Positions 1-64,000 of a DNA stretch of 64,000 nucleotides are shown one piece after another (position 1 is the stretch's first letter; every line of letters starts with the position of its first letter). The position numbers and the translations under genes were made by a program. Source of the DNA: Pontibacter sp. G13 (lineage in GTDB: Bacteria > Bacteroidota > Bacteroidia > J057); NCBI RefSeq assembly GCF_031851795.1, contig NZ_CP134696.1:3306501-3370500 (forward strand), read 5' to 3'. The notes beneath the pieces are model-generated. The model saw nothing but the letters and a program-made list of their open reading frames with translations, was not told the origin of the DNA and ran no database searches.

Positions 1-877
1 CCCCGCCTCCTTTGATCAGGAAACTGCTCCGATTTCCATCAAAGTACACATCGGTGTCAGTACTGAGTAGCAGCGATAGTTTCTTGGCGAGTTTCAAATC
101 GTAGGCAAGTCCGATTCGGGCAGATGGCCGGGTCAACTCGATCGAGTTGACGGGCACCTCGTTGCCGGTATTGATGAAGTCTTGTTCAAATACTTCAGTA
201 TTGAAAGTCCACGCCGTCAGGGTATTGGTAATGTCCTGCAGCATCAATCCAGCAGAAAAACGCCCCTTTTGGTAGCGAGCCCCAACATCGAGTCCCACTC
301 CCCAAGCCGTCAGGAAGTTACCTGCTCCTCGATAGATGACCTTGAAGTTGGTTCCCATGGTCAATCCTTTGATGGATTTGACCCTCCACGAATAGGAGAG
401 GAGAACCGCGAGAGACGTTTCCGAGAAACTTGAGACCGCAGCATAATCAAAGCTGCCATCTGGTCGGATCAAGTCTAGGGTGTTGGGGATATCGTCGATC
501 CCAAGGCGGATGAAGCTCGCGGCAAAACGACGGTCTCCGGTGGAATCGATGGGGAATGCAATTGCGCCATAGTTGTAGTTGGCGATATTGGCAAAGTAGG
601 AAGCATGCATGAGCGCGACCTCGGGATTGAGGGGAGCGCCATCTGCGGTGAGTCCTGCGGGATTCCAGTACCCAGCGGTCACATCCGTGGCAATGGCTGC
701 CTGCGTGTTGCCCATCCCCAATGCTCGGGCACCAATCCCGATTTTGAGAAATTCATTGGCATACTTGGGAGCAATGGTGGAGTTGCCTCCTCCTGACGGA
801 TCGTCAGGATCTTGAGCCCATGCTAGTGAGCAAGCCATGTACATGACAAGCAAGGGCCATACTTTGAAGATTTTCAT
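1..877 (-). CDS. PorV/PorQ-family outer-membrane protein, C-terminus missing (type IX secretion)
   Basis: The gene runs off the left edge, so only about the first 292 residues are present. The reverse-strand translation starts MKIFKVWPLL with a signal peptide ending near AWAQ at residue 22. An acidic Gly-rich linker follows, then the family hallmark FLKIGIGARALGMGNTQ and a run TAGYWNPAGL. These match the PorV/PorQ (UPF0164-like) family of 14-strand outer-membrane barrels. PorV shuttles cargo from the type IX translocon to the attachment complex and PorQ is a related subunit. The rest alternates short beta strands, as expected for a barrel. Without the C-terminus I cannot tell PorV from PorQ or from one of the many paralogues in this phylum. 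The start codon is an ATG and no neighbouring gene lies within 250 bases upstream. Confidence 0.75.
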   Translation of the reverse strand, partial: MKIFKVWPLLVMYMACSLAWAQDPDDPSGGGNSTIAPKYANEFLKIGIGARALGMGNTQAAIATDVTAGYWNPAGLTADGAPLNPEVALMHASYFANIANYNYGAIAFPIDSTGDRRFAASFIRLGIDDIPNTLDLIRPDGSFDYAAVSSFSETSLAVLLSYSWRVKSIKGLTMGTNFKVIYRGAGNFLTAWGVGLDVGARYQKGRFSAGLMLQDITNTLTAWTFNTEVFEQDFINTGNEVPVNSIELTRPSARIGLAYDLKLAKKLSLLLSTDTDVYFDGNRSSFLIKGGG

Positions 878-1130
878 GCGCAGTCGCCGTTCCGGATATC
901 AAGGCAGGAGAGTGATCAGGATGATTCAACTCCCCAGATAAAGGTATGAGAAGGCTCGCTATCAGCAAACTGCATAAGCTAGGCCCCCTAACATGCTACA
1001 CAAATTACGATTCCTCTAATTCAAATCCGTTTTGGGAAAGATTGAGTGTAATAGAAGAAACGATTTTCGCACGTCCTACATCTCCGGTTCAGTCAGCCAA
1101 AATAACTGCACGAGGCGACGATATCGCCGA

Positions 1131-1820
1131 TCAAACCAACCGCAACTGAAGTTGGATCTGAGCGAATCCATCTTGGAATCTCTCAGCAAGTCCAGCCTCA
1201 TATTCCTTCATCAGATCGAAAAACACCGGATCTTTGAGATACTGGTATTTTGTGATTCCGACGCCTACCATGATCTTCCGCAAGATGAAGAACACTTGCT
1301 GCCAATCGGTGTATTCCCGGAGGTAGCGCTTGCTCATGAAGCGGTTCAGGAATCCGTCATAGCCCGGCATATCGACCTGTGTCACCCACTCCGTGAGCTT
1401 GACAAATTCGGGAATCGAGTATTCCTCCAAATGACGATAAAAGGCTGGCAACAGGTCTGGTTCTTCGTGAATCAAGATCTTGTCCAGGACCAACTCAAAG
1501 AGTACATGAGAAACGAAAAACACCCGATGGAGCTCATGGGCAGGAATCCGCGACTCGATCATCCGAGACAATCGGTGCGTTTCTTCATAGAAGAAATCGG
1601 AGGTATGGAAAATGCGATCCACTTCAAAGTGGCGCAGAACCCCAATGCGGAAGGATTCGCAATTGGGAGGCGTCTCCCCAGGGATGAAGGAAGGCATCCG
1701 ATTTTCCTTCAGACGGACATTGCGATCAAAGACAGAAACCAGATCAGGGGTGGATACCCCCATGAAAAACAAGCTGTCATCCAAATGCCAATCCAAGTAG
1801 AAATGGGAGAGAAAATTCAT
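1131..1820 (-). CDS. ACP phosphodiesterase (DUF479)-like protein
   Basis: A 229-residue soluble protein starting MNFLSHFYLDWHLDD. The opening resembles the MNFLAHLYLA start of AcpH acyl-carrier-protein phosphodiesterases, which remove the 4'-phosphopantetheine arm from holo-ACP. A second family-like block is IGVLRHFEVDRIFHTSDFF (residues ~57-75), corresponding to the GxxLHRxIDxFTDxHP block of AcpH, and the remainder is predicted all-helical as in that HD-like fold. The usual GNFIADFVKG stretch is replaced by FFMGVSTPDLVSVF, so catalytic activity is uncertain. It is a single gene divergent from the POT transporter pair. The family assignment is inference from the two blocks; it could be a non-enzymatic relative. 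Confidence 0.5.
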   Translation of the reverse strand: MNFLSHFYLDWHLDDSLFFMGVSTPDLVSVFDRNVRLKENRMPSFIPGETPPNCESFRIGVLRHFEVDRIFHTSDFFYEETHRLSRMIESRIPAHELHRVFFVSHVLFELVLDKILIHEEPDLLPAFYRHLEEYSIPEFVKLTEWVTQVDMPGYDGFLNRFMSKRYLREYTDWQQVFFILRKIMVGVGITKYQYLKDPVFFDLMKEYEAGLAERFQDGFAQIQLQLRLV

Positions 1821-2288
1821 GTAGCCGCAAGTATGATCGCCCTAAAACGGCTACAAATATGCGAAATATTCTAGGGATCTCCACAAGTGGGTTTGAACCA
1901 AGCAGGATTCGACTGCGAAATCCTGAATAATTTTAGATCTGGAACGAAGGACTCATCGCCCGATCCCGATCTACATGATAATCAATCCCAATCATCAGAT
2001 CGCTTACTGCGAATGATCGAAAAATTGCACCAAATCCCGCCAGAATGTGTGACAGAGACATGTTGAAGAATTTGCAATTTGTCCCTTGTTTTTATGCCAA
2101 TCATGTATTCCAATCTTCGAATGATGCAATTCCTCGATGTTCAGGAAATACACGGTTAATATCCGGGGAGGTTCATAATCAATACTTTTAGGATACGAAT
2201 CTAAAAATATCGGGGGGAGGATTTCACATGACTGCGCATTTTGCACTATTTTAGAGCCCCTGATAAGCAATTATTTAAAAAATACCCT
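1821..2288. other. Divergent intergenic region
   Basis: 468 bases between the divergent AcpH-like gene and the first POT transporter gene. It is AT-richer than the flanking genes and must hold both promoters. I see no convincing TANNTTTG/TTTG promoter pair, no tRNA and no credible small gene. Confidence 0.5.
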
Positions 2289-4067
2289 ATGTCGAATCAT
2301 ACAGACGCTTATGCGGAGATTGACAAACAACCGCATTTCCTAGGGCATCCCGCAGGACTGTTCGTCCTGTTTTTCACTGAAATGTGGGAGCGATTCTCCT
2401 ACTACGGGATGCGCGGGATCTTGACCCTGTATATCGCCGCCTCTGCGACCGCTGCCGACCCCGGTTTGGGTTGGACCACCAAAGATGCCTTGTGGCTGTA
2501 TGGATGGTATACCATGTTGGTGTACGTGATGTCCATTCCCGGTGGGTATATCGCCGACAAATTCCTCGGCCAAAAGAAAACTGTATATCTGGGTGGCCTG
2601 TTGTTGTGTGCAGGGCATGGGGTATTGGCCATTCCAGACAAAACCGCATTCTTCATCGGTTTGGGATTGATTATCCTCGGTGTTGGCTGCTTGAAACCCA
2701 ACATCTCCACCATGGTCGGTGGACTCTACCGCCCGGGTGACCCGCGTCGTGACTCTGGTTTCACCATCTTCTATATCGGGATCAACATTGGAGCGTTCTT
2801 GGCTTCCATCGTGGTAGGCTTGGTCGCCCATGAGTACGGTTGGCACTATGGATTTGGATTGGCGGGAATCGGCATGTTGCTCGGCCAAGGTGTGTACATG
2901 TATGGCCAACGTTACCTGACACATGTCGGCAACTTTGCGGGAGCATCTGAAGATCCAGAAGTGATCGCTGCCATGAAACGCCCGTTGACCAAGATCGAAT
3001 GGGACCGTATCATCGTCCTCTTGATCTCTTTCCTGATCATCATCGTTTTCTGGGCTGCATTTGAGCAGGCGGGTGGCCTGATGAACTTGTACACCGATGC
3101 CAAGGTAAATCGTGTAATCCCATTGATCGACTACACCGTACCAGCAGCCGTGTTCCAATCCTTGAACGCAGGCTATATCATCCTCTTCGGTGCATTGGTC
3201 GGAGCATTCTGGATCCGCCGCGCGAAAGCCGGCAAAGAAGCCTCCTCTCTCTTCAAGATGGCATTGGGTACCATCATCATGGGACTCGGATTTGTGTTCA
3301 TGATGTTTGCATCCAAAGAAGCTTCTGCCGAAGCTTACGGCAAAGCAGCCATGTATTGGATCTTCCTCGCATACTTCTTCCACACCATCGGTGAATTGTG
3401 CGCATCTCCCGTATCGCTGTCCTTCATCACCAAGCTAGCACCTGTCAAATATGCGTCCATCATGATGGGGGTATACTTCGCGGCCACTGGATTCGGTAAC
3501 AAACTCGCAGGTACCATTGGTGAATCCTCTCAGCTTGAGCCGTTCAAGGGAGATCTGATCGCCAATGTCGAGACCGTTAATGGATTGACAGGTACCGTCG
3601 AGGAAGGCGAAGGGGACGCAAAAACCGCCATCTATCCGATCGCCGAAGACAAGAACTTCTCTTTCAAAACCTCTGTGAGCACTGAAAATGGCCAATTGGT
3701 TTTCACTGATATGGAATCTGGCGAAGTCCTGAACCCAATCTTCAAATTGGATGCTGAAGCAACTGCCCGATTGGAAGAAGATTTCAAGATCGTTGCCGAG
3801 ACTCACCCAACCCCATTGCACGCCAAGCTCCTCTTCGAAAAAGACGAGGAAGCCGTCAAGGTGGAAGCCAACAAGGGGGATGGCAAAGACTACAGCGTAT
3901 CCTTCGTCTTGGAAGAGCAGCAAAGCGACCAGGAATTCAACACCTTCATGATGATCACCATCTTGACGGTGGCATTTGGTCTCTTGCTGATCGTATTCCT
4001 CAAGAAGCTCAAAGCGCTGACGCACGGTGCCGAAGACGTGAAAGAAGAAGAAGAATCATTAACCTAG
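2289..4067 (+). CDS. POT-family proton-dependent oligopeptide transporter (first of a tandem pair)
   Basis: A 592-residue polytopic inner-membrane protein of the PTR2/POT branch of the major facilitator superfamily, importing di- and tripeptides with protons. The signature ExxERFxYYG is intact at residues 31-40 in the N-terminal GHPAGLFVLFFTEMWERF block. The usual N-terminal six-helix bundle and a second bundle follow. A soluble insertion of about 140 residues (roughly 410-550, acidic, rich in Glu and Asp) sits before the final helix and charged tail. That is longer than in the roughly 500-residue enterobacterial homologues. I chose the ATG giving MSNHTDAYAE because an upstream in-frame ATG adds a non-conserved basic leader. 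The next gene is a paralogue 73 bases downstream, beyond a terminator. Confidence 0.9.
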   Translation: MSNHTDAYAEIDKQPHFLGHPAGLFVLFFTEMWERFSYYGMRGILTLYIAASATAADPGLGWTTKDALWLYGWYTMLVYVMSIPGGYIADKFLGQKKTVYLGGLLLCAGHGVLAIPDKTAFFIGLGLIILGVGCLKPNISTMVGGLYRPGDPRRDSGFTIFYIGINIGAFLASIVVGLVAHEYGWHYGFGLAGIGMLLGQGVYMYGQRYLTHVGNFAGASEDPEVIAAMKRPLTKIEWDRIIVLLISFLIIIVFWAAFEQAGGLMNLYTDAKVNRVIPLIDYTVPAAVFQSLNAGYIILFGALVGAFWIRRAKAGKEASSLFKMALGTIIMGLGFVFMMFASKEASAEAYGKAAMYWIFLAYFFHTIGELCASPVSLSFITKLAPVKYASIMMGVYFAATGFGNKLAGTIGESSQLEPFKGDLIANVETVNGLTGTVEEGEGDAKTAIYPIAEDKNFSFKTSVSTENGQLVFTDMESGEVLNPIFKLDAEATARLEEDFKIVAETHPTPLHAKLLFEKDEEAVKVEANKGDGKDYSVSFVLEEQQSDQEFNTFMMITILTVAFGLLLIVFLKKLKALTHGAEDVKEEEESLT

Positions 4068-4086
4068 AACCTTTTCCAAGAGCAGG

Positions 4087-4120
4087 CAGGCACTCCGATG
4101 GAGGCGTGCCTGCTTTTTTT
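4087..4120 (+). terminator. Rho-independent terminator between the two POT genes
   Basis: The arms CAGGCAC (4087-4093) and GTGCCTG (4106-4112) pair, extended by TCC/GGA around a small loop with a two-base bulge. Seven T residues follow. It lies 19 bases after the first POT stop codon and ends 20 bases before the next start, so the second gene probably has its own promoter or is reached by read-through. Confidence 0.8.
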
Positions 4121-4140
4121 GGACTACATTTGAACCTAAC

Positions 4141-6243
4141 ATGAACACGAAAGACGCGCTTTATCAGCATGGCAAGGTCCTGGGGCATCCCTCGGGTCTA
4201 TTCGTGCTGTTTTTTACCGAAATGTGGGAGAGATTCTCCTTTTATGGGATGCGGGTCCTATTGGTGAACTTCCTCACCATGACCCTGATCGGCTATAATC
4301 CAGGCTGGGAATGGTCCGCTGAAAATGCTACCGCTCTGTTTGGGACATATGCCATGATGCTGTATGTGACCCCGATCATCGGTGGAATTATTGCCGACCG
4401 ATACATCGGATATCGACTGGCAGTTGTGCTCGGAGCTCTCATCATGACGGGGGGCCACGCCTTGATGGCCCTTGAAACAGAGTTTTCGTTGTATGGTGGA
4501 TTGGCACTATTGGTATTAGGAACGGGCTTTTTCAAGCCCAATATCACTTCTATCATATCTGAGATGTACAAGTCTCACCCCGAGAAAAAAGACGGTGCAT
4601 ATACCATCTTCTACATGGGCGTAAACTCAGGCGCATTCTTCGGCATGATGCTCTGTGGATATTTGGCTGAAAAAATCGGATGGGCTTGGGGGTTCGGTCT
4701 CGCAGGTGTGTTCATGTTGCTCGGTACCCTTCAATTCTGGTTTGCCACTCCACTCTTTGGTAAAATCGGCGCCAAACCTGATCCACAAGCCGTATCTGAG
4801 CCTGCCAAAGAAAAATCTCAAGAATCTTCAGATACGGAAAAGCGCAACCCGTTCAATATCATTGACTGGATCTTGATTGCGGTTTGCAGCTTGATTGGAC
4901 TCGGGTATGCATTCAATGATCCGATGTCCAAAATCGGTGGAATCGACATGTTCTCCGCGTTGAGTATCGGCGAGATGCAAGGACAGTATGTAGCCGTATT
5001 ATTCGGACTTGCCTTGTTCATCGGCTTGGTCATCTATCGGATTGTTCGTTATACACCAGTAGTGCGAGACAGAATGATTGCCTTCATCATTTTCGCATTC
5101 TTCACGGTGTTTTTCTGGATGTGCTTCGAACAAGGGGCATCTTCCCTCGTAATTTTCGCGCGTGATTCCGTACAACGTGAATTGCTGGGCAACGCAGCCA
5201 TCATCTTCAAAATCGCCAACGCGATTTTGACAGTCGTTCCGTTGATGATCATCACCTATGTATTGTACCTGTTGGGAAAACAGACAGGTAAAAAAATCGG
5301 CACCTCAAATATCGTATTGATTGTCTGTTTCCTCGGTATGTGGGGCCTTGTAGGCTGGATGCTCAACCGCGAATTCAATACGACCGCCTACAACGTAAGC
5401 TACCAAGCTGAGCAAGTTCAGGTGCTCGATGACAAAGGCCAGCCCAAAAAGGACGATGCTGGAAACTTCGTGTACACTTACAACCCCATCACTACCCAAA
5501 CTGAGGTTGCCACACTGGAAAACCCAGTTGTTGGCAGAGAGGTCGTGATTGGAGAGGCATTTCTTGAATTGGCCGTAGGAACAGAAATTCCGATGATCGT
5601 CAAGGACAATGGTGGTACTACTTTCGCCTACCTGGACGACAAGCGTCTTGCCAAGGCCTACGAGCACGGAAAAGTCAATGACCGAGATGCAGGGGTGATT
5701 CAGGCGACTGTCAAGGAAGTCAAGGACAACTGGGTTGATATTCCAGTATCTTGGTTCAGCATCTTGAACTCATTCTTCATCATCGCCTTTGCTTCCTTCT
5801 TCTCTAAATGGTGGGATAGCAAGTACAATCCATCCGCAGCCATGAAATATGGCCTGGGACTGATTATCATGGCAGTGGGTTTTGGCCTGCTGGCCATCGG
5901 GGCCTATGGTTTGGAAGATGGTGTGAAAGTGAGTATGGTCTGGTTGATCCTCGCATACCTGTTCCACACGCTAGGAGAATTGTGCCTCTCCCCAGTAGGA
6001 CTTTCCTATGTAAGTAAGCTGGTACCTGCTCGGATGATTGCTCTGATGTTCGGGATGTGGTATTTGGCCATTGCCATCGGCAATAAGCTCGCTGCATTGC
6101 TGGGGGGACAGATCGAGTCTATCACTGAGGAATATTCCTTGTCAACATTCTTCCTCATCTTCACTATCACCCCCATTGTTGCGGGTATATTAGTGATCTT
6201 GGCGGGACGTCCGCTTAAGAAACTTATGCACGGCATCCACTAG
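4141..6243 (+). CDS. POT-family proton-dependent oligopeptide transporter (second of the pair)
   Basis: A 700-residue paralogue of the preceding gene, starting MNTKDALYQHGKVLGHPSG. The signature reads ExxERFSFYG, so one of the two signature Tyr residues is Phe. Two soluble insertions enlarge it: a Ser/Glu/Lys-rich cytoplasmic linker around residues 205-240 between the bundles, and a beta-rich loop of about 120 residues (roughly 410-533) containing VQVLDDKGQPKKDDAGNFVY. The C-terminal bundle holds the family-typical FHTLGELCLSPVGLSYVSKL. It presumably imports small peptides; the large loops are common in Bacteroidota POT proteins but their role is unknown. A strong terminator follows, so the pair ends here. 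Confidence 0.88.
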   Translation: MNTKDALYQHGKVLGHPSGLFVLFFTEMWERFSFYGMRVLLVNFLTMTLIGYNPGWEWSAENATALFGTYAMMLYVTPIIGGIIADRYIGYRLAVVLGALIMTGGHALMALETEFSLYGGLALLVLGTGFFKPNITSIISEMYKSHPEKKDGAYTIFYMGVNSGAFFGMMLCGYLAEKIGWAWGFGLAGVFMLLGTLQFWFATPLFGKIGAKPDPQAVSEPAKEKSQESSDTEKRNPFNIIDWILIAVCSLIGLGYAFNDPMSKIGGIDMFSALSIGEMQGQYVAVLFGLALFIGLVIYRIVRYTPVVRDRMIAFIIFAFFTVFFWMCFEQGASSLVIFARDSVQRELLGNAAIIFKIANAILTVVPLMIITYVLYLLGKQTGKKIGTSNIVLIVCFLGMWGLVGWMLNREFNTTAYNVSYQAEQVQVLDDKGQPKKDDAGNFVYTYNPITTQTEVATLENPVVGREVVIGEAFLELAVGTEIPMIVKDNGGTTFAYLDDKRLAKAYEHGKVNDRDAGVIQATVKEVKDNWVDIPVSWFSILNSFFIIAFASFFSKWWDSKYNPSAAMKYGLGLIIMAVGFGLLAIGAYGLEDGVKVSMVWLILAYLFHTLGELCLSPVGLSYVSKLVPARMIALMFGMWYLAIAIGNKLAALLGGQIESITEEYSLSTFFLIFTITPIVAGILVILAGRPLKKLMHGIH

Positions 6244-6271
6244 GATTCAATTTAAGGATGTTACGAATATC

Positions 6272-6303
6272 AAAGCCGCTCCTTCTTGGGGCGGCTTTTT
6301 TTT
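6272..6303 (+). terminator. Rho-independent terminator after the POT pair
   Basis: The stem AAAGCCGC...GCGGCTTT (6272-6279 with 6291-6298, extended inward by CC/GG) closes a short loop and runs into eight T residues. It lies 28 bases after the second POT stop. Confidence 0.85.
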
Positions 6304-6389
6304 GAAGCTGTTTCAGGGTTTCTCAATACCTGTTTGGAATGCTTCTCAATTTGCAAATATGAACGAATATCTAGTCTTGGGAGGATGAT

Positions 6390-6837
6390 TTGGGCGTATC
6401 CCGGCGTTCGGGCATTTGGTTCCTGTCCAGGAGGAATGTCGCCGGGCCGGGCTGTTCCATGGGTTCGCTGCGCTCCGTCCTCGGAGTTTCTTCTACTAAA
6501 ACCGATTGGTCTCGGGTGGAATCCCTGCGCTCATCCATCCCTGCGGCCTCGGACCTCGCCTATCGGCTCGCCATTCCCATCCCATACGCCGCACTTGCCA
6601 GCCGCACGCCGATCTCCATGTGCGGATGGCCTTGAAGCGGGGTGAGCTGCCTGAAGGAGTAGTCGGTGGGATCAATTCCCGATCCTTAGCAGAGACGACA
6701 GATGCTCCTGATCACAAGCTCTCCATGTACAGCCATTCTTCCCACCGACCGAAGCGTCAGCGGAGTCCGTAAGGTGGCGACCGGCGACTCATTGGCCGAG
6801 CGCCACCACAGATACCAAGCACGCCGGGCACCCCCAA
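6390..6837. repeat. 450-bp GC-rich intergenic element with inverted ends (full-length copy)
   Basis: The left end TTGGGCGTATCCCGGCG (6390-6406) is an imperfect inverted copy of the right end (6822-6837, reverse complement TTGGGGGTGCCCGGCG). Within it, GTCGGTGGGA (6662-6671) pairs with TCCCACCGAC (6740-6749), and GTGGCG pairs with CGCCAC across 6774-6806. The right half, from about 6619, aligns with 30605-30814 elsewhere in the window. Conserved blocks include AGTCGGTGG, CCACCGACCGA, a GAGTCCG run and the terminal sequence. Frames crossing it show no recognisable protein. Both copies lie just downstream of the stop codon of a minus-strand gene (28 and 70 bases). It could be a miniature mobile element or a conserved structured RNA; neither is proven. 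Confidence 0.7.
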
Positions 6838-6864
6838 CTGCTCATTCGCAAAAAAAGGATAGGA

Positions 6865-8967
6865 TTAGTCGGCTTGTTCGGCCCGGGCGAGAATCTTGAC
6901 TTCACCGGTCCGGCCATCAAACTCCACCTCGTCTCCGGTCTGGAGCTGAATATCGCCTGGCAATTGGGTGATAGCGGGAATTCGGGATTCCCGAAGGACA
7001 ATCGAGGCATGAGACAGAATGCCGCCAACTCGGGAAAGAACGCCATCTACCTGCACAAACATGGGAATCCATGCTGGATCGAGGGTCTCCGTCAGCAAGA
7101 TGGTCCGCTCAAAATCTGGCTTGGGAATCGACCCGAGATCGTGTTGCTCGACCTTCCAAATTCGGCCTCGTACCTGCCCGGGATAAATACCGATGCCCCG
7201 ATCCTCGCGACCAGTGGTACCCGCTTGGACATTGCTGAGGTGCGAAACGTGGATTCTTCGGTCATTGCGATTGCGCAGGAATGCATCGAGATCCCACCCG
7301 GTCTGTCTCGAAGGAGCAGGTGCAGGAATCTCATCGGGGCTAGGGCCTTCTTCAAGCATCTTGGCGAGGTCGGCAGGGCTGTAGAGCGAGAAATCGAACT
7401 TATCGCCAAAGCGCCCTTGGGTCTGCTCCAAAATCTCCTCCCTCAACTGAAAGAAATATCGCATGGCGTGATTCTTCAGCCATTCGCGGGTATAGAGCAT
7501 CCGCATATAGGGCTTGAGGATCAGATCGAGTCCGGACCAATTGCGCTTGGGTTCCTCGATGGCAGGTTTTTCCGGCAGCACGAGTTGCCCCATTGCAGCC
7601 CAGTCCAAATCGTTGTATTCTGCAAAACGCTTCTGCCCGATGTCCGATTCGAAGAATCCACGATGTCCATATTGCTTGAGGAAATCGTCGCGATCGAGAT
7701 TTCCGGCAAACACTTGACTGAGCGCAGCCAAATATTTGGTACTCTCGCTGGATTCGGAGAGATGATGGAGCAGTCCCATCCGGCTCATCCATCGGATCGG
7801 TCCAGACATCGCGCCCGTCAATGCCTGCGTCAAGGTCACGAGATCGACATACAAGGTCTGGACATTCGTGAGCCAATTGTTGAATGCGAGATCGGGGTGG
7901 TTGCGCCACATCATCCGCCGTGTATCTATTTCGGCGTTGAGTGCCTTTCTAGTTGCGCGGACCCAGCGACGCGTGCGACCGACCACCTGCATCTGTTCGC
8001 GGAGGACATTGGCAAATACCCGCCATTTGCGAATCGATCGATAGGGTCGGAAGCCTATTTGGTAGATATCCACTCCCCCCACGAGATCTATGACCAGCGC
8101 GGTAGGCAATCCCCAAGCCGCCATCGCGTCTAGGAGGGCGGTGAGATTGATCCAGGGCATATCATTGGACACCTCGATGAAATTCCGCTGAGGAAGCGAG
8201 GGGTCCAATTTGCGATAATAGGTGTATAGATGTGGGGAAGCCGACTCGATGATGGAGGTCATCATGGCGGAAGGATGCCCGGGCAGGGTCTCCTTGTGGT
8301 TGGCGGAAGTGAGTACCTCCTCGGCTTCCTCGGCGGTGGTGATGGGACGTGCCTGCAAAACGTACATGCGTCCTTTGGAAATCGCAAATTCGATATCCAA
8401 CCCCAAAGAGGCTTCATCGCCATAATCCTTGAGCAATTGCTGCGCAAAAAACGATAGCCGGATGAATGGTCGCACCAATTTTTCGCGTTGCTTGTCTTGG
8501 CCCCAAGGCTTCCAGAAACTCCAGAGTCCCGACCAAAACACATCTTGTCGCCCAAATCTTGGCAGTAGCAAACTCTCAGGCTGAGACAGTCCACCTGCCA
8601 CATGTGTCCCAAGCCCTTCGGCAAATTCCACCTTCCAGGGATGATTCCGCCATGCAAAGAGCACCCCAGCGTGGGAAGGTTCCAGCATTTCCTGGACGAT
8701 CACACGCTGATTGTCGGTCTTGGGATACGCCTCGACCACCCGTTTAAAGGCAGATGGAAATTCTTCTTCCTCCACTTCTAGGCAGGAGATCAACTGCCCA
8801 GCCATACTTTGGGCCTGTTGATCTTCGGAGGCATAGCTCGATCGTACAGCAACGGGGTATTTGATCCCATCGGGGAGATTCCCGGGAGGATCGGCTGGCA
8901 TGGAATCGAATTTGGGGGTAGGGATTCCGAGCGCCTTGATTCGTTGCAGTTGATCGTACTTGGTCAT
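6865..8967 (-). CDS. PEP synthase / rifampin phosphotransferase-like ATP-grasp and phosphohistidine-domain protein
   Basis: 700 residues. The N-terminal ATP-grasp domain (PPDK_N type) shows PVAVRSSYASED (residues ~37-48), VIVQEMLEPSHAGVLFA (~88-105) and the closing GLDIEFAISKGRMYVLQARP (~195-214). A long helical middle region (~240-560) has no clear family. The C-terminal PEP-utilising swivelling domain contains GGILSHASIVLRE with the predicted phosphorylated His653. The order ATP-grasp, linker, phosphohistidine and the lack of a C-terminal PEP/pyruvate TIM barrel resemble rifampin phosphotransferase and the shorter PEP-synthase-related proteins. It probably transfers phosphate from ATP through the histidine to an unknown acceptor. 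It stands alone and reads towards the inverted-end element. Confidence 0.75.
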   Translation of the reverse strand: MTKYDQLQRIKALGIPTPKFDSMPADPPGNLPDGIKYPVAVRSSYASEDQQAQSMAGQLISCLEVEEEEFPSAFKRVVEAYPKTDNQRVIVQEMLEPSHAGVLFAWRNHPWKVEFAEGLGTHVAGGLSQPESLLLPRFGRQDVFWSGLWSFWKPWGQDKQREKLVRPFIRLSFFAQQLLKDYGDEASLGLDIEFAISKGRMYVLQARPITTAEEAEEVLTSANHKETLPGHPSAMMTSIIESASPHLYTYYRKLDPSLPQRNFIEVSNDMPWINLTALLDAMAAWGLPTALVIDLVGGVDIYQIGFRPYRSIRKWRVFANVLREQMQVVGRTRRWVRATRKALNAEIDTRRMMWRNHPDLAFNNWLTNVQTLYVDLVTLTQALTGAMSGPIRWMSRMGLLHHLSESSESTKYLAALSQVFAGNLDRDDFLKQYGHRGFFESDIGQKRFAEYNDLDWAAMGQLVLPEKPAIEEPKRNWSGLDLILKPYMRMLYTREWLKNHAMRYFFQLREEILEQTQGRFGDKFDFSLYSPADLAKMLEEGPSPDEIPAPAPSRQTGWDLDAFLRNRNDRRIHVSHLSNVQAGTTGREDRGIGIYPGQVRGRIWKVEQHDLGSIPKPDFERTILLTETLDPAWIPMFVQVDGVLSRVGGILSHASIVLRESRIPAITQLPGDIQLQTGDEVEFDGRTGEVKILARAEQAD

Positions 8968-9446
8968 TCAAGTGTTAAATATTACAAAAACTCGTGTAAA
9001 GACGAGCGAAAATGCGACTGGCTCAAAAGAATTTTCATTGTAAGCATCTAAGTCCAGTATGGGTGACCTGAATCACCAGATCAAGGTAGTGCAGGATACA
9101 TTGAGAATGAAACAAATTCCCGATTTAGCACTTTGCCGATTATTTGTCATTCCAAAGTCAAAAGTAAGACTTGCAGAAAGAATCATGAAGAATGGCCTTT
9201 CAGACCCGCAGAAACGCAATTGAAGGCGATTGATCCCCCAAATTGTGCGCGTAATGGCTGATAGATAAACTGATTGGGAACTACCATCCTTAGGGATATC
9301 TTCATTCTAACAGGGATCGATGTCGGATGTAGAATCACCCTGCTCTAAAACCTGAACAAAACAACTTTCCCTCCTCGGTAAGATACTCGACCAGAAACAG
9401 CAGTACACTTGTCCATCAGGTAGGTAGACATTCAAACGAATGATAT
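8968..9446. other. Divergent intergenic region
   Basis: 479 bases between the start codons of the PEP-synthase-like gene and the PAS kinase gene. AT-rich; I find no tRNA, small gene or clear repeat. It should contain both promoters. Confidence 0.5.
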
Positions 9447-11216
9447 ATGCTTAGGGAAGTGAATCACTCCTCCTCTACTCAAACCCAAAAAATTCGCAAA
9501 CTGCTTGCAGAGCTTGAACTCCTCAAAGATGGGTACAAGCAAAAAATGAGAGATGTATTCTCTTTGCTCAACGACGCCGACTTCCCGGACAACTCCGGAG
9601 AGCAGGCGATGGTGGATGATCTCTGGACGCTCAGAGAATCCGCTTACCGGCAGTATTACGATCTCTTGACTGGGTTTTCAGCCTCTCCAGTTCCCAATCC
9701 CTCCCCTGCTCAAACTCCCATCAAGTATCCAGATCTGGATGCAACCTATGCCATGATCCAGCAGGCGCCTACACCGCTGCTCATCCTAGACTTGGATCTC
9801 CGCGTTGAGGAAATCAACCCAGCAGGCCAAAGCCTCCTCAAAGTATCGCTTGGCATTGATTTGAGGCCCGGAACCCGACTCATGGAAGCCATTCCCGAGG
9901 CCGTACAAGGACCGTGGAAATCCATCTTCTACGAGGTACTCTCCGGCAGTGCCAAGGAGGAAACCCTCCAATTTGTGCATCAGGAAGAATTGCAATCCTA
10001 TGAGATATCCTGTTTTCCCCTCAAGGATTCGACAGGCACCATTCAAGGGGTAGCGGCAATCGGGCGGAACATCACCAGTTGGGTCAAATCACACAGCGAA
10101 CTCAAGCAAAAGGACCGTATGTTCTCCTCAATTGCGCAGAGCATTCGTGAAGGGATATTCCGCATTTTTCCGGATACGGGGATTCGGTTCATGAATCTCG
10201 CATGTGTGGAGATGTTTGGCTATGTCTCCGTTGATGAAATGAAAGGCATCAGTCCCAATGATTTATTTGCCCAGCCTCATGGGATGCTGAGATTCTCGGC
10301 ATTGATGGAATCGCTCGGAGAATTGGAAAATGAAGAGGTGGAATTTCTCCGAAAAGACGGCTCCACCTTCTGGGGGCTCATCAGCTGCATTAAAACCGAT
10401 CGGCCTGATGGACAGGTTTGCTATGATGGGGCGATTCGGGACATCACCCCCCAAAGAGAAGCCCAGGACCACATCGAGGCCCAAAATGCCCAACTCCAGA
10501 AAATCAATCGCGAACTGGATCAATTTGTCTACAGCACAACGCACGATCTCCGGGCACCCTTGGCATCTATTCAGGGTTTGATCACGGTTTCCAAAATGGC
10601 CGACACTCCCGAGGATCAGCGAAAATACCTCGACCTCATGGAGCGCAGCGTGGAAAAGCTGGATGCATTCATCAAAAAGGTCGTCGGATACTCGCGCAAT
10701 AGCCGAGGTGAAATTCAATACGAACCAGTGGACATCTGCCTCATGGCAGAGGAAATCTTCCAAGGGCTGGCATTTGGGCCGGGCGCGGAGCATATTCAAG
10801 CGTCGGTGACACAGTCAGGTGCAGGTCGGATGGTGACCGACAGATCGCGTATGGAGGTCCTCTTGAAAAATCTCATCTCCAATTCCTTCCAGTATGCCAA
10901 CGTGGATCAGGAACGGCCCTTCGTACATGTCCACCTGAACTTGACCGCTACTCATGATATCCTCACAGTCGCCGACAATGGAAAGGGAATCGATCCAAGA
11001 TTTCGGGATCGCGTATTCAACATGTTTTTCCGAGCCTCCAATGAAAGTTCTGGATCGGGCTTGGGCCTTTACATCGTCAAGGAAATCGTGGAGAAACTTC
11101 AAGGCAAAATCGAACTCAAGAGCCAGTTGGGAGAGGGTACGACCTTTACTTTGACCTTTCCCAAACAAGTTCCCTCCAACGAAACCGCCGCTCCCCATCA
11201 AGCTGGAGAAGCCTGA
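9447..11216 (+). CDS. PAS-domain sensor histidine kinase
   Basis: 589 residues without a signal peptide or membrane helix, so probably cytoplasmic. A basic coiled coil occupies residues ~8-50. Two PAS domains follow: ~95-210 (beginning near IQQAPTPLLILDLDLRVEEI) and ~225-345 (IREGIFRIFPDTGIRFMN). The HisKA dimerisation helix carries STTHDLRAPL with phospho-acceptor His366. The HATPase_c domain has the N box NLISNSFQYAN, the G1 box DNGKGID and the G2 block GSGLGLYIVKEI. No receiver domain is fused and no response regulator is adjacent. The following sigma-factor gene begins three bases after the stop, suggesting co-transcription and possibly a shared signalling route. Confidence 0.9.
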   Translation: MLREVNHSSSTQTQKIRKLLAELELLKDGYKQKMRDVFSLLNDADFPDNSGEQAMVDDLWTLRESAYRQYYDLLTGFSASPVPNPSPAQTPIKYPDLDATYAMIQQAPTPLLILDLDLRVEEINPAGQSLLKVSLGIDLRPGTRLMEAIPEAVQGPWKSIFYEVLSGSAKEETLQFVHQEELQSYEISCFPLKDSTGTIQGVAAIGRNITSWVKSHSELKQKDRMFSSIAQSIREGIFRIFPDTGIRFMNLACVEMFGYVSVDEMKGISPNDLFAQPHGMLRFSALMESLGELENEEVEFLRKDGSTFWGLISCIKTDRPDGQVCYDGAIRDITPQREAQDHIEAQNAQLQKINRELDQFVYSTTHDLRAPLASIQGLITVSKMADTPEDQRKYLDLMERSVEKLDAFIKKVVGYSRNSRGEIQYEPVDICLMAEEIFQGLAFGPGAEHIQASVTQSGAGRMVTDRSRMEVLLKNLISNSFQYANVDQERPFVHVHLNLTATHDILTVADNGKGIDPRFRDRVFNMFFRASNESSGSGLGLYIVKEIVEKLQGKIELKSQLGEGTTFTLTFPKQVPSNETAAPHQAGEA

Positions 11217-11218
11217 AA

Positions 11219-11836
11219 ATGTGTAAATTGATCAGTGGATACAACCATCTCCAACTGCATCAGCACTTTCATGCAAACCAATCAAGAAGCCGCGTGCGAA
11301 CGTTTACCCTAAACGAAACGGAAAGAGCTCTGGTCGAAGGCTGCCTTCAGCAAAACCGGAAGTCACAGGAGCAACTGTATCAGCGTTACAAAGACGCGAT
11401 GTACACCTTGTCCTATCGGATCACCCAAGATTTCGAGCTTGCTCAGGATGTGCTGCAAGAAGCGTTTTTGGCAGTTTTCCGTGGAATCCATTCTTTCCGT
11501 CAAGAATCGACCCTAGGTGCTTGGATCAAGACCATCGTGGTCCGTACGGCCTACAAGAAGGTCAAGAAACAAGCGCCCACCGAATCGCTCGAAGCGGTTA
11601 TTCGTCAGGAACCCATCGATTGGGGAGATTATTTGGATGCCGAATATCTCGAACAGGCCATTCAGGGATTGCCTCCCGGCTACCGTTCGGTATTTGTGCT
11701 CATCGAGATTGAAGGATATAGCCACAAGGAAGTTGCCGCAACGCTCGGCATCTCTGTCGGCACCTCCAAGTCTCAACTTTATTATGCCAAGCGACATCTC
11801 CAACGTACCATCAAAGCACTCGGCATCAGATCATGA
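11219..11836 (+). CDS. RNA polymerase sigma-70 factor, ECF subfamily
   Basis: 205 residues from the first ATG. The sigma-70 region 2 is at ~40-105 (QLYQRYKDAMYTLSYRIT, then DFELAQDVLQEAFLAVFRGI, the core-binding and -10 recognition block). A region 4 helix-turn-helix is at ~140-195 (LPPGYRSVFVLIEIEGYSHK, then EVAATLGISVGTSKSQLYYA). There is no region 3, as in ECF sigma factors. The ATG start adds about 25 poorly conserved residues; a GTG at 11294 giving VRTFTLNETE is a plausible alternative. The stop overlaps the start of the next gene as ATGA, the usual arrangement for a sigma factor and its anti-sigma protein. Confidence 0.9.
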   Translation: MCKLISGYNHLQLHQHFHANQSRSRVRTFTLNETERALVEGCLQQNRKSQEQLYQRYKDAMYTLSYRITQDFELAQDVLQEAFLAVFRGIHSFRQESTLGAWIKTIVVRTAYKKVKKQAPTESLEAVIRQEPIDWGDYLDAEYLEQAIQGLPPGYRSVFVLIEIEGYSHKEVAATLGISVGTSKSQLYYAKRHLQRTIKALGIRS

Positions 11837-12390
11837 AGGAACAAAATCGCGAAGCACTCAAGCGGGCACTCGGGCAACTGCCCACCTACCGCCCAGATGA
11901 CGGACTTTGGACCCAATTGGACCAAGCCCTCGATCATCAAGATCCAGATTCGGATCTCCATCCAGAGACCTTGGAACAGGCGATCCGGACCTTGCCGAGC
12001 TATCGGGCACCACATGTGGTCTGGGAGCGAATTTCGAAACGGCTCGATCCCAAGCCCTATCGCGCCGTACTCATGGCTGCTGCATGTGTGGGATTGTTGG
12101 CATTGGCGCAGATTCTGCCACAGTTGAATACACCGATTTTGCCCTCCCAAATTTCGGAGACTGAATCCGAACAACAGATCGAGCTTCCTGTCGGGCAATC
12201 GGTATCCGATCTCAATCTCCGCGGCTCACTTCAGGCACTTATGCCCAACTGCTCACAATGGCAGCTTGAAACGGATATTCCCGATTCCATTCGCGCGATG
12301 GCAGAGACACACCTTTCAGAAGACGCCTCTCCCGCACAACGCGCGGAATTGCTGGAAGCGCTAGAAGTCTTTTGCGAATCCGGTCAATAG
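11833..12390 (+). CDS. Probable anti-sigma factor with one membrane helix
   Basis: 185 residues translated from an ATGA overlap with the sigma factor. The cytoplasmic N-terminus contains two copies of one motif: ALGQLPTYRPDDGLWTQLDQ (residues 12-31) and AIRTLPSYRAPHVVWERISK (~49-68). The pattern is A-[LI]-x-x-LP-x-YR-x5-W. A single membrane helix follows at ~76-95 (YRAVLMAAACVGLLALAQIL), then a periplasmic tail of about 90 residues. The topology and coupling suit a transmembrane anti-sigma factor that binds the sigma factor through the N-terminal repeats. No zinc-binding HxxxCxxC motif is present, so it is not a classical ZAS-type protein. Function is inferred from position and topology. Confidence 0.6.
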   Translation: MKEQNREALKRALGQLPTYRPDDGLWTQLDQALDHQDPDSDLHPETLEQAIRTLPSYRAPHVVWERISKRLDPKPYRAVLMAAACVGLLALAQILPQLNTPILPSQISETESEQQIELPVGQSVSDLNLRGSLQALMPNCSQWQLETDIPDSIRAMAETHLSEDASPAQRAELLEALEVFCESGQ

Positions 12391-12759
12391 CAGGCTCTCA
12401 CATCAGATAGAAATAGCTTCACCAAAAGCGGCTGTCCCACACGATTGGGGCAGCCGCTTTTTCCATTACCACTAGGCCCGAGTAGCAGGGCTTACCATTT
12501 CCCATCCCCCATCCTCCCATTCACCCGCTCAATCTCCCCCAATTGTACAGACCTTACACCACTGATGTAAGGAATGGGATCTCATTGTATGAATTTTCGT
12601 AATTTACATGTGCGATTCAATCCAATCACCCAGACAATTACATCTCCCTACCACGTCCTTTTTCCCCGAAAACCTACAGAAGCTACCTGCCCCCATTGCG
12701 TGCTCATGGAGATATTGAGCTGAGCAAGGGCCTCCTGTTTCCTCCTGTACACTTCCGGT
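12391..12759. other. Intergenic region with a terminator and a short inverted repeat
   Basis: 369 bases between the anti-sigma gene and the next exported-protein gene. Besides the terminator at 12424-12462 it holds a perfect 7-bp inverted repeat, CCTTACA...TGTAAGG, near 12552-12572. That repeat could be an operator or a small hairpin. No small gene was recognised. Confidence 0.45.
12424..12462 (+). terminator. Rho-independent terminator after the sigma/anti-sigma operon
   Basis: AAAAGCGGCTG (12424-12434) pairs with CAGCCGCTTTT (12451-12461) around a 16-base spacer that itself pairs in part (CCCA/TGGG). A short T run follows. Confidence 0.85.
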
Positions 12760-13434
12760 ATGAAAACTGTCTGCACCCTTTTCACCATCGCATGGATTTC
12801 CCTACATGGGCTTTTCGGACAAATTCCGATGCAGTCCACCACCATGCCTCCCAAACCCAAGGAAGAAGATCCTACAGTGACAAAGGATAGATTCATGTGG
12901 AAATTGGATCTAGCAGCAGCCGTGACACATGTGTCACGGGCGGGATTTGCGGGGACATTCCGATTTTCAGGGGAGACACTCCTTCAGGATGCTTGGACGA
13001 TGGAGGCAGGGGTGCATATTCCCTACTACTTTTCGGCATATTCCAATCGGATCAACCGAACGCAGGGATTGCTGGGCGCATTCATCGCTACGCGGTATTA
13101 CTACAAGCATCCACGGGAACTGGAGGATTTCGGGCGCGCTACGCCCTTCAATGGACCCTACATGTCGGTACAGGTCATGTCATTTGCAGCACCGATGCAG
13201 GCGGGATTGCCGGAGGATTCGACGCCAGACCAATGGTACATGGATAACATTTCGTTGGCGGTGCTATATGGTATCCAGCGGGATTTTTGGAAGTTCTGCT
13301 TCGTGGATTTCCAGATTGGGATGAAGCTAGGATACAGAGACCCGATCCGAACCGGCGTATGGCTGGCTCAAGATCGGGTCAATGGTTGGCTCACGCAGCC
13401 TACTGCATCAATTAAGGTTGGGTTCGGCAAATAG
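12760..13434 (+). CDS. Exported protein of unknown function, probable outer-membrane barrel
   Basis: 224 residues. A signal peptide of about 20 residues (MKTVCTLFTIAWISLHGLFG) is followed by a Pro/Lys-rich linker. The rest alternates aromatic and small residues in strand-like runs (MWKLDLAAAVTHVSRAGFAG, GLLGAFIATRYYYKHP, KFCFVDFQIGMKLGYRDP) and ends KVGFGK. That pattern suggests a small outer-membrane beta barrel of 8-10 strands. I do not recognise a named family. Its last 27 bases overlap the end of the convergent TPR gene, so the two transcripts are partly complementary at their 3' ends. Confidence 0.6.
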   Translation: MKTVCTLFTIAWISLHGLFGQIPMQSTTMPPKPKEEDPTVTKDRFMWKLDLAAAVTHVSRAGFAGTFRFSGETLLQDAWTMEAGVHIPYYFSAYSNRINRTQGLLGAFIATRYYYKHPRELEDFGRATPFNGPYMSVQVMSFAAPMQAGLPEDSTPDQWYMDNISLAVLYGIQRDFWKFCFVDFQIGMKLGYRDPIRTGVWLAQDRVNGWLTQPTASIKVGFGK

Positions 13435-14454
13435 GCCTTCATCCCCATCCATGAGCAGTTCGAGCGGGTGCACTTCGAATAAGCCTTTGTAGAGTACCTC
13501 ATCAGACTCTAGCATGTTCTGGGCACCTAGTACCTCTGACTCGCTGATCGTGAGGGAAGATTTATCCACCTCGGGAATCTCAAATGCTTTGACGAATTCT
13601 AGTGCTTCTTCCTCGCTGTCGGCCAAAATCAAGAATGCACCAGAACATGGGCGCGGCTCCGGTCCGAGCTGAGGTTCTTGGATCAGTCCTTCCACCTCGA
13701 TGAAGTAGAAACTCGCTTTTTCGGCCTCTTCCCCATTCAATTCACGCATGAACATCAGGGTTTGCGGATTCTCGCGATGATAGGAGATGGCCGCACGGAC
13801 ATAGTGGTCAATCGCCTTGTCTACCTCTTCTGGAGACTCAGCCTCATCCTTCAGATCCGCGAATGCAATAGCTGCTTGGATCATGATCGTAGACATCGTT
13901 TCAGCCTGATCGGCAGATTCTATTTCTAGGTCTTCGGATAGCTCATCTTCGACCACGGCAACGGCCTGATCAGGGAGTCCCATCGTCAGGAACATCGTCA
14001 TCCTCATGGAATCAGCCTTCAGGCTCGCTTCCGGATGTTTGATAGCCTTGAATGTCTTGAGCGCATCTTCAAGGAGTCCTCCACGGAACTGCGCTACACC
14101 TTTATTGAATTCTAGCCAGTGAATCTCTGCTTGTGGGAGTGCTGCCGCCTCATCGAATGCTGCGATAGCATCTTCAAATCGCTCTTCATCAGACAGGTAG
14201 ATACCCTTCTGCATGCGTAGCATCCAGTCTTGAGGGAGTGCTTCAATCCCTTTGTCAATCCACGCCAAGGCCTGATCGTATTCGTCGACCATCGCATGAG
14301 CGGCAGCTACAATCCGGTAGCCAGACTCCACACCATTGGCACGAAGTTTTGCTGCAGCCTCATTCGCCTCCTCAAACTCTTCAAATTCAAGAGCTGTCCA
14401 GCCGGCTTCCGCCAGTAATTCCAATTCGGTTTCCGAAAGGGGTTGTTCTGTCAT
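13408..14454 (-). CDS. Tetratricopeptide-repeat protein, cytoplasmic
   Basis: 348 residues, strongly acidic, with no signal peptide or membrane helix. Several degenerate TPR units are visible: YDQALAWIDKGIEALPQDWM, FEDAIAAFDEAAALPQAEIH, LEDALKTFKAIKHPEASLKA and VDKAIDHYVRAAISYHRENP. The C-terminal 80 residues form a separate alpha/beta part (CSGAFLILADSEEEALEFVK). TPR proteins act as protein-binding scaffolds; no partner is indicated. The only neighbour on this strand is the winged-helix regulator about 240 bases upstream, so it is probably its own transcription unit. Confidence 0.7.
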   Translation of the reverse strand: MTEQPLSETELELLAEAGWTALEFEEFEEANEAAAKLRANGVESGYRIVAAAHAMVDEYDQALAWIDKGIEALPQDWMLRMQKGIYLSDEERFEDAIAAFDEAAALPQAEIHWLEFNKGVAQFRGGLLEDALKTFKAIKHPEASLKADSMRMTMFLTMGLPDQAVAVVEDELSEDLEIESADQAETMSTIMIQAAIAFADLKDEAESPEEVDKAIDHYVRAAISYHRENPQTLMFMRELNGEEAEKASFYFIEVEGLIQEPQLGPEPRPCSGAFLILADSEEEALEFVKAFEIPEVDKSSLTISESEVLGAQNMLESDEVLYKGLFEVHPLELLMDGDEGLFAEPNLN

Positions 14455-14691
14455 GTCAATGGGTTGAGTACTTGTAGGTGGGTGTTAGGCCCATTTTTTC
14501 TTGATCCGATTTGCCAATACCCACAAAGTTCGCTCCAATCGGATATGAATCCAAAGACGATGGAGGAAGCCAGGAAGATTGGAAGTGGGAAATTGTACAA
14601 TGGATCTCATAAACCAAAGGGTATTGGATGGGATGTTAACAACTTTACACCGGGAAGTGGAATGTGAATACGGAGAGATCTTACGATGTGG

Positions 14692-15003
14692 CTAATCCTC
14701 CGACTGGGAGTATCCTTTGAGGATTTGCTCCAATGCATCAAGATGGGTCTGAAAGGCCTTTTTGCCGAGATCCGTTGCGTGGTAGGTCGTATGCGGTTTT
14801 CGGTTGAGGAAGGTTTTGGTCTCGTCGATGTACTCGTGCTTCCGAAGCATTTTGATATGACTAGCCAAATTGCCATCCGACACCCCCAGATTCTTTTTGA
14901 TCACGCTAAAATGCACCTCCTCATTCACCATGAGTAGGGACATGATGCCCAATCGAATCCGATTCTCAAAAACCTTATCGAGTTTGTCTAATGCTTCCTT
15001 CAC
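14692..15003 (-). CDS. Winged-helix DNA-binding regulator (HTH_34-like)
   Basis: 103 residues starting at a GTG that overlaps the upstream gene's stop by four bases. The sequence FENRIRLGIMSLLMVNEEVH, then FSVIKKNLGVSDGNLASHIK as the recognition region and a wing KTFLNRKPHTTYHATDLGKK match the small winged-helix regulators (PF13601 type, related to ArsR/MarR) common in Bacteroidota. Such proteins usually pair with a membrane protein in the same operon, as here. No Cys or His cluster for metal sensing is apparent. It most likely represses its own operon in response to an unidentified signal. Confidence 0.8.
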   Translation of the reverse strand: MKEALDKLDKVFENRIRLGIMSLLMVNEEVHFSVIKKNLGVSDGNLASHIKMLRKHEYIDETKTFLNRKPHTTYHATDLGKKAFQTHLDALEQILKGYSQSED

Positions 15004-15635
15004 GCGTTTCGGTCATATTTGACATACATGATGATTCCGTAGAGGATATGCAAGAATCCGAATCCTACGATCCAAAACCAGAATCCCTGTCCGATCATCC
15101 AGGTAGAGACCAATCCCAGAATGATTTCGCAGATTCCGAGGTAACGAATTTCGGGGAAGGTAAATTTTGATGAATTGACCAGTGCCAACCCATAGAAGAT
15201 CAAGGTTGCCGGAGCGACTAAGCCGGGAAGTCCCAATTGGGCCAGCCGGATGCAGACTAACGCCCCTACCGCCAGCGGAATCATCAGATTGACCCCACTT
15301 CGATGGGCAGACTTGGAATTGAAATTTATGCCCATCTTGCGCGCCTTCCGGAAGGAGAAAAAGAACGCGACGACTAGCGCACATACGAAAATGAGGCTGG
15401 CGATCCCGATCAGTACCCCCAACTCTTCTGGAGCTATCCGAACAAATCTCCCCAAACTAGGAGGAGGAAACAGTCCGATGGAATCGAGATAGAGATAAGT
15501 TCCAGAAGCCCCTAAAAGGGCAACGACTCCCGCTCCCACACCTGAAAGACCACTCAGCGATACAAATCGCACCTGATCCTCCATCATGGACCGAATCTCT
15601 TGAATGTCGGCTAATTTTTGTTTGACCTCTTCCAT
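15000..15635 (-). CDS. Membrane protein of unknown function, partner of the winged-helix regulator
   Basis: 211 residues from the ATG giving MEEVKQKLADIQEIRSMMED; an upstream in-frame start is less likely because a promoter-like box overlaps that leader. The N-terminal 25 residues form an amphipathic helix. Six hydrophobic segments follow, beginning LSGLSGVGAGVVALLGASGT and ending in FWIVGFGFLHILYGIIMYVK, with a basic cytoplasmic loop (FSFRKARKMGINFNSKSAHR). This four-base-coupled pair (membrane protein, then regulator) recurs in Bacteroidota; the function is not known to me. The membrane protein may sense or modulate the regulator. Confidence 0.7.
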   Translation of the reverse strand: MEEVKQKLADIQEIRSMMEDQVRFVSLSGLSGVGAGVVALLGASGTYLYLDSIGLFPPPSLGRFVRIAPEELGVLIGIASLIFVCALVVAFFFSFRKARKMGINFNSKSAHRSGVNLMIPLAVGALVCIRLAQLGLPGLVAPATLIFYGLALVNSSKFTFPEIRYLGICEIILGLVSTWMIGQGFWFWIVGFGFLHILYGIIMYVKYDRNA

Positions 15636-15658
15636 GGTAATGTAAGTACTTTGCAAAT

Positions 15659-15690
15659 CAAAGCTATCGAAAATCTCCCTGCACACCAAA
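15659..15690 (-). promoter_or_regulatory. Candidate Bacteroidota promoter (-7 TANNTTTG, -33 TTTG)
   Basis: On the minus strand TAGCTTTG (complement of 15659-15666) matches the Bacteroidota -7 box TANNTTTG. A TTTG (complement of 15687-15690) lies 20 bases upstream, close to the usual spacing. It is about 25 bases before the chosen ATG of the membrane-protein gene. Confidence 0.45.
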
Positions 15691-15692
15691 GG

Positions 15693-15732
15693 AAAAGAAA
15701 CAGCCGAAATCCTCCGGAGAAGATTTCGGCTG
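15693..15732 (-). terminator. Terminator of kbl
   Basis: The perfect 11-bp inverted repeat CAGCCGAAATC (15701-15711) and GATTTCGGCTG (15722-15732) closes a 10-base loop. On the minus strand it runs into TTTCTTTT. It lies 26 bases past the kbl stop. Confidence 0.85.
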
Positions 15733-15757
15733 GAAAAAGGGGCGTGGGGAATTGGTC

Positions 15758-16948
15758 CTAAGAAATGACCTTCAACTCCTTGCCAATTTCGGTAAATGCT
15801 GCAATCGCACGATCCAAGTGGCCACGATCGTGTGCCGCAGACAATTGAACCCGAATTCGGGCTTGTCCCTTGGGTACAACCGGATAGAAGAAGCCAATCA
15901 CATAGATTCCCTTCTCCAGAAGTTTGTCGGCGAAGGATTGTGCCAAAGGTGCATCATACAGCATGATGGGTACAATCGCGTGAGATCCGGGTTTCAGGTC
16001 AAAACCGGCAGCGGTCATTTGCTCACGGAAGTAGATCGTATTCTCTTCCAATTTGTCGCGCAATTCGGTGGTTTGGCTTAGCAAGTCGAATACTGCGATG
16101 GAAGCCCCCACGATGGAAGGTGCCAAAGTGTTGGAGAACAAATACGGACGAGATTTCTGGCGAAGCATGTCGATGATCTCCTTTTTTCCAGAAGTAAATC
16201 CACCAGAGGCGCCTCCAAGTGCTTTGCCCAATGTGCCAGTGATGATATCCACACGACCCATCACATCACAATGCTCGATGGTTCCTCTACCTGTTTTGCC
16301 CATGAATCCGGTCGCATGACATTCGTCTACCATGACCAAAGCGTCATACTTATCTGCCAAATCACAGATCTTGTCCAATTGCGCGATGGTACCGTCCATA
16401 GAGAAAACCCCATCTGTCACGATGATCCGCGTACGGCAATGCTGTGTCGCCTGTAGTTGGATTTCGAGATCTTCCATGTCATTGTGCTTGTAGCGGTGAC
16501 GCTCGGCTTTGCACAAACGGACCCCATCAATGATGGAAGCATGATTGAGGGTATCGGAAATGATCGCGTCCTCCTTGCCGATGATGGGTTCAAAGACCCC
16601 GCCGTTGGCATCAAAGGCTGCGGCGTACAAAATCGTGTCTTCGGTTTGAAGGAAATTCGAAATTTTCGATTCCAGTTCTTTATGAATGTCCTGTGTTCCA
16701 CAAATAAAACGAACTGAGGACATCCCAAACCCGTGGGTATCAATGGTCGCTTTTGCGGCCTCAACCACCCTTGAATCGGAGGACAAACCGAGGTAATTAT
16801 TGGCGCAGAAGTTCAACACTTCTTCACCCGTAGAAACCTGAATTTCAGCACCTTGAGCGCTAGTAATGACACGCTCTTTTTTGTAGAGTCCTGCCTGTTC
16901 AATCTCCTTGAGCTCTTCGCTCAAATGCTCGAGAAATTTCGTGTGCAT
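15758..16948 (-). CDS. kbl: Glycine C-acetyltransferase (2-amino-3-ketobutyrate CoA ligase)
   Basis: 396 residues, the usual length. This PLP enzyme of the alpha-oxoamine synthase family cleaves 2-amino-3-ketobutyrate with CoA to glycine and acetyl-CoA, the second step of threonine breakdown. Landmarks are [10 protein letters not shown] near residue 50, [16 protein letters not shown], the cofactor-binding [27 protein letters not shown], and the Schiff-base lysine in [14 protein letters not shown] (about residue 244). No threonine dehydrogenase (tdh) gene is adjacent, so kbl is monocistronic between its own terminator and a divergent cargo gene. Start is an ATG giving [13 protein letters not shown], which matches other Kbl proteins. 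Confidence 0.95.
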
Positions 16949-17106
16949 TTCGATGAAAAGTTTGGTAAGTGTCTGACCTTGCGGTGATGGGGCAAGTTCC
17001 CTAGCTTGTAAAGTTATAGGAAACTTCGTACATTTCGATATGGTAATTACGGCATTATGCCGTGCGGGAAATTCCCCGAATTTACCTAATTCTTCACTAC
17101 CTCCTT

Positions 17107-18480
17107 ATGCGTAATTGGGCACAATCCATACGATCGCTGGTAATTGCTGTGGGCCTCTTGGTTGGGATGGGATCACAAGGAATTGCCGAATCATTGCATT
17201 TTGGAATATCGGGTCTATCCAATTCCTTGCCAAGTGTAGTTACGAGCAATACTCCTTATACACTTGAGCTCTACATCATCAATCAGGACCCATCGGAGAC
17301 GCTTACCCTTCCCATCGATATCTATTACAGCATCGACGGTAGGGATGACGTCCTGCTGGTTTCCGGTGTAGTGCCACCTAAACCGATTGTGAGCGGAGAC
17401 AGTTTTCTGGTTTCCATCGGTAATTTCAACTTCAATCAAGTTGATTTCCTTGGAGGAGGAGGCGGAGGTAGCCTCAACCATACAATTATTGTCTGGCCAA
17501 TGCGAGTGGGAGTACCTCCTCAAGGAGATGACTCTCATCAATTCCAATTCCAACATGATCCAGATGAAGTATGCCAATCACTGGCTATTACTCCACCACA
17601 TGGATTGCCAGATACACTCATTCCAGGGGAAACCTACGATATGACCTTTGAGGTGTTGAATACAGACATTCAACGTCCTCTGCTGCACCCTGTGGATATC
17701 TGGTATTCAGTCAACGGCGAATCCTCCCATTTGCTGGGCACCTTCGAGCTCAGCGAGCCTTTGATGCCACTAACTTCGGTATCTGTCCAGCTTCCACCCT
17801 CGGCGCTGCATCCAGTCATTAATGCCCTAGGTGGCGGAGGCGGAGGGAGCCTGAATCATACCATCATCGTATGGCCTATGTCTTGGCAAGTGGATGATCT
17901 GGATTCTCTTGAGCATGAAATTGTCGTGGGCGAGCCCGCAACCGACAATATCGAACTGAGCACTCCTTTCAACGCTGAAGAAAATGACGAAGGTGAGGTT
18001 AGCCTGACTTGGAGAACAAGCTCAGAGCCAGGCGAGGTCGCTTTTGAGGTAACTTCAGAGACTCCTGGGAATGCGCCTAAGACCTCTGCAAGAGTCCAAG
18101 GACAAGGCAATGCCGAGTCTGGATACTCCTATGAAATAACTATCGCCAATCCATCCCAAGGCTGGAATCGTTTCCAATTATTTGCAGAATTGCCAGACGG
18201 ATCTCGCCACAAATTGGGTCAGACCAACCTGCTGATTAGTGCAATCGATGCTCAAGTAATTACTCATGAGCATGGAAGCACCTCCCTGAATATCTCCCTG
18301 CCCCAGACCCAGTCCGCAGAAGTATCTGTATTCGATAGCCAAGGACGAAAAATGCTTTCTCGCCAAGTTGGAGCAGGAATGACATCTTCCATCGACCTTA
18401 CTTTCCTCCCGACTGGCACCTACGCCTACCAAGTGCTAGGAACCATGGGAAGCAAGCAAGCCATCTTCACCGTCCGATAA
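17107..18480 (+). CDS. Type IX-secreted protein with two CARDB-like repeats ending in GGGGGGSLNHTIIVWPM
   Basis: 458 residues from the ATG giving MRNWAQSIRS; an upstream GTG would add a leader before the signal peptide. The signal peptide ends near residue 27. Two diverged repeats of about 100 residues (31-132 and 158-258) look like CARDB/Ig-type beta sandwiches (PIDIYYSIDG versus PVDIWYSVNG). Both end with the identical stretch LGGGGGGSLNHTIIVWPM (115-132, 241-258). A spacer and a fibronectin-like segment follow (~290-375). The last ~75 residues (VSVFDSQGRKMLSRQVGAGM ... GTYAYQVLGTMG) are a type IX sorting domain. It is therefore a surface or released protein; its ligand is unknown. Confidence 0.75.
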   Translation: MRNWAQSIRSLVIAVGLLVGMGSQGIAESLHFGISGLSNSLPSVVTSNTPYTLELYIINQDPSETLTLPIDIYYSIDGRDDVLLVSGVVPPKPIVSGDSFLVSIGNFNFNQVDFLGGGGGGSLNHTIIVWPMRVGVPPQGDDSHQFQFQHDPDEVCQSLAITPPHGLPDTLIPGETYDMTFEVLNTDIQRPLLHPVDIWYSVNGESSHLLGTFELSEPLMPLTSVSVQLPPSALHPVINALGGGGGGSLNHTIIVWPMSWQVDDLDSLEHEIVVGEPATDNIELSTPFNAEENDEGEVSLTWRTSSEPGEVAFEVTSETPGNAPKTSARVQGQGNAESGYSYEITIANPSQGWNRFQLFAELPDGSRHKLGQTNLLISAIDAQVITHEHGSTSLNISLPQTQSAEVSVFDSQGRKMLSRQVGAGMTSSIDLTFLPTGTYAYQVLGTMGSKQAIFTVR

Positions 18481-18504
18481 GTCGCTTAAAGCATCTGAAT
18501 ATCA

Positions 18505-18537
18505 AGGGGGCTGATTCGTCTGAATCAGCCCCCTTTT
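18505..18537 (+). terminator. Rho-independent terminator
   Basis: AGGGGGCTGATTC and GAATCAGCCCCCT form a perfect 13-bp stem with a 4-base loop, followed by TTTT. It ends the glycine-motif cargo gene. Confidence 0.9.
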
Positions 18538-18750
18538 CAATTGGAAGCCCATTGACTTCTCCTATTTCTGTCGCGAATTAGTCGTGCATGGAATTCTTTC
18601 ATGGCTATATATCGAGGAGAGAGTCCCGCTTGCCCCGAAGTCCAATTCCAAGGATTGACTATCGCAATCCCTAGATAGCCCCAAAAAAATAAGAGCCATT
18701 CAACGAGAATGACTCAGCATAAAGAGGTGTGGAAATTTTTGAAGGGGAAA

Positions 18751-20274
18751 TCACATTTCCTGTCCATTGACAGCTTCCAAGAACACCTCGTAATAGTCGC
18801 GTTCTTCGATCATGGCCAACAGATAGGATTCAAATTGCATGATTTGGTTACCACCCACTTCGGAAGCTTCGAATTCATCTACGAAATTCCGGTAGGCAGA
18901 CTTCAGGAATACATTCTTCCCGGCAATAGCAGCCGCATTAAGTCGCATGATAATCTCGACAAACTTGGCTTCTCGCTGGAAGAATTCGTCCTTCAATAGC
19001 TTCTTACAGCTCTTTTTGAAGGCTTTGTGTTGGCGTTCTGCATCTTCATAATTCCTGCCTTGGTACAAATTGACCAATTCATAAATTTGGACATAGAACT
19101 GTAGCTCTTCACCCAACTGGACGTACCCTTTGTGCGCTTTGATCTGCAGGAATACTTCTGAAGCCTGCGGGTGCAGGGACTTGCAGAACAATAAGTCAAC
19201 CATACTGATCAACATATAGACTTCCTGAAGGGCATTTCCTTTGATCTCAGGGAGGGTCAATGCCTCCTCCAACAGATCTCCGTATGCATCCAGATCTCCT
19301 GACACCTTGAGATTGAAAAGGCGTGCAGAATAGTAGTGGAAAGCGTATTCCCCAAAGTTCTGGCGTTTGAACATCTGAAGTTCTTCACCCAGAAATTCCA
19401 ATTCCTCAGAAGCATCAGCAATTTTCAAGAGCTTGTGCAAGGAGTTGATCCGCCAAATACGGAGCATCAATCGGCTTGCATGATTGTCTTTGTTGAATTG
19501 CCCATCGTCGTTGAATTCGTCGAAGGTTTTTTTGGCGTAATCCGCCAGCTCCTGGAAAGCAGACTTTTGAATGAGGATGGAAGCGACTGCCTTGAGAATC
19601 ATCATCTTCCCAGAAGTGGAGTGGAAGATGTCTTTGTGTTCTTCAAGCTGTTGCTTGATTCCTTCCAAGGTATCGATGACCGATACACTTTTCTTGGATC
19701 GCCCAAAGTTTCGTTTGAGCAGGGATTGGGTCACCATTCCCAGCACCTCCGAACTAGCGCGGAGGATATCGATGTGTTTTTGGTTTTCTCTTCGTTTGGT
19801 GATGACAGACTCGATGTCGACATCGTGGTGCACGGCCAATTTCACCATTTCATCATACACGACCTCCAGAACCTGAAACTGGTCCTGTTGCTCTGCGACA
19901 CGCTCAGCTTTTCGAAGATTGTAGAAGGATTCCCGGTAGAGTCCCCGCTCACGGAACAGGACCGCCAGCTGAATATAGGAGTAGGACTCAATGGAATTTT
20001 TGTAATTGAAATGATAGAAAAGAAGGCTCTTTTCGAGATTGTTCATCAGCTTGTTTCGAAGCCGATAGTAACTATTTCGGGCCTTGGCACCGGAGCTCCC
20101 ATAAAATTGCTTAATGACATCCTCCTCTGATTCCTTAAATTTCCCCGCTCGGATCGCGTCAAAAAGAATCAATAGCTTCTTTTCTTCATCTGCCTTAAAA
20201 CGATTGGATAAGATCTTGAATCGTCTTACCTCATCACTTGTCAGGTTTTCTATGATGCGCTCGAGAATATCCAC
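18751..20274 (-). CDS. Helical-repeat (TPR-like) protein of unknown function, about 500 residues
   Basis: 507 residues from a GTG start giving VDILERIIENLTSDEVRRFK. No signal peptide or membrane helix. The N-terminal 60 residues include a conserved-looking opening (LTSDEVRRFKILSNRFKADE) followed by KLLILFDAIRAGKFKESEED. The remainder is a chain of amphipathic helices with degenerate TPR character (RERGLYRESFYNLRKAERVA, LVNLYQGRNYEDAERQHKAF). I recall similar orphan proteins in other Bacteroidota genomes but no function. It is monocistronic and probably a cytoplasmic scaffold. There is no sign of truncation. Confidence 0.65.
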   Translation of the reverse strand: MDILERIIENLTSDEVRRFKILSNRFKADEEKKLLILFDAIRAGKFKESEEDVIKQFYGSSGAKARNSYYRLRNKLMNNLEKSLLFYHFNYKNSIESYSYIQLAVLFRERGLYRESFYNLRKAERVAEQQDQFQVLEVVYDEMVKLAVHHDVDIESVITKRRENQKHIDILRASSEVLGMVTQSLLKRNFGRSKKSVSVIDTLEGIKQQLEEHKDIFHSTSGKMMILKAVASILIQKSAFQELADYAKKTFDEFNDDGQFNKDNHASRLMLRIWRINSLHKLLKIADASEELEFLGEELQMFKRQNFGEYAFHYYSARLFNLKVSGDLDAYGDLLEEALTLPEIKGNALQEVYMLISMVDLLFCKSLHPQASEVFLQIKAHKGYVQLGEELQFYVQIYELVNLYQGRNYEDAERQHKAFKKSCKKLLKDEFFQREAKFVEIIMRLNAAAIAGKNVFLKSAYRNFVDEFEASEVGGNQIMQFESYLLAMIEERDYYEVFLEAVNGQEM

Positions 20275-20752
20275 GTTGATGAAAAAACGTTAAGAAAGTA
20301 TCAAAAAAAGTTAGGGTATCACTTTGCTTAATACAATAGTATAGTTGGGGCTAATTGTAAAGCTCAAGGTAGCGATTTTGTACGAGAAATCTAAGGGATC
20401 TCACTAAGATACGACTTTTTCTTACCCTTTTAACCATCAATTATCCTTGTCCTACAAATTATTGATTTGGCATTTTTCGACATGCGAATCTGTAGCAATT
20501 CTCAATTATTTGCACCCAAACATAGCTTTTGTGAAACACTATGGCTATTTCTTTATCGAAAATTGAAAATCCAGCCCATCCAATCGCTTTATAACGCCGG
20601 AACCTGATCCCCTTTTTTTCACAATAATGCGCTCTATATTTTGATTTTTTTTCCAAAAAATTTTTCGGCCCGAATCGTATACAAATCAACGATTCGGGCC
20701 GAACACTGTTCCATTTAGTCGAAATAAGCCACTTTGGGTAGCTCAACGAAAG
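20275..20752. other. AT-rich intergenic region
   Basis: 478 bases between two minus-strand genes. It contains the terminator of the upstream yhhQ gene and, nearer 20300, the presumed promoter of the helical-repeat gene. A 95-codon frame here runs straight through the terminator hairpin and is not credible. Confidence 0.55.
20655..20701 (-). terminator. Terminator of the STAS-rnz-yhhQ cluster
   Basis: CGGCCCGAATCG (20666-20677) and CGATTCGGGCCG (20690-20701) form a perfect 12-bp stem with a 12-base loop. On the minus strand it is followed by AAAAATTTTTT, so termination is probable although the T run is offset. Confidence 0.75.
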
Positions 20753-21544
20753 CTATACTTTTTCTAAGGGAGGCTCTTCGGCAGCGGCTCGCTCAATCAA
20801 TTTGGCCGCAAGCTCTTTGCCCAAAAACAGATCGATTCCCCAGTGTACCACATACAAAAGTGGCGTGAGGACCAACGCCATCAAAAATTTGTAGCAATAG
20901 GATACGACCCCTAGGGCAATCACCAATCCGAACTCCATGCGCTGCTCGGGAGGTGGAAGCAGATAGAATGCCAAGAAGAGCACCACATAGCTATCTACCA
21001 ACTGAGATACCAGCGTAGACCCGGTGGCTCGAAGCCAAAGCATCTTCTCGCCTGTGATCTTCCGAATCCGCTGAAAGACCATGACATCCACCAACTGCCC
21101 AATCAGGAACGCGGTAAGTGAACCAATGATGATTCTGAGACCTTGTCCAAATACCCGTCCGAAAGCAACGTCAATATTGGGGTCGATATCTTGGTGAAGG
21201 TCCAGCCAAAAGGCAGCAGGTGAAACCTCCATCGCCATATACACCATCAGAAATGCATAGGCGATCAAACCAGATGCCAGGAAAGTCAACAATCTCACCC
21301 CTCGGCGGCCAAAGTATTCATTGATGATATCGGTCATGATGAACACCACCGGCCAAAGCAGAACCCCCGCTGTCAGGTTGAATGAAAGGCCCGACTGACC
21401 AAACAAGGTCCAATTCACGGGCTCCATTCCCAGTGTTGCCTCCAAGGAAAAGATCTTTCCCCCAATAAATTCTGCGATGAGGGCATTGGTGACAAAAAAG
21501 CCACCCAAAATGATGAATAGGAGGTTTTCGCGCTTTAACAGCAT
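20753..21544 (-). CDS. yhhQ: Queuosine precursor transporter (YhhQ/VUT family, DUF165)
   Basis: 263 residues with about seven membrane helices. Members import queuosine precursors such as preQ0 or preQ1 for tRNA modification. Family marks are the N-terminal FVTNALIAEFIGGKIF, the block VFIMTDIINEYFGRRGVRLL, the central FLIGQLVDVMVFQRIRKITG, and GSTLVSQLVDSYVVLFLAFY. The protein is somewhat longer than the E. coli homologue because of an extracellular loop (WLDLHQDIDPNIDVAFGRVF). Its start overlaps the rnz stop, placing it in an operon with the tRNA-processing ribonuclease Z, which fits a tRNA theme. Confidence 0.88.
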   Translation of the reverse strand: MLLKRENLLFIILGGFFVTNALIAEFIGGKIFSLEATLGMEPVNWTLFGQSGLSFNLTAGVLLWPVVFIMTDIINEYFGRRGVRLLTFLASGLIAYAFLMVYMAMEVSPAAFWLDLHQDIDPNIDVAFGRVFGQGLRIIIGSLTAFLIGQLVDVMVFQRIRKITGEKMLWLRATGSTLVSQLVDSYVVLFLAFYLLPPPEQRMEFGLVIALGVVSYCYKFLMALVLTPLLYVVHWGIDLFLGKELAAKLIERAAAEEPPLEKV

Positions 21545-22467
21545 CAGACGTAATCTTTGACGTTGAAGAGGTTGCCTTCGCGAGCCAGTAGGGTATTGGG
21601 AAATACAGTACGAGCTTCGTCCAGCAATGGCTGAAGATCGCGATACCTTGCGGAGAAGTGTCCCAGTAGCAGTTGATTGACATTGGCCTGCTGGGCAATT
21701 CTTCCTGCATCAAGGGCGGTAGAATGGCAAGTGGCCTCAGCGCGATCACGCAGATTGTTCAGGAACGTGGACTCGTGATAGAGGAGTCTGGTATCCTTGA
21801 TGTGATCGATCAGCGCTTCATTGTATTTGGTATCCGAGCAGTAGGCAAATGACAGAGGCGCGTCCGGGGTCATCAGCACATCTTCGGGCGTCACTACCCG
21901 ACCATCTTCGAGCGTGATGACATTGCCTTGCTTGAGAAGGGTGAAGTAGTTGTTGGGGACCTCAAGTGCCTTCGCCTTGTAGAAGTCGAATTTGGGCTTC
22001 TTGTTGGTTTCCACAAATCGGAACCCGCGGCAGAAGATCCGATGATCCAACGGCAAAACCTCAACCTTGTACTTGGGCGTCTGATACAGGATGGAGCCAG
22101 GCTCAAAATCCTCTAGCGGAACAAAATCCAATTCGTAGTTGAGGTAGCTATGTGTCTGGGCGAATACCACATCCAGAATCTTCTTGAGACCCGATGGAGC
22201 AAACATCTTGAGGGGGAAGTTCCGCTCGTACAGACTTAGGGAAGTCAGCAAACCGGGAACACCCAACACATGATCACCATGAAGATGGGAAATGAAAATT
22301 GCATCAAGTCGTGAGAATTTCACTTTATGCTTGAGCAACTGAATCTGAGTAGCTTCCCCACAATCGACCAAGTGGTGACGATCATTGATAGTCACCACTT
22401 GAGCAGAGGGCATGCGAGTGTTGGTTGGGATAGCGGCGCTCGTTCCCAGAATCCGTACTTGAAACAC
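21544..22467 (-). CDS. rnz: Ribonuclease Z
   Basis: 307 residues from a GTG start (VFQVRILGTSAAIPTNTRMP). This metallo-beta-lactamase-fold endonuclease trims the 3' trailer of tRNA precursors. The zinc motif is SHLHGDH with His61, His63, Asp65 and His66. Downstream ligand motifs are the loop LPLDHRIFCRGFRF, the AYCSDTKYNEALIDHI block with its Asp, the HESTFL run and a C-terminal LLLGHFSARYRDL. Length is normal for the short RNase Z (ElaC type). It overlaps yhhQ and lies 52 bases downstream of a STAS-domain gene, probably in one transcript. Confidence 0.93.
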   Translation of the reverse strand: MFQVRILGTSAAIPTNTRMPSAQVVTINDRHHLVDCGEATQIQLLKHKVKFSRLDAIFISHLHGDHVLGVPGLLTSLSLYERNFPLKMFAPSGLKKILDVVFAQTHSYLNYELDFVPLEDFEPGSILYQTPKYKVEVLPLDHRIFCRGFRFVETNKKPKFDFYKAKALEVPNNYFTLLKQGNVITLEDGRVVTPEDVLMTPDAPLSFAYCSDTKYNEALIDHIKDTRLLYHESTFLNNLRDRAEATCHSTALDAGRIAQQANVNQLLLGHFSARYRDLQPLLDEARTVFPNTLLAREGNLFNVKDYV

Positions 22468-22519
22468 CTGAGTTTTGGATCTTAAATTGGCACAAGAAAG
22501 AGAGGATGAATGAGGGCAG

Positions 22520-22915
22520 CTAGTTCAATTCCGGCTCGCCTCCAGCATCATCGACGATCTCCTTTTCGATCTCCGACATGAATACGGCCTCGCGGGCTTC
22601 TTCTTCGGTAGAGACCAAATTGAGGACATCATTTAGACGGGAAATCTCCATCAATTTGCGAACGTGGTCATTGATTCCACAGACAACCAAAATCCCGTTG
22701 GTGGAAGTACACAGACGGTTGGCAGTCAGAATGGCGCTCAGACCAGAGCTATCCACATACTTTACGTCAGATAGATCCAAGATCAAATTGCGGTTTCCGC
22801 GAAAATTCAACTGAGTGAATTCGTGCTTTACGGCAGGAGAAATGCGGGAATCCAACTTTTCCTCCATCAATTTGAAGACAGTGAACCTATCCTCCACGTT
22901 TTGCTCAAAACGCAT
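22520..22915 (-). CDS. STAS-domain anti-sigma factor antagonist
   Basis: 131 residues. The STAS fold covers residues ~5-105, with the phosphorylation loop VKYVDSSGLSAIL, where Ser57 is the expected site. By family knowledge, phosphorylation of that serine by an RsbW/SpoIIAB-type kinase prevents binding and a PP2C phosphatase reverses it. A 25-residue acidic tail (EIEKEIVDDAGGEPELN) extends beyond the domain. No kinase or phosphatase gene is adjacent; a complete partner-switching set lies at 48.9-51.7 kb. It precedes rnz and yhhQ on the same strand, an association of unclear meaning. Confidence 0.85.
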   Translation of the reverse strand: MRFEQNVEDRFTVFKLMEEKLDSRISPAVKHEFTQLNFRGNRNLILDLSDVKYVDSSGLSAILTANRLCTSTNGILVVCGINDHVRKLMEISRLNDVLNLVSTEEEAREAVFMSEIEKEIVDDAGGEPELN

Positions 22916-23086
22916 ATCTCTTGTTAATTTACAACGTCTTTAATCCAAAGATAAGGAATCTTGACCAATCACCCCAAGTAGGGCTTCGCGCAGTGGCGAG
23001 GATAAGGTTTGATTGGAAAATATGTTCACCTCATGGGTATTTTTCCAGCTTCCAATGCAATTCATAGACCTTCCCTCCAAGGGCGA

Positions 23087-23587
23087 ATGTCTCGATCCGT
23101 ATTCTGCAAGGTATGGTTTTACCTCGGTTTGTATGCCACGCTTTGCCTATTATTTGCGCTTCCCAGCAAAAGTATTGCACAATCCTCCATCCCTCCCGAG
23201 GATCTTCAGCTACAATTGTGCAACAGAATCAATGCATACAGGGCAGAAATGGGGCTTACAGCGCTTACTTGGTCGGATTCATTGACATTGATAGCTGCCA
23301 AGCATTCGGATGCAATGGCTGAACATCGGCGTCCATTTAGCCACAAAGGATTCAAGAAAAGGGCCAAACAGGTCTATCAATGGTGGCAATCCGCTACAGG
23401 GGTATCGGAGAATCTCTATTTCACGACTTGGACAGGAGACTTGGTGGAAATGGCCTTCGAAGGCTGGAAAACGAGCCAAGGCCATCACGAAAATATGATC
23501 GGCGCCTACGATATGACTGGCATCTCCATCGTCAAAAATCGCAAGGGAGAATACTTTATCACCCAATTATTCGTCCAACTGCCATGA
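23087..23587 (+). CDS. Secreted CAP (SCP/PR-1) domain protein
   Basis: 166 residues from the ATG giving MSRSVFCKVWFYLGLYATLC; longer frames upstream add no signal-like sequence. The signal peptide ends near SIAQ. The CAP domain begins LQLQLCNRINAYRAEMGLTA and has ALTWSDSLTLIAAKHSDAMA with the cavity His, FSHKGF, the acidic GVSENLYF motif, and a GHHENMIGAYDMTGISIVKN block with the second His. CAP proteins are extracytoplasmic; some bacterial members bind lipids or act as proteases, but the activity here is unknown. The stop overlaps the next gene's ATG (ATGA), so the two are co-translated. Confidence 0.85.
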   Translation: MSRSVFCKVWFYLGLYATLCLLFALPSKSIAQSSIPPEDLQLQLCNRINAYRAEMGLTALTWSDSLTLIAAKHSDAMAEHRRPFSHKGFKKRAKQVYQWWQSATGVSENLYFTTWTGDLVEMAFEGWKTSQGHHENMIGAYDMTGISIVKNRKGEYFITQLFVQLP

Positions 23588-24309
23588 TCCTAAACCTACC
23601 CCCCTACCGGATTCCTGTCAAGGTCCTCAAAGCCGAAAAACCTCGGATTCAGATCAAGTTCCTTCCCGAATCCCCAGAGTTGATCATCATCTCTCCTACC
23701 GGCACTTTTTCGGAATCGGTCCGAGCGTTTATTCAGCAAAAGGAGAGATGGATTCGGCAGCACTATCCGCGAAACCTCAACCAGCACAATGCCCGGCAGC
23801 AGTTCCATCAAAAATTGAAGGCGCATCAGATTCAGATTCTGGGGACAGAACGAGCGTTTCAATTCACACCAAGCCGCCGAGAGCATGTGAAACTCACTGC
23901 GAAAGCTATTGAAGTTGAGCACGTCCCTTTTCGGGATCAAAAGGACGAGATGATCTTCAAATACAATGCGCTCAGGACGCTTGCCAAACCCATTTTGACC
24001 CAAAGGACGCATCAATGGGCAGCCAAAACGCAAAGCCGTTTCAACCAAGTCCGCGTCAAGGATCACAAGTCCAAATGGGGCTCATGCAGCAACAAGGACA
24101 ATATCAACCTCAATTGGCACCTGATCTTGTTGCCTGAAATCTTGATGGATTATGTGATTGTGCATGAATTGATGCATCTGCGCGTCTTCAATCACAGCCC
24201 CGAGTTCTGGCAGGAAGTGGCTCGGTACATGCCCAATTACCAGCAATACGACCATGATTTGGAGACCTACCGATGGATGATCGGCATTTTCGAGCCTTTT
24301 ATCCGCTGA
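23584..24309 (+). CDS. YgjP-like (DUF45, SprT-related) zinc metallopeptidase
   Basis: 241 residues starting MILNLPPYRIPVKVLKAEKP at the ATGA overlap with the CAP gene; longer frames upstream belong to that gene's shadow. The N-terminal beta-rich part ends in a KERWIRQHYP motif typical of YgjP. The C-terminal half has VKDHKSKWGSCSNKDNINLN, LNWHLILLPEILMDYVIVHE and the zinc site HELMH (His194, Glu195, His198). The third ligand is His205 in FNHSPEFW. Members are predicted metal-dependent proteases; one has been tied to nucleotide metabolism, but the substrate here is unknown. Its end overlaps convergent prmC by 11 bases. Confidence 0.88.
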   Translation: MILNLPPYRIPVKVLKAEKPRIQIKFLPESPELIIISPTGTFSESVRAFIQQKERWIRQHYPRNLNQHNARQQFHQKLKAHQIQILGTERAFQFTPSRREHVKLTAKAIEVEHVPFRDQKDEMIFKYNALRTLAKPILTQRTHQWAAKTQSRFNQVRVKDHKSKWGSCSNKDNINLNWHLILLPEILMDYVIVHELMHLRVFNHSPEFWQEVARYMPNYQQYDHDLETYRWMIGIFEPFIR

Positions 24310-25192
24310 TGGGCTTGGTCGCGGCCACCATCCGATCCTTTCCCTGAAGATCCTTGCGCAATTCGGCTTCCATCCAACCAAGTTCCTGCACCATCGCCAC
24401 AATGCTGGACCCAAAATCCATGTGAATCTCGAAATACAATCGACCACCGGGCCTCACCCATTTCATCGCCTGAGCGGCTACCGCGCGATAAAACAACAGG
24501 GGATCATGATCCGGGACAAACAGCGCAAGGTGTGGCTCATGCTTGATCACTCGATCGGACATCTCTTCCAGCTCCTTCTGCGGAATGTAAGGCGGATTGC
24601 TCACCACAAAATCCAGCTTGGCATCCCAGTGTTGGCGAGGCGCAAGGATATCATCGAGAATCATGTCCACCTTGGCGGTCAATTCTTCTGCATTGACTTG
24701 GGCAATCTTCAAGGCCGCTTCGCTCACATCCATTCCCATGATCTGGTTGGAGACGTTGATTTGATCCCACTCCAATGCCAAGGTAATTGGAATACAACCA
24801 GTTCCTGTTCCGACATCTAGCCCACAAATCGGCTGTCCAGCCCTTCGCAATCTTGCCCATTCTTCCCGAATCCAAACGACCAGCTCCTCCGTTTCCCGGC
24901 GGGGAATGAGCGTATCTGGAGAAACTCGAAAGTCCCGCCCATAAAAATGCCCTTGGCCCAACGCATACTGGACAGGTAGACCCTGAGCGACTTTTCGCGC
25001 CATCTCGATCCCTTTGGCAAAGACTGCCTCGTCGATTGCCGCATCGACATTCAATTGCTGCCGAGTCCAAGACCATGAAGAAACCCCCTCTGCGATCCAT
25101 CTAGTCAAAAAAGGCACCTCAGATGCTTCAACGCCAGAGGTCAACTCCTGCCGAATGGCCGCATGAAATTCCGCAAAGCTTGGTGTATCCAT
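24299..25192 (-). CDS. prmC: Peptide-chain-release-factor glutamine N5-methyltransferase
   Basis: 297 residues from the ATG giving MDTPSFAEFHAAIRQELTSG. PrmC (HemK) methylates the GGQ glutamine of release factors. The N-terminal helical domain (~1-85) binds the release factor. The Rossmann methyltransferase part has LIPRRETEELVVWIREEWAR, the SAM motif LDVGTGTGCIPITLALEWDQ, and the catalytic NPPY in VVSNPPYIPQKELEEMSDRV (around residue 200), followed by EPHLALF. An upstream alternative start would add 17 residues with two cysteines and is less likely. It is convergent with the YgjP-like gene and overlaps it by 11 bases. Confidence 0.93.
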   Translation of the reverse strand: MDTPSFAEFHAAIRQELTSGVEASEVPFLTRWIAEGVSSWSWTRQQLNVDAAIDEAVFAKGIEMARKVAQGLPVQYALGQGHFYGRDFRVSPDTLIPRRETEELVVWIREEWARLRRAGQPICGLDVGTGTGCIPITLALEWDQINVSNQIMGMDVSEAALKIAQVNAEELTAKVDMILDDILAPRQHWDAKLDFVVSNPPYIPQKELEEMSDRVIKHEPHLALFVPDHDPLLFYRAVAAQAMKWVRPGGRLYFEIHMDFGSSIVAMVQELGWMEAELRKDLQGKDRMVAATKPISG

Positions 25193-25518
25193 TCCGCAAA
25201 GGTAGCAATTCCGAATCTCCCTGAAATTGTTTGTCTGGACCATTCGGAAAACCTTCGCAATCCAGACGGGTTCTTACATACTCAGCCATTGCCCAGTCCA
25301 AGTAGCTAAATATATGAGATTTCAGGCGTTTCCTGATCGCTGATCGTTATTTGGCGCATAACAGCCATTTAGATCACCATTGAGCATCAACAGGAGGCTC
25401 CCGAGGAGTAGTTGAAGTAGGGTAAAAAATGGAGAGATTGTCCCATACTCACAATCGACAGTCAATTCCAACATGATCCTATGAAGCAAAGCTACCCTTA
25501 GATCTATCACCCATAATT
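25193..25518. other. Divergent intergenic region
   Basis: 326 bases between divergent prmC and gldN. It presumably holds both promoters. I see no tRNA, small gene or structured element. Confidence 0.5.
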
Positions 25519-25527
25519 TTGATCTGT

Positions 25528-26421
25528 ATGTTGCTTCGTTTAATGGCAGTTTTCTCTTTCGGGATCTGCACGATATTGGGCACAACAGCTTATGCCCAGC
25601 TTGATATCCGTCAGGAGGACCAATTCTGGCGCAAAAGGGTAGTGAATAGAATCAGTCTGATTGAAAAGATCAACGCTCCATTGATTCGTCACGAGTCCAA
25701 TTATTATGGAGACAATCAAGCCTACCCAGAAGTGGAAGGAATGGTCGTCTCGCTGATGCACGGACTTCGGGATGGCAAGTACCTCGCGTTTGACCCGGAT
25801 GATTGGGAAAAACAGTATGACTATGCCGGACTGATGGAGCGGATGAGCGAGTTCGACCAGGCATTGATGGAGTACGAATCCTATGATGAAGAAGGGCCGG
25901 GCGACGATCTCGAAGGGTATTCAGAAGACTTCGAATCTTCCGACTACGAGGAGTTCGAAGAAGAAACAGACGAATGGACCGAAGTGGAAGGCGATGAATG
26001 GGACACCGAATTTGACACGGTTGACGAAGAAGCAGTAGCCGAAATCGAGGAAGACCCAGACATGGCGCAATATGAAGAGGTTATCCACGTGGTAGAAGAT
26101 TGGATCTTCGACAAGAATCGCACGAAACTGGAGCACGTTATCGATTACTTCGAAATCGTCTGGGTTGATCCTTCCGGGACATTGCCGGAGAAAGTGCTTG
26201 CACGATTCAAATGGGATGATGTACGCGATCAGCTCGACAACACCCAGTGGAAAAACAGATACAATGATGCCGAAGTGCGATCTGTCACCGAGGTATTTGA
26301 GATGCGGATATTCCATGCCTACCCGATCAACATTGGCGGAGAAGGCATCCGGACCCTCCAAGAAGCCGAATTCCGCCGCCAAGAACTGGTGCAGTTTGAG
26401 CACGAGTTGTGGAACTACTAG
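25528..26421 (+). CDS. gldN: GldN/PorN-type type IX secretion subunit with a long acidic insert
   Basis: 297 residues from the ATG giving MLLRLMAVFSFGICTILGTT; a TTG three codons earlier is unlikely. The signal peptide ends near AYAQ. GldN/PorN forms the periplasmic ring of the type IX translocon with GldK/PorK. Family blocks are QFWRKRVVNRISLIEKINAP, the GKYLAFDPDDWEK run (~90-103), VIDYFEIVWVDPSGTLPEKV, LARFKWDDVRDQLDNTQWKN and VFEMRIFHAYPINIGGEG. Between them residues ~108-190 form a low-complexity, strongly acidic insert (Glu, Asp, Ser, Tyr). gldK, gldL and gldM are not beside it, so this is either a dispersed gldN or a second paralogue. Confidence 0.8.
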   Translation: MLLRLMAVFSFGICTILGTTAYAQLDIRQEDQFWRKRVVNRISLIEKINAPLIRHESNYYGDNQAYPEVEGMVVSLMHGLRDGKYLAFDPDDWEKQYDYAGLMERMSEFDQALMEYESYDEEGPGDDLEGYSEDFESSDYEEFEEETDEWTEVEGDEWDTEFDTVDEEAVAEIEEDPDMAQYEEVIHVVEDWIFDKNRTKLEHVIDYFEIVWVDPSGTLPEKVLARFKWDDVRDQLDNTQWKNRYNDAEVRSVTEVFEMRIFHAYPINIGGEGIRTLQEAEFRRQELVQFEHELWNY

Positions 26422-26458
26422 GCAGGAATTCATTCCACACAGATACAAAATAGCCCCC

Positions 26459-26502
26459 AACATGAGTCATCCCGAGCTATCGGTTTGACTCATGTTTTTT
26501 TT
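26459..26502 (+). terminator. Rho-independent terminator of gldN
   Basis: AACATGAGTCA (26459-26469) pairs perfectly with TGACTCATGTT (26486-26496). The 16-base loop pairs further (CCGA/TCGG), and eight T residues follow. It lies 38 bases after the stop. Confidence 0.9.
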
Positions 26503-26559
26503 GGGGAGGGATTCTGTGTTGGGAGTTATGGCAACTCTTGGATGCTCGGCAAGCCCTGG

Positions 26560-26917
26560 GAGATTCCACCTCTGCCGCCGACGCGCGGGCCTTGGCCGAT
26601 GGCAGGCTGGAATGACGGGAGGGGGCAATATGTTTTGAAGGGATTGGCTGATCTTTCGGTCCCAAACTCCAAGCCCCATACGTCATCCTCGACGGCCATA
26701 GCCACGGCCCCAGCGTTGGCGCCGATCGGGGATCTCCTGAGTTCGTGCATGATTTCCAAGTCCACCCCTCCTGTGTCATTCTGGAAAATCTGAAGCACAG
26801 GCCTGTGCGCTGGGGATTTATTCAGAATCTTGGGAGGGATGAATGCCCAGTGCCCCAAAAGATCCTGAATCGCCCACCATCGCAATGGGCCTCGGCGATG
26901 GACGTTCAGGATGACAC
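26560..26917. repeat. Four GTCAT-type imperfect palindromes (first set)
   Basis: Each element begins GTCATYC and continues as an imperfect palindrome ending in GAATCT, GGATCT or similar. E1 is on the minus strand at 26560-26617 (ATTCCA against TGGAAT). E2 is on the plus strand at 26680-26735 (ATCCTCGACGG against CCGATCGGGGAT). E3 is on the plus strand at 26773-26830 (TTCTG against CAGAA, inner arms GCACA and TGTGC). E4 is on the minus strand at 26861-26917 (ATCCTGAA against TTCAGGAT, inner CCATCGC against GCGATGG). They resemble REP/BIME-like palindromes. E2-E4 recur in the later tandem units. Confidence 0.65.
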
Positions 26918-27704
26918 GATGGTAGTGGATGAAATCCTGCCCGGCAGGCGCTCAACCTGCGACTCCCATTGCAGGGACGCAAAATTTCGACGCGATGGCA
27001 GGCTGGAATGACGGGAGGGGGCAATATGTTTTGAAGGGATTGGCTGATCTTTCGGTCCCAAACTCCAAGCCCCATACGTCATCCTCGACGGCCATAGCCA
27101 CGGCCCCAGCGTTGGCGCCGATCGGGGATCTCCTGAGTTCGTGCATGAATTCCAAGCCACCCCTCCTGTGTCATTCTGGAAAATCTGAAGCGCAGGCCTG
27201 TGCGCTGGGGATTTATTCAGAATCTTGGGAGGGATGAATGCCCAGTGCCCCAAAAGATCCTGAATCGCCCACCATCGCAATGGGCCTCGGCGATGGACGT
27301 TCAGGATGACACGATGGTAGTGGATGAAATCCTGCCCGGCAGGCGCTCAACCTGCGACTCCCATTGCAGGGACGCAAAATTTCGACGCGATGGCAGGCTG
27401 GAATGACGGGAGGGGGCAATATGTTTTGAAGGGATTGGCTGATCTTTCGGTCCCAAACTCCAAGCCCCATACGTCATCCTCGACGGCCATAGCCACGGCC
27501 CCAGCGTTGGCGCCGATCGGGGATCTCCTGAGTTCGTGCATGAATTCCAAGCCACCCCTCCTGTGTCATTCTGGAAAATCTGAAGCGCAGGCCTGTGCGC
27601 TGGGGATTTATTCAGAATCTTGGGAGGGATGAATGCCCAGTGCCCCAAAAGATCCTGAATCGCCCACCATCGCAATGGGCCTCGGCGATGGACGTTCAGG
27701 ATGA
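26598..27704. repeat. Tandem array of 395-bp units, 2.8 copies
   Basis: Unit 1 occupies 26598-26993 (396 bp), unit 2 26994-27388 (395 bp) and unit 3 27389-27704 (partial). Each starts GATGGCAGGCTGGAATGAC. Units 2 and 3 appear identical over the 316 shared bases; unit 1 differs by about three changes (near 26752, 26761 and 26796). Each unit carries three palindromes plus, in units 1 and 2, a tail ending CGCAAAATTTCGACGC. The unit 1/2 and 2/3 junctions join GACGC directly to GATGGCAGG. At the left flank GACGCG is separated from GATGGCAGG by 12 other bases. This indicates recent tandem amplification. Confidence 0.92.
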
Positions 27705-27720
27705 AATGATGGCGGTGGAT

Positions 27721-27809
27721 AAAATCCTGCCCTGCGGGCCGGAGCATTTGCCCAAAACCAGCTCAGTCAAGATAAATTCCGCCTCCCGAAGGCCCGCGCC
27801 CTGAATTTT
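27721..27809. repeat. Imperfect palindrome closing the repeat island
   Basis: AAAATCCTGCCCTGCGGGCC (27721-27740) faces GGCCCGCGCCCTGAATTTT (27791-27809), an inverted repeat with a few mismatches. It replaces the CCGGCAGGCGCTCAACC tail found in units 1 and 2. The shared start GTGGAT-AAATCCTGCC suggests it is a different member of the same element type. Confidence 0.55.
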
Positions 27810-27989
27810 CCGAGGTGACGCAACATGATTGTTTAACATATGTGAATGCGCTGTAGGTGCGATACATCACAGGCAAGGGTTTCCAACCCTTGACTATGCT
27901 TGTGCATGAGCGTTTTTTTCGATCCAGCAGAATATATGCTCGGGCATTGCAAAAATCGGCGTATTTTGACCATCGCTGAAAATGAGTCT

Positions 27990-30515
27990 ATGAAACGTTT
28001 CTTTTTGCTGATGCTCCCGTGGATTTGCGGGACGTGGGCCATGGCCCAAACCATCCCATCTCCTGCTGAGTATCTCGGATATTCGTTAGGAAAGACCTAC
28101 ACCTATCATCACCAAATCGTCTCCTATGTAGATATGGTGGGGGAAAAATCGCCCTATGTGCAGGTCCAATCTTATGGTTCCACAGCCGAAGGTCGCCCGC
28201 TCAAGGTTGCCTATATTTCCTCTCCCCAACATCTCCAGAATCTAGATGCCATCAGAACCCGCCATCTCCAACAAGCCGGCATTGAATCAGGGGAAACCGA
28301 TGCAGTGGACTTGCCGATTGTCTGGCTCAGCTACAATATTCACGGCAATGAAGCCTCAGCTTCCGAAGCGGCCCTCCAAACGCTTTATCAATTGGCGACC
28401 CAGCAGGAACTCCAATCTATGCTAGACAGCCTAATCGTGATCATCGACCCCTGCATCAATCCGGATGGGCGGGACCGATTTGTCAATTGGTTCAAACAGG
28501 CCGCCAATCAACTTCCCAACCCTAACTGGGAAGCGTATGAACACCACGAGCCTTGGCCGGGTGGGCGATTCAACCATTATCTGTTTGACTTGAACCGCGA
28601 TTGGTGCTGGCAGACCCAAAAGGAAAGTCGGGATCGTGCGCGGCTCTACCAGACTTGGTTTCCGCATATCCATGTGGATTTCCATGAGATGTTCCCCAAC
28701 AGCCCCTACTACTTTGCGCCTGCTGCTGCACCGTATCACGAGGTCATCACTGAGTGGCAGCGAACCTTCCAGACAGAAGTCGGCAAGCGCCATGCATCCT
28801 ATTTTGATGCTCAAGGCTGGTTTTATTACACGGGTGAATCTTTTGACTTGCTGTATCCTAGCTATGGAGATACCTGGCCCACTTATCAGGGAGCAGTCGG
28901 TTTCACCTATGAGCAGGCTGGACATGGAGTTTCCGGTGTGGCCATCCTTGAAAACTCAGGAGATACCTTGACGCTTGCCGATCGGATCTCCCACCATTTC
29001 CTGACGGGAATTTCCACCGTTGAATCCGCGCATGCCTACCATTCCGAATTGATCTCCGAATTCAATTCCTATATCGACCGTGCGATCAATAATCCCATTG
29101 GTCCATACAAAACCTACACAGTATCCATCTCCGAAACCCCAGAAGCTACCTTGGGGGCTTTTTGTGAACTGCTGGAACACAATGGCATCGAGTATGGCTA
29201 TGCCAAGCAGAATACCCGCCAATCGGGATTCAGCTACCAAACACAGAAAACCGAGACTGTATCCATTCAAGCAGGAGATTTGGTGATTTCGGCCTATCAG
29301 GCTCAATCCAACCTTCTGAGGGTATTGCTTGAACCATCCACGATGCTGGAGGATTCCGTCACCTACGACCTGACAGCTTGGGCATTGCCGTATGCATACG
29401 ATCTCCACGCTTATGCCTTGCCAGCCAAGCTCACCCCAAGTGCCCAACGACCCTTTCAGGACCCTGCTGGAGAATTGGACGCAGCATACGCTTACGCTTT
29501 CAGGTGGAATAGTGCGGCATCTGCTCAGTTTTTGGCTCAGCTTTCCCGCTCTGGAATCATGGTCAAGCAAGCACGTGTGCCTTTTGAGCATCAAGGGGAG
29601 CGTTATCCAAATGGAACGATGGTGATTCCCGGCCGAATCCTCCAAGACCCTGCGGTCAGAAAAAGTATCTCTCAACTGGCCCAAAGCTTGGCAGTACCGC
29701 TGATTCCCATCGAAACTGGGTTTACAGATGCGGGTCCGGATCTGGGCTCTGATACTTTCTCTTGGATTGGTCCCAAATCGGTGGCCATCGTCCGAGGAAA
29801 AGGCGTGAACCCTACAAGCTTCGGAGAGGTCTGGCATCTATTCGAAGCACAGATCCAATATCCGACTACGGTGATTGATCGCTCCTATTTTGCAGAAGCG
29901 GATCTATCGCAGGTTCAGGTGTTGATCTTGGCGGATGGCAACTATCGAGATCTCCAGCCACAACTGCTGGCATTTGCCCAAAATGGGGGAACCATCATTG
30001 CCATGGAAGGAGCGATTGGAACATTCACGCATACCCCTGAAGGCGCAAATCCTCCGACGATGCTCGCTTCGGCCATTCAAGCTCAGGAGGCCCTTTCTCA
30101 AGAGCTCGAAACGGAGAATGGATCGGAGCCATCGTTTTCTGAGCTACCCAAATACGGCGAGCAGGATCGCAATCAAATCAGCGATATGGTCGCAGGCAGC
30201 ATTTATCAGATTGCGCTAGATCCTACCAATCCGCTGGCTTATGGACAGGATGAATCTACGTTTCTGCTCAAGCGCAATTCTTCTGTTTACCCATTCTTGT
30301 CGAATGGGGGATGGACTGCTGGGGCATTTACGAGCGGAGATCCGATTGCCGGATTTACGGGCGCTTCTTTGCGGGAGGAAATTGGCCAGACGATGGCGAT
30401 CGGCATGGAGCCTCATGGCCGTGGCAAAATCATCTATTTCACGGATTCACCGATCATCCGCGGATTCTGGAATTCTGGAGTTTTGCTGATGGCCAATGCG
30501 GTATTCATGCCTTGA
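27990..30515 (+). CDS. Secreted M14-family zinc carboxypeptidase
   Basis: 841 residues from the ATG giving MKRFFLLMLPWICGTWAMAQ, a clear signal peptide; upstream frames add no such leader. The M14 catalytic domain covers ~25-370. Zinc ligands are His118 and Glu121 in NIHGNEASASE and His232 in HVDFHEM. Glu308 in GFTYEQAGHG is the likely catalytic base. The substrate-binding NRDWCW precedes the third ligand. The C-terminal half (~400-841) contains a Rossmann-like GATase1-type region (VQVLILADGNYRDL, GGTIIAMEGAIGTF) and ends KIIYFTDSPIIRGFWNSGVL. Such large M14 proteins are common in Bacteroidota. No type IX sorting domain is seen, so it is probably periplasmic. Confidence 0.88.
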   Translation: MKRFFLLMLPWICGTWAMAQTIPSPAEYLGYSLGKTYTYHHQIVSYVDMVGEKSPYVQVQSYGSTAEGRPLKVAYISSPQHLQNLDAIRTRHLQQAGIESGETDAVDLPIVWLSYNIHGNEASASEAALQTLYQLATQQELQSMLDSLIVIIDPCINPDGRDRFVNWFKQAANQLPNPNWEAYEHHEPWPGGRFNHYLFDLNRDWCWQTQKESRDRARLYQTWFPHIHVDFHEMFPNSPYYFAPAAAPYHEVITEWQRTFQTEVGKRHASYFDAQGWFYYTGESFDLLYPSYGDTWPTYQGAVGFTYEQAGHGVSGVAILENSGDTLTLADRISHHFLTGISTVESAHAYHSELISEFNSYIDRAINNPIGPYKTYTVSISETPEATLGAFCELLEHNGIEYGYAKQNTRQSGFSYQTQKTETVSIQAGDLVISAYQAQSNLLRVLLEPSTMLEDSVTYDLTAWALPYAYDLHAYALPAKLTPSAQRPFQDPAGELDAAYAYAFRWNSAASAQFLAQLSRSGIMVKQARVPFEHQGERYPNGTMVIPGRILQDPAVRKSISQLAQSLAVPLIPIETGFTDAGPDLGSDTFSWIGPKSVAIVRGKGVNPTSFGEVWHLFEAQIQYPTTVIDRSYFAEADLSQVQVLILADGNYRDLQPQLLAFAQNGGTIIAMEGAIGTFTHTPEGANPPTMLASAIQAQEALSQELETENGSEPSFSELPKYGEQDRNQISDMVAGSIYQIALDPTNPLAYGQDESTFLLKRNSSVYPFLSNGGWTAGAFTSGDPIAGFTGASLREEIGQTMAIGMEPHGRGKIIYFTDSPIIRGFWNSGVLLMANAVFMP

Positions 30516-30555
30516 TGCTATGCGGCATTCGCTCAGCAATAAATGAAGATTTCAG

Positions 30556-30588
30556 GAGGCTGCTCATTTCGGGCAGCCTCATCTGTTT
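30556..30588 (+). terminator. Probable terminator of the M14 gene
   Basis: GAGGCTGC (30556-30563) pairs with GCAGCCTC (30573-30580) around a 9-base loop, followed by ATCTGTTT. The T run is weak. Confidence 0.6.
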
Positions 30589-30604
30589 GCGAGTATACAT
30601 GAAG

Positions 30605-30814
30605 GGTGCGGACGGTTGGTGTGGCGTGAGGCACTTGGAGGATTCAGTCGGTGGAGAACGAACAAATTTGATGAATCATCCTTAGGTGGAAGATCTATCT
30701 GATTAAGCGCACTATGTTCCACCGACCGAGTGTCAACGAGTCCGGAAAACGCCGACCCGGCGACAAGCATGAGTGGGACAGATTGAATCCCAAGATTCGC
30801 CGGGGCACGCCCAA
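30605..30814. repeat. Partial (right-half) copy of the inverted-end intergenic element
   Basis: This 210-bp stretch aligns with 6619-6837. Shared blocks are GTGCGGA, AGTCGGTGG (30646-30654), CCACCGACCGA (30719-30729), a GAGTCCG run and the right end. The terminal 17 bases (30798-30814) have the reverse complement TTGGGCGTGCCCCGGCG. The inverted pair GTCGGTGGA (30647-30655) and TCCACCGAC (30718-30726) is preserved although the sequence between has changed, so the pairing itself seems conserved. A local hairpin CGCCG-ACC-CGGCG lies at about 30750-30762. The left end seen at 6390 is missing here. Confidence 0.7.
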
Positions 30815-30826
30815 ATGCTCAAGCAT

Positions 30827-30860
30827 ACAAAAAGGCCAGCACTCGGATGAATGCTGGCCT
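30827..30860 (-). terminator. Terminator of ribH
   Basis: AGGCCAGCA (30833-30841) and TGCTGGCCT (30852-30860) form a 9-bp stem. On the minus strand the hairpin is followed by TTTTTG; on the plus strand it is followed by AAATCTTTTT, so it may work in both directions. Confidence 0.85.
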
Positions 30861-30883
30861 AAATCTTTTTGGAATGAGAGACG

Positions 30884-31378
30884 CTAGCTCTTGGCCATGC
30901 GATGCACATCTACCATGTCTAGGAAGGCGACTGCAGCCTCTTCTCCTTTGTTACCGTATTTGCCACCTGCGCGATCCAATGCCTGCTGATCGGTATCGGG
31001 CGTGAGTACCCCGAAGATAACCGGCTTGGCATGATCGAGGCTCACCTGCATGATCCCTTGAGCGGCAGCTTGACAAATAAAGTCAAAGTGCCGAGTCTCG
31101 CCCTGAATGACGCAGCCGAGGCAAATGACGCCATCGATGTTGGGGCGATTGACCATAGCCATTTTGGCGGCGGTGGGCAATTCGTAGGTACCGGGCACAT
31201 CCCAACGAATGATCTGGGAGGCGGGAATTCCGGCTTCTTCCAAAACACGCAAAGCGCCCTGAAAGAGCGCTTCGGTGATTTGGGTATTCCATTTACTCAC
31301 AGCGATCACGACTTGGGTGGAAGCATGATTTCCGGAACCTTCGTAGGTGATGTGTGAGAGATCGTGTCCTTGATTCAT
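30884..31378 (-). CDS. ribH: 6,7-dimethyl-8-ribityllumazine synthase
   Basis: 164 residues, normal length. RibH condenses 5-amino-6-ribitylamino-uracil with dihydroxybutanone phosphate, the penultimate step of riboflavin synthesis. Landmarks are VVIAVSKWNTQITEALFQGA with the substrate-binding Trp, VPGTYELPTAAKMA, and IDGVICLGCVIQGETRHFDF with the proton-relay His97, then GVLTPDTDQQALDRAG. It overlaps the stop of the upstream membrane TPR gene by one base, so the two are co-transcribed, a pairing I recall from other Bacteroidota. No other rib gene is nearby and no FMN riboswitch was seen. Confidence 0.95.
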   Translation of the reverse strand: MNQGHDLSHITYEGSGNHASTQVVIAVSKWNTQITEALFQGALRVLEEAGIPASQIIRWDVPGTYELPTAAKMAMVNRPNIDGVICLGCVIQGETRHFDFICQAAAQGIMQVSLDHAKPVIFGVLTPDTDQQALDRAGGKYGNKGEEAAVAFLDMVDVHRMAKS

Positions 31379-32070
31379 TATCGAGTAGCTCTACCGATGT
31401 ACTTATCGATATTGAGTCCTTCTTGGGAGAAAGGATATTCCTCCTTGATGGTTTCGTACAGTTCCAATGCATCGCCGAAGTCGCCGTTGGCCTCGTAGGC
31501 ACGTGCAGCGTTCATGAGCATGGAAGGAGTAGTCTGATCATTGGCTCCTGGAGTCTTGGAAGCAGCGAGGAACAAGCGAGCCGCTTTGGCAAAATCTTGT
31601 TTGTCCTCATAAGCGAAACCAAGCGCCATGTCGCGCGCCATAGCGAGCATGTTGCCGCTAGCGGAAACACCTTCAAGTGCATCGATCGCCTCGTCAAGTT
31701 TGCCTTGACGTGCATAGGCTACGCCGATGTAGTACTGAGCCTGATTGCCAGCAGCGGTGCTGCCATATTCGTCGGCAATATCCAAGAATCCCATGCTGAC
31801 GCCATCGCCGTTGAGGGCTTTGTTCAGGGAATCTTGCTCAAAGTACTTGACGGCTTTGAACATATCGGAGTGAGCAAGTGTATTTTGGCGTTCCTTGCTT
31901 TGGTTGAGGAAGATCAACCCTACGACCGCCAATACCACTACTGCCAGACCTCCCAGGATAAGATTTCGGTTATTATTCACAAAATCCTCGACAGAAGAAC
32001 CTTCAGCTCCCACGACCTCTTGGTCCATCAATTCTTCTTCTTGTTGCTTATCCTTCAATTTACTCGCCAT
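31378..32070 (-). CDS. Membrane-anchored tetratricopeptide protein (YfgM-like)
   Basis: 230 residues. An N-terminal cytoplasmic segment (MASKLKDKQQEEELMDQEVV) precedes one membrane helix at ~37-56 (LILGGLAVVVLAVVGLIFLN). The large extracytoplasmic part has TPR units such as AQYYIGVAYARQGKLDEAID, MALGFAYEDKQDFAKAARLF and NAARAYEANGDFGDALELYE. The layout is that of YfgM, an inner-membrane protein that works near the Sec translocon and periplasmic chaperones, though identity is only architectural. It is the first gene of the ribH operon; the stop overlaps ribH by one base. Confidence 0.75.
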   Translation of the reverse strand: MASKLKDKQQEEELMDQEVVGAEGSSVEDFVNNNRNLILGGLAVVVLAVVGLIFLNQSKERQNTLAHSDMFKAVKYFEQDSLNKALNGDGVSMGFLDIADEYGSTAAGNQAQYYIGVAYARQGKLDEAIDALEGVSASGNMLAMARDMALGFAYEDKQDFAKAARLFLAASKTPGANDQTTPSMLMNAARAYEANGDFGDALELYETIKEEYPFSQEGLNIDKYIGRATR

Positions 32071-32154
32071 AGCATTTCAATGATTTAATCCGGTTTGCAA
32101 AAAAAAGAAATCTAACGCTAAGAACAAAGTGTCTGACTACAAACTCGGGTTCCA

Positions 32155-32188
32155 AAAACAGAACAGGCCGCCCAAATGGGCGGCCTGT
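32155..32188 (-). terminator. Terminator of the giant surface-protein gene
   Basis: ACAGGCCGCCC (32163-32173) and GGGCGGCCTGT (32178-32188) form a perfect 11-bp stem with a 4-base loop. On the minus strand TCTGTTTTTGG follows. It lies 36 bases past the stop. Confidence 0.9.
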
Positions 32189-32223
32189 ATTTTCACCTCA
32201 GAGAGGACTGAGGCTCAGTATGC

Positions 32224-35200
32224 TTATCGGCGAACGATAACGCGGGTAACAGTTACGTATTCTCCATCGGTCAAGCGAATGGTGTAAACCGCCTCTGGGA
32301 GGTTGGAAAGGTCCACTTGCTCGTTGAATACGCCATACACGTTGTCGCGAGTCTTCTTGCTCACCAAACGGCCGCGAGCGTCCAAGACCTCGATGGTCAA
32401 GTTCTCCACAGCTACTTGATCAGCAGACAAGTTCACGATACCAGCAGTTGGGTTTGGATAAATATCCAAGTTTCCGCCAAAGAGTTCATCGACGAATACA
32501 CCGTCCAACTTGAGTTCGAGGGTATCAGATCCACAATCGTTGGTCACGATGAGTGTGATCGGGAAAGAACCATCGAATTGGTAGGTGTAGAATGGATTCT
32601 CATCCGTGCTAGTACCTCCGTCACCGAAGTCCCAAAGGTAGCTGGCAGTGGTGTCTCCTGCTGGAGTAGACAAGTTGATGAAGGAGTAGTCGTACCCTGC
32701 TCCACCTACGTGGTCGATATCAAAGTCAGCCGAAGGCGTCTCATTGACAGTCACGAAGATGGTATCAGTGGCTTCACAACCCAATGCATCAGTAACAGTC
32801 AGGGTAACATCTCCAGTGTTGAAGATGGTTACATCAACTGTCGTGTCGTTGGTAGACCACAGGTAAGAGTACCCAGCCTCAGCAACAACACCCAATCCTA
32901 CCGTATCACAAGCTGTTGTATCTGCGCCCAAGTCCACAACTGGAGCAGGAGCTTCAGACAACTCAAACATGTCGGTGCTTACACATCCTTCCGCGGAAGT
33001 AACGGTTACCGTGATGGTATCGGTACCAGTGGATGGAGGAACAACATCGATGGTCTGAGTAGACTCGCCAGTAGACCAGTCATACGTGTAGCCCATTCCC
33101 ATACCAGCATCCAAGGTCACTGGCAAACAGGTCTCAGTAGATCCACCCAAGGCTACCATAGGAGCAGCGTTGATAGTTACATCTACTGTATCGGTAGTGG
33201 TACAGCCGTTGGCAGTAACAGATACCCAAACCTGTCCAGAAGTAGTTGCAGTATAAGTCTGGCCTACATTGGAAGGATCAGACCATACATACAAGGCTCC
33301 AGGGTTGCCCGCATCCAACATGAAGCTATCGCAAGAAGCGGTGTCAACTCCGAGATCTACCTCAGGAGAAGGAGTAACAAACAATACAACTGTATCGGCT
33401 CCTGTACATCCATCAGCGTTCATCACGTCAACTGTGTACAGACCGGTAGTATCTACATTGAAGGTAGGAGTAGTGATGGAAGAATCACTGTTCCAGATGT
33501 AGGAGGTAATGCCTGCACCAGTTGCATCGAGGGTGTATCCAGAACATACAGTTCCGTCAGATCCCAAGTCTACAGCTACTGGATCAAGGATTTTGGCATA
33601 TACAGGTACTGGCTCACTTTCACAACCCAGTGCTGTGACAGTCCAATCATAGAAGAAGTAATAGTAACCACTAGAACCCAATCCATTGATTGTACCTGTC
33701 AAGGAAATTACACTTGGTATCTCGTATGGGAAGGTTGCACCACCGGAGTTACGATACAAGTTTGGCACAGTACTACCGGTCGCACTCAGCTCATATCCAG
33801 CACCCTGAGGTACAGTAAAGTTCAGCGTGACTACGGTATCCGAAACAGTTCCACCAAATGGGATGGTAGTGGATTGGATTACGTTGCCACCGTTGTCTGT
33901 CAAGGTAACACCAATGATACCAGCTCCTCCAGGGTAAACTTTAACTGTGTTGATTTCAATATCAGCCAAAGCATCGAACTCGATTCCATCTCCGAAGAAA
34001 GTGTAAATACCGCCATTACCTATGGTATTATCAGCTGGCGTGAATCCAGTGTAGTTACTTTGATTTGCAGCCGCCGCATAGTATGTGGTCGTTTGCGACA
34101 ACATTGGAGTATTGAAAGTATCTCCATAGGCAATCACCTCACCTCCAATGGAATCATACCAAAGGATGTTAGTTGTATTGCCGGATGCCATCAAAGTAAA
34201 CATCGCAGAATCCGTATTACATACAGAATCACTGAATACCGTTGGTGCATCTGGGCTCAGATTCACAAAGATGGAAAGGAATGCAGAGTCATTGATCAGG
34301 ACAGTGTCTCCAGCCAATGCGGTGTAGGCAATCATGGAGTATGTACCGGAGTCAGAAGCAGGGAATTGACCTACATAGAACTCGTCAGTACTGTCTACCA
34401 CCAAGGTATCTGTGTAGACATTGGATACTGTGTAGGTACCGTTAGGACCAGTCACATCAATGAATACAGGCACAGAATCTTGATCTACCAAACCTTCATT
34501 GCCAATCACAACAGACAAAGGCAAGGAGTCAGTAGTACACAGCAATCCACTAGGTCCGATCAAGGATACCAACTCTACGTCATCGTCAGGACGCTCGTAG
34601 ATCAAGATATCGTCGAATGCAAATCCATCGAAGGAGTTTACAGAACCATCGGAACCGAAGGTAACTCGCAACAATACACTTGGCTGACCTCCCAAAGAGT
34701 CCAGATCATGCTCAGCAGTGACCCATCCACCACTAGAACCAGTCCAACCAGTTTGGTTACCACCAGGGTTACCGTTGATTGTACCATCGTTGTACCAGTT
34801 GTCAGGGTCTCCCAAGTTACCTACGTTCACCCAAGTCAAACCACCATCGATGGAAGACTGCAAGTTGGAACCATCCCAGCTGAATTCAGATTCATGCCAG
34901 ATCTCAAACTTGATCACTGGATTCAGGATGGAAGTGAAGTCGAAACAAGGTCCGATGACATAAGAGTCTTCGTTGTTGTTGTAGGTAGAAGAGTTATCCA
35001 ATCCACCAGTCACCCAGACATTAGAGTCAGATGCAGCGGTATTGATGTTGTTCTTGGAAGGATATCCAAACGCCCAAGTGGAGTTTGATCCTTCATCACG
35101 CCATCCACCTTTTGGATCTGCACCTTCGAAGTCCTCAAAGTAAGGATATGTGGTAATCGTCGGTACGGATACAACCTCGTAGACCAAGGAGTCATTCGCA

Positions 35201-38200
35201 ACATTGGTGTCACCATTCACACCAGAGGTCCATACAGTTACGGTATAGGTACCGGCAGCTGCGAATGGCTGGTTGTTGATGAAGAATGGCACGAAGTTAC
35301 CAGGAACGATGGTGTCGTTGGAGATCACGTTACCGCTGGATACAGAAGAACCGTTCAATGCAACATCATAGTTGACAGTGATACCACCGTTCAAGGTGTC
35401 AGTACCAAAGTTCGCCAAAGCGACTACGATATCTTCTTGGTTGGTCAAACCACAACCAGACTCAGGGAAGAAGTTCAATGCGATACCGGCATCGTTAGGA
35501 ATGATGTTCAACATGTTCACATCATCGATCGCGATATCGTGGGAGAACCATCCATTGTTGTTGTCTACACGGAATCTCACAGAAACAATTCCGGAGAAGT
35601 TGGCCATACTCACCTGAGCCAGAGCCCAGTCGTTGTTGGCATCGTGTCCGATCGGAGGAATCACGTCATAGTACAGAACGCCATTCTCCTCAACGTCGAT
35701 GTGAAGCATGTTCTCATCGTTCGGATCATTCGCATTGTGAGAGTGATACCAGAAGGTAAACAATGCTTGGTTGGTGAAGCTCAGATCGAAACATGGAGTT
35801 ACCATGATGACAGAGTCATTTTCCTGACCTGAATCCTCTACGTACATGTAGTTTCCGGAACCAGTGGTATGATCCGAAACAGGACCTGTGTTACTGGAGG
35901 TAGTACCGCCAGTCCAAGTAGCCCATTCCTGACCAGCATCAGTTTGGAGGTTTTCCCAACCATTTGGCAGTGCATTCACACCAGGAACGTTACTGGTAGA
36001 ATTAGGCCAGCTGTCAAATGTTTCCGTGTATGGATAGGAGGTAATCGCTGCTTTGTGCGTGACAAGCTTAGTCACAGTGTCATTCACTGCATCAGGGTCA
36101 CCAGCCAAAGAGGTCCAAGCAACTACAGAGTAGTTGTTACCAGGAGTACTCAAATCAGCAGTTCCTACGAATGCATAAGTAGTGGTGTCACCTGGCAACA
36201 GAGTATCATTCACTGTTTCTGTAACGATTGTACCACCATCAACCTGGAAGGAGATATCCATGGAGAAGATAGTGTCAGCCCCCATGTTGGTGTACGTCAT
36301 CGTAACTTCAGCACTGTCAGACAATCCACAACCAGAGAATGGAGTCGGGATATCCAATGCAGCAGCGTTATAAGCTGGCAATTGGAAGATCTGGATATCG
36401 TCGAATGCGAAACCGTCATAAGAGTTGGTGAAACCGTCAGTACCGAAGGCAATACGAAGCTGTACACTAGAGTATCCACCCAAAGTATCCATGCGGTGTT
36501 CAGCTGGCAACCATCCTCCTGCACCAGTTGGTGTGAAGAAAGTCTCAGATCCAGACCATCCAATCGTACCACCACCAGGGTTACCGAAGATGAAGGATTG
36601 ATTATACCAGTTGTTAGGATCTCCTACATCACCGATCGTGATCCAAGAGTTACCGCCATCGACAGATCCCTGAAGAACAGCACCGTCAGAAGTGGTAGAC
36701 TCCCACCAGATATTGGCACGGAATACAGGATTCGGAACGTTGGTGAAGTCGAAACAAGGTCCGAGTACCCAAGAGCTCTCGTTGTTGTTATAGGTAGTAG
36801 CGGTAGTCAAACCACCAGTGACCCAAGCGCTATCACCAGAAGCTGCACCAGTGATGAAGTTCTTAGCTGGAGTACCAAATGCCCAAGTAGAGTTTGCGCC
36901 AACGGCAGTCCATCCACCAGGACCAGTTTCGAAGTCTTCGAGGTATGGGAAGGAAGCAACACCTACTGGGAAGGTGTAGATAGTCAGCTCCGTCGTGTCA
37001 TTTCCAGGGAGGGTATCACCAGCGACCTGAGTCACTACTGTGATAGTATGGGTACCTCCAGCAGAAATATCAGCTGTTGCAGTGAAGGTATAGTTTGTAG
37101 TATCACAAGCATTGAGGGTACCAGGAACAGTCTCTGGAGTAGTGAATGCACCACCGTCAACAGAGAAGGAAGCCGTGATACCAGTCAAGTTTTGAGTACC
37201 AGCGTTGAAGATGTTTACAGAAACAGTTTCAGAAGCACCCAATGTACAGCTTGGCGCAGGAGAAGTAACATCCAACGCAGCTACGTTCACAGGTACTGGC
37301 TGAGAAATCTCAACATCATCAATCGCAATATCACCCGTGAACTGACCAGATGGGTGAAGTACGCGGAAGGTTACGTTAAATGAACCAACACCCGTGTATC
37401 CACTCAAGTCAACTACTGCTTCGCGATATGGATCCAATTCGTCTCCTTGCTGCTGTCCACTCAAGGACCAGAGGATGGTTTCTACACCACCTACATTGGC
37501 AACAACCTGAAGCTCACCAATACCTGCACCGTACATGTGGTACCAGAAAGTCAACTTAGGACAAGTGATAGAAGACACATCCAAACATGGAGAAGTAAGG
37601 TCAAAGATACTTCCTGAAGGAGCACCGGACATTTCGGTATACATGTAGATACCAGAACCATTCACTCCACCAGAAGCAAAGGTATGGTCACCACTTGGAC
37701 CTGTACTTCCTGAGCCTGTACCATTGACATCACCGCGCCATCCGATAGAAGTCGAAGTGCTCGTTGTGATGCTTGAAGCGGTCCAGCCGTTAGGATAAAG
37801 CGTCTGTGGAGAGGTACTGTTGAAGGTTTCGAAGTCTTCGAACATTCCACTAGTCAGCAATGGCAACGCATCAACAGATCCAGTAGTGGAGTCATTAAAT
37901 GCATTCGGGTCAGCACCAACAGTGGTGTAGGACAGGAAGTTGTAGGTACCTGCAGCGGAAAGGTTGGCATTGGTGGTTACTACCACATCCAAGGTGCTAT
38001 CCACATCCAATGTACCTGTATTGACAACGGTAGAGAATGCCTGAGTACCAGCTCCGGAGATATCCAAGGAAACGGTAATCGGATCTACAGTCATGTCAAT
38101 GGTAGAAGTACCCAAATTCTTCACCCGAACAGTTACAGACTCTGTGGAGCTGTAGCAGGCAGGATCAGTTGGGGAAACAATCTCCGTAACACCCGCATCA

Positions 38201-39573
38201 GTAGCTGCAGGAGCGAACAACATGATGTCGTCAATCGCAATATCACCCGCAGAAGACCCGGAGTCGATACCGCGGAATTCCAATTGGAATACTTCACCAG
38301 TCAAGAAGGACATGTCCACTACTGCCTCCAACCATGGATCAGCTTCAGCAAATTGCTGACCACCGGTCAAGGTCCATAGGGTAGTATCCATTCCGTTGTA
38401 CAATGCGTGTACTTCCAATGTACCGATGCCAGATCCGAACATGTGGTACCAGAAACGCAACTGAGCTGGGCCAGTAGTAGTGGACATATCCACACATGGG
38501 CTCAGCAAAGAGTAGAATGCACCAGCGGTAAAGTTGTTGCTGGACTCGGTGTACATGTAGACAGAACCACCTTGTGTGTGGTTTCCACTAGGTCCAGTTC
38601 CAAAGGATGGAGTCGTGTTGTCTTTCACATACCATCCATCGTTTGTACCGAAAGTGGTCCATCCATTGGCAAGTGTTCCTGGATTAAAGGAAGATCCAGT
38701 TCCAGGCGTGAAGGACTCAAAATCCTCCGCAAACGGGAAGGAGTTCGAGAATGGGGTAGTGAAGGAAATAGTCACCGTGTCATTTCCTGCATCTACATCC
38801 CCTGTCAACTCAGTCCAAACATCAATGTCATAAGCAGTGTTTGGGTTTGGCAATTGAGCCAAAGTGGTAAAGGTGACAGTGTCCTGAAGACCTCCCAACA
38901 AGGAAGAGATGGTCTCCAATACCGGCGTACCTCCGTTGATGGAGTAGTACACGTTGATAGAAGAAGCGGCATTGACCCCGAAGTTGCCAACCACTGCCTC
39001 GATCTCCACTCCAGATGTGAATGAACCACAATCAAATGCAAATGGAGCAACTGCTACAACGCCCACATCATCTCCAGAAGGAGCCGTGATGGTAACACTG
39101 TAATCTTCAGTCTCCCCATAAGTCATACTGGCACAAGGACCAGCTGGCAATGAGTTGTAGTTCTGAGTCATTCTCAGCCGGGTGGTAGACAACAATGCGT
39201 TACCCGGTACGGTGAACGTGATGGACTCGGTACCGCCACCGTTGATGGTAACGCTTCCGAGAAGCTCACTCGCGTCGAATGTAGAGTCATTGTTGTAGTC
39301 GATCCATACGGAAACCCCAGATGTGTAGGTAGGGTTATTGACGATGGTCGCCGTGTAGGTTTGACCACGCTGGAGTGTGGTCGTGTCATTGAGGGTGTAA
39401 TCATTGTACCCCGTAGAAGAACCCGGATAGTTGCCCACGATCGTATTGACCGAAAAGCTAACAATAGAGTCCCCAAACGCGGTTCCCGTTGAGTAAGATG
39501 GAACACAATATTGCCCGAAAGCTGTGCCCCAAAGCATACCCAACGCCACAATGAGCGTAAATAAATGCTTCAT
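32224..39573 (-). CDS. Giant multidomain surface protein secreted by type IX (2449 residues)
   Basis: The signal peptide is residues 1-20 (ending TAFG). Domains in order: GEVED (~60-164, VWIDYNNDSTFDASELLGSV and ETEDYSV); then five alternations of a CARDB-like domain with a MAM/LamG-type sandwich. The CARDB-like domains lie at ~165-272, 455-570, 760-870, 1065-1175 and 1357-1470. The sandwiches lie at ~277-452, 575-757, 875-1064, 1178-1356 and 1475-1661; 1, 2 and 4 have RFWYHMFGSGIGTLEV-like cores and 3 and 5 form a second subtype. Then a CARDB-like domain (~1662-1772), an Ig-like domain (1774-1838), the block shared with the S8 proteases (1839-1992), four ~70-residue Ig-like repeats (1998-2278), a PKD domain (2279-2360, WDFGDGGTSTDENP) and a type IX sorting domain (2368-2449, IYPNPTAGIVNLSADQ). 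It probably serves in adhesion or gliding. Confidence 0.88.
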   Translation of the reverse strand: MKHLFTLIVALGMLWGTAFGQYCVPSYSTGTAFGDSIVSFSVNTIVGNYPGSSTGYNDYTLNDTTTLQRGQTYTATIVNNPTYTSGVSVWIDYNNDSTFDASELLGSVTINGGGTESITFTVPGNALLSTTRLRMTQNYNSLPAGPCASMTYGETEDYSVTITAPSGDDVGVVAVAPFAFDCGSFTSGVEIEAVVGNFGVNAASSINVYYSINGGTPVLETISSLLGGLQDTVTFTTLAQLPNPNTAYDIDVWTELTGDVDAGNDTVTISFTTPFSNSFPFAEDFESFTPGTGSSFNPGTLANGWTTFGTNDGWYVKDNTTPSFGTGPSGNHTQGGSVYMYTESSNNFTAGAFYSLLSPCVDMSTTTGPAQLRFWYHMFGSGIGTLEVHALYNGMDTTLWTLTGGQQFAEADPWLEAVVDMSFLTGEVFQLEFRGIDSGSSAGDIAIDDIMLFAPAATDAGVTEIVSPTDPACYSSTESVTVRVKNLGTSTIDMTVDPITVSLDISGAGTQAFSTVVNTGTLDVDSTLDVVVTTNANLSAAGTYNFLSYTTVGADPNAFNDSTTGSVDALPLLTSGMFEDFETFNSTSPQTLYPNGWTASSITTSTSTSIGWRGDVNGTGSGSTGPSGDHTFASGGVNGSGIYMYTEMSGAPSGSIFDLTSPCLDVSSITCPKLTFWYHMYGAGIGELQVVANVGGVETILWSLSGQQQGDELDPYREAVVDLSGYTGVGSFNVTFRVLHPSGQFTGDIAIDDVEISQPVPVNVAALDVTSPAPSCTLGASETVSVNIFNAGTQNLTGITASFSVDGGAFTTPETVPGTLNACDTTNYTFTATADISAGGTHTITVVTQVAGDTLPGNDTTELTIYTFPVGVASFPYLEDFETGPGGWTAVGANSTWAFGTPAKNFITGAASGDSAWVTGGLTTATTYNNNESSWVLGPCFDFTNVPNPVFRANIWWESTTSDGAVLQGSVDGGNSWITIGDVGDPNNWYNQSFIFGNPGGGTIGWSGSETFFTPTGAGGWLPAEHRMDTLGGYSSVQLRIAFGTDGFTNSYDGFAFDDIQIFQLPAYNAAALDIPTPFSGCGLSDSAEVTMTYTNMGADTIFSMDISFQVDGGTIVTETVNDTLLPGDTTTYAFVGTADLSTPGNNYSVVAWTSLAGDPDAVNDTVTKLVTHKAAITSYPYTETFDSWPNSTSNVPGVNALPNGWENLQTDAGQEWATWTGGTTSSNTGPVSDHTTGSGNYMYVEDSGQENDSVIMVTPCFDLSFTNQALFTFWYHSHNANDPNDENMLHIDVEENGVLYYDVIPPIGHDANNDWALAQVSMANFSGIVSVRFRVDNNNGWFSHDIAIDDVNMLNIIPNDAGIALNFFPESGCGLTNQEDIVVALANFGTDTLNGGITVNYDVALNGSSVSSGNVISNDTIVPGNFVPFFINNQPFAAAGTYTVTVWTSGVNGDTNVANDSLVYEVVSVPTITTYPYFEDFEGADPKGGWRDEGSNSTWAFGYPSKNNINTAASDSNVWVTGGLDNSSTYNNNEDSYVIGPCFDFTSILNPVIKFEIWHESEFSWDGSNLQSSIDGGLTWVNVGNLGDPDNWYNDGTINGNPGGNQTGWTGSSGGWVTAEHDLDSLGGQPSVLLRVTFGSDGSVNSFDGFAFDDILIYERPDDDVELVSLIGPSGLLCTTDSLPLSVVIGNEGLVDQDSVPVFIDVTGPNGTYTVSNVYTDTLVVDSTDEFYVGQFPASDSGTYSMIAYTALAGDTVLINDSAFLSIFVNLSPDAPTVFSDSVCNTDSAMFTLMASGNTTNILWYDSIGGEVIAYGDTFNTPMLSQTTTYYAAAANQSNYTGFTPADNTIGNGGIYTFFGDGIEFDALADIEINTVKVYPGGAGIIGVTLTDNGGNVIQSTTIPFGGTVSDTVVTLNFTVPQGAGYELSATGSTVPNLYRNSGGATFPYEIPSVISLTGTINGLGSSGYYYFFYDWTVTALGCESEPVPVYAKILDPVAVDLGSDGTVCSGYTLDATGAGITSYIWNSDSSITTPTFNVDTTGLYTVDVMNADGCTGADTVVLFVTPSPEVDLGVDTASCDSFMLDAGNPGALYVWSDPSNVGQTYTATTSGQVWVSVTANGCTTTDTVDVTINAAPMVALGGSTETCLPVTLDAGMGMGYTYDWSTGESTQTIDVVPPSTGTDTITVTVTSAEGCVSTDMFELSEAPAPVVDLGADTTACDTVGLGVVAEAGYSYLWSTNDTTVDVTIFNTGDVTLTVTDALGCEATDTIFVTVNETPSADFDIDHVGGAGYDYSFINLSTPAGDTTASYLWDFGDGGTSTDENPFYTYQFDGSFPITLIVTNDCGSDTLELKLDGVFVDELFGGNLDIYPNPTAGIVNLSADQVAVENLTIEVLDARGRLVSKKTRDNVYGVFNEQVDLSNLPEAVYTIRLTDGEYVTVTRVIVRR

Positions 39574-40056
39574 GTTGGGTTATAATTGAGTTAATGTAGG
39601 CACTTAAAAATAGTGTGAGCAAAAACAAAAACCAATACCCACAACTATTTCATTTTAAATAATATATGAAATACGGCACCAGAGACGCGCTACAATCAAC
39701 TGACTTACAGTGTTTTATTAATTAATTGACATATATTCTTTTTTTACCATTTACCTCATATTGATCTTTCTCGAAATGCCACAAAACCCCCATTTTTTGG
39801 CGAAGCTTCATTTGTTGCAATTTCCTTCTTTTTAAATATGTAAGAATCCACGATTTAGGTCATTTTTTATACCAAGTTATCTCACATTACTATCTAGCAT
39901 ACTTTACCCACATATAGATTGACAGCAATAAGATGCATCGATTAAATATTACCAATAACAGATATGCCATTTATTGAACCTTTTTCGCCAATAGCAAAAT
40001 GCCGAGTTGCGCATTCACGCAACTCGGCATTTGTTGAATATATAAGTGTGTATCGG
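39574..40056. other. AT-rich intergenic region upstream of the giant gene
   Basis: 483 bases between the histidine-kinase gene and the giant-protein gene, both on the minus strand. Next to the kinase gene lies its terminator. The remainder is very AT-rich with short T and A runs and should hold the giant gene's promoter. On the minus strand TATTTTTA, about 30-40 bases before the ATG, is only a weak match to TANNTTTG. No RNA gene seen. Confidence 0.5.
39993..40032 (-). terminator. Terminator of the two-component operon
   Basis: A perfect 15-bp stem formed by 39997-40011 (AAATGCCGAGTTGCG) and 40018-40032 with a 6-base loop; on the minus strand it continues TTTGC. It lies about 25 bases past the histidine-kinase stop. 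Confidence 0.8.
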
Positions 40057-40995
40057 CTATTCAGCCACCTTGAGACTAAAGGTGAATGTGGTTCCTTTGC
40101 CCAAGGTACTGTCCACGGTGATTTGCTCTCCATGAAGCTTCAAGAGATGCTTGCAAATGGCTAGTCCAAGTCCAGTACCGCCTTTCTCACGAGAGCGGCT
40201 CTTGTCCACTCGATAAAAGCGTCGGAAAATTTTATCAAGATGTTCCTCGCCAATTCCAGGTCCATCATCCTGAATGCTCACATATACCTTACCGCCCTCT
40301 TGCCGCAAGTCTATGATCACCTCCCCTTCCAGATCACCATACTTGATGGCATTATCGATGAGGTTGATCAATACCTGTTGGATGCGCTCACGGTCGGCGA
40401 GGATCTGGACTTCCTCATTCCCATTCGCATTGAGTCGATATGAGATGTTCCGCTGTTTCTTCGTGAATTTATACTCCAGAGAATCCAGCACATCAGACAC
40501 CAGTTCATGTATGCCAAATCTCCGGATCTTCATTTCCATTTCTCCAGACTCCGCCTGCGTGATGATCAAAAGATCCTCAACCAAACTCGAAAGCCTATCG
40601 GCATTTTTCATCGCCTTCTTGAGGAACTTCATCTTGACTCGATCATCCTCGATCGCTCCATCCATGAGCGTATGAATAAACCCTTGCACTGCGAAAATAG
40701 GCGTCTTCAGTTCATGCGACACCTCACCAAGAAACTCGCGGCGATAAGCCTCTAGATCCTTCAGCTTCTTGATCTCCCGCTGATTGAGAATATTCAGGCT
40801 TTTGAGTCGGCGGAATACCAACCACTCTAGGGTAATCACCATAGAGATAAAGGCCACAAAGAAAAATACCAATGATTCGTAGAGCAGGTTCTCTGTACCA
40901 TGCTCTCCAAGTGATCCGATAAATGCAAAGGCCAATGAAAGACCTGAGGCTAGATAAACGGATACCAGAATAGATGAGGGAAGCTTAGGGTTCAT
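40057..40995 (-). CDS. Membrane sensor histidine kinase (PhoR-like)
   Basis: 312 residues. Two membrane helices (~8-28 and 41-63) flank a short loop, so it has almost no periplasmic sensor. A coiled-coil linker leads to HisKA with FLGEVSHELKTPIFAVQGFI and phospho-acceptor His94. The HATPase_c domain shows the N box VLINLIDNAIKYGD, DDGPGIGEEHLDKIFRRFYR and GGTGLGLAICKHLL. The small sensor and neighbour make it the usual Bacteroidota PhoR-like arrangement. It starts 18 bases after the response-regulator gene, in the same operon. No pho or pst genes are nearby, so a phosphate role cannot be assumed. Confidence 0.9.
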   Translation of the reverse strand: MNPKLPSSILVSVYLASGLSLAFAFIGSLGEHGTENLLYESLVFFFVAFISMVITLEWLVFRRLKSLNILNQREIKKLKDLEAYRREFLGEVSHELKTPIFAVQGFIHTLMDGAIEDDRVKMKFLKKAMKNADRLSSLVEDLLIITQAESGEMEMKIRRFGIHELVSDVLDSLEYKFTKKQRNISYRLNANGNEEVQILADRERIQQVLINLIDNAIKYGDLEGEVIIDLRQEGGKVYVSIQDDGPGIGEEHLDKIFRRFYRVDKSRSREKGGTGLGLAICKHLLKLHGEQITVDSTLGKGTTFTFSLKVAE

Positions 40996-41013
40996 GAATT
41001 CCCGAAATAAAGA

Positions 41014-41688
41014 TTACTTGTTTGCAAACTTGTAGCCAACTCCTTTGACCGTTTGGATATAGGAGTCGCCCAGTTTTTCACGGAGCTTTCGCACATGCAC
41101 ATCGACGGTACGATCCACAACGAATACGTCGCCCCAGACTTTTTCGAGGAGAATTTCACGACTGAACACTTTGCCAGGTCGAGCCGCCAAAAAGTTCAGC
41201 AATTCAAACTCCTTTCGAGGCAGGGTCAATTCACGATCGCCTTGCTTGACGATGTATTCATCGCGAATAATCTCCAAGTCATGGACCTTGAGCGTCTCGG
41301 AGGGCTCCTCGGAACTTTTACGTCGAAGAATTGCCTTCAATCGACTGAGCAATACCCTGGGCTTAATCGGCTTGGTGATATAATCATCTGCACCAGCCTC
41401 AAAGCCTGCAACCTCTGAATATTCCTCAGAACGAGCAGTCAGGAAAACGATGTACACCTGATCCATCCCCGGAATCTCCCGGATTTGTCTACAGGTTTCG
41501 ATACCGTCCAACTTGGGCATCATAATGTCCAGAACGATCAGATCCGGCTTATGATCACGAGCAATGGAGATCGCTTCTTCGCCATCCATAGCCCGGAGTA
41601 CCTCATAGCTTTCCTTTTCCAAGTTGTACTCGAGGAGATCGAGGATGTCGGTTTCGTCATCCACGATCAATACCTTCGTCTGTGCCAT
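41014..41688 (-). CDS. OmpR/PhoB-family response regulator
   Basis: 224 residues from the ATG giving MAQTKVLIVDDETDILDLLE (a TTG three codons earlier is less likely). The receiver domain (1-125) has the acidic pair Asp10/Asp11, the phosphorylation site Asp54 in LIVLDIMMPK, a TAR motif in IVFLTARSEE and Lys near residue 108 (YITKPIKP). The C-terminal winged-helix domain (~130-224) carries LTLPRKEFELLNFLAARPGK and the recognition block VVDRTVDVHVRKLREKLGDS. It pairs with the histidine kinase directly downstream and regulates unknown promoters. Confidence 0.93.
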   Translation of the reverse strand: MAQTKVLIVDDETDILDLLEYNLEKESYEVLRAMDGEEAISIARDHKPDLIVLDIMMPKLDGIETCRQIREIPGMDQVYIVFLTARSEEYSEVAGFEAGADDYITKPIKPRVLLSRLKAILRRKSSEEPSETLKVHDLEIIRDEYIVKQGDRELTLPRKEFELLNFLAARPGKVFSREILLEKVWGDVFVVDRTVDVHVRKLREKLGDSYIQTVKGVGYKFANK

Positions 41689-41961
41689 GTAAATCAAAAA
41701 TCAAAAACCCATTCGCTTTCGCCTTCGCTTACCCAATCGGGAAACAGACTAGCTACTTCCAATCGACAGGAAATTAGGCGAATAGGCAAATATACAAATT
41801 GTTATCGCTCAAAATCCCCGAATAAGCTCACCCTGCCTGAGATCTTCCAAATGCTGACCATGAATCCACAAAACCATTCTGTGTATCAGCCGAATCACTT
41901 GATTTGCTGATTTTTCTTATCTTGGATAATCTCATTTATCAGGCATTACACTTTACTACTC

Positions 41962-42507
41962 ATGCTTCATCGTTTGTCAAGCTTCATCCTCCAAGCATTT
42001 GGATGGTCCATTTCGGGTGCCATTCCCCAAAACCCCAAATTCATCATAGTTGCGGGACCTCATACCAGCAATTGGGATTTCATCCTTGGCGTTTTGACTA
42101 GAAGCGCCCTACAGTTGAACACCAAATTCATCGGCAAGTCCCAATTGTTCAAACCGCCCTACGGATGGTTTTTCAGAGCGATGGGAGGATACCCAGTGGA
42201 TAGGAGCAAAAACAATCGCCTCGTGGATGCAGTGGCTGAGATTTTCCGCTCTAAGGAGGAGTTTTCGATCGCGCTCTCTCCAGAGGGAACGAGAAAGCAG
42301 GTGAGTGAATTAAAAACGGGCTTTTACCACATAGCGGCAAAAGCCCGAGTACCTATATATATGGTGGGGTTTGACTACCAAAATAGGCAGGTATTATTTG
42401 CAGATCCGTTCTTGCCCTCTCAAGAGGCAAAATCCGATATCGCCAAGGTCAAGCAGTTTTTTCAATCTTGCCAAGGCAAACGCCCTGAATTTGGGGTAGC
42501 CTCCTAG
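41962..42507 (+). CDS. PlsC-family 1-acylglycerol-3-phosphate acyltransferase-like protein
   Basis: 181 residues, shorter than typical PlsC (~240). The catalytic HX4D motif is HTSNWD (His34, Asp39). The acceptor-binding motif is PEGTR (107-111) and the VGFDYQNRQVLFADPF strand is near the end. The N-terminus (MLHRLSSFILQAFGWSISGA) is a short hydrophobic anchor. These compact proteins are common in Bacteroidota and may acylate lysophospholipids or an ornithine-type lipid; the acceptor cannot be told from sequence. It is a single gene convergent with the CDF transporter, with 10 bases between the two stops. Confidence 0.85.
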   Translation: MLHRLSSFILQAFGWSISGAIPQNPKFIIVAGPHTSNWDFILGVLTRSALQLNTKFIGKSQLFKPPYGWFFRAMGGYPVDRSKNNRLVDAVAEIFRSKEEFSIALSPEGTRKQVSELKTGFYHIAAKARVPIYMVGFDYQNRQVLFADPFLPSQEAKSDIAKVKQFFQSCQGKRPEFGVAS

Positions 42508-42517
42508 ATGCTAACTG

Positions 42518-43435
42518 CTAATTCCGGGGAGTTGAAATCGCTTTGGCTTCTATAAAGATTCGCTTGACGATTGGAATATTGGCTCTAATCTTAGCTTCGA
42601 GTTGAGCAACAACTTTTTCAATCTCGTCGGATTCCAATTCATCCGAAAACTCCACATCCAAGGCCAGCAGTACCTGATCAGGGGCCATGTGCATGGTGAT
42701 TGGCGTATTCATCGTAAGGACTTGATCATGCCCCATGACAATATCTTTGATTTGATCCACCATCTCTGGCTCAGCGCTTTCACCAATCAGCAATGCCTTG
42801 CTTTCATAGGCTAGTAGGATAGAAATGACCGTCAGCAAAATTCCGATAACAATAGAAGCTGCGCCATCAAACATGGGCTCTTGGAAGGTGTGTCCCAAAT
42901 AAACCCCCAACATCGCAACTGCCAAGCCTAGCAATGCCGCCCCATCTTCAAAGATTACAGCAAATGAGGTTGGATCTTTGCTTCGGCGCACAGCTTCCCA
43001 GAATCCTCTGCGACCACGTGTCTTGTTGAAGCTTTTCATCGCTGCGAACAAGGCCGCTCCTTCAAACACCATGGCTACTGCAAGCACAATGTAGTTGATG
43101 GTTGGGTCCCCCATAGGTTCTGGGTGCTGTAGATGGATGATCCCTTCATAAAAGGACATTCCGCCCCCGACAGCAAAAATCAGAACTGCCACGACCAACG
43201 ACCAGAAATAGACTTCCTTCCCATATCCAAATGGGTGGGCCTCATCTGGTGCCTTTTTGCTTCGGTTAATACCATAGAGCAGCAAAAACCCATTGCCTGT
43301 GTCAACCAATGAGTGAATACCTTCAGAGAGCATCGCAGAACTACCCGTGATCCCCGAGGCAATGAATTTGGCGATGGCAATCCCAAGGTTGGCTGCCATG
43401 GCCGCATAGATAGGTCCTTTCTTCGAACCGGCCAT
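42518..43435 (-). CDS. Cation diffusion facilitator (CDF) family transporter
   Basis: 305 residues from the ATG giving MAGSKKGPIYAAMAANLGIA; the longer frame adds an unlikely leader. Six membrane helices with the CDF site motifs: SEGIHSLVDTGNGFLLLYGI in helix 2 (HxxxD) and DGAASIVIGILLTVISILLA in helix 5 (DGAAS replacing the usual DAxxS). The PFGYGKEVYFWSLV loop is typical. The C-terminal cytoplasmic domain (~210-305) has the metallochaperone-like fold. It exports divalent cations such as zinc, iron or manganese in exchange for protons; the metal is not determinable. Confidence 0.9.
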   Translation of the reverse strand: MAGSKKGPIYAAMAANLGIAIAKFIASGITGSSAMLSEGIHSLVDTGNGFLLLYGINRSKKAPDEAHPFGYGKEVYFWSLVVAVLIFAVGGGMSFYEGIIHLQHPEPMGDPTINYIVLAVAMVFEGAALFAAMKSFNKTRGRRGFWEAVRRSKDPTSFAVIFEDGAALLGLAVAMLGVYLGHTFQEPMFDGAASIVIGILLTVISILLAYESKALLIGESAEPEMVDQIKDIVMGHDQVLTMNTPITMHMAPDQVLLALDVEFSDELESDEIEKVVAQLEAKIRANIPIVKRIFIEAKAISTPRN

Positions 43436-43499
43436 AGATAAATTTTTCGATAAAATAAGCAACGAAACGTGCCAAGGACAACCCTTTCGAAGATTTGTC

Positions 43500-43532
43500 A
43501 AAAGAAAAGGGGCTACCGCAATGGAAGCCCCT
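43500..43532 (-). terminator. Terminator of the folding-factor / MoxR operon
   Basis: AGGGGCT (43508-43514) pairs with AGCCCCT (43526-43532); on the minus strand TTTCTTT follows. It lies 24 bases past the MoxR stop. Confidence 0.75.
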
Positions 43533-43555
43533 ATTTTATGGTCAAGATCTCCGTG

Positions 43556-44536
43556 TTACAGGAGTTTTTCAATGATGTCGTCAGGTGAGATGCCTTCTGC
43601 CTCAGCCGTAAAACTCGCTACAATCCGGTGGCGAAGAACAGACTTTGCGACAGCATTGACATCCTCAATATCGGGCGCGTACTTCCCTCTAAGAAGGGCT
43701 ACCGCCTTGGCTCCCAAAATCAGGTATTGAGATGCCCGTGGACCGGCCCCCCAAGTGATCAGCTCCTTGATTTCCTCAGAAGCATGGGGAGTATTGATCC
43801 GTGTTTTGTTGACCAAATTCACAGAGTGAGCCACGACATTGTCAGTCACGGGTACCTGTCGAACAAGGTTCTGGAAGTAAAGGATATCATCCTTGGAGAG
43901 AATCGGCTTGATCTCAGGAACGATATTACTGGTAGTTCGCTTGACAATCTGGATTTCCTCTTCGATAGAAGGATACTCCACCTGAATATTGAACATGAAA
44001 CGGTCCAACTGAGCTTCCGGCAATGGGTAGGTGCCTTCTTGCTCGATCGGGTTTTGGGTAGCCAGCACGAAGAACGGTGCATCCAGTTTGTGATTGACAC
44101 CAGCGACGGTCACCTTCTTTTCCTGCATGGCTTCCAGAAGTGCCGCTTGGGTTTTGGGAGGGGTCCGGTTGATCTCATCCGCCAAAATGATATTGGCAAA
44201 AATGGGTCCTTTGACAAACTTAAAGGCCTTCCGGTTGGATTCTTCATCGACTTCCAAGATCTCAGTACCCAAGATATCACTAGGCATCAAGTCTGGGGTA
44301 AACTGGATTCGGTTGAACTCCAGATCCAGCACCTTGGCCACCGTGCTAATCAGCAAGGTTTTGGCGAGTCCGGGAACCCCAACTAGGAGGGAGTGTCCTT
44401 TACAGAAGAGTGCAATGAGGAGTTTGTCAATCACATCTTCCTGCCCGATGATGACTTTACCAATCTCGGCTTTCAGCTCTTGGTACTTCTCCGCGAGTGC
44501 GTCGGCAGCTTCGACTTCGGTCTTGTATTTTTGCAT
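43556..44536 (-). CDS. MoxR-family AAA+ ATPase
   Basis: 326 residues. Walker A is GVPGLAKT (residues 53-60). Walker B is NIILADEINRTPPKTQAALL (~113-132). The MoxR hallmark FVLATQNPIEQEGTYPLPEA is followed by QLDRFMFNI. The C-terminal lid helices contain GAGPRASQYLILGAKAVALL. MoxR ATPases act as chaperones that activate or assemble partners, usually a VWA protein encoded beside them; none is adjacent here. Its start overlaps the surA-like stop by one base, linking it to periplasmic protein folding. Confidence 0.93.
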   Translation of the reverse strand: MQKYKTEVEAADALAEKYQELKAEIGKVIIGQEDVIDKLLIALFCKGHSLLVGVPGLAKTLLISTVAKVLDLEFNRIQFTPDLMPSDILGTEILEVDEESNRKAFKFVKGPIFANIILADEINRTPPKTQAALLEAMQEKKVTVAGVNHKLDAPFFVLATQNPIEQEGTYPLPEAQLDRFMFNIQVEYPSIEEEIQIVKRTTSNIVPEIKPILSKDDILYFQNLVRQVPVTDNVVAHSVNLVNKTRINTPHASEEIKELITWGAGPRASQYLILGAKAVALLRGKYAPDIEDVNAVAKSVLRHRIVASFTAEAEGISPDDIIEKLL

Positions 44537-45879
44537 TATTCAACCCAAATTTTTAGTGCATTCTGACATTCCGTGGGCTTAATATCAATATAGATATTTT
44601 TCCGTGCGGATTGCAACCAAGCGTCGAACCTTTCAGCTTGCTTGGCTTGTAAGGCTGCATTGCGAATCTTCTGGTAATCGTCTCGCAAATTGGGTTTGTG
44701 CGGAGGAATTTTGCTGCGCAGATAGATCACATGGAAAACACGTGTTCCATCGCCTTGAATCAGCTCCATCGGTTCAGAGATTTCTCCTTGCTTCATTTCC
44801 TCCACCTTGAGATACATATTCGCATCCAAGGCATCTAGTGGAATCCGCAATTCTTGGGTCTGAGGATTGGAGATACATCCTCCGCAGTGCTTGGTCACTC
44901 GGTCATCCGAATAAACCTGGGCTGCCTGTTCGAAAGTCAAAGAATCTGTCTCCACGAGGTGAAGAATCTTGTTCAATGAGTCCATCGCAACGGAATCCCC
45001 ATCAGCGCTCACACGCAATTTTCGCAATATATGCGCCGCCCGAACCCGCTCTCCTCGCTTTTCATAAAGCTTGACTACATGGTAGCCAAACTCTGTTTGG
45101 AAGGGCTTGGACACATCTCCAGGACGCATTTGGAATACGACCTCCTCGAATTCAGGAACCATTTGGTTACGTCCAAACCATCCCAAATCTCCTCCTCGGG
45201 ATTTTCCGCCAGGCTCTTCAGTGTATCTTTTGGCCAAAGAAGCAAAGTCTGCATTCTCTTCGGTTGCCTGTCTGCGAATGTCATCCAGCAACTCAATGGT
45301 GGAAGTTTCACTTTCTTTTGAATAAGGTGGGCGAACCACAATATGATTCAATTCGACCTCAGCAGGAAGGTATCCAATGGTGTCCAACGGTAGATCATCA
45401 AAAAACTGACGGACTTCCCGAGGAGTTACATCAGCTTCCGCGAGCAAAGTATTGCGCATTTGCTCGGTGAGCAGGTCTTTTTCGATTTCAGGACGCACAT
45501 CCACTCGAAATTGCTCGACCGTTTTGCCGTAGACGCGCTCAAATTCATCGCGTCCCATTCCCGTCAGGAAGTAATTGATCCGTCGATCCAATTCCGCATT
45601 GACCTGATCTTCGGACACGATCAAGCTATCTTGGCGCGCTTTGTCCAACAACAGCTTGGAAACAATCAACTCATTGACAACTTCACATTGCAGAGAGCCA
45701 TCGTCTGCTTGACCTTGGCTCCGCACATAATTGTATTGGTTGTCGATATCGGATTGCAGGATGATTTCTTCCCCGACAATGGCTACAATTCGGTCGATGG
45801 TCTCAGTTTGTGCCTTCACTAGCTGGAATGCAGTAAGGCAGCTAAACAAGACTCCGAACACTACGAGCTTCCGTTTCAT
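44536..45879 (-). CDS. SurA-like periplasmic peptidyl-prolyl isomerase/chaperone
   Basis: 447 residues. The signal peptide ends near VKAQ (residue 24). The N-terminal chaperone domain starts ETIDRIVAIVGEEIILQSDI, the SurA opening. Two parvulin domains follow: ~175-275 (VELNHIVVRPP, GGDLGWFGRNQMVPEFEEVV, FGYHVVKLYEKRGE) and ~283-390 (AAHILRKLRV), the second divergent and including a CGGC motif (VTKHCGGCIS). SurA assists outer-membrane barrel folding. The gene directly follows the lipoprotein gene with no gap and overlaps the MoxR gene. A Cys-x-x-Cys in a SurA domain is unusual. Confidence 0.9.
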   Translation of the reverse strand: MKRKLVVFGVLFSCLTAFQLVKAQTETIDRIVAIVGEEIILQSDIDNQYNYVRSQGQADDGSLQCEVVNELIVSKLLLDKARQDSLIVSEDQVNAELDRRINYFLTGMGRDEFERVYGKTVEQFRVDVRPEIEKDLLTEQMRNTLLAEADVTPREVRQFFDDLPLDTIGYLPAEVELNHIVVRPPYSKESETSTIELLDDIRRQATEENADFASLAKRYTEEPGGKSRGGDLGWFGRNQMVPEFEEVVFQMRPGDVSKPFQTEFGYHVVKLYEKRGERVRAAHILRKLRVSADGDSVAMDSLNKILHLVETDSLTFEQAAQVYSDDRVTKHCGGCISNPQTQELRIPLDALDANMYLKVEEMKQGEISEPMELIQGDGTRVFHVIYLRSKIPPHKPNLRDDYQKIRNAALQAKQAERFDAWLQSARKNIYIDIKPTECQNALKIWVE

Positions 45880-46782
45880 CTATTTGGTATAAATCGTGAC
45901 TTTCTTGGCAGCTTTGGCCTGCTGTACCAAGTTCTTCTTTGTTTGTTCTACTAAGGTGCTTTTTCGCTGATTGCCGATGATATTGATAATCTGCTCACGG
46001 CAAAGCTCCAAAGGCATTTGTTCTCCCACCTTGATCACATCCAACATTCGGAAGAAATCATAATAGGTCTCACCCTCCTCTTGATGGCGATATGGGTAGG
46101 GAGTACCAATAGACGCACGGCGGATATTGCCATGCTGGAATCCCTCCGCCAAGCGATCCAAATCAGAATCCACCAAATAGGTACTATCCAATTTGAAGGC
46201 CGAGGCATTTTCTTGTGCCCAAGTAATCAATTCCTTGATCTGCTCAGGATCTGAACTCCTGATCAAATTCACCACCCGGTACTCATCAGCCTTTGTCGTT
46301 TTGACATAGAAATACTGGTAGTAAGGCTGGCGGCTGACAAACTTGCTGGGATACTTGTTGTAGTAATTGCGAATATCAGCTTCGCTCACTACAAACCGCT
46401 CCTCGTTTTCTTCCATGAGATGCAAGGCGTACTCATGTTCCACAAGCATATTGCGGTAAGTTTCCTCTTTCAGTTCGATCCGAGATTCCAATTCTGGAAT
46501 TTCGTTCATCGCTTGTTCATTCACTGCCATTGCCTGAATCCACCGGTCAATATACTGTTGGGCATATTTGACACTATCGGCCTGATCCAGACTATCGGGA
46601 ATGAAAAAATTCAACTCGTCTCGATATAGAGAATGTCCATTGAACTTGGCAATGACATCTCCTGTGCCCTGACGACCAGAATTGCCCACGCACCCCGAAG
46701 AGAGACACGTGAGCAAGACGATGGCACCTAAGAATAGGTTGTATGCGGGCTTATTTGAATAGGTTGGAAAAAACTTCTTCAT
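45880..46782 (-). CDS. Lipoprotein related to the N-terminal domain of SurA-type foldases
   Basis: 300 residues from the ATG giving MKKFFPTYSNKPAYNLFLGA; the longer TTG start is not needed. The lipobox is LSSGC with Cys31. The mature part has the SurA/PrsA-like N-domain pattern: GDVIAKFNGHSLYRDELNFF, a run of long charged helices and FVVSEADIRNYYNKYPSKFV. It has no recognisable parvulin catalytic domain. It may therefore be a foldase-like chaperone without isomerase activity, tethered to the membrane. It overlaps the end of the upstream two-parvulin gene by 32 bases and abuts surA, so the three are made together. Confidence 0.7.
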   Translation of the reverse strand: MKKFFPTYSNKPAYNLFLGAIVLLTCLSSGCVGNSGRQGTGDVIAKFNGHSLYRDELNFFIPDSLDQADSVKYAQQYIDRWIQAMAVNEQAMNEIPELESRIELKEETYRNMLVEHEYALHLMEENEERFVVSEADIRNYYNKYPSKFVSRQPYYQYFYVKTTKADEYRVVNLIRSSDPEQIKELITWAQENASAFKLDSTYLVDSDLDRLAEGFQHGNIRRASIGTPYPYRHQEEGETYYDFFRMLDVIKVGEQMPLELCREQIINIIGNQRKSTLVEQTKKNLVQQAKAAKKVTIYTK

Positions 46783-48751
46783 CGATTTCAACCGGATATG
46801 TTTCGGCCAATTCCTTCAGCCATTCTGACTCCAAATAGTCCTGATATTGCGTAATCGCCACAGAACGAGCCTTCTCAAAAGATTTGATACCCGCTGGAAA
46901 ATGTTCCTTCACGACTACGATCCGAGAAAAGCTTTCACCTGACAATACCTCTGAGCGGTTGCCAGGCTCGATACCGAAGATGGAATCGTCGATCTGATCC
47001 TTGCCTCGCTCATACGTTTGGCTGGTAATCCGGATAGTCAATGCTGAGTTCGTATTAAGCTTGCTCTTGATTTCCTCATCGGACAATCCCTCCTCCAAAA
47101 ACTTCACGACATCCATCATGACAGATTGGCTTTCTGCACGATATTCACGCACATCGACCATCTCATTCGCCTGAAATTGGTCCTGGTGGGAATCGTAGTA
47201 CGCTTTCAAGCCTGTGGTATCTTCCACTGCCTTTTTCCAAACCTTCTGCTCCATCAAGGTGAACAACAAGATTCCATCGCGGTACTCTTGAATCAAATGA
47301 CGGAACTCTGGATTTTTCTTAGGCAGCTGAGCTTCCTCATAGTTCATCAACTCTTGTTCCAGATAGCTTTCCAGAATACTTCTAGCTGCTTTTTCCTTGT
47401 CAAGACGAGGACGACGAGCTCTAGTAGTCGTGTAGTAATCGACATAGCCGCGGATATCCTGCGTATAGGAATCGTTCATCGTGAAGAGTGGCAGATCCAT
47501 GAATGCCTCAGTCAATGTATCAGGCTTCCAAACTCCACGAGGGAAGGTATTGTCCAAACTCGCCACAAACTGCATGAAGTTTTGCTCATTCATGGCGAAG
47601 TTGTTTTCAGTTTTGATGCGTTCGATAACGGCTTCTTGGGTCAATCGAGAGCGGGAATCACGTTCGATTTTTTGCTTGAGTTCCACCTGAGCTTCATCAA
47701 AAGATGGAAGATCCTTGACTTCGGTGATGGTCATAATGTGCCATCCGAAGCGAGTCTGAAAAGGCTCTGAAATTTCATTGAGGTTCAATTTCATTCGATA
47801 GGTCTCCATTTCAGGCATCAAGCGCTGAGTACCCAAATCTCCTCCACGCTTAGCAGAAGACGGATCATCAGAGAATTGCCCGGCCATTTCAGAGAAGTCT
47901 GCACCTTCCACCAACTTCTGGTGAATCTCCTGAATTTTAGCTTTGGCTTCTTCGTCAGTTTTGGCGCTGTAACGATCTCCAACCCGAACGATCACGTGTG
48001 CGCTTCGCTTGGTTCCCTGATTGGCGATCTTGTCAGAAACGTACACCAAGTGGTATCCGAACTGAGTACGCACAGGCTCGGAGACTGTCCCCACCTCAGT
48101 ATTGAACGCTGCGTTTTCGAAAGGATATACCATATCGAATGCGGAGAAATATCCCAACATTCCAGAATTGGAGCGAGCGGACTCATCCTCAGAGTATTTC
48201 TGGGCAAGTTCTGCAAAACTCAGTGTGCCTTCAGTTGCAGAATCTCTGAAGGCAAGAATTTGGTTGTATGCTTTGAGGGTATCCTCTGGTTGAGCATCTG
48301 GAGCGACTCTCACCAAAATATGGCTAGCCTGGACCAACCATTGGGAACGATCGTAAGCTTCGCGGATCAATTGGTCCTCTACCTCCTGAGCGGACAGATA
48401 GGGTTGGGCCAATTGCTTGCGGTAGGTATTGAATTCTTGCTGGAAAGCAGCAGTCTCATTGAGACCTTGAGCTTCCGCTTCAAATACCTTGCGTTTGAAA
48501 TTGATGTAAAGGTCCAAGTATTCGCGGTACTGGTCGGAAGTGTGCGAGGCTGCGGCCTCAAGCCCTCCATTGTTTTTGGCGTATACTCGTTCAAACTCGG
48601 ATTTGGAGACCGAGGATTGGTCGAATGTCAACAGGGCAGGGCTACCCTCTTTGCCAGCATCTTGGGATGTCGCTGTTTTGGTGCTTTTACAGGCTACGAC
48701 AGATACCAGCAACAAGAACACGGCAGACATTCTCATTACATTGAAGCTCAT
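46751..48751 (-). CDS. Lipoprotein peptidyl-prolyl isomerase with two parvulin domains
   Basis: 666 residues from the ATG giving MSFNVMRMSAVFLLLVSVVA; the lipobox is VVAC with Cys21. The N-domain begins LLTFDQSSVSKSEFERVYAK. Parvulin domain 1 (~140-240) has QASHILVRVAPDAQ and NSGMLGYFSAFDMVYPFENA; domain 2 (~255-350) has SAHVIVRVGDR and KRGGDLGTQRLMPEMETYRM. A long C-terminal helical region follows (~360-666). The layout is PpiD/SurA-like, but anchored by a lipid rather than a membrane helix. It heads an operon of four overlapping genes (this gene, foldase-like lipoprotein, surA-like, MoxR) devoted to envelope protein folding. Confidence 0.88.
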   Translation of the reverse strand: MSFNVMRMSAVFLLLVSVVACKSTKTATSQDAGKEGSPALLTFDQSSVSKSEFERVYAKNNGGLEAAASHTSDQYREYLDLYINFKRKVFEAEAQGLNETAAFQQEFNTYRKQLAQPYLSAQEVEDQLIREAYDRSQWLVQASHILVRVAPDAQPEDTLKAYNQILAFRDSATEGTLSFAELAQKYSEDESARSNSGMLGYFSAFDMVYPFENAAFNTEVGTVSEPVRTQFGYHLVYVSDKIANQGTKRSAHVIVRVGDRYSAKTDEEAKAKIQEIHQKLVEGADFSEMAGQFSDDPSSAKRGGDLGTQRLMPEMETYRMKLNLNEISEPFQTRFGWHIMTITEVKDLPSFDEAQVELKQKIERDSRSRLTQEAVIERIKTENNFAMNEQNFMQFVASLDNTFPRGVWKPDTLTEAFMDLPLFTMNDSYTQDIRGYVDYYTTTRARRPRLDKEKAARSILESYLEQELMNYEEAQLPKKNPEFRHLIQEYRDGILLFTLMEQKVWKKAVEDTTGLKAYYDSHQDQFQANEMVDVREYRAESQSVMMDVVKFLEEGLSDEEIKSKLNTNSALTIRITSQTYERGKDQIDDSIFGIEPGNRSEVLSGESFSRIVVVKEHFPAGIKSFEKARSVAITQYQDYLESEWLKELAETYPVEIDEEVFSNLFK

Positions 48752-48883
48752 AATCGAAGGGTCAGATTTGATAATAGACAAATTTAATAATCTGGCTTCA
48801 ATTATAAGAAAAACCTCCCACCCCTTCCGGAGAAAGTGTAGAAAGACAGTTGGAAAGCATAAAAGGGAGAGAAAAAGAGGAGG

Positions 48884-49312
48884 CTAGGAGGGGGATTGGT
48901 TGCCGGCAATGCGTTTTCCGAACTTGTAAATGATGCAGTCGTGGCCTTCTTCCACTCGGATCTCATCCATAATCTTGTGAATGAGGCTAATTCCCAACCC
49001 GCCTTTTCCTCGCTTGTGCACCAATTCCTGAATCTGCTTGGGCTCAAATTCATCAAGTGGAAATGCTCTACCTGTATCTTTCACTTCTGTGTAGAGCGTA
49101 TCATTTTGTTGATATAGAGACACCTCGATCACAGAGCGGCCATCACACTGGTGTTGGTGGATCATGCAATTGGCGCATGCTTCGTCCACCGCCAGCACAA
49201 TCTGGTTGGAGACATTCCCTACGATCTGCAAATCCGCTAGTCGGGATTTGACGAACGCACGAATCGTCGCCAAGTGTTTTTTGTTACACCTTACTCGTAG
49301 ATATGACCTCAT
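48884..49312 (-). CDS. RsbW/SpoIIAB-like anti-sigma-type serine kinase (HATPase_c)
   Basis: 142 residues. The GHKL ATPase N box is AVDEACANCMIHQHQ (Glu44, Asn48), followed by DTGRAFPLDEF and the lid GKGGLGISLIHKIMDEIRVE. The opening RCNKKHLATIRAFVKSRLAD is typical of this small family. By family knowledge it phosphorylates a STAS-domain antagonist and may bind a sigma factor or another target. It starts four bases downstream of a STAS gene that itself follows the SpoIIE phosphatase, so the set forms a partner switch. No sigma factor gene is adjacent. Confidence 0.9.
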   Translation of the reverse strand: MRSYLRVRCNKKHLATIRAFVKSRLADLQIVGNVSNQIVLAVDEACANCMIHQHQCDGRSVIEVSLYQQNDTLYTEVKDTGRAFPLDEFEPKQIQELVHKRGKGGLGISLIHKIMDEIRVEEGHDCIIYKFGKRIAGNQSPS

Positions 49313-49316
49313 TCAA

Positions 49317-49655
49317 TCAAAATTCTTTTTCTACAGCAGTAGCATCGTCCAAGATGACCAGTGCATCTAGCTTCGTTAGGCCTAGAATGGTGAATACGTC
49401 GTGAACATTTTCGGAGAGGTGAGTCAGCACAAACTTTCCACCTTTCCCTTCAATTTCCTTGAGGTGGGAAATAAACACTCCCAAACCTGCACTCGAAATG
49501 TAGGTGATCCCACTTCCATCAATGTGGATATTGGCATGACCTTCCTGAAGGAGTCCGCTGATTTTTTCGTCCAAGAACACAGAGGAGTTGGCATCCAAAT
49601 CTCCTGACGGAGAAAGTGTTGTGTACTGTGTATGTTGCGTCTCCAATATTTGCAT
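49317..49655 (-). CDS. STAS-domain anti-sigma factor antagonist
   Basis: 112 residues, just a STAS domain. The phospho-loop is GITYISSAGLGVFISHLKEI with Ser55 as the predicted site. It lies 35 bases downstream of the phosphatase gene and 4 bases upstream of the kinase gene on the same strand. In the expected cycle the RsbW-like kinase phosphorylates it, the SpoIIE phosphatase dephosphorylates it, and only the unphosphorylated form sequesters the kinase. A second STAS protein is encoded at 22.5 kb. Confidence 0.92.
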   Translation of the reverse strand: MQILETQHTQYTTLSPSGDLDANSSVFLDEKISGLLQEGHANIHIDGSGITYISSAGLGVFISHLKEIEGKGGKFVLTHLSENVHDVFTILGLTKLDALVILDDATAVEKEF

Positions 49656-49690
49656 GGTGATTCTACTACGATGTTGGGATGGGTAAGTTA

Positions 49691-51733
49691 TTAATGAAAC
49701 CTGATAATCAAGACTGTATAGTCATCTTGGAGGTCCGAGTGGGTAAAGGATTTGACCGTTTGGACGATTCCTTTTGCCATTTCACACGCTTCTTGATTGC
49801 GATGCGACAAAATGCTTTCCTGCAATCTAGCCAACCCAAACTCCTCTCCTTGCTCATCTCGGGCTTCATTGATCCCATCGGTATACAAAACTAAAAAGTC
49901 GCCTTCGGCATATTCAAATTGATCGGTCTGCTTCACAAATCGAGCATAGCTATCATCTCTCAAAATCCCCAATCCCAGCGTTCCATCCTTCAATTGGCTG
50001 AGCTCTCCCGTCTCGGCTTGATAATAAAACGCGGGACAGTGTCCAGCGCGGATCATTTCTACTTGGCGAGCTTTGGTGTCTATCTCCAAGTATGTCAAGG
50101 TCATAAAGAACCCCGGTTGCATACAATCCGAAAGCGCTCCATTGGCCGTGACCAGAAAATCCTTGACACTCATATCCAAGCGGGTGAGCGCATGGAAAAT
50201 CCCCTTGATTTCTGCCATATAAAACGCCGCAGTTGTCCCCTTTCCAGATACATCGCCGATAGCAACTCGGTATACTCCAGATTCTGGTTCTACGACATCA
50301 TAATAATCACCTCCTACTTCCTGGGCATTTTCACTCAGCGCTGAAAACGAGATCCTTTCTGAACTAGGGAGCTGATTGGGAAGGAGCTTGGTCTGTACGT
50401 CCTTGGCAATCTTGAGTTGCTCCTGATATCGCTCAAGTTCAATCGAGTTTTTGATCAGGCGAGCGTTTTCAAGCGCCATGCCTGCCTGCTCGGCAAAGGA
50501 CCAGACAGACTGAACGCTGACATCCTCAAATGAATTGTTCAACTCATTGGCCAGATAAATCGCACCATATTCATTCTGGCTAGAAGAAATGGGAACAGCT
50601 AGGAGACTGCGGAAAGGCGTATTGGATTGCTTCAGCTGTCGATGTTTCTGCGTATTTCGGATCAACTCATAGCGTTTCTCCCTCAAAATCCGCGAAGTAA
50701 GATCCTTGCCCAGTTTGAGTTCTGAGATCTCTTCTCCACTAATTCCCTTCTGGACCTCCACGCCGATTGAGCCATTTTCTCCGTCCCGCATTTCGATCCA
50801 GCCGACTTTCGCATTCGCTGCAACCATGGAGGCATCGAGCAATGCTTCCAGAATTTCCGAGAAATTCATATTGGCTTGAATCGCAGCGTTGATCCGATTG
50901 AATGAGGCAAATTCAAAGCTTTCCTTTTCAAACACCGAAGAGGTGGGCAAGTTGAAAAAGAGCACCAAGATCGAGAAAAATGTATAGGAGAGTCCGAAGA
51001 CCAATGGATAAGTCAAGAAATGCTGTCGGGTGCCTTCAGGGAGTGAAATTCCAAGCTGATCTGAAAGCGAAAGTTGAGTCATGACAAACACTGCAATGAC
51101 CAACATGATCATCACCAAAATTCCCAACGCTCGCAGTTTCTGATCAAAATTGAGGTAGGAAATCCACCGTACATTCGCAGAAAGAAGCAAGGCAATCACC
51201 AGCAATGGGATGTAGCTGAAAAGGCCTAATTCCCTCAAGTTGAAAGTCCATAGGATCAATGCCCAGAACAAAAATCCCATGAATAGATTCCAGACAATCT
51301 GTTTGCGGCGAGTACGCTGATACAACACAAATCGCCTGTAGATGAAGACTGTCGCGTAGGAGAATATGACCGTCACCAATAGGATCAGGCAATAGAATAT
51401 CGAGATCAAATTGGGGTACACCGCCGATTCGACCGAAAGACGGTTGGCAAAGGAAACGAATAGGATCATCAAGATCCCCACCATCCCAATCATGAATAGG
51501 CGCCACAATTGGGTAGTCACATGCAATTGGGAAATGGCCCCGACGACTCTCTGAATAAACAGCCCTGTCGTAAACACGAACCCGCTCATTGCCAAACGAT
51601 ACTGCCATCCCCAAAGCAAGCCTTCACCCTCAAAGATATTCAGGGCATCCTCCACTAAGTGGATGGCCAAAACCGACCCCCATAACATGAGGGCTGCCGT
51701 CAGCAGAATACCGTTGATGATCTTGGGTCTCAA
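49691..51733 (-). CDS. Membrane PP2C (SpoIIE/RsbU-type) phosphatase with GAF domain
   Basis: 680 residues from a TTG start; an ATG at 51688 (MLWGSVLAIHLVEDA) would give 665. The N-terminal ~260 residues hold about eight membrane helices. A GAF domain (~300-440, INAAIQANMNFSEILEALLD) follows, with a coiled-coil linker (YQEQLKIAKDVQTKLLPNQL). The SpoIIE phosphatase domain (~470-680) has metal-binding acids in VGGDYYDVVEP and IGDVSGKGTTAAFYMAEIKG and later FLVLYTDGINEARD. It dephosphorylates STAS proteins. The membrane part probably senses an envelope signal and the GAF part a small ligand; both are unknown. Confidence 0.92.
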   Translation of the reverse strand: MRPKIINGILLTAALMLWGSVLAIHLVEDALNIFEGEGLLWGWQYRLAMSGFVFTTGLFIQRVVGAISQLHVTTQLWRLFMIGMVGILMILFVSFANRLSVESAVYPNLISIFYCLILLVTVIFSYATVFIYRRFVLYQRTRRKQIVWNLFMGFLFWALILWTFNLRELGLFSYIPLLVIALLLSANVRWISYLNFDQKLRALGILVMIMLVIAVFVMTQLSLSDQLGISLPEGTRQHFLTYPLVFGLSYTFFSILVLFFNLPTSSVFEKESFEFASFNRINAAIQANMNFSEILEALLDASMVAANAKVGWIEMRDGENGSIGVEVQKGISGEEISELKLGKDLTSRILREKRYELIRNTQKHRQLKQSNTPFRSLLAVPISSSQNEYGAIYLANELNNSFEDVSVQSVWSFAEQAGMALENARLIKNSIELERYQEQLKIAKDVQTKLLPNQLPSSERISFSALSENAQEVGGDYYDVVEPESGVYRVAIGDVSGKGTTAAFYMAEIKGIFHALTRLDMSVKDFLVTANGALSDCMQPGFFMTLTYLEIDTKARQVEMIRAGHCPAFYYQAETGELSQLKDGTLGLGILRDDSYARFVKQTDQFEYAEGDFLVLYTDGINEARDEQGEEFGLARLQESILSHRNQEACEMAKGIVQTVKSFTHSDLQDDYTVLIIRFH

Positions 51734-51841
51734 GAAGGTCTATTTGACGCTTAAACGATGATGATTCGATTCCCCAAAATGCTTGGGGGGCTTGACAAAG
51801 GTACGGATTTCCATGGGAACTACCCCCTGCGGAAACCCATG

Positions 51842-52969
51842 CTAGAGCGTTGCATATACTTCCATCAGCTTCCAAATTCCGCTGATCACAAATAATCCAA
51901 AAGCGATCGGGGTCAGCCATTTCCAGCACAGGGTCATCAGCTGATCCACTCGAACACGCGGGAAGGTCCACCTCAGCCACATGTGTACAAACACTGCAAA
52001 CAAAGCTTTCAGCATCAACCAAAAGCTCCCCCAAAGTGCGCCCACCCACGTTCCGGGTTGGCCGGAGGTCCAATCTGCCAAGGGAAGTTCAAAGCTTCCC
52101 ACCGTGATGTTTGGGAATATTGTATTCCATCCACCCAAAAACACTACAGCGGCGATTACCCCTACTAAAAACATCTTGGCGTACTCAGAGAGCATGAAAA
52201 GTGCAAATCTGAAGCCCCCATATTCTACATGATATCCAGCAACCAATTCAGACTCGGCCTCGGGAATATCAAACGGTGCGCGATTACATTCCGCCAAAGA
52301 GGCGACAAAATACACGAGATAAGCAATCAGCAGATGTGGGTACCTGAAAATGGTCCATCCCAAGATTCCGCCTACACCCGACACATCCCATTTCCCCAAT
52401 AGGTAGATAGGACCTTCCGAAAAGATCCCTTGCTCAAGACTCATCTCAGAGAGATTCAACGTCCCAAGCATCATCACGCTGGCAATTAGGGCCAATGCTG
52501 CCGGAATTTCATAGGATACAATCTGAGCGACTGCCCGGAGGGAACCCAATAATGCATATTTATTGTTGCTGCCCCATCCTGCCATCAACAGGCCTACAAC
52601 ATCTATCGCCACAATCCCCAACACATATAGCAATCCCACCTCGACATGGCTTCCCCCAAATCCGGGAACCAATGGTAGCGCAGCAAAGCCAGCAAATACG
52701 GAAATGAATATGAGGGCAGGGGCGAGTACAAATAGAACCTTGTCGGCAGTACTTGGAATAATCGGTTCCTTGAGGACAAGCTTGATGACATCTGCCAATG
52801 TCTGCAGTAGCCCATAAGGCCCAACTTCCATCGGTCCCAAGCGATCTTGGATAAATGCCGAAATCTTGCGCTCGGCATATACAGCCACCAACGCAAACAC
52901 AGCAACAAACCCAATGGTCAATGCCACTTGGAGGATCGCACCCGATTCTATAGCCAGAAGTTGGAGCAT
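51842..52969 (-). CDS. nuoH: NADH-quinone oxidoreductase subunit H (complex I)
   Basis: 375 residues from the ATG giving MLQLLAIESGAILQVALTIG; a longer TTG start is unlikely. About eight membrane helices. Family marks are AVYAERKISAFIQDRLGPME, the quinone-site segment VGPYGLLQTLADVIKLVLKE, SLRAVAQIVSYEIPAALALI, AECNRAPFDIPEAESELVAG with acidic residues, and FVHMWLRWTFPRVRVDQLMT. NuoH connects the peripheral arm and quinone cavity to the proton channels. Other nuo genes are absent from the window, although nuoH normally sits in the nuo operon. It follows an RluA-type gene at a distance of about 110 bases. Confidence 0.95.
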   Translation of the reverse strand: MLQLLAIESGAILQVALTIGFVAVFALVAVYAERKISAFIQDRLGPMEVGPYGLLQTLADVIKLVLKEPIIPSTADKVLFVLAPALIFISVFAGFAALPLVPGFGGSHVEVGLLYVLGIVAIDVVGLLMAGWGSNNKYALLGSLRAVAQIVSYEIPAALALIASVMMLGTLNLSEMSLEQGIFSEGPIYLLGKWDVSGVGGILGWTIFRYPHLLIAYLVYFVASLAECNRAPFDIPEAESELVAGYHVEYGGFRFALFMLSEYAKMFLVGVIAAVVFLGGWNTIFPNITVGSFELPLADWTSGQPGTWVGALWGSFWLMLKALFAVFVHMWLRWTFPRVRVDQLMTLCWKWLTPIAFGLFVISGIWKLMEVYATL

Positions 52970-53081
52970 CAGCAATGATTGGACGGTGAAAGTATAAGGC
53001 ACTATCTCCAATCGCAAATTTCCCGGCAGACAAGATGGATAAATCCCAGTTTTTTTACCCCAAATGGGAAAGGAGGCAAGA

Positions 53082-53813
53082 TCAGGTATTGTACTTCTTC
53101 AAAATTTTGAGCGAGGTCTGGAAGTTCTTCGGCGCTGGAGCTGTGTAAGTAACTTGCTCGCCAGTTCCCGGATGAGTAAAAGTGAGGCTTTCAGCATGCA
53201 ATAGGAACCCGTGATTGATCGGTCGCTCTTCCTTGCGGCTACTCGCCTTATACTTATTCTTGAAGTCGGAAAGGTACAGATCTTTGCCTCCATACAGATG
53301 ATCCCCCACGATAGGCGATCCTATGGAAGTCAAGTGAATCCGGATCTGGTGCATCCTTCCCGTTTCAGGCTGGCATTGGAGCAATGTGAAATTGCGGAAG
53401 ACTTCTTGGGTGTTGAGAATCGTCTTGGCAGGCTTGCCCTGCTTGTGGCTGATCACCACCTTCTTGTTGGAAGAAACATAGATCGGGAGATCGACTACCT
53501 TATCCTCCAAATTGTGGATGCCTCCTACCAAAGCAATATATTGCTTGGTCACCTGACGCTTTTCGAACTGGATGGCAATGGATCGGTAATTTTCTGGTCC
53601 CTTGGACATCAGCAAAATTCCCGAGGTATCCTTGTCCAACCGATGGCAAAGTCGGAGACTGGGATCATAGGCACGCGCCAATTCGTTCAGGTTCTTGTTG
53701 TCCTTGTCAGAAAGGCTGGCCATCCCATTGGGCTTGGATACCACCAAAATATCGTCATCCTCATGCAGGATGATATCTTTGAATTTTACGAACTTTTGCT
53801 TTCTGCCCTCCAT
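53082..53813 (-). CDS. RluA-family pseudouridine synthase
   Basis: 244 residues from the ATG giving MEGRKQKFVKFKDIILHEDD; the longer frame upstream overlaps the divergent gene's promoter. The catalytic Asp60 lies in LCHRLDKDTSGILLMSKGPE. Other blocks are ILVVSKPNGMASLSD, KQYIALVGGIHNLEDKVVDL, ETGRMHQIRIHLTSIGSPIV and GDHLYGGKDLYLS. No N-terminal S4 domain is present, so it resembles RluA/RluC short forms. It isomerises uridines in rRNA or tRNA; the target base is unknown. It may be co-transcribed with nuoH and is divergent from the TPR gene. Confidence 0.92.
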   Translation of the reverse strand: MEGRKQKFVKFKDIILHEDDDILVVSKPNGMASLSDKDNKNLNELARAYDPSLRLCHRLDKDTSGILLMSKGPENYRSIAIQFEKRQVTKQYIALVGGIHNLEDKVVDLPIYVSSNKKVVISHKQGKPAKTILNTQEVFRNFTLLQCQPETGRMHQIRIHLTSIGSPIVGDHLYGGKDLYLSDFKNKYKASSRKEERPINHGFLLHAESLTFTHPGTGEQVTYTAPAPKNFQTSLKILKKYNT

Positions 53814-53934
53814 GATCCCGGTAGGTATTGCTTTTGTAAGTGGACAAAGGTACGAAAATGTCAGGGTTCCACGGCCATCTGAACCATTCTCCCAATCCTC
53901 AAAAGGTGCATCTCTATTTTTCATAACTTCCCAC

Positions 53935-55989
53935 ATGCACAGCGAACAGCTCCAACAGCTTTTTCAGCGCGGATACGAATTATTGGCAGCCGGTCACCCA
54001 TCTGAAGCAGAAGCCAGCATTCGGCAGGCCATTTCATTGGCACCGGATATGCCATTGCTCCATTACACCTTGGGGATCGCCCTACAAAGACAGAATAGCC
54101 ATCGAGATGCTGCTTATGCCTTTGAACGGGCGCTTTCGTTGAGTCCGAGTGATTCCGAGTGTCTTTACCATCAAGGTATTTCCTACCTATCCCTAAAGGA
54201 TGAGCCGCATGCCTTCCAAAATTTTTCCATGGTCATTGCGATGGACCCAGGCTATGCTCCTGCATGGATGGGAAGAGCGCAATGCCATTTACTACAGGGA
54301 AAGCTCCTGTTGGCAGAATCGGATTTCCGACATTTTCTAGACCACGCTGGTCCCGAGGAAGCTGAACGAATCTCCCAGGCGGAAACACAACTTGCATGGT
54401 TACAGGAGGTCCAGCAGCTACCTTCGGATGAAATTGTCCAACAAGCTCGGCAATTTCTTGAAGCAGAAAATCCTGAAATCGCCAGATTACTTGTGCAGTA
54501 TTTGCTGGAACGCGATCCCAACCACTCAGAGGCAATCTCCATGATCGAGGGCTTGTTGGACGCGAACGAATCCCGTCCCGGAAAATCGGACCTGAATGAC
54601 TCCCAAAGAATCGATCAAGCCCTCAAGGATCTGTCTGAAGGGGACCTTGAATCTGCCAAAGAATGGTTATCAGCCTGTGCGGAGTCTGCCCTGAAAACCC
54701 CACGGGGAATCTGTGCTTCCGAGTGGCTCCATTTATCTACAGACTCAGAAAAACACCGCCCTCAATTGGAAGCGGCATTGAAGGAATCTCCTCACGATGG
54801 AATGATTCTCCTAGCCAATGGAATCCTGAATCAACTGGCAGAGAAATGGGAGGTAGCAGCTTTTCAACTCTGGGAATCGAGTCAACTGGTGGAATCCTTC
54901 AAACCAGCTCAACAAGCGCTTGAAGATGTCCTTGGTTCGTGGGATGCGCATATTCGGGCTACTCCCGATGAAATCCCCCCCATCATTCAACGTGCGAAGC
55001 TTTTTGAAGAAATGGGGATGTGGGAGGAGGCGATTCGCGATTATTCTGCTGCATTGACCCTAGACAAGCATCAACCGTTGGTTTGGTTCAACCGAGCAAG
55101 GATGTACCTGCATGCAGAAGATGACAACCGATCTATTGAGGACCTACACCGAGCAATTGAAGAAGATCCCAATTTATTGGAAGCACGGCTTATGCGTGCC
55201 CATCACTATGGGCGAAAATTTCGGACAGATTTGGCTTTGGATGAATTACGCCAATTGATTCAGATCGATCCATCTTATTCGGAGGCATGGAATTATCAGG
55301 GGCAATTGCTCGCTGCAGAATCTCGATCGGAGGAAGCATGGGATTCATTCAATCGTGCTCTGGAGCTCAATCCCGGATTGGTGGAATCGAGGCACGGTCG
55401 GGCCATGGGATGGATCGAACGCGGCCAGATCGACCAAGCCATTGAAGATCTGGAGGTGGCCATCCAAGGCAGTCCAAACGCAGACTGGGCATTCGATTGT
55501 GCTTGCTTGCATATCCATTCTCAGCAGATTTCAGCGGCAGAAGACATGCTCAACCACTGTCTTATGCTCGATCCAGAGTATATGGATGCCTATCTGGAAC
55601 GAGGAAATATTCAGGGAGATCGAGGCAATTGGGAAGGCGCAGCCCATGATTGGCGTATTTATCTATCCCAACGTCCGTTTGATGCCAACACTCGGCTGAA
55701 ATTTTCAGGAGCACTAGCCAAACTGGGCCATTGGTCGGAAGTACTGACTGAAACCAATCGATGCCTGCTGGATTTGGAGAAGCCATCAGATGCACTATTT
55801 CTCAAGGGAAAAGCTTTAACGCATCTGGAAGAATGGGAAGAAGCCCGTAAATCCTTTTTAAAAGCCCAGAAAGACCATGAATCCGAGGAATTCAAGTCCC
55901 AGGTGCAGGATTGGCTGAACAAGCTTCCGCAGGAACATGCGAAGTCCAAGAAATCGGGCAATTGGTTCAAGCGAACTTTTGGGAGATAA
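53935..55989 (+). CDS. Large tetratricopeptide-repeat protein
   Basis: 684 residues from the ATG giving MHSEQLQQLFQRGYELLAAG; longer upstream frames are shadows of the divergent pseudouridine synthase. No signal peptide or membrane helix. It consists of about 15 TPR units, for example PSEAEASIRQAISLAPDMPL, HRDAAYAFERALSLSPSDSE, WEEAIRDYSAALTLDKHQPL, SEEAWDSFNRALELNPGLVE and IDQAIEDLEVAIQGSPNADW. The basic tail is AKSKKSGNWFKRTFGR. It is probably a cytoplasmic scaffold. No function or partner can be named; the MazG-like gene begins 33 bases downstream and may share its transcript. Confidence 0.8.
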   Translation: MHSEQLQQLFQRGYELLAAGHPSEAEASIRQAISLAPDMPLLHYTLGIALQRQNSHRDAAYAFERALSLSPSDSECLYHQGISYLSLKDEPHAFQNFSMVIAMDPGYAPAWMGRAQCHLLQGKLLLAESDFRHFLDHAGPEEAERISQAETQLAWLQEVQQLPSDEIVQQARQFLEAENPEIARLLVQYLLERDPNHSEAISMIEGLLDANESRPGKSDLNDSQRIDQALKDLSEGDLESAKEWLSACAESALKTPRGICASEWLHLSTDSEKHRPQLEAALKESPHDGMILLANGILNQLAEKWEVAAFQLWESSQLVESFKPAQQALEDVLGSWDAHIRATPDEIPPIIQRAKLFEEMGMWEEAIRDYSAALTLDKHQPLVWFNRARMYLHAEDDNRSIEDLHRAIEEDPNLLEARLMRAHHYGRKFRTDLALDELRQLIQIDPSYSEAWNYQGQLLAAESRSEEAWDSFNRALELNPGLVESRHGRAMGWIERGQIDQAIEDLEVAIQGSPNADWAFDCACLHIHSQQISAAEDMLNHCLMLDPEYMDAYLERGNIQGDRGNWEGAAHDWRIYLSQRPFDANTRLKFSGALAKLGHWSEVLTETNRCLLDLEKPSDALFLKGKALTHLEEWEEARKSFLKAQKDHESEEFKSQVQDWLNKLPQEHAKSKKSGNWFKRTFGR

Positions 55990-56022
55990 TATCATACCAT
56001 CAAGAATGCCTATTTTCGCGCT

Positions 56023-56352
56023 ATGGATACCATTTCAGAAGTTACCCAAGCCCTGATCCAGTTCAGGGACGAACGCGATTGGGCACAATTCCACAATGCC
56101 AAAGATTTGGCGCTCGGGCTTTCGATTGAGGCCGCGGAGCTGAATGAGTTGTTTTTGTGGAAACAGTCAGATGAGGTAAATCGCGATCGGCTCAAGGAAG
56201 AATTGGCAGATGTATTCAACTATTGCCTGTTGATTGCAGAGCAGCAAGGACTCGACCTTCGTGAAATCGCTTTGGCCAAGATTCAGCAAAACGCCCGAAA
56301 GTATCCAGTAGACAAATCCAAGGGCTCTTCAAGAAAATACACAGAGCTGTAG
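56023..56352 (+). CDS. MazG-like nucleotide pyrophosphohydrolase
   Basis: 109 residues, one compact MazG/dCTP-pyrophosphatase helical domain. Metal-binding acids are in LSIEAAELNELFLWKQ (ExxE) and LKEELADVFNYCLLIAEQQG (EExxD). The opening FRDERDWAQFHNAKDLALGL is typical of the short nucleotide-pyrophosphatase family that hydrolyses (deoxy)NTPs such as dCTP to monophosphates for housecleaning. The exact nucleotide is unknown. It lies close behind the TPR gene and 86 bases ahead of bioY. Confidence 0.9.
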   Translation: MDTISEVTQALIQFRDERDWAQFHNAKDLALGLSIEAAELNELFLWKQSDEVNRDRLKEELADVFNYCLLIAEQQGLDLREIALAKIQQNARKYPVDKSKGSSRKYTEL

Positions 56353-56438
56353 ATCCCTCCCCTCAGGATCGGATTGCCGCGGGTTCTATGAGAGTAAAAA
56401 AAAATGGCCATATTTGGCCCTGAAGAAATCGGCCCTAT

Positions 56439-57038
56439 ATGCTCATAGATCGACTCCTCATTACCAACGATGAATTTTGGGATAGCCCACTCAAAGTGGT
56501 CTTGGCTACCGCATTTATCTGTTTGGTAGCCCCTATCCAGATCACTGAAATCTCCTATCTCCCTGCAGCACTTCAAATCCCCATCACGTTACAGACATTG
56601 GTGATCCTCTTGGTCGCCGCCATTCTGGGGCCTAAACGAGGTGCCATTGCTGCCTTTGCGTACGTCTGTTTGGGATTGCTGGGATTGCCGGTTTTCTCCA
56701 ATGGGTCCGGAGGGTTTGATATCCTCCTGAAACCCACAGGTGGTTTTTTGGTGAGCTTCATCGTCGGTGCTTTCCTCTGCGGAAAAATGACCCGATCCGA
56801 AACAGGCGCCTCATTTCTCAGAATTTTATCAGCATTTTTCCTGAGTCACTTACTGATTCTTGTGATTGGTTTTGTGTGGATGAATATCCGATTCGATACA
56901 GATTGGTTCAGCATCTGGCAGATGATCAGCGGGCTTTTTTGGGGCGTAGTCATCAAAAGCCTTTTGGGCGCAGCATTGGTATCTCTAGCTCAATGGGGCA
57001 TGAGAAAACTGATTCGTTTGAAAGTGGCTGATTTTTAG
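56439..57038 (+). CDS. bioY: BioY-type biotin transporter (ECF S component)
   Basis: 199 residues with about six membrane helices. The family hallmark is LGLLGLPVFSNGSGGFDILL followed by KPTGGFLVSFIVGAFLCGKM. Other blocks are PITLQTLVILLVAAILGPKR and a C-terminal helix ending LAQWGMRKLI. BioY binds biotin with high affinity and works either alone or with an ECF energising module (EcfA, EcfT), neither of which is in the window. There is no biotin operator in sight. It is likely transcribed with, or shortly after, the MazG-like gene. Confidence 0.9.
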   Translation: MLIDRLLITNDEFWDSPLKVVLATAFICLVAPIQITEISYLPAALQIPITLQTLVILLVAAILGPKRGAIAAFAYVCLGLLGLPVFSNGSGGFDILLKPTGGFLVSFIVGAFLCGKMTRSETGASFLRILSAFFLSHLLILVIGFVWMNIRFDTDWFSIWQMISGLFWGVVIKSLLGAALVSLAQWGMRKLIRLKVADF

Positions 57039-57431
57039 TACCCATTTCTTCCCGTTCGTTAAGCCTTCTGCACGACATGTAGGTCCAATTGCCATAACTA
57101 GCTTCACATTCGAAGCGAAATTATGCAGGTCCTCAAATGATCTGCGCGATCGATCTGTGTCATCCATGACGAATATTGTACCTAGAAGCCTTCTTTTTTA
57201 CCATGATATTCGCAATTCTGGATCATACTGTCCAACTCTACGGTGCAATCCGTAGCCAATCATTCATGACAGGATCGGTCCCCGGATTTGGAAATCGGAA
57301 AACACCCCCAAAATGTCTCGTTTTTAGATAGTTTGGTTTGTGTAATTTTGATTACTTCGGCAGAAACTCGATATTTCCGTTCGATATCGTATCCCTACCG
57401 CTTCCTGTATCAACGCGAATAACTGTCACCT
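57039..57431. other. Intergenic region before the S8 protease array
   Basis: 393 bases. The final 90 contain a candidate promoter (listed). The rest has no credible gene, tRNA or terminator that I can see. Confidence 0.5.
57325..57350 (+). promoter_or_regulatory. Candidate promoter of the first S8 protease
   Basis: TAATTTTG (57343-57350) matches the Bacteroidota -7 box TANNTTTG. A TTTTT run lies 17 bases upstream, in the position of the -33 TTTG box. Transcription would begin about 75 bases before the ATG. Confidence 0.4.
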
Positions 57432-60400
57432 ATGAACCGTAACGCTTTACCCTTTCTTCTTTTGCTGGCGAGCTTCTTTTGGGGAGCTTCATCAGTAGAA
57501 GCACAGGTAAATTACGCCAAGATCGACCAACCGCTGATCGATCTCATGGCCAATGATCCCAGCGAGTACCAGCCCATTCTCCTACTACTCGAAGACCAAG
57601 TAGACGCAGCTAGCTTGCATCAGGACTTCACGCGCCGTCAAGTCTCCTTGCATGAGCGTCAAACAACCTTGGTTGCAGCTCTACAAAACAAAGCAGCCCG
57701 TACCCAGCCACAATTGCTTGAGCAGGTACGCCAGCAGCCCGGAGTATTGACCAGCAGTATTGCTTCTCTCTGGGTGACGAATGCGATCAGTGTTCAAGCG
57801 AATGCCGCTGCGATTGAGGCGTTTTCCAATCTGCCAGGCGTATCCGTCGTGGTATACTTGGCTCCAGACAAATTTCACAGCGTAGAGAGCACAGCTGCTG
57901 CTCCACTGCCCAATGGCCGCGAGAATGGCCTTGTCGCACTCAATGCGGACAAAATGTGGGCAATGGGCTACACCGGTGCCAACCGCAAAGTGTTGATCAT
58001 CGACACAGGGGTTGATTCAGATCACCCAGCGCTTTCCCAAAACTATCTGGGACGGATTGCTACTCCCCAGGAATCTTGGTTTGGACCATCTACCTCCAAT
58101 CGGGCATTTGACTGTGGCGACCACGGAACGCACGTTGCCGGATCAGCTGCTGGGTTGGATCGAAATACCAACGATACCATCGGAGTAGCCTTCAACGCTT
58201 GGTGGATGGGCGGTACCTTCCCGTTGGTCGACCCGATCACTGGCCAGATCCCAGCTAGCTGCCAGACCAACACCAACTCTATCCAAGTACTTCAGTGGGC
58301 ATTGAACCCTGATGGCGATGTCAATACCACAGACGATATTCCTGATGCCATCAACAACTCTTGGGGTGGTGATGGTAACTGTAGCTCTTGGGGGCAATAC
58401 AATACTTACGTGAACTTGTTGACCAACTTCGAAGCGGCAGGCGTCGCAGTCATCTGGTCTGCGGGTAACGATGGTCCTGGCGTATCTACCGTCAATCTCC
58501 AAGCTTCCATCAATGTCTCTCCTATCAAGAGTTTCTCCGTTGGAGCAGTCAATGGACACAGTGGTTCTACTCCAATTGGAGGCTTCTCCAGCCGCGGTCC
58601 TAGTACCTGCCCAGACAATGGCGCACAATTGGCCATCAAACCTGAGATTGTTGCTTCTGGTGTGAATATTCGTTCTGCACTTCCTGGAGGCGGATACCAA
58701 ACCATCTCCGGTACTTCCATGGCTTCTCCCCACGTAACAGGCGCTGTGGCATTGCTCAAGGAAGCTTACCCGAACGTCACCGGCCCTACCATTTTGGAGG
58801 CGATGCTGGCTTCTGCTGTCGACCTTGGAACTACTGGTGAAGACAACACCTACGGAAAAGGCCTTTTGGACATCAAAGCTGCCTTCGATACCCTACAAGC
58901 TTGGGGCAATACGCCAATGGCTGTTCCGACTGCGAATGTGGGAATCGTAGCTATCGCAGATGACGAAACCAACATCTGTGACAACTCCTACATCGGAAGC
59001 ATCACCGTTGAAAATACAGGTTCAGACATCGTGACTTCTGTAGAATTGGATTATGCGTATGACGGCGTTTCCATGTCTCACACCTGGAATGGCTCCATTG
59101 CTCCCGGTGCTACAGAAATGATCTTGTTGCCTGCTCAGGCATTGAACCAAGGACAGCATACCCTAGACGTCGCAATCGTCAACACCAACGGAGCAGCTGA
59201 TTACCTTCAGTTGGACAACTTCGCAAGTGCTTCATTCACCAACTTCGGTGAGATCAGCCTGAACGTCCCTGACACCCTTTCTTCCTGCCTCACAGGCGCT
59301 GTTTGGGTGACCGGTTCTACTTCTGATTCCAATGCGATTGTCACTTGGTATGACGCACCTACAGGTGGAAATATCTTGGGAGCAGATGCTTTCTTGATGG
59401 ATAACATCATCGGCGATCAGACCATTTACGGCCAGACTACCTACAACTCTCAAGTAGGCAAGGCTGACAACACCGGATCACAAGGTTTCTACACCCAAAC
59501 CAAAGATGCAGGGATCGTATTCAGCGCGGCTGTTCCTATGACCTTGAGATCTTTCAAGCTGTATGGAGCATTGGGGGGAGATCAATATTTCGAGATCCGA
59601 GACGCAGATGGAACCGTGCTGTCTTCCGCAGGACCTATCAACGTTCCCGCAGGCGAGCAAGTAGTCAACCTCGATTTGGAGATTCCAGTTGGAGAAGACA
59701 TGAGATTGGCACTCACCAACGCCAGTGCAGGTGGATTGTACTACAACATCTCAGATCCGGGATTCCCATTCCTGCAAAATGGATACTTGACCATCGAATC
59801 AGGATTCGCAGGAAGCACCGTCTCCAATGACTATTACTTCTTCTATGACATGGTAGTCACTTATGACGTGGGATGTGTACGGGAGCCTACCTTGGTCATG
59901 CCAATCTCTGGTGGCTTCAACCAAACCACCTTTGACGCCGACAAATCTTCCATCGATTTGGATACCGAATCTCCTGAGGTATCTTTCACAGACCAAACAC
60001 TGGGAGCTACCGATTGGGAGTGGGACTTCGGAGACGGAACCACAAGTACCGATCAAAACCCTGTGCATGGCTACTACCAGGCTGGTACCTACTTGGTGAG
60101 CTTGAAAACCACCACCTCCAACGGAACCACCTGTTCTGACGTGGATACGATGACCATCAATGTTACTGGAACATTCAACGGAACCGTATCTATCGAAGAA
60201 GAAATCGCGGACCTAGGAAGCATCGAAATGTTCCCTAATCCCACCTCCGGTATTTTCCAGATCCAATTTGATCTTATGGAATCACATTCCGGAAGCATTG
60301 AAGTTTTTGATTTGGTAGGAAATACCGTTCAGGTGTTGGGCCAAGTTCAGGCTCATCATAACAATCTCCAGCTGGACCTCTCGCAGGTAGCAGATGGCAT

Positions 60401-60464
60401 TTACTACGTCCGAATCAATCTGGGAGCACATCAGGTAGTCAAAAAGCTGGTGAAAACTCACTGA
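57432..60464 (+). CDS. Type IX-secreted S8 (subtilisin-like) serine protease, first of three
   Basis: 1010 residues. The signal peptide ends near VEAQ. An N-terminal prodomain of about 150 residues precedes the S8 domain. The catalytic triad is Asp191 (VLIIDTGVDSDHP), His231 (DHGTHVAGSAAG) and Ser429 (GTSMASPHVTG), all intact, with Asn in NNSWGGDGN near the oxyanion hole. A CARDB-like domain follows, then an Ig-like domain (~620-670), the two-domain block shared with the giant protein (~676-825), a PKD domain (~850-925, WDFGDGTTSTDQNPVHGYYQ) and a type IX sorting domain (~935-1010, EMFPNPTSGIFQIQFD). It is an extracellular protease that probably supplies peptides to uptake systems. Confidence 0.93.
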   Translation: MNRNALPFLLLLASFFWGASSVEAQVNYAKIDQPLIDLMANDPSEYQPILLLLEDQVDAASLHQDFTRRQVSLHERQTTLVAALQNKAARTQPQLLEQVRQQPGVLTSSIASLWVTNAISVQANAAAIEAFSNLPGVSVVVYLAPDKFHSVESTAAAPLPNGRENGLVALNADKMWAMGYTGANRKVLIIDTGVDSDHPALSQNYLGRIATPQESWFGPSTSNRAFDCGDHGTHVAGSAAGLDRNTNDTIGVAFNAWWMGGTFPLVDPITGQIPASCQTNTNSIQVLQWALNPDGDVNTTDDIPDAINNSWGGDGNCSSWGQYNTYVNLLTNFEAAGVAVIWSAGNDGPGVSTVNLQASINVSPIKSFSVGAVNGHSGSTPIGGFSSRGPSTCPDNGAQLAIKPEIVASGVNIRSALPGGGYQTISGTSMASPHVTGAVALLKEAYPNVTGPTILEAMLASAVDLGTTGEDNTYGKGLLDIKAAFDTLQAWGNTPMAVPTANVGIVAIADDETNICDNSYIGSITVENTGSDIVTSVELDYAYDGVSMSHTWNGSIAPGATEMILLPAQALNQGQHTLDVAIVNTNGAADYLQLDNFASASFTNFGEISLNVPDTLSSCLTGAVWVTGSTSDSNAIVTWYDAPTGGNILGADAFLMDNIIGDQTIYGQTTYNSQVGKADNTGSQGFYTQTKDAGIVFSAAVPMTLRSFKLYGALGGDQYFEIRDADGTVLSSAGPINVPAGEQVVNLDLEIPVGEDMRLALTNASAGGLYYNISDPGFPFLQNGYLTIESGFAGSTVSNDYYFFYDMVVTYDVGCVREPTLVMPISGGFNQTTFDADKSSIDLDTESPEVSFTDQTLGATDWEWDFGDGTTSTDQNPVHGYYQAGTYLVSLKTTTSNGTTCSDVDTMTINVTGTFNGTVSIEEEIADLGSIEMFPNPTSGIFQIQFDLMESHSGSIEVFDLVGNTVQVLGQVQAHHNNLQLDLSQVADGIYYVRINLGAHQVVKKLVKTH

Positions 60465-60523
60465 TTCGAACATCTAGACCTACCAAGCCCCGAAAACCAC
60501 TAGTGGGAACTTGTGTTAATTAA

Positions 60524-60562
60524 AGAACTTAGTTGGCCGACCGTAGCCAACTAAGTTCTGTC
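60524..60562 (+). terminator. Terminator between the first and second S8 genes
   Basis: AGAACTTAGTTGGC (60524-60537) and GCCAACTAAGTTCT (60546-60559) form a perfect 14-bp stem with an 8-base loop, followed by GTCTTT. It ends only 18 bases before the second start codon, so it could also act as an attenuator or block the ribosome site. Confidence 0.75.
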
Positions 60563-60577
60563 TTTATCGGGCTGTCT

Positions 60578-63541
60578 ATGAAGCGTTCTATTGTTCTGAC
60601 TGTTCTGCTATTTTCCTGTTGCTTTTGTTTAAGTACCCTGTCGGCTCAAACGATCGACACCACCAAAATTTCTCCGAGGCTATATCGTCAGATGATCCAA
60701 TCCAATAGTCCTTCGCACTATCGAATTGGAATCCTCCTGGCTGATCGAGTGAGGGTCGAAGAATTGGATGCAGATTTCCACAAGCTCCAAACTCCCCTTC
60801 CCGTACGAGCCTATGAAATCATCACTCAGCTACAGGCCAAGGCGGCTGCCACCCAACCTCCACTCAAGGCATGGTTGGATACCCAAACCCATGCTTGGAC
60901 TGGAACCCTCCGATCATTCTGGATCACCAATGCCTTGTACCTACAGGCCACCCCAGCATTGATCAGCGAGCTCTCACTCCGCCCTGATGTCGCTGAGATC
61001 ATCGAAGATGTACCTGTCGTTCTGGAAGCCTATCAAGACCATCCAGATCTCGCACCTACCCAGACTACCGGGGTCGAGGAAGGCTTGGTTGCGATCAATG
61101 CACCCGCCATGTGGAACCTTGGCTACACGGGCTATGCACGAAAAGTGTTGAACATCGATAGTGGAATCGATGGCCTTCACCCATGTTACTCAGATCGCTA
61201 CTGGGGGCATTACGTACCGGACGAAGAAGCATGGTTTGATGCGCGTACCGGAACTCTTTTCCCTGATTATTGCAGCGACCATGGAACGCATGTCCTAGGG
61301 ACAATCCTTGGGTTGGACGAAGGACTGGAAGACACCATCGGCGTAGCGTTTGGCGCTTTATGGATGGGCGCTCCGGCCATTTGCGATAATTACAGCAGCG
61401 ACAACATCGCAGCCTTTGAATGGGCCATTGATCCGGATGGCAATCCGCTCACGACGGATGACATGCCAGACGTGATCAATAATTCGTGGAGGGCGATTGA
61501 CGTAGGAAACGAGTGTACCAGCTTGATGTACGCCCCTGTACTTTCAGCGATGGAAGCAGCGGGGATTGCCATAGTATTCTCGGCAGGCAACTCTGGTCCC
61601 TCTTCCATGACCATCACTCCACCTAAGAACTTGAATGCCAGCTTGGTCAACACTTTTTGTGTAGGAGCCATCAACGGTAATTCTCCCGACTTGAACATCA
61701 TGAGCTTTTCCAGTCGGGGACCTTCTGTGTGTGGAGGCTCTGGCTCGATGGCTATCAAGCCAGAAGTATCCGCCCCAGGCTTCCAAGTGAGAAGTGCCAA
61801 GCCCAACCATTCCTATGGACGAAAATCGGGGACTTCCATGGCTGCCCCTCATGTAACGGGAGCCCTACTATTGCTGAAGGAAGCGTTCCCACAATTGTCC
61901 GGAACCGATCTCAAGCTCGCCTTGTACCACTCGGCTGTGGATATGGGAGCAATAGGAGAAGACAATGATTATGGGATGGGCTTGATCGATGTTCATGCCG
62001 CATACTTATACCTGATCACCCAAGGTCATTCTCCTACCCCCATCAACAATGATGTCAACGCAGCTATTACTGATATCTTCGGCCTCCCTCAGTTGAATTG
62101 CCCTGAACCTGTTGCTCCCATTATCGAGGTGGAAAATAGAGGTACACAGGTCATCACCTCTTTGAACATCGTCTACCAATATGGCCTTGGAGCCGGAGGC
62201 AAAGTCAACTGGGCAGGATTCCTACCACCAGACAGTACGGTGGTCATACCGCTACCAGCTGAACCGCTCGCGGGTGGGGGCTATGAATTCACCGTACGGA
62301 TTGCCAGTGCCAATAACCAGACCGAGGAGTATTTCTATCTGGACAACCGCCGCCAACAGAATTTCTATGTCGCAGAGGAATTGCAACCAAATCCCAAGCG
62401 CGTTACAGTCTGCAAAGGCGGCACCGCTCTGTTGGCCGCTTATGGTCCGGGGGAAGTCCGATGGTTCGAAGGCGAATATTCAGACTCGGTCATTCACGTG
62501 GGCAATACCCTGATCATCCCAGATGCGGATTCTTCTAAAACCTTCTGGTCGGAGATCCGGCCAGAAATTCATGCAGGTCCAAGAACTAAAATTCGAACCA
62601 CCCTCAATGTGGACGAAAAAAGCGGCATCATGAATTTCAATGCAGAACGGAATTTCCGATTGGTCTCGGTGAAAGTATATAGCGAACGAGCTGAAACCAG
62701 AAAGTTCGTTTTGCTCAATGCGACCTCCCAAATCCTATTCAATGAAGATATCTGGGTAGACAAGGGGGTTCAGGAAGTCCCATTGAATATCGATATTCCC
62801 GCGGGTATGCACTACAGGCTACAATTGCCCGACTCTAATGGCTTCCACAGAGATACCGTAGGGGCGGCGTATCCGTATGAAATTCCCGGAGTCCTGTCCA
62901 TCTATGGATCGAGTCGTGGAGCTACTGGATATGACTTCCTGTACGATTGGGTCATCACCATCACCAATCCTTGCGATCGGACACCGGTGAGCATGGAGGT
63001 TCAGAATGGTTCTGTCAATGCGGCATTCGCAGTGGATAGCCTCACTCCGAGAAATATTGGGGAACTCGCCTTTTTGGACAAAAGCATTGGTGCCAAAGCA
63101 TGGCATTATGATTTTGGAGATGGCGCTTACAGTGATCAGCAGCATCCGATTCATAGATTCCGTTCAGCTGGCACTTACGATGTGTGGCTTTCTGCGGTCG
63201 GACCAGATGGATGCGAAGATGCGGTCATGGAATCGGTCTTTGTAGATTCCGCCTCGATCACGACCACAATAGATCCACTGGTCGAAACCCTCCAAACCTT
63301 CAAGGTGGTCCCCAACCCAGGAGCCAATCATTTCGAGGTGGTGGGTACGCTTCCGCAATTTGGGGCCGTGGAGGTATCCCTGTACAATCATACTGGTCAA
63401 CGCTTGATGACTCTGCCTGCATCCAAAGGCACTTCCCACCAAATGCGTTTGGACTTGACGGGTTATGCACATGGGATCTACATGGTTCAGATTCAGCATC
63501 AAGGCCGAACCGCCTGGCTGAAATTGGTGCAAATGCCCTAA
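60578..63541 (+). CDS. Type IX-secreted S8 serine protease, second of three
   Basis: 987 residues from the ATG giving MKRSIVLTVLLFSCCFCLST, a clear signal peptide; the longer frame overlaps the terminator. Same architecture as the preceding paralogue. The triad is Asp194 (VLNIDSGIDGLHP), His235 (SDHGTHVLGTILG) and Ser420 (GTSMAAPHVTGA). A CARDB-like domain, an Ig-like domain (RVTVCKGGTALLAAYGPGEV), the shared two-domain block (~672-800, YPYEIPGVLSIYG ... YDFLYDWVIT), PKD (~835-900, HYDFGDGAYSDQQHPIHRFR) and a type IX sorting domain (KVVPNPGANHFEVV) follow. It has its own upstream hairpin, so it may be regulated separately. Confidence 0.92.
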   Translation: MKRSIVLTVLLFSCCFCLSTLSAQTIDTTKISPRLYRQMIQSNSPSHYRIGILLADRVRVEELDADFHKLQTPLPVRAYEIITQLQAKAAATQPPLKAWLDTQTHAWTGTLRSFWITNALYLQATPALISELSLRPDVAEIIEDVPVVLEAYQDHPDLAPTQTTGVEEGLVAINAPAMWNLGYTGYARKVLNIDSGIDGLHPCYSDRYWGHYVPDEEAWFDARTGTLFPDYCSDHGTHVLGTILGLDEGLEDTIGVAFGALWMGAPAICDNYSSDNIAAFEWAIDPDGNPLTTDDMPDVINNSWRAIDVGNECTSLMYAPVLSAMEAAGIAIVFSAGNSGPSSMTITPPKNLNASLVNTFCVGAINGNSPDLNIMSFSSRGPSVCGGSGSMAIKPEVSAPGFQVRSAKPNHSYGRKSGTSMAAPHVTGALLLLKEAFPQLSGTDLKLALYHSAVDMGAIGEDNDYGMGLIDVHAAYLYLITQGHSPTPINNDVNAAITDIFGLPQLNCPEPVAPIIEVENRGTQVITSLNIVYQYGLGAGGKVNWAGFLPPDSTVVIPLPAEPLAGGGYEFTVRIASANNQTEEYFYLDNRRQQNFYVAEELQPNPKRVTVCKGGTALLAAYGPGEVRWFEGEYSDSVIHVGNTLIIPDADSSKTFWSEIRPEIHAGPRTKIRTTLNVDEKSGIMNFNAERNFRLVSVKVYSERAETRKFVLLNATSQILFNEDIWVDKGVQEVPLNIDIPAGMHYRLQLPDSNGFHRDTVGAAYPYEIPGVLSIYGSSRGATGYDFLYDWVITITNPCDRTPVSMEVQNGSVNAAFAVDSLTPRNIGELAFLDKSIGAKAWHYDFGDGAYSDQQHPIHRFRSAGTYDVWLSAVGPDGCEDAVMESVFVDSASITTTIDPLVETLQTFKVVPNPGANHFEVVGTLPQFGAVEVSLYNHTGQRLMTLPASKGTSHQMRLDLTGYAHGIYMVQIQHQGRTAWLKLVQMP

Positions 63542-63556
63542 TTGCCCATGCGCCTC

Positions 63557-63599
63557 AAAGAAAAGAGCTTCCTAAGTCTTTAGGGAGCTCTTTTCTTTT
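63557..63599 (+). terminator. Rho-independent terminator after the second S8 gene
   Basis: AAAGAAAAGAGCT...CCT pairs with AGG...AGCTCTTTTCTTT over about 16 bp with one mismatch. The T-rich end belongs to the stem itself. It lies 16 bases past the stop. Confidence 0.75.
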
Positions 63600-63786
63600 G
63601 GAGAAAAACAACATTAGATCTATAGCTTCCTTAGGAACCCTGCATGTTCCGCGAGATCGCATGGGATGCCCTTTTCAGACAAAGAAGCCATTCGCAAAAT
63701 TCGATTCACTCCTAAATTGTGTAATTTGGGAATTCATCGTGATGTGCCGTAACCATTCCTAGGATTCCTTATTCAACCTTATCAAC

Positions 63787-64000
63787 ATGAAACGACCCTT
63801 GACGATTCTGATCGCCATTTTGTGTGGGTACATAGGGGCCTTTGCCCAATCCCACAAGATCAGCGAGTCACTCCTGACCAAGATGTCAGAAGCCCCGAAC
63901 CAGCCAATCGCTGTGAGTATTTTGCTGCGCAATCAGGCTCCGGTCAATTACATGATGCGTGATTTCGAGAAGCGCCAAATTCCCCAGTCCCAACGGGTTC
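63787..64000 (+). CDS. Third S8-type protease paralogue, cut by the window edge
   Basis: Only the first 71 codons are inside the window. The signal peptide reads MKRPLTILIAILCGYIGAFA with cleavage before QSHK. The mature start KISESLLTKMSEAPNQPIAV, then a SILLRNQAPV run and an MRDFEKRQIP run, aligns with the prodomain openings of the two upstream paralogues (KIDQPLIDLMANDPSEYQPI and KISPRLYRQMIQSNSPSHYR; DFTRRQVSL and DFHKLQTPL). I therefore call it a third tandem S8 protease, though the catalytic domain is outside the window. Confidence 0.7.
   Translation, partial: MKRPLTILIAILCGYIGAFAQSHKISESLLTKMSEAPNQPIAVSILLRNQAPVNYMMRDFEKRQIPQSQRV

Follow-up and report, generated by a model that had tools for sequence, protein, structure and literature searches.

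A tandem array in Pontibacter sp. G13 as a probable local amplification of bulged, CGTC-type REP hairpins

The 395-bp tandem array found between two genes of Pontibacter sp. G13 is probably a locally amplified block of REP-type hairpins, a long and bulged variant of the CGTC type, which spread with the help of a postulated activity that processes single-stranded DNA (ssDNA) and was then duplicated in tandem. The array lies in the 64,000-nt stretch of DNA analyzed here (referred to as the window), and searching its unit across the genome, as an earlier sequence-only reading of this stretch had proposed, revealed one of 27 arrays belonging to a genome-wide family and not a local oddity.

The array and its units

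TRF, used with periods up to 500, detected one tandem array and no other in the 64,000-nt window, with a period of 395 bp, 2.9 copies, 98% matches, and a score of 2214 (26597-27739; Table 1). The 395-bp units given by the sequence-only reading were thus confirmed, and its array end (27704) was not, as repeat homology continues for ∼35 bp beyond. Likewise borne out was the similarity of the units: units 2 and 3 show no difference in their first 317 bases and 7 differences in the final 35 bases, and the roughly three changes noticed in unit 1 are 2 substitutions and 1 indel relative to unit 2. Such near identity suggests that amplification was probably recent. At the two junctions, CGACGC directly joins GATGGCAGG, which starts there at 26994 and 27389, and the same pair occurs separately in the left flank, where GACGC (26580-26584) and GATGGCAGG (from 26598) are 13 bases apart; the short shared sequence proposed earlier for the junction is therefore real. 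The array starts within the REP hairpin of the left flank, which itself remains intact. The GldN-family gene upstream is a pointer to Bacteroidota.

Each unit comprises three clean members of the hairpin family in the orientations +, +, and -, plus further palindromic pieces, which sharpens the earlier view of three to four palindromes per unit: their REP-like nature was retained, and their precise content was revised. The ATTCTGGA and ATCCTGAA hairpins of unit 1 form a tags-outside (HH) pair with 29 nt between them. Folding of four REP hairpins from the array and left flank gave z scores of -1.7, -2.4, -2.2, and -2.9 against shuffles, in agreement with the palindromes recognized by eye. A protein-coding repeat was considered and rejected, since the period of 395 is not a multiple of 3 (11 of the 27 array periods described below are divisible by 3) and the four array open reading frames (ORFs) of 102-148 aa had no Pfam match at an E value of 0.01. 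This check for a conserved protein encoded through the units upheld the earlier claim that no frame looks like a protein. In addition, no Rfam family matched the array (E up to 1, region 20000-34000), and the array had no match in the plasmid collection.

Table 1. Features of the array and its surroundings (positions in the window)
Feature	Position	Strand	Basis or remark
Upstream gene, GldN-family (gliding motility) protein	25519..26421	+	Pfam PF19841, E 9.5e-21
Terminator-like hairpin and T run, between upstream stop codon and array	26455..26507 (about)	+	
REP hairpin, stem type ATTCCAGC, left flank	26561..26616	-	intact
Array unit 1	26597-26992		TRF and unit comparison
REP, unit 1, stem type ATCCTCGA	26682..26735	+	54 nt, bulged A
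REP, unit 1, stem type ATTCTGGA	26775..26830	+	56 nt, bulged A
REP, unit 1, stem type ATCCTGAA	26860..26915	-	56 nt, bulged A
Unit 1/2 junction, CGACGC/GATGGCAGG	26988-27002	unstranded	second copy at 27383-27397
Array unit 2	26993-27387		TRF and unit comparison
REP, unit 2, stem type ATCCTCGA	27078..27131	+	
REP, unit 2, stem type ATTCTGGA	27170..27225	+	
REP, unit 2, stem type ATCCTGAA	27255..27310	-	
Array unit 3	27388-27739		TRF and unit comparison
REP, unit 3, stem type ATCCTCGA	27473..27526	+	
REP, unit 3, stem type ATTCTGGA	27565..27620	+	
REP, unit 3, stem type ATCCTGAA	27650..27705	-	tag now TTC; covariance-model match C1:3334150-3334205
Downstream gene, M14 zinc carboxypeptidase	27900..30515	+	Pfam PF00246, E 2.9e-18 on 27990-30512

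A hairpin family with a bulged adenine

The elements share a tag, (T/C)GTC or CCTC, followed by an 8-bp stem starting with AT; a single A bulges from the 3' arm, and an inner stem leads into a long loop. Their consensus is tag-ATYC....-A-....RGAT-CT or GAAT-CT, and most measure 54-61 nt. The corresponding skeleton pattern matched the Pontibacter genome 502 times, versus 2 matches in the reversed control. An alignment of 34 elements supported 13 base pairs, with 98.2% paired cells versus 76.3% in shuffles and 122 both-sides-changed cells versus 36 (each reached by 0 of 500 shuffles), and the covariation score was 0.668, compared with 0.237 for shuffled and ≤0.200 for slid alignments, so that the palindromes covary as a family. 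All 34 aligned elements, which are mutually distinct, have AU and UA as their first two stem pairs and A in the bulged column. The rows stem from 361 matches, partly selected by stem complementarity, of which 348 were kept and grouped into 31 clusters; one chance match recognized by eye (L035:6110-6168) was removed and four window elements were added, the 30 elements from fetched stretches being <84% alike by the clustering score.

Because these elements were partly chosen by stem fit, the test was repeated with only the 5' arm as a starting point, in 65 intergenic gaps (113 kb) of the same genome. Of 451 arms, 376 were followed at a distance of 18 to 54 bases by a 3' arm with no more than one mismatch, and 343 of these 376 elements had an inner stem comprising ≥4 pairs. 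All 343, which include tandem copies and are thus not independent, reach the inner stem through a one-base bulge on the 3' side that is always A, although the search did not require a bulge; the remainder comprised 32 elements with a shorter or no inner stem and one with a 5' bulge. By comparison, coding DNA provided a partner for 5 of 153 arms (none with an inner stem), and shuffled gaps provided one for 2 of 54. Among the 376 elements, the tag was TGTC in 218, CGTC in 86, CCTC in 62, and GGTC in 10, where the search motif fixed [GC]TC and left free only the first tag base and G or C at the second; similarly, the motif prescribed AT on the 5' side, and the 3' side was found independently. From the tag to the end of the 3' arm the elements span 52-59 nt, under a rule that demanded an interval of 18 nt or more between arms. 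The 3' tail was CTN in 347 and CCC in 21.

Arrays across the genome and their amplification

Comparison of the array with the whole genome, which comprises 3 contigs and 7.67 Mb, yielded 188 matches in dozens of places. In 31 stretches, namely, the window and 30 fetched stretches picked for their matches to the window array, TRF found 27 arrays with at least two elements, distributed over 22 stretches. Their periods range from 144 to 899 bp, with up to 11-12 copies, 92-98% TRF matches, and lengths of 0.3-2.2 kb; the ends given by TRF are approximations, and a few arrays touch or overlap one another (L036 and L043). The strict element rule used for this census misses the unit 3 ATCCTGAA hairpin with its TTC tag. 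Within the stretches examined the elements are mainly intergenic, and neighbors within 200 bp are arranged as HT (107), HH (93), or TT (65). A covariance-model search of the genome, in which 150 of 4084 candidates were scored, also pointed to a head-to-tail array of single elements at G000:C1 7397062-7397643, with seven same-strand matches ∼88 bp apart.

Units of the same array are nearly identical, and those of different arrays differ. Mean loop identities for three stem types were 0.87-0.95 within a locus and 0.63-0.78 between loci, indicating that the arrays grew separately. Of the 54 array ends, 3 lay within a REP, compared with 42% of random positions, and 20 lay in the zone around a REP end that reaches 2 bases inward and 20 bases outward, compared with 18% at random; the window array, which starts inside a REP, runs contrary to this general breakpoint pattern. 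Recombination between like REPs was rejected as the amplifier, given that the same REP type in the same orientation occurs at both ends of only 8 of the 27 arrays. We infer that blocks were duplicated with breaks beside hairpins, a process with which slippage, template switching, and hairpin-adjacent cleavage are all compatible. In vitro, the TnpA_REP protein of Escherichia coli is described in the available text of PMC8266576 as cleaving mainly near the REP structure, on its 5' or 3' side.

A sequence of events may be proposed for the preferred reading. Single or paired hairpins would spread through the chromosome as nonautonomous elements when single stranded, and a postulated trans-acting ssDNA-processing activity would recognize the tag together with the bulge. 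Later, blocks of neighboring hairpins would duplicate in tandem, by slippage, template switching, or breakage beside hairpins, and the duplicated blocks would then be homogenized. The hairpins would be selfish, and retention of such arrays would need no host function. This genome, rich in arrays, would offer many separate duplications for the study of hairpin-provoked tandem amplification in bacteria.

Relation to known REP systems

The closest published relatives are the CGTC-tagged REPs of Di Nocera et al. (PMC3733652), which, according to the portions of that paper drawn on here, carry a CGTC, TGTC, or CCTC tag, an 8-bp stem starting with AT, and a short unpaired 3' end, are mostly intergenic without a dedicated transposase, and are known from Bacteroidetes, too. 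The tags of 366 of the 376 elements and the stem of 8-9 bp starting with A-T, T-A agree with that type. In contrast, published loops are of 4-5 nt with few named exceptions, whereas the hairpins here have a long loop on top of an inner stem, for which reason the elements are not filed under CGTC-1 to CGTC-4. Moreover, the text describes no bulged family, and clusters are rare there (except in Neisseria and Wolbachia) but common here, where HH dimers do not predominate. The tails, published as mostly CCA and here mostly CTN, may differ as well. Since tag and stem fit the CGTC REPs and the bulge, the inner stem, the loop length, and the frequent clustering do not, the elements constitute a variant.

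The mosaic of both REP orientations, often in tandem, is also that of E. coli BIMEs, and the GTAG REPs of these (TnpA_REP group 2) similarly combine an unpaired tetranucleotide with a hairpin bearing a conserved bulge, as far as the text of PMC8266576 used here extends. The GTAG tag is absent from the present family, no linked TnpA_REP was found, and the E. coli bulge is an AA/GC mismatch instead of one A in the 3' arm. REPINs (Bertels and Rainey 2011, PMC3116915, in the sections consulted) likewise form inverted REP pairs and ordered clusters tandemly repeated with their flanks, strain SBW25 having 16 tandem clusters, the largest with four REPINs; here, on the other hand, there are up to 11-12 copies, mixed REP types per unit, equally frequent head-to-tail and inverted neighbors, and no linked RAYT. 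Tandem REPIN clusters as such (PMC3116915) and a bulge essential for recognition, required by TnpA_REP for E. coli GTAG elements (PMC8266576), are therefore already known from the text of these sources. Judged by their sequences, the elements appear to work like REP/BIME elements and to be CGTC type by tag and stem, falling otherwise outside the four published families as a new variant. Among the open-access papers listed by literature searches, none dealt with bulged CGTC REPs to judge by title or abstract opening.

Occurrence in other genomes

A search of the array unit in 40 genomes (its own and 39 relatives), also suggested by the sequence-only reading, gave matches in its own genome only. 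The skeleton pattern matched at most 22 times in each of 99 other genomes, often above the respective reversed control (0 to 10), and most of the foreign matches listed showed no palindrome by eye. The exception was a genome of the same class (G094), with short bulged hairpins of ∼37-39 nt on its contigs C28, C46, and C48. Covariance-model searches of the relatives, in which at most 95 candidates per genome were scored under stricter filters, so that weak relatives may be missed, found two matches each in the same-family genomes G002 and G004. Three of these four loci (L047, L048, and L050) hold hairpins of 50-51 nt that keep the bulged A, and each G004 hairpin faces a second palindrome with the tags outside.

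A bulged-A pattern of one stem type with a free interior matched at least 118 stretches in the named genome collection. The matches listed came from Alpha- and Gammaproteobacteria, Balneolales, Neomarinimicrobiota, Omnitrophota, Parcubacteria and other Patescibacteria-type bacteria, Chloroflexi, and others, with phyla taken from record titles and many records being metagenome bins. Inner pairing was not asked for, yet at least 5 consecutive inner pairs, including the fixed first pair, were present in 110 of 145 among the matches listed. In 23 carrier genomes, selected through the bulged-A pattern and hence biased toward a bulged A, 456 matches (at least one being an extended reading of another match) were obtained with any base allowed at the bulge position, versus 1 for an unbulged search, which is itself among the 456. 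The bulge position was A except for four G and one T among the matches listed (part of the 456), and the match with T is the single unbulged hairpin. Viral contigs contained the pattern in 6 stretches, with A (3), G (1), or C (2) as the bulge base and no unbulged form.

The bulged hairpin is one form among others in these surroundings: among 101 other CGTC-type hairpins in the 118 stretches listed, counted with the pattern-scan matches masked, 79 had no 4-pair inner stem, and 15 had a 3' bulge that was always A. Short-loop relatives in the same stretches show an A before the 3' arm in 31 of 45, and 27 of 45 such foreign hairpins have a CCA tail. Neighboring genes provided no common partner, as the 1603 ORFs within 2.5 kb of foreign elements formed 8 clusters, judged from protein starts, that were common to at least 3 stretches, and none was consistently adjacent, apart from ORFs that overlap the repeats and come mostly from a single Tepidamorphus genome.

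A more far-reaching proposal, which we consider possible but rather doubtful, is that the bulged long CGTC form, kept across many phyla with its nearly invariant unpaired A, might mark the substrates of a widespread single-strand-processing enzyme distinct from Y1/RAYT proteins, and that in the Pontibacter genome this enzyme and tandem duplication might run freely. The bulged A, invariant in the 343 elements with an inner stem here and present in all but five of the foreign matches listed, would be a concrete recognition feature; the postulated enzyme could thus be searched for with a defined bait and a control changed by one base.

Competing explanations and Y1 transposase genes

The identity of units 2 and 3 over 317 bases might be taken to mean that a single unit was falsely repeated during assembly. 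Such an artefact is very improbable, given that private differences occur in unit 1 and in the final part of unit 3, that the assembly comprises 3 contigs, and that 26 further TRF arrays differ in period. Placement between genes has been considered in terms of RNA. Among 41 element-bearing gaps, 15 were convergent, 19 codirectional, and 7 divergent, versus 9 convergent and 28 divergent among 95 element-free gaps of at least 40 bp in the same stretches (p 0.0004 for convergent and 0.14 for divergent gaps); the stretches were picked for arrays, gene calls were made by the analysis itself, and six pattern matches fell within called genes. CGTC REPs likewise favor convergent and codirectional gaps in the available text of PMC3733652. 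This bias, together with possible RNA folding of the hairpins, would suit arrays selected as 3'-end stabilizers, a role the sequence-only reading had listed, or as terminators; however, a terminator-like hairpin (fold of 26445-26510, -29.7 kcal/mol, z -5.8), itself absent from the list of a simple terminator scan, precedes the array in the window, the codirectional and divergent gaps speak against such a role, array sizes of 0.3-2.2 kb seem far beyond the needs of a stabilizer, and equal placement is expected if insertions are best tolerated between 3' ends. A host function at the RNA level is therefore quite unlikely. By analogy with E. coli REPs, for which PMC3733652 mentions a gyrase precedent in the part available, the arrays could instead bind gyrase or a nucleoid protein and shape the chromosome, in line with dispersed, mostly intergenic elements enriched in convergent gaps. 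We regard this, too, as quite improbable, because unit length, unit number, and loop sequence vary between arrays and no similar count was reached in any of the 99 other genomes.

In a REPIN/RAYT system in the strict sense, a Y1 (RAYT-like) transposase of the genome would mobilize the hairpins in trans. The genome does contain two Y1_Tnp genes, the tagged and bulged hairpin resembles the E. coli TnpA_REP substrate as described in the text of PMC8266576 at hand, and one unbulged CTC-tagged palindrome lies ∼1.1 kb from the RAYT-like gene of the L045 locus. However, each gene sits in a repeat cluster of another kind, whose pattern, allowing 1 and 2 mismatches, had all six of its genomic matches around its own gene. 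These clusters serve as a positive control, illustrating how readily the repeats of a Y1 gene are recognized beside it. Contrary to the link to REP-associated transposases offered by the sequence-only reading, none of 27 Y1 loci from this and 12 same-family genomes, with up to 1.5 kb of flank (10 of the 27 cut short), had a bulged element; two weak unbulged matches (L045 and L084) were seen. Among 30 Y1 loci of carrier genomes, the search rule had any match in 6: L237 had a single bulged element, L234 and L235 had unbulged CGTC-like hairpins on one side (an opposed pair in L235), and the matches in L222, L230, and L231 look like chance. Elements on both sides of a Y1 gene occurred in 0 of the 57 Y1_Tnp loci tested, 23 of which are <3 kb owing to contig ends, so that their flanks are partly missing. 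Moreover, 10 of the 23 carrier genomes, most of these 10 being drafts, had no Y1_Tnp match, including G103 (93 pattern matches) and G118 (44). At the loci covered, the Y1/RAYT link was not seen as a neighbor relation, mobilization by the genome's own Y1 transposase is unlikely, and the case for mobility is drawn entirely from the distribution of the elements. The absence of an element-flanked Y1_Tnp gene at these loci accords with the CGTC REPs, for which the available text of PMC3733652 reported no dedicated transposase in 2013 and left the mover open. The amplification of REP-type hairpins spread by a postulated ssDNA-processing activity remains our preferred reading.

The two Y1 clusters of the genome have features of their own. 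At L044 (G000:C1 about 1434000-1437370), a 150-aa Y1 protein lies within a two-sided cluster of palindrome-rich repeats of ∼135-151 bp, and its motif YIRRQKEHH resembles that of TnpA subclass 1.2, a subclass generally without typical terminal structures according to the text of PMC6006769 consulted. The 181-aa Y1 protein of L045 (G000:C1 about 5487060-5490290) has ∼70-bp palindromic repeats on both sides and contains YIHQNP, the motif given for Bacteroidetes subclass 2.6 in the same text. Part of the L044 repeat has dispersed relatives: directly to the right of the window array, the fragment at 27848-27890 shares 86% identity with a section of the repeats that surround the L044 gene, and its palindromic core has 28 matches in the 30 fetched stretches.
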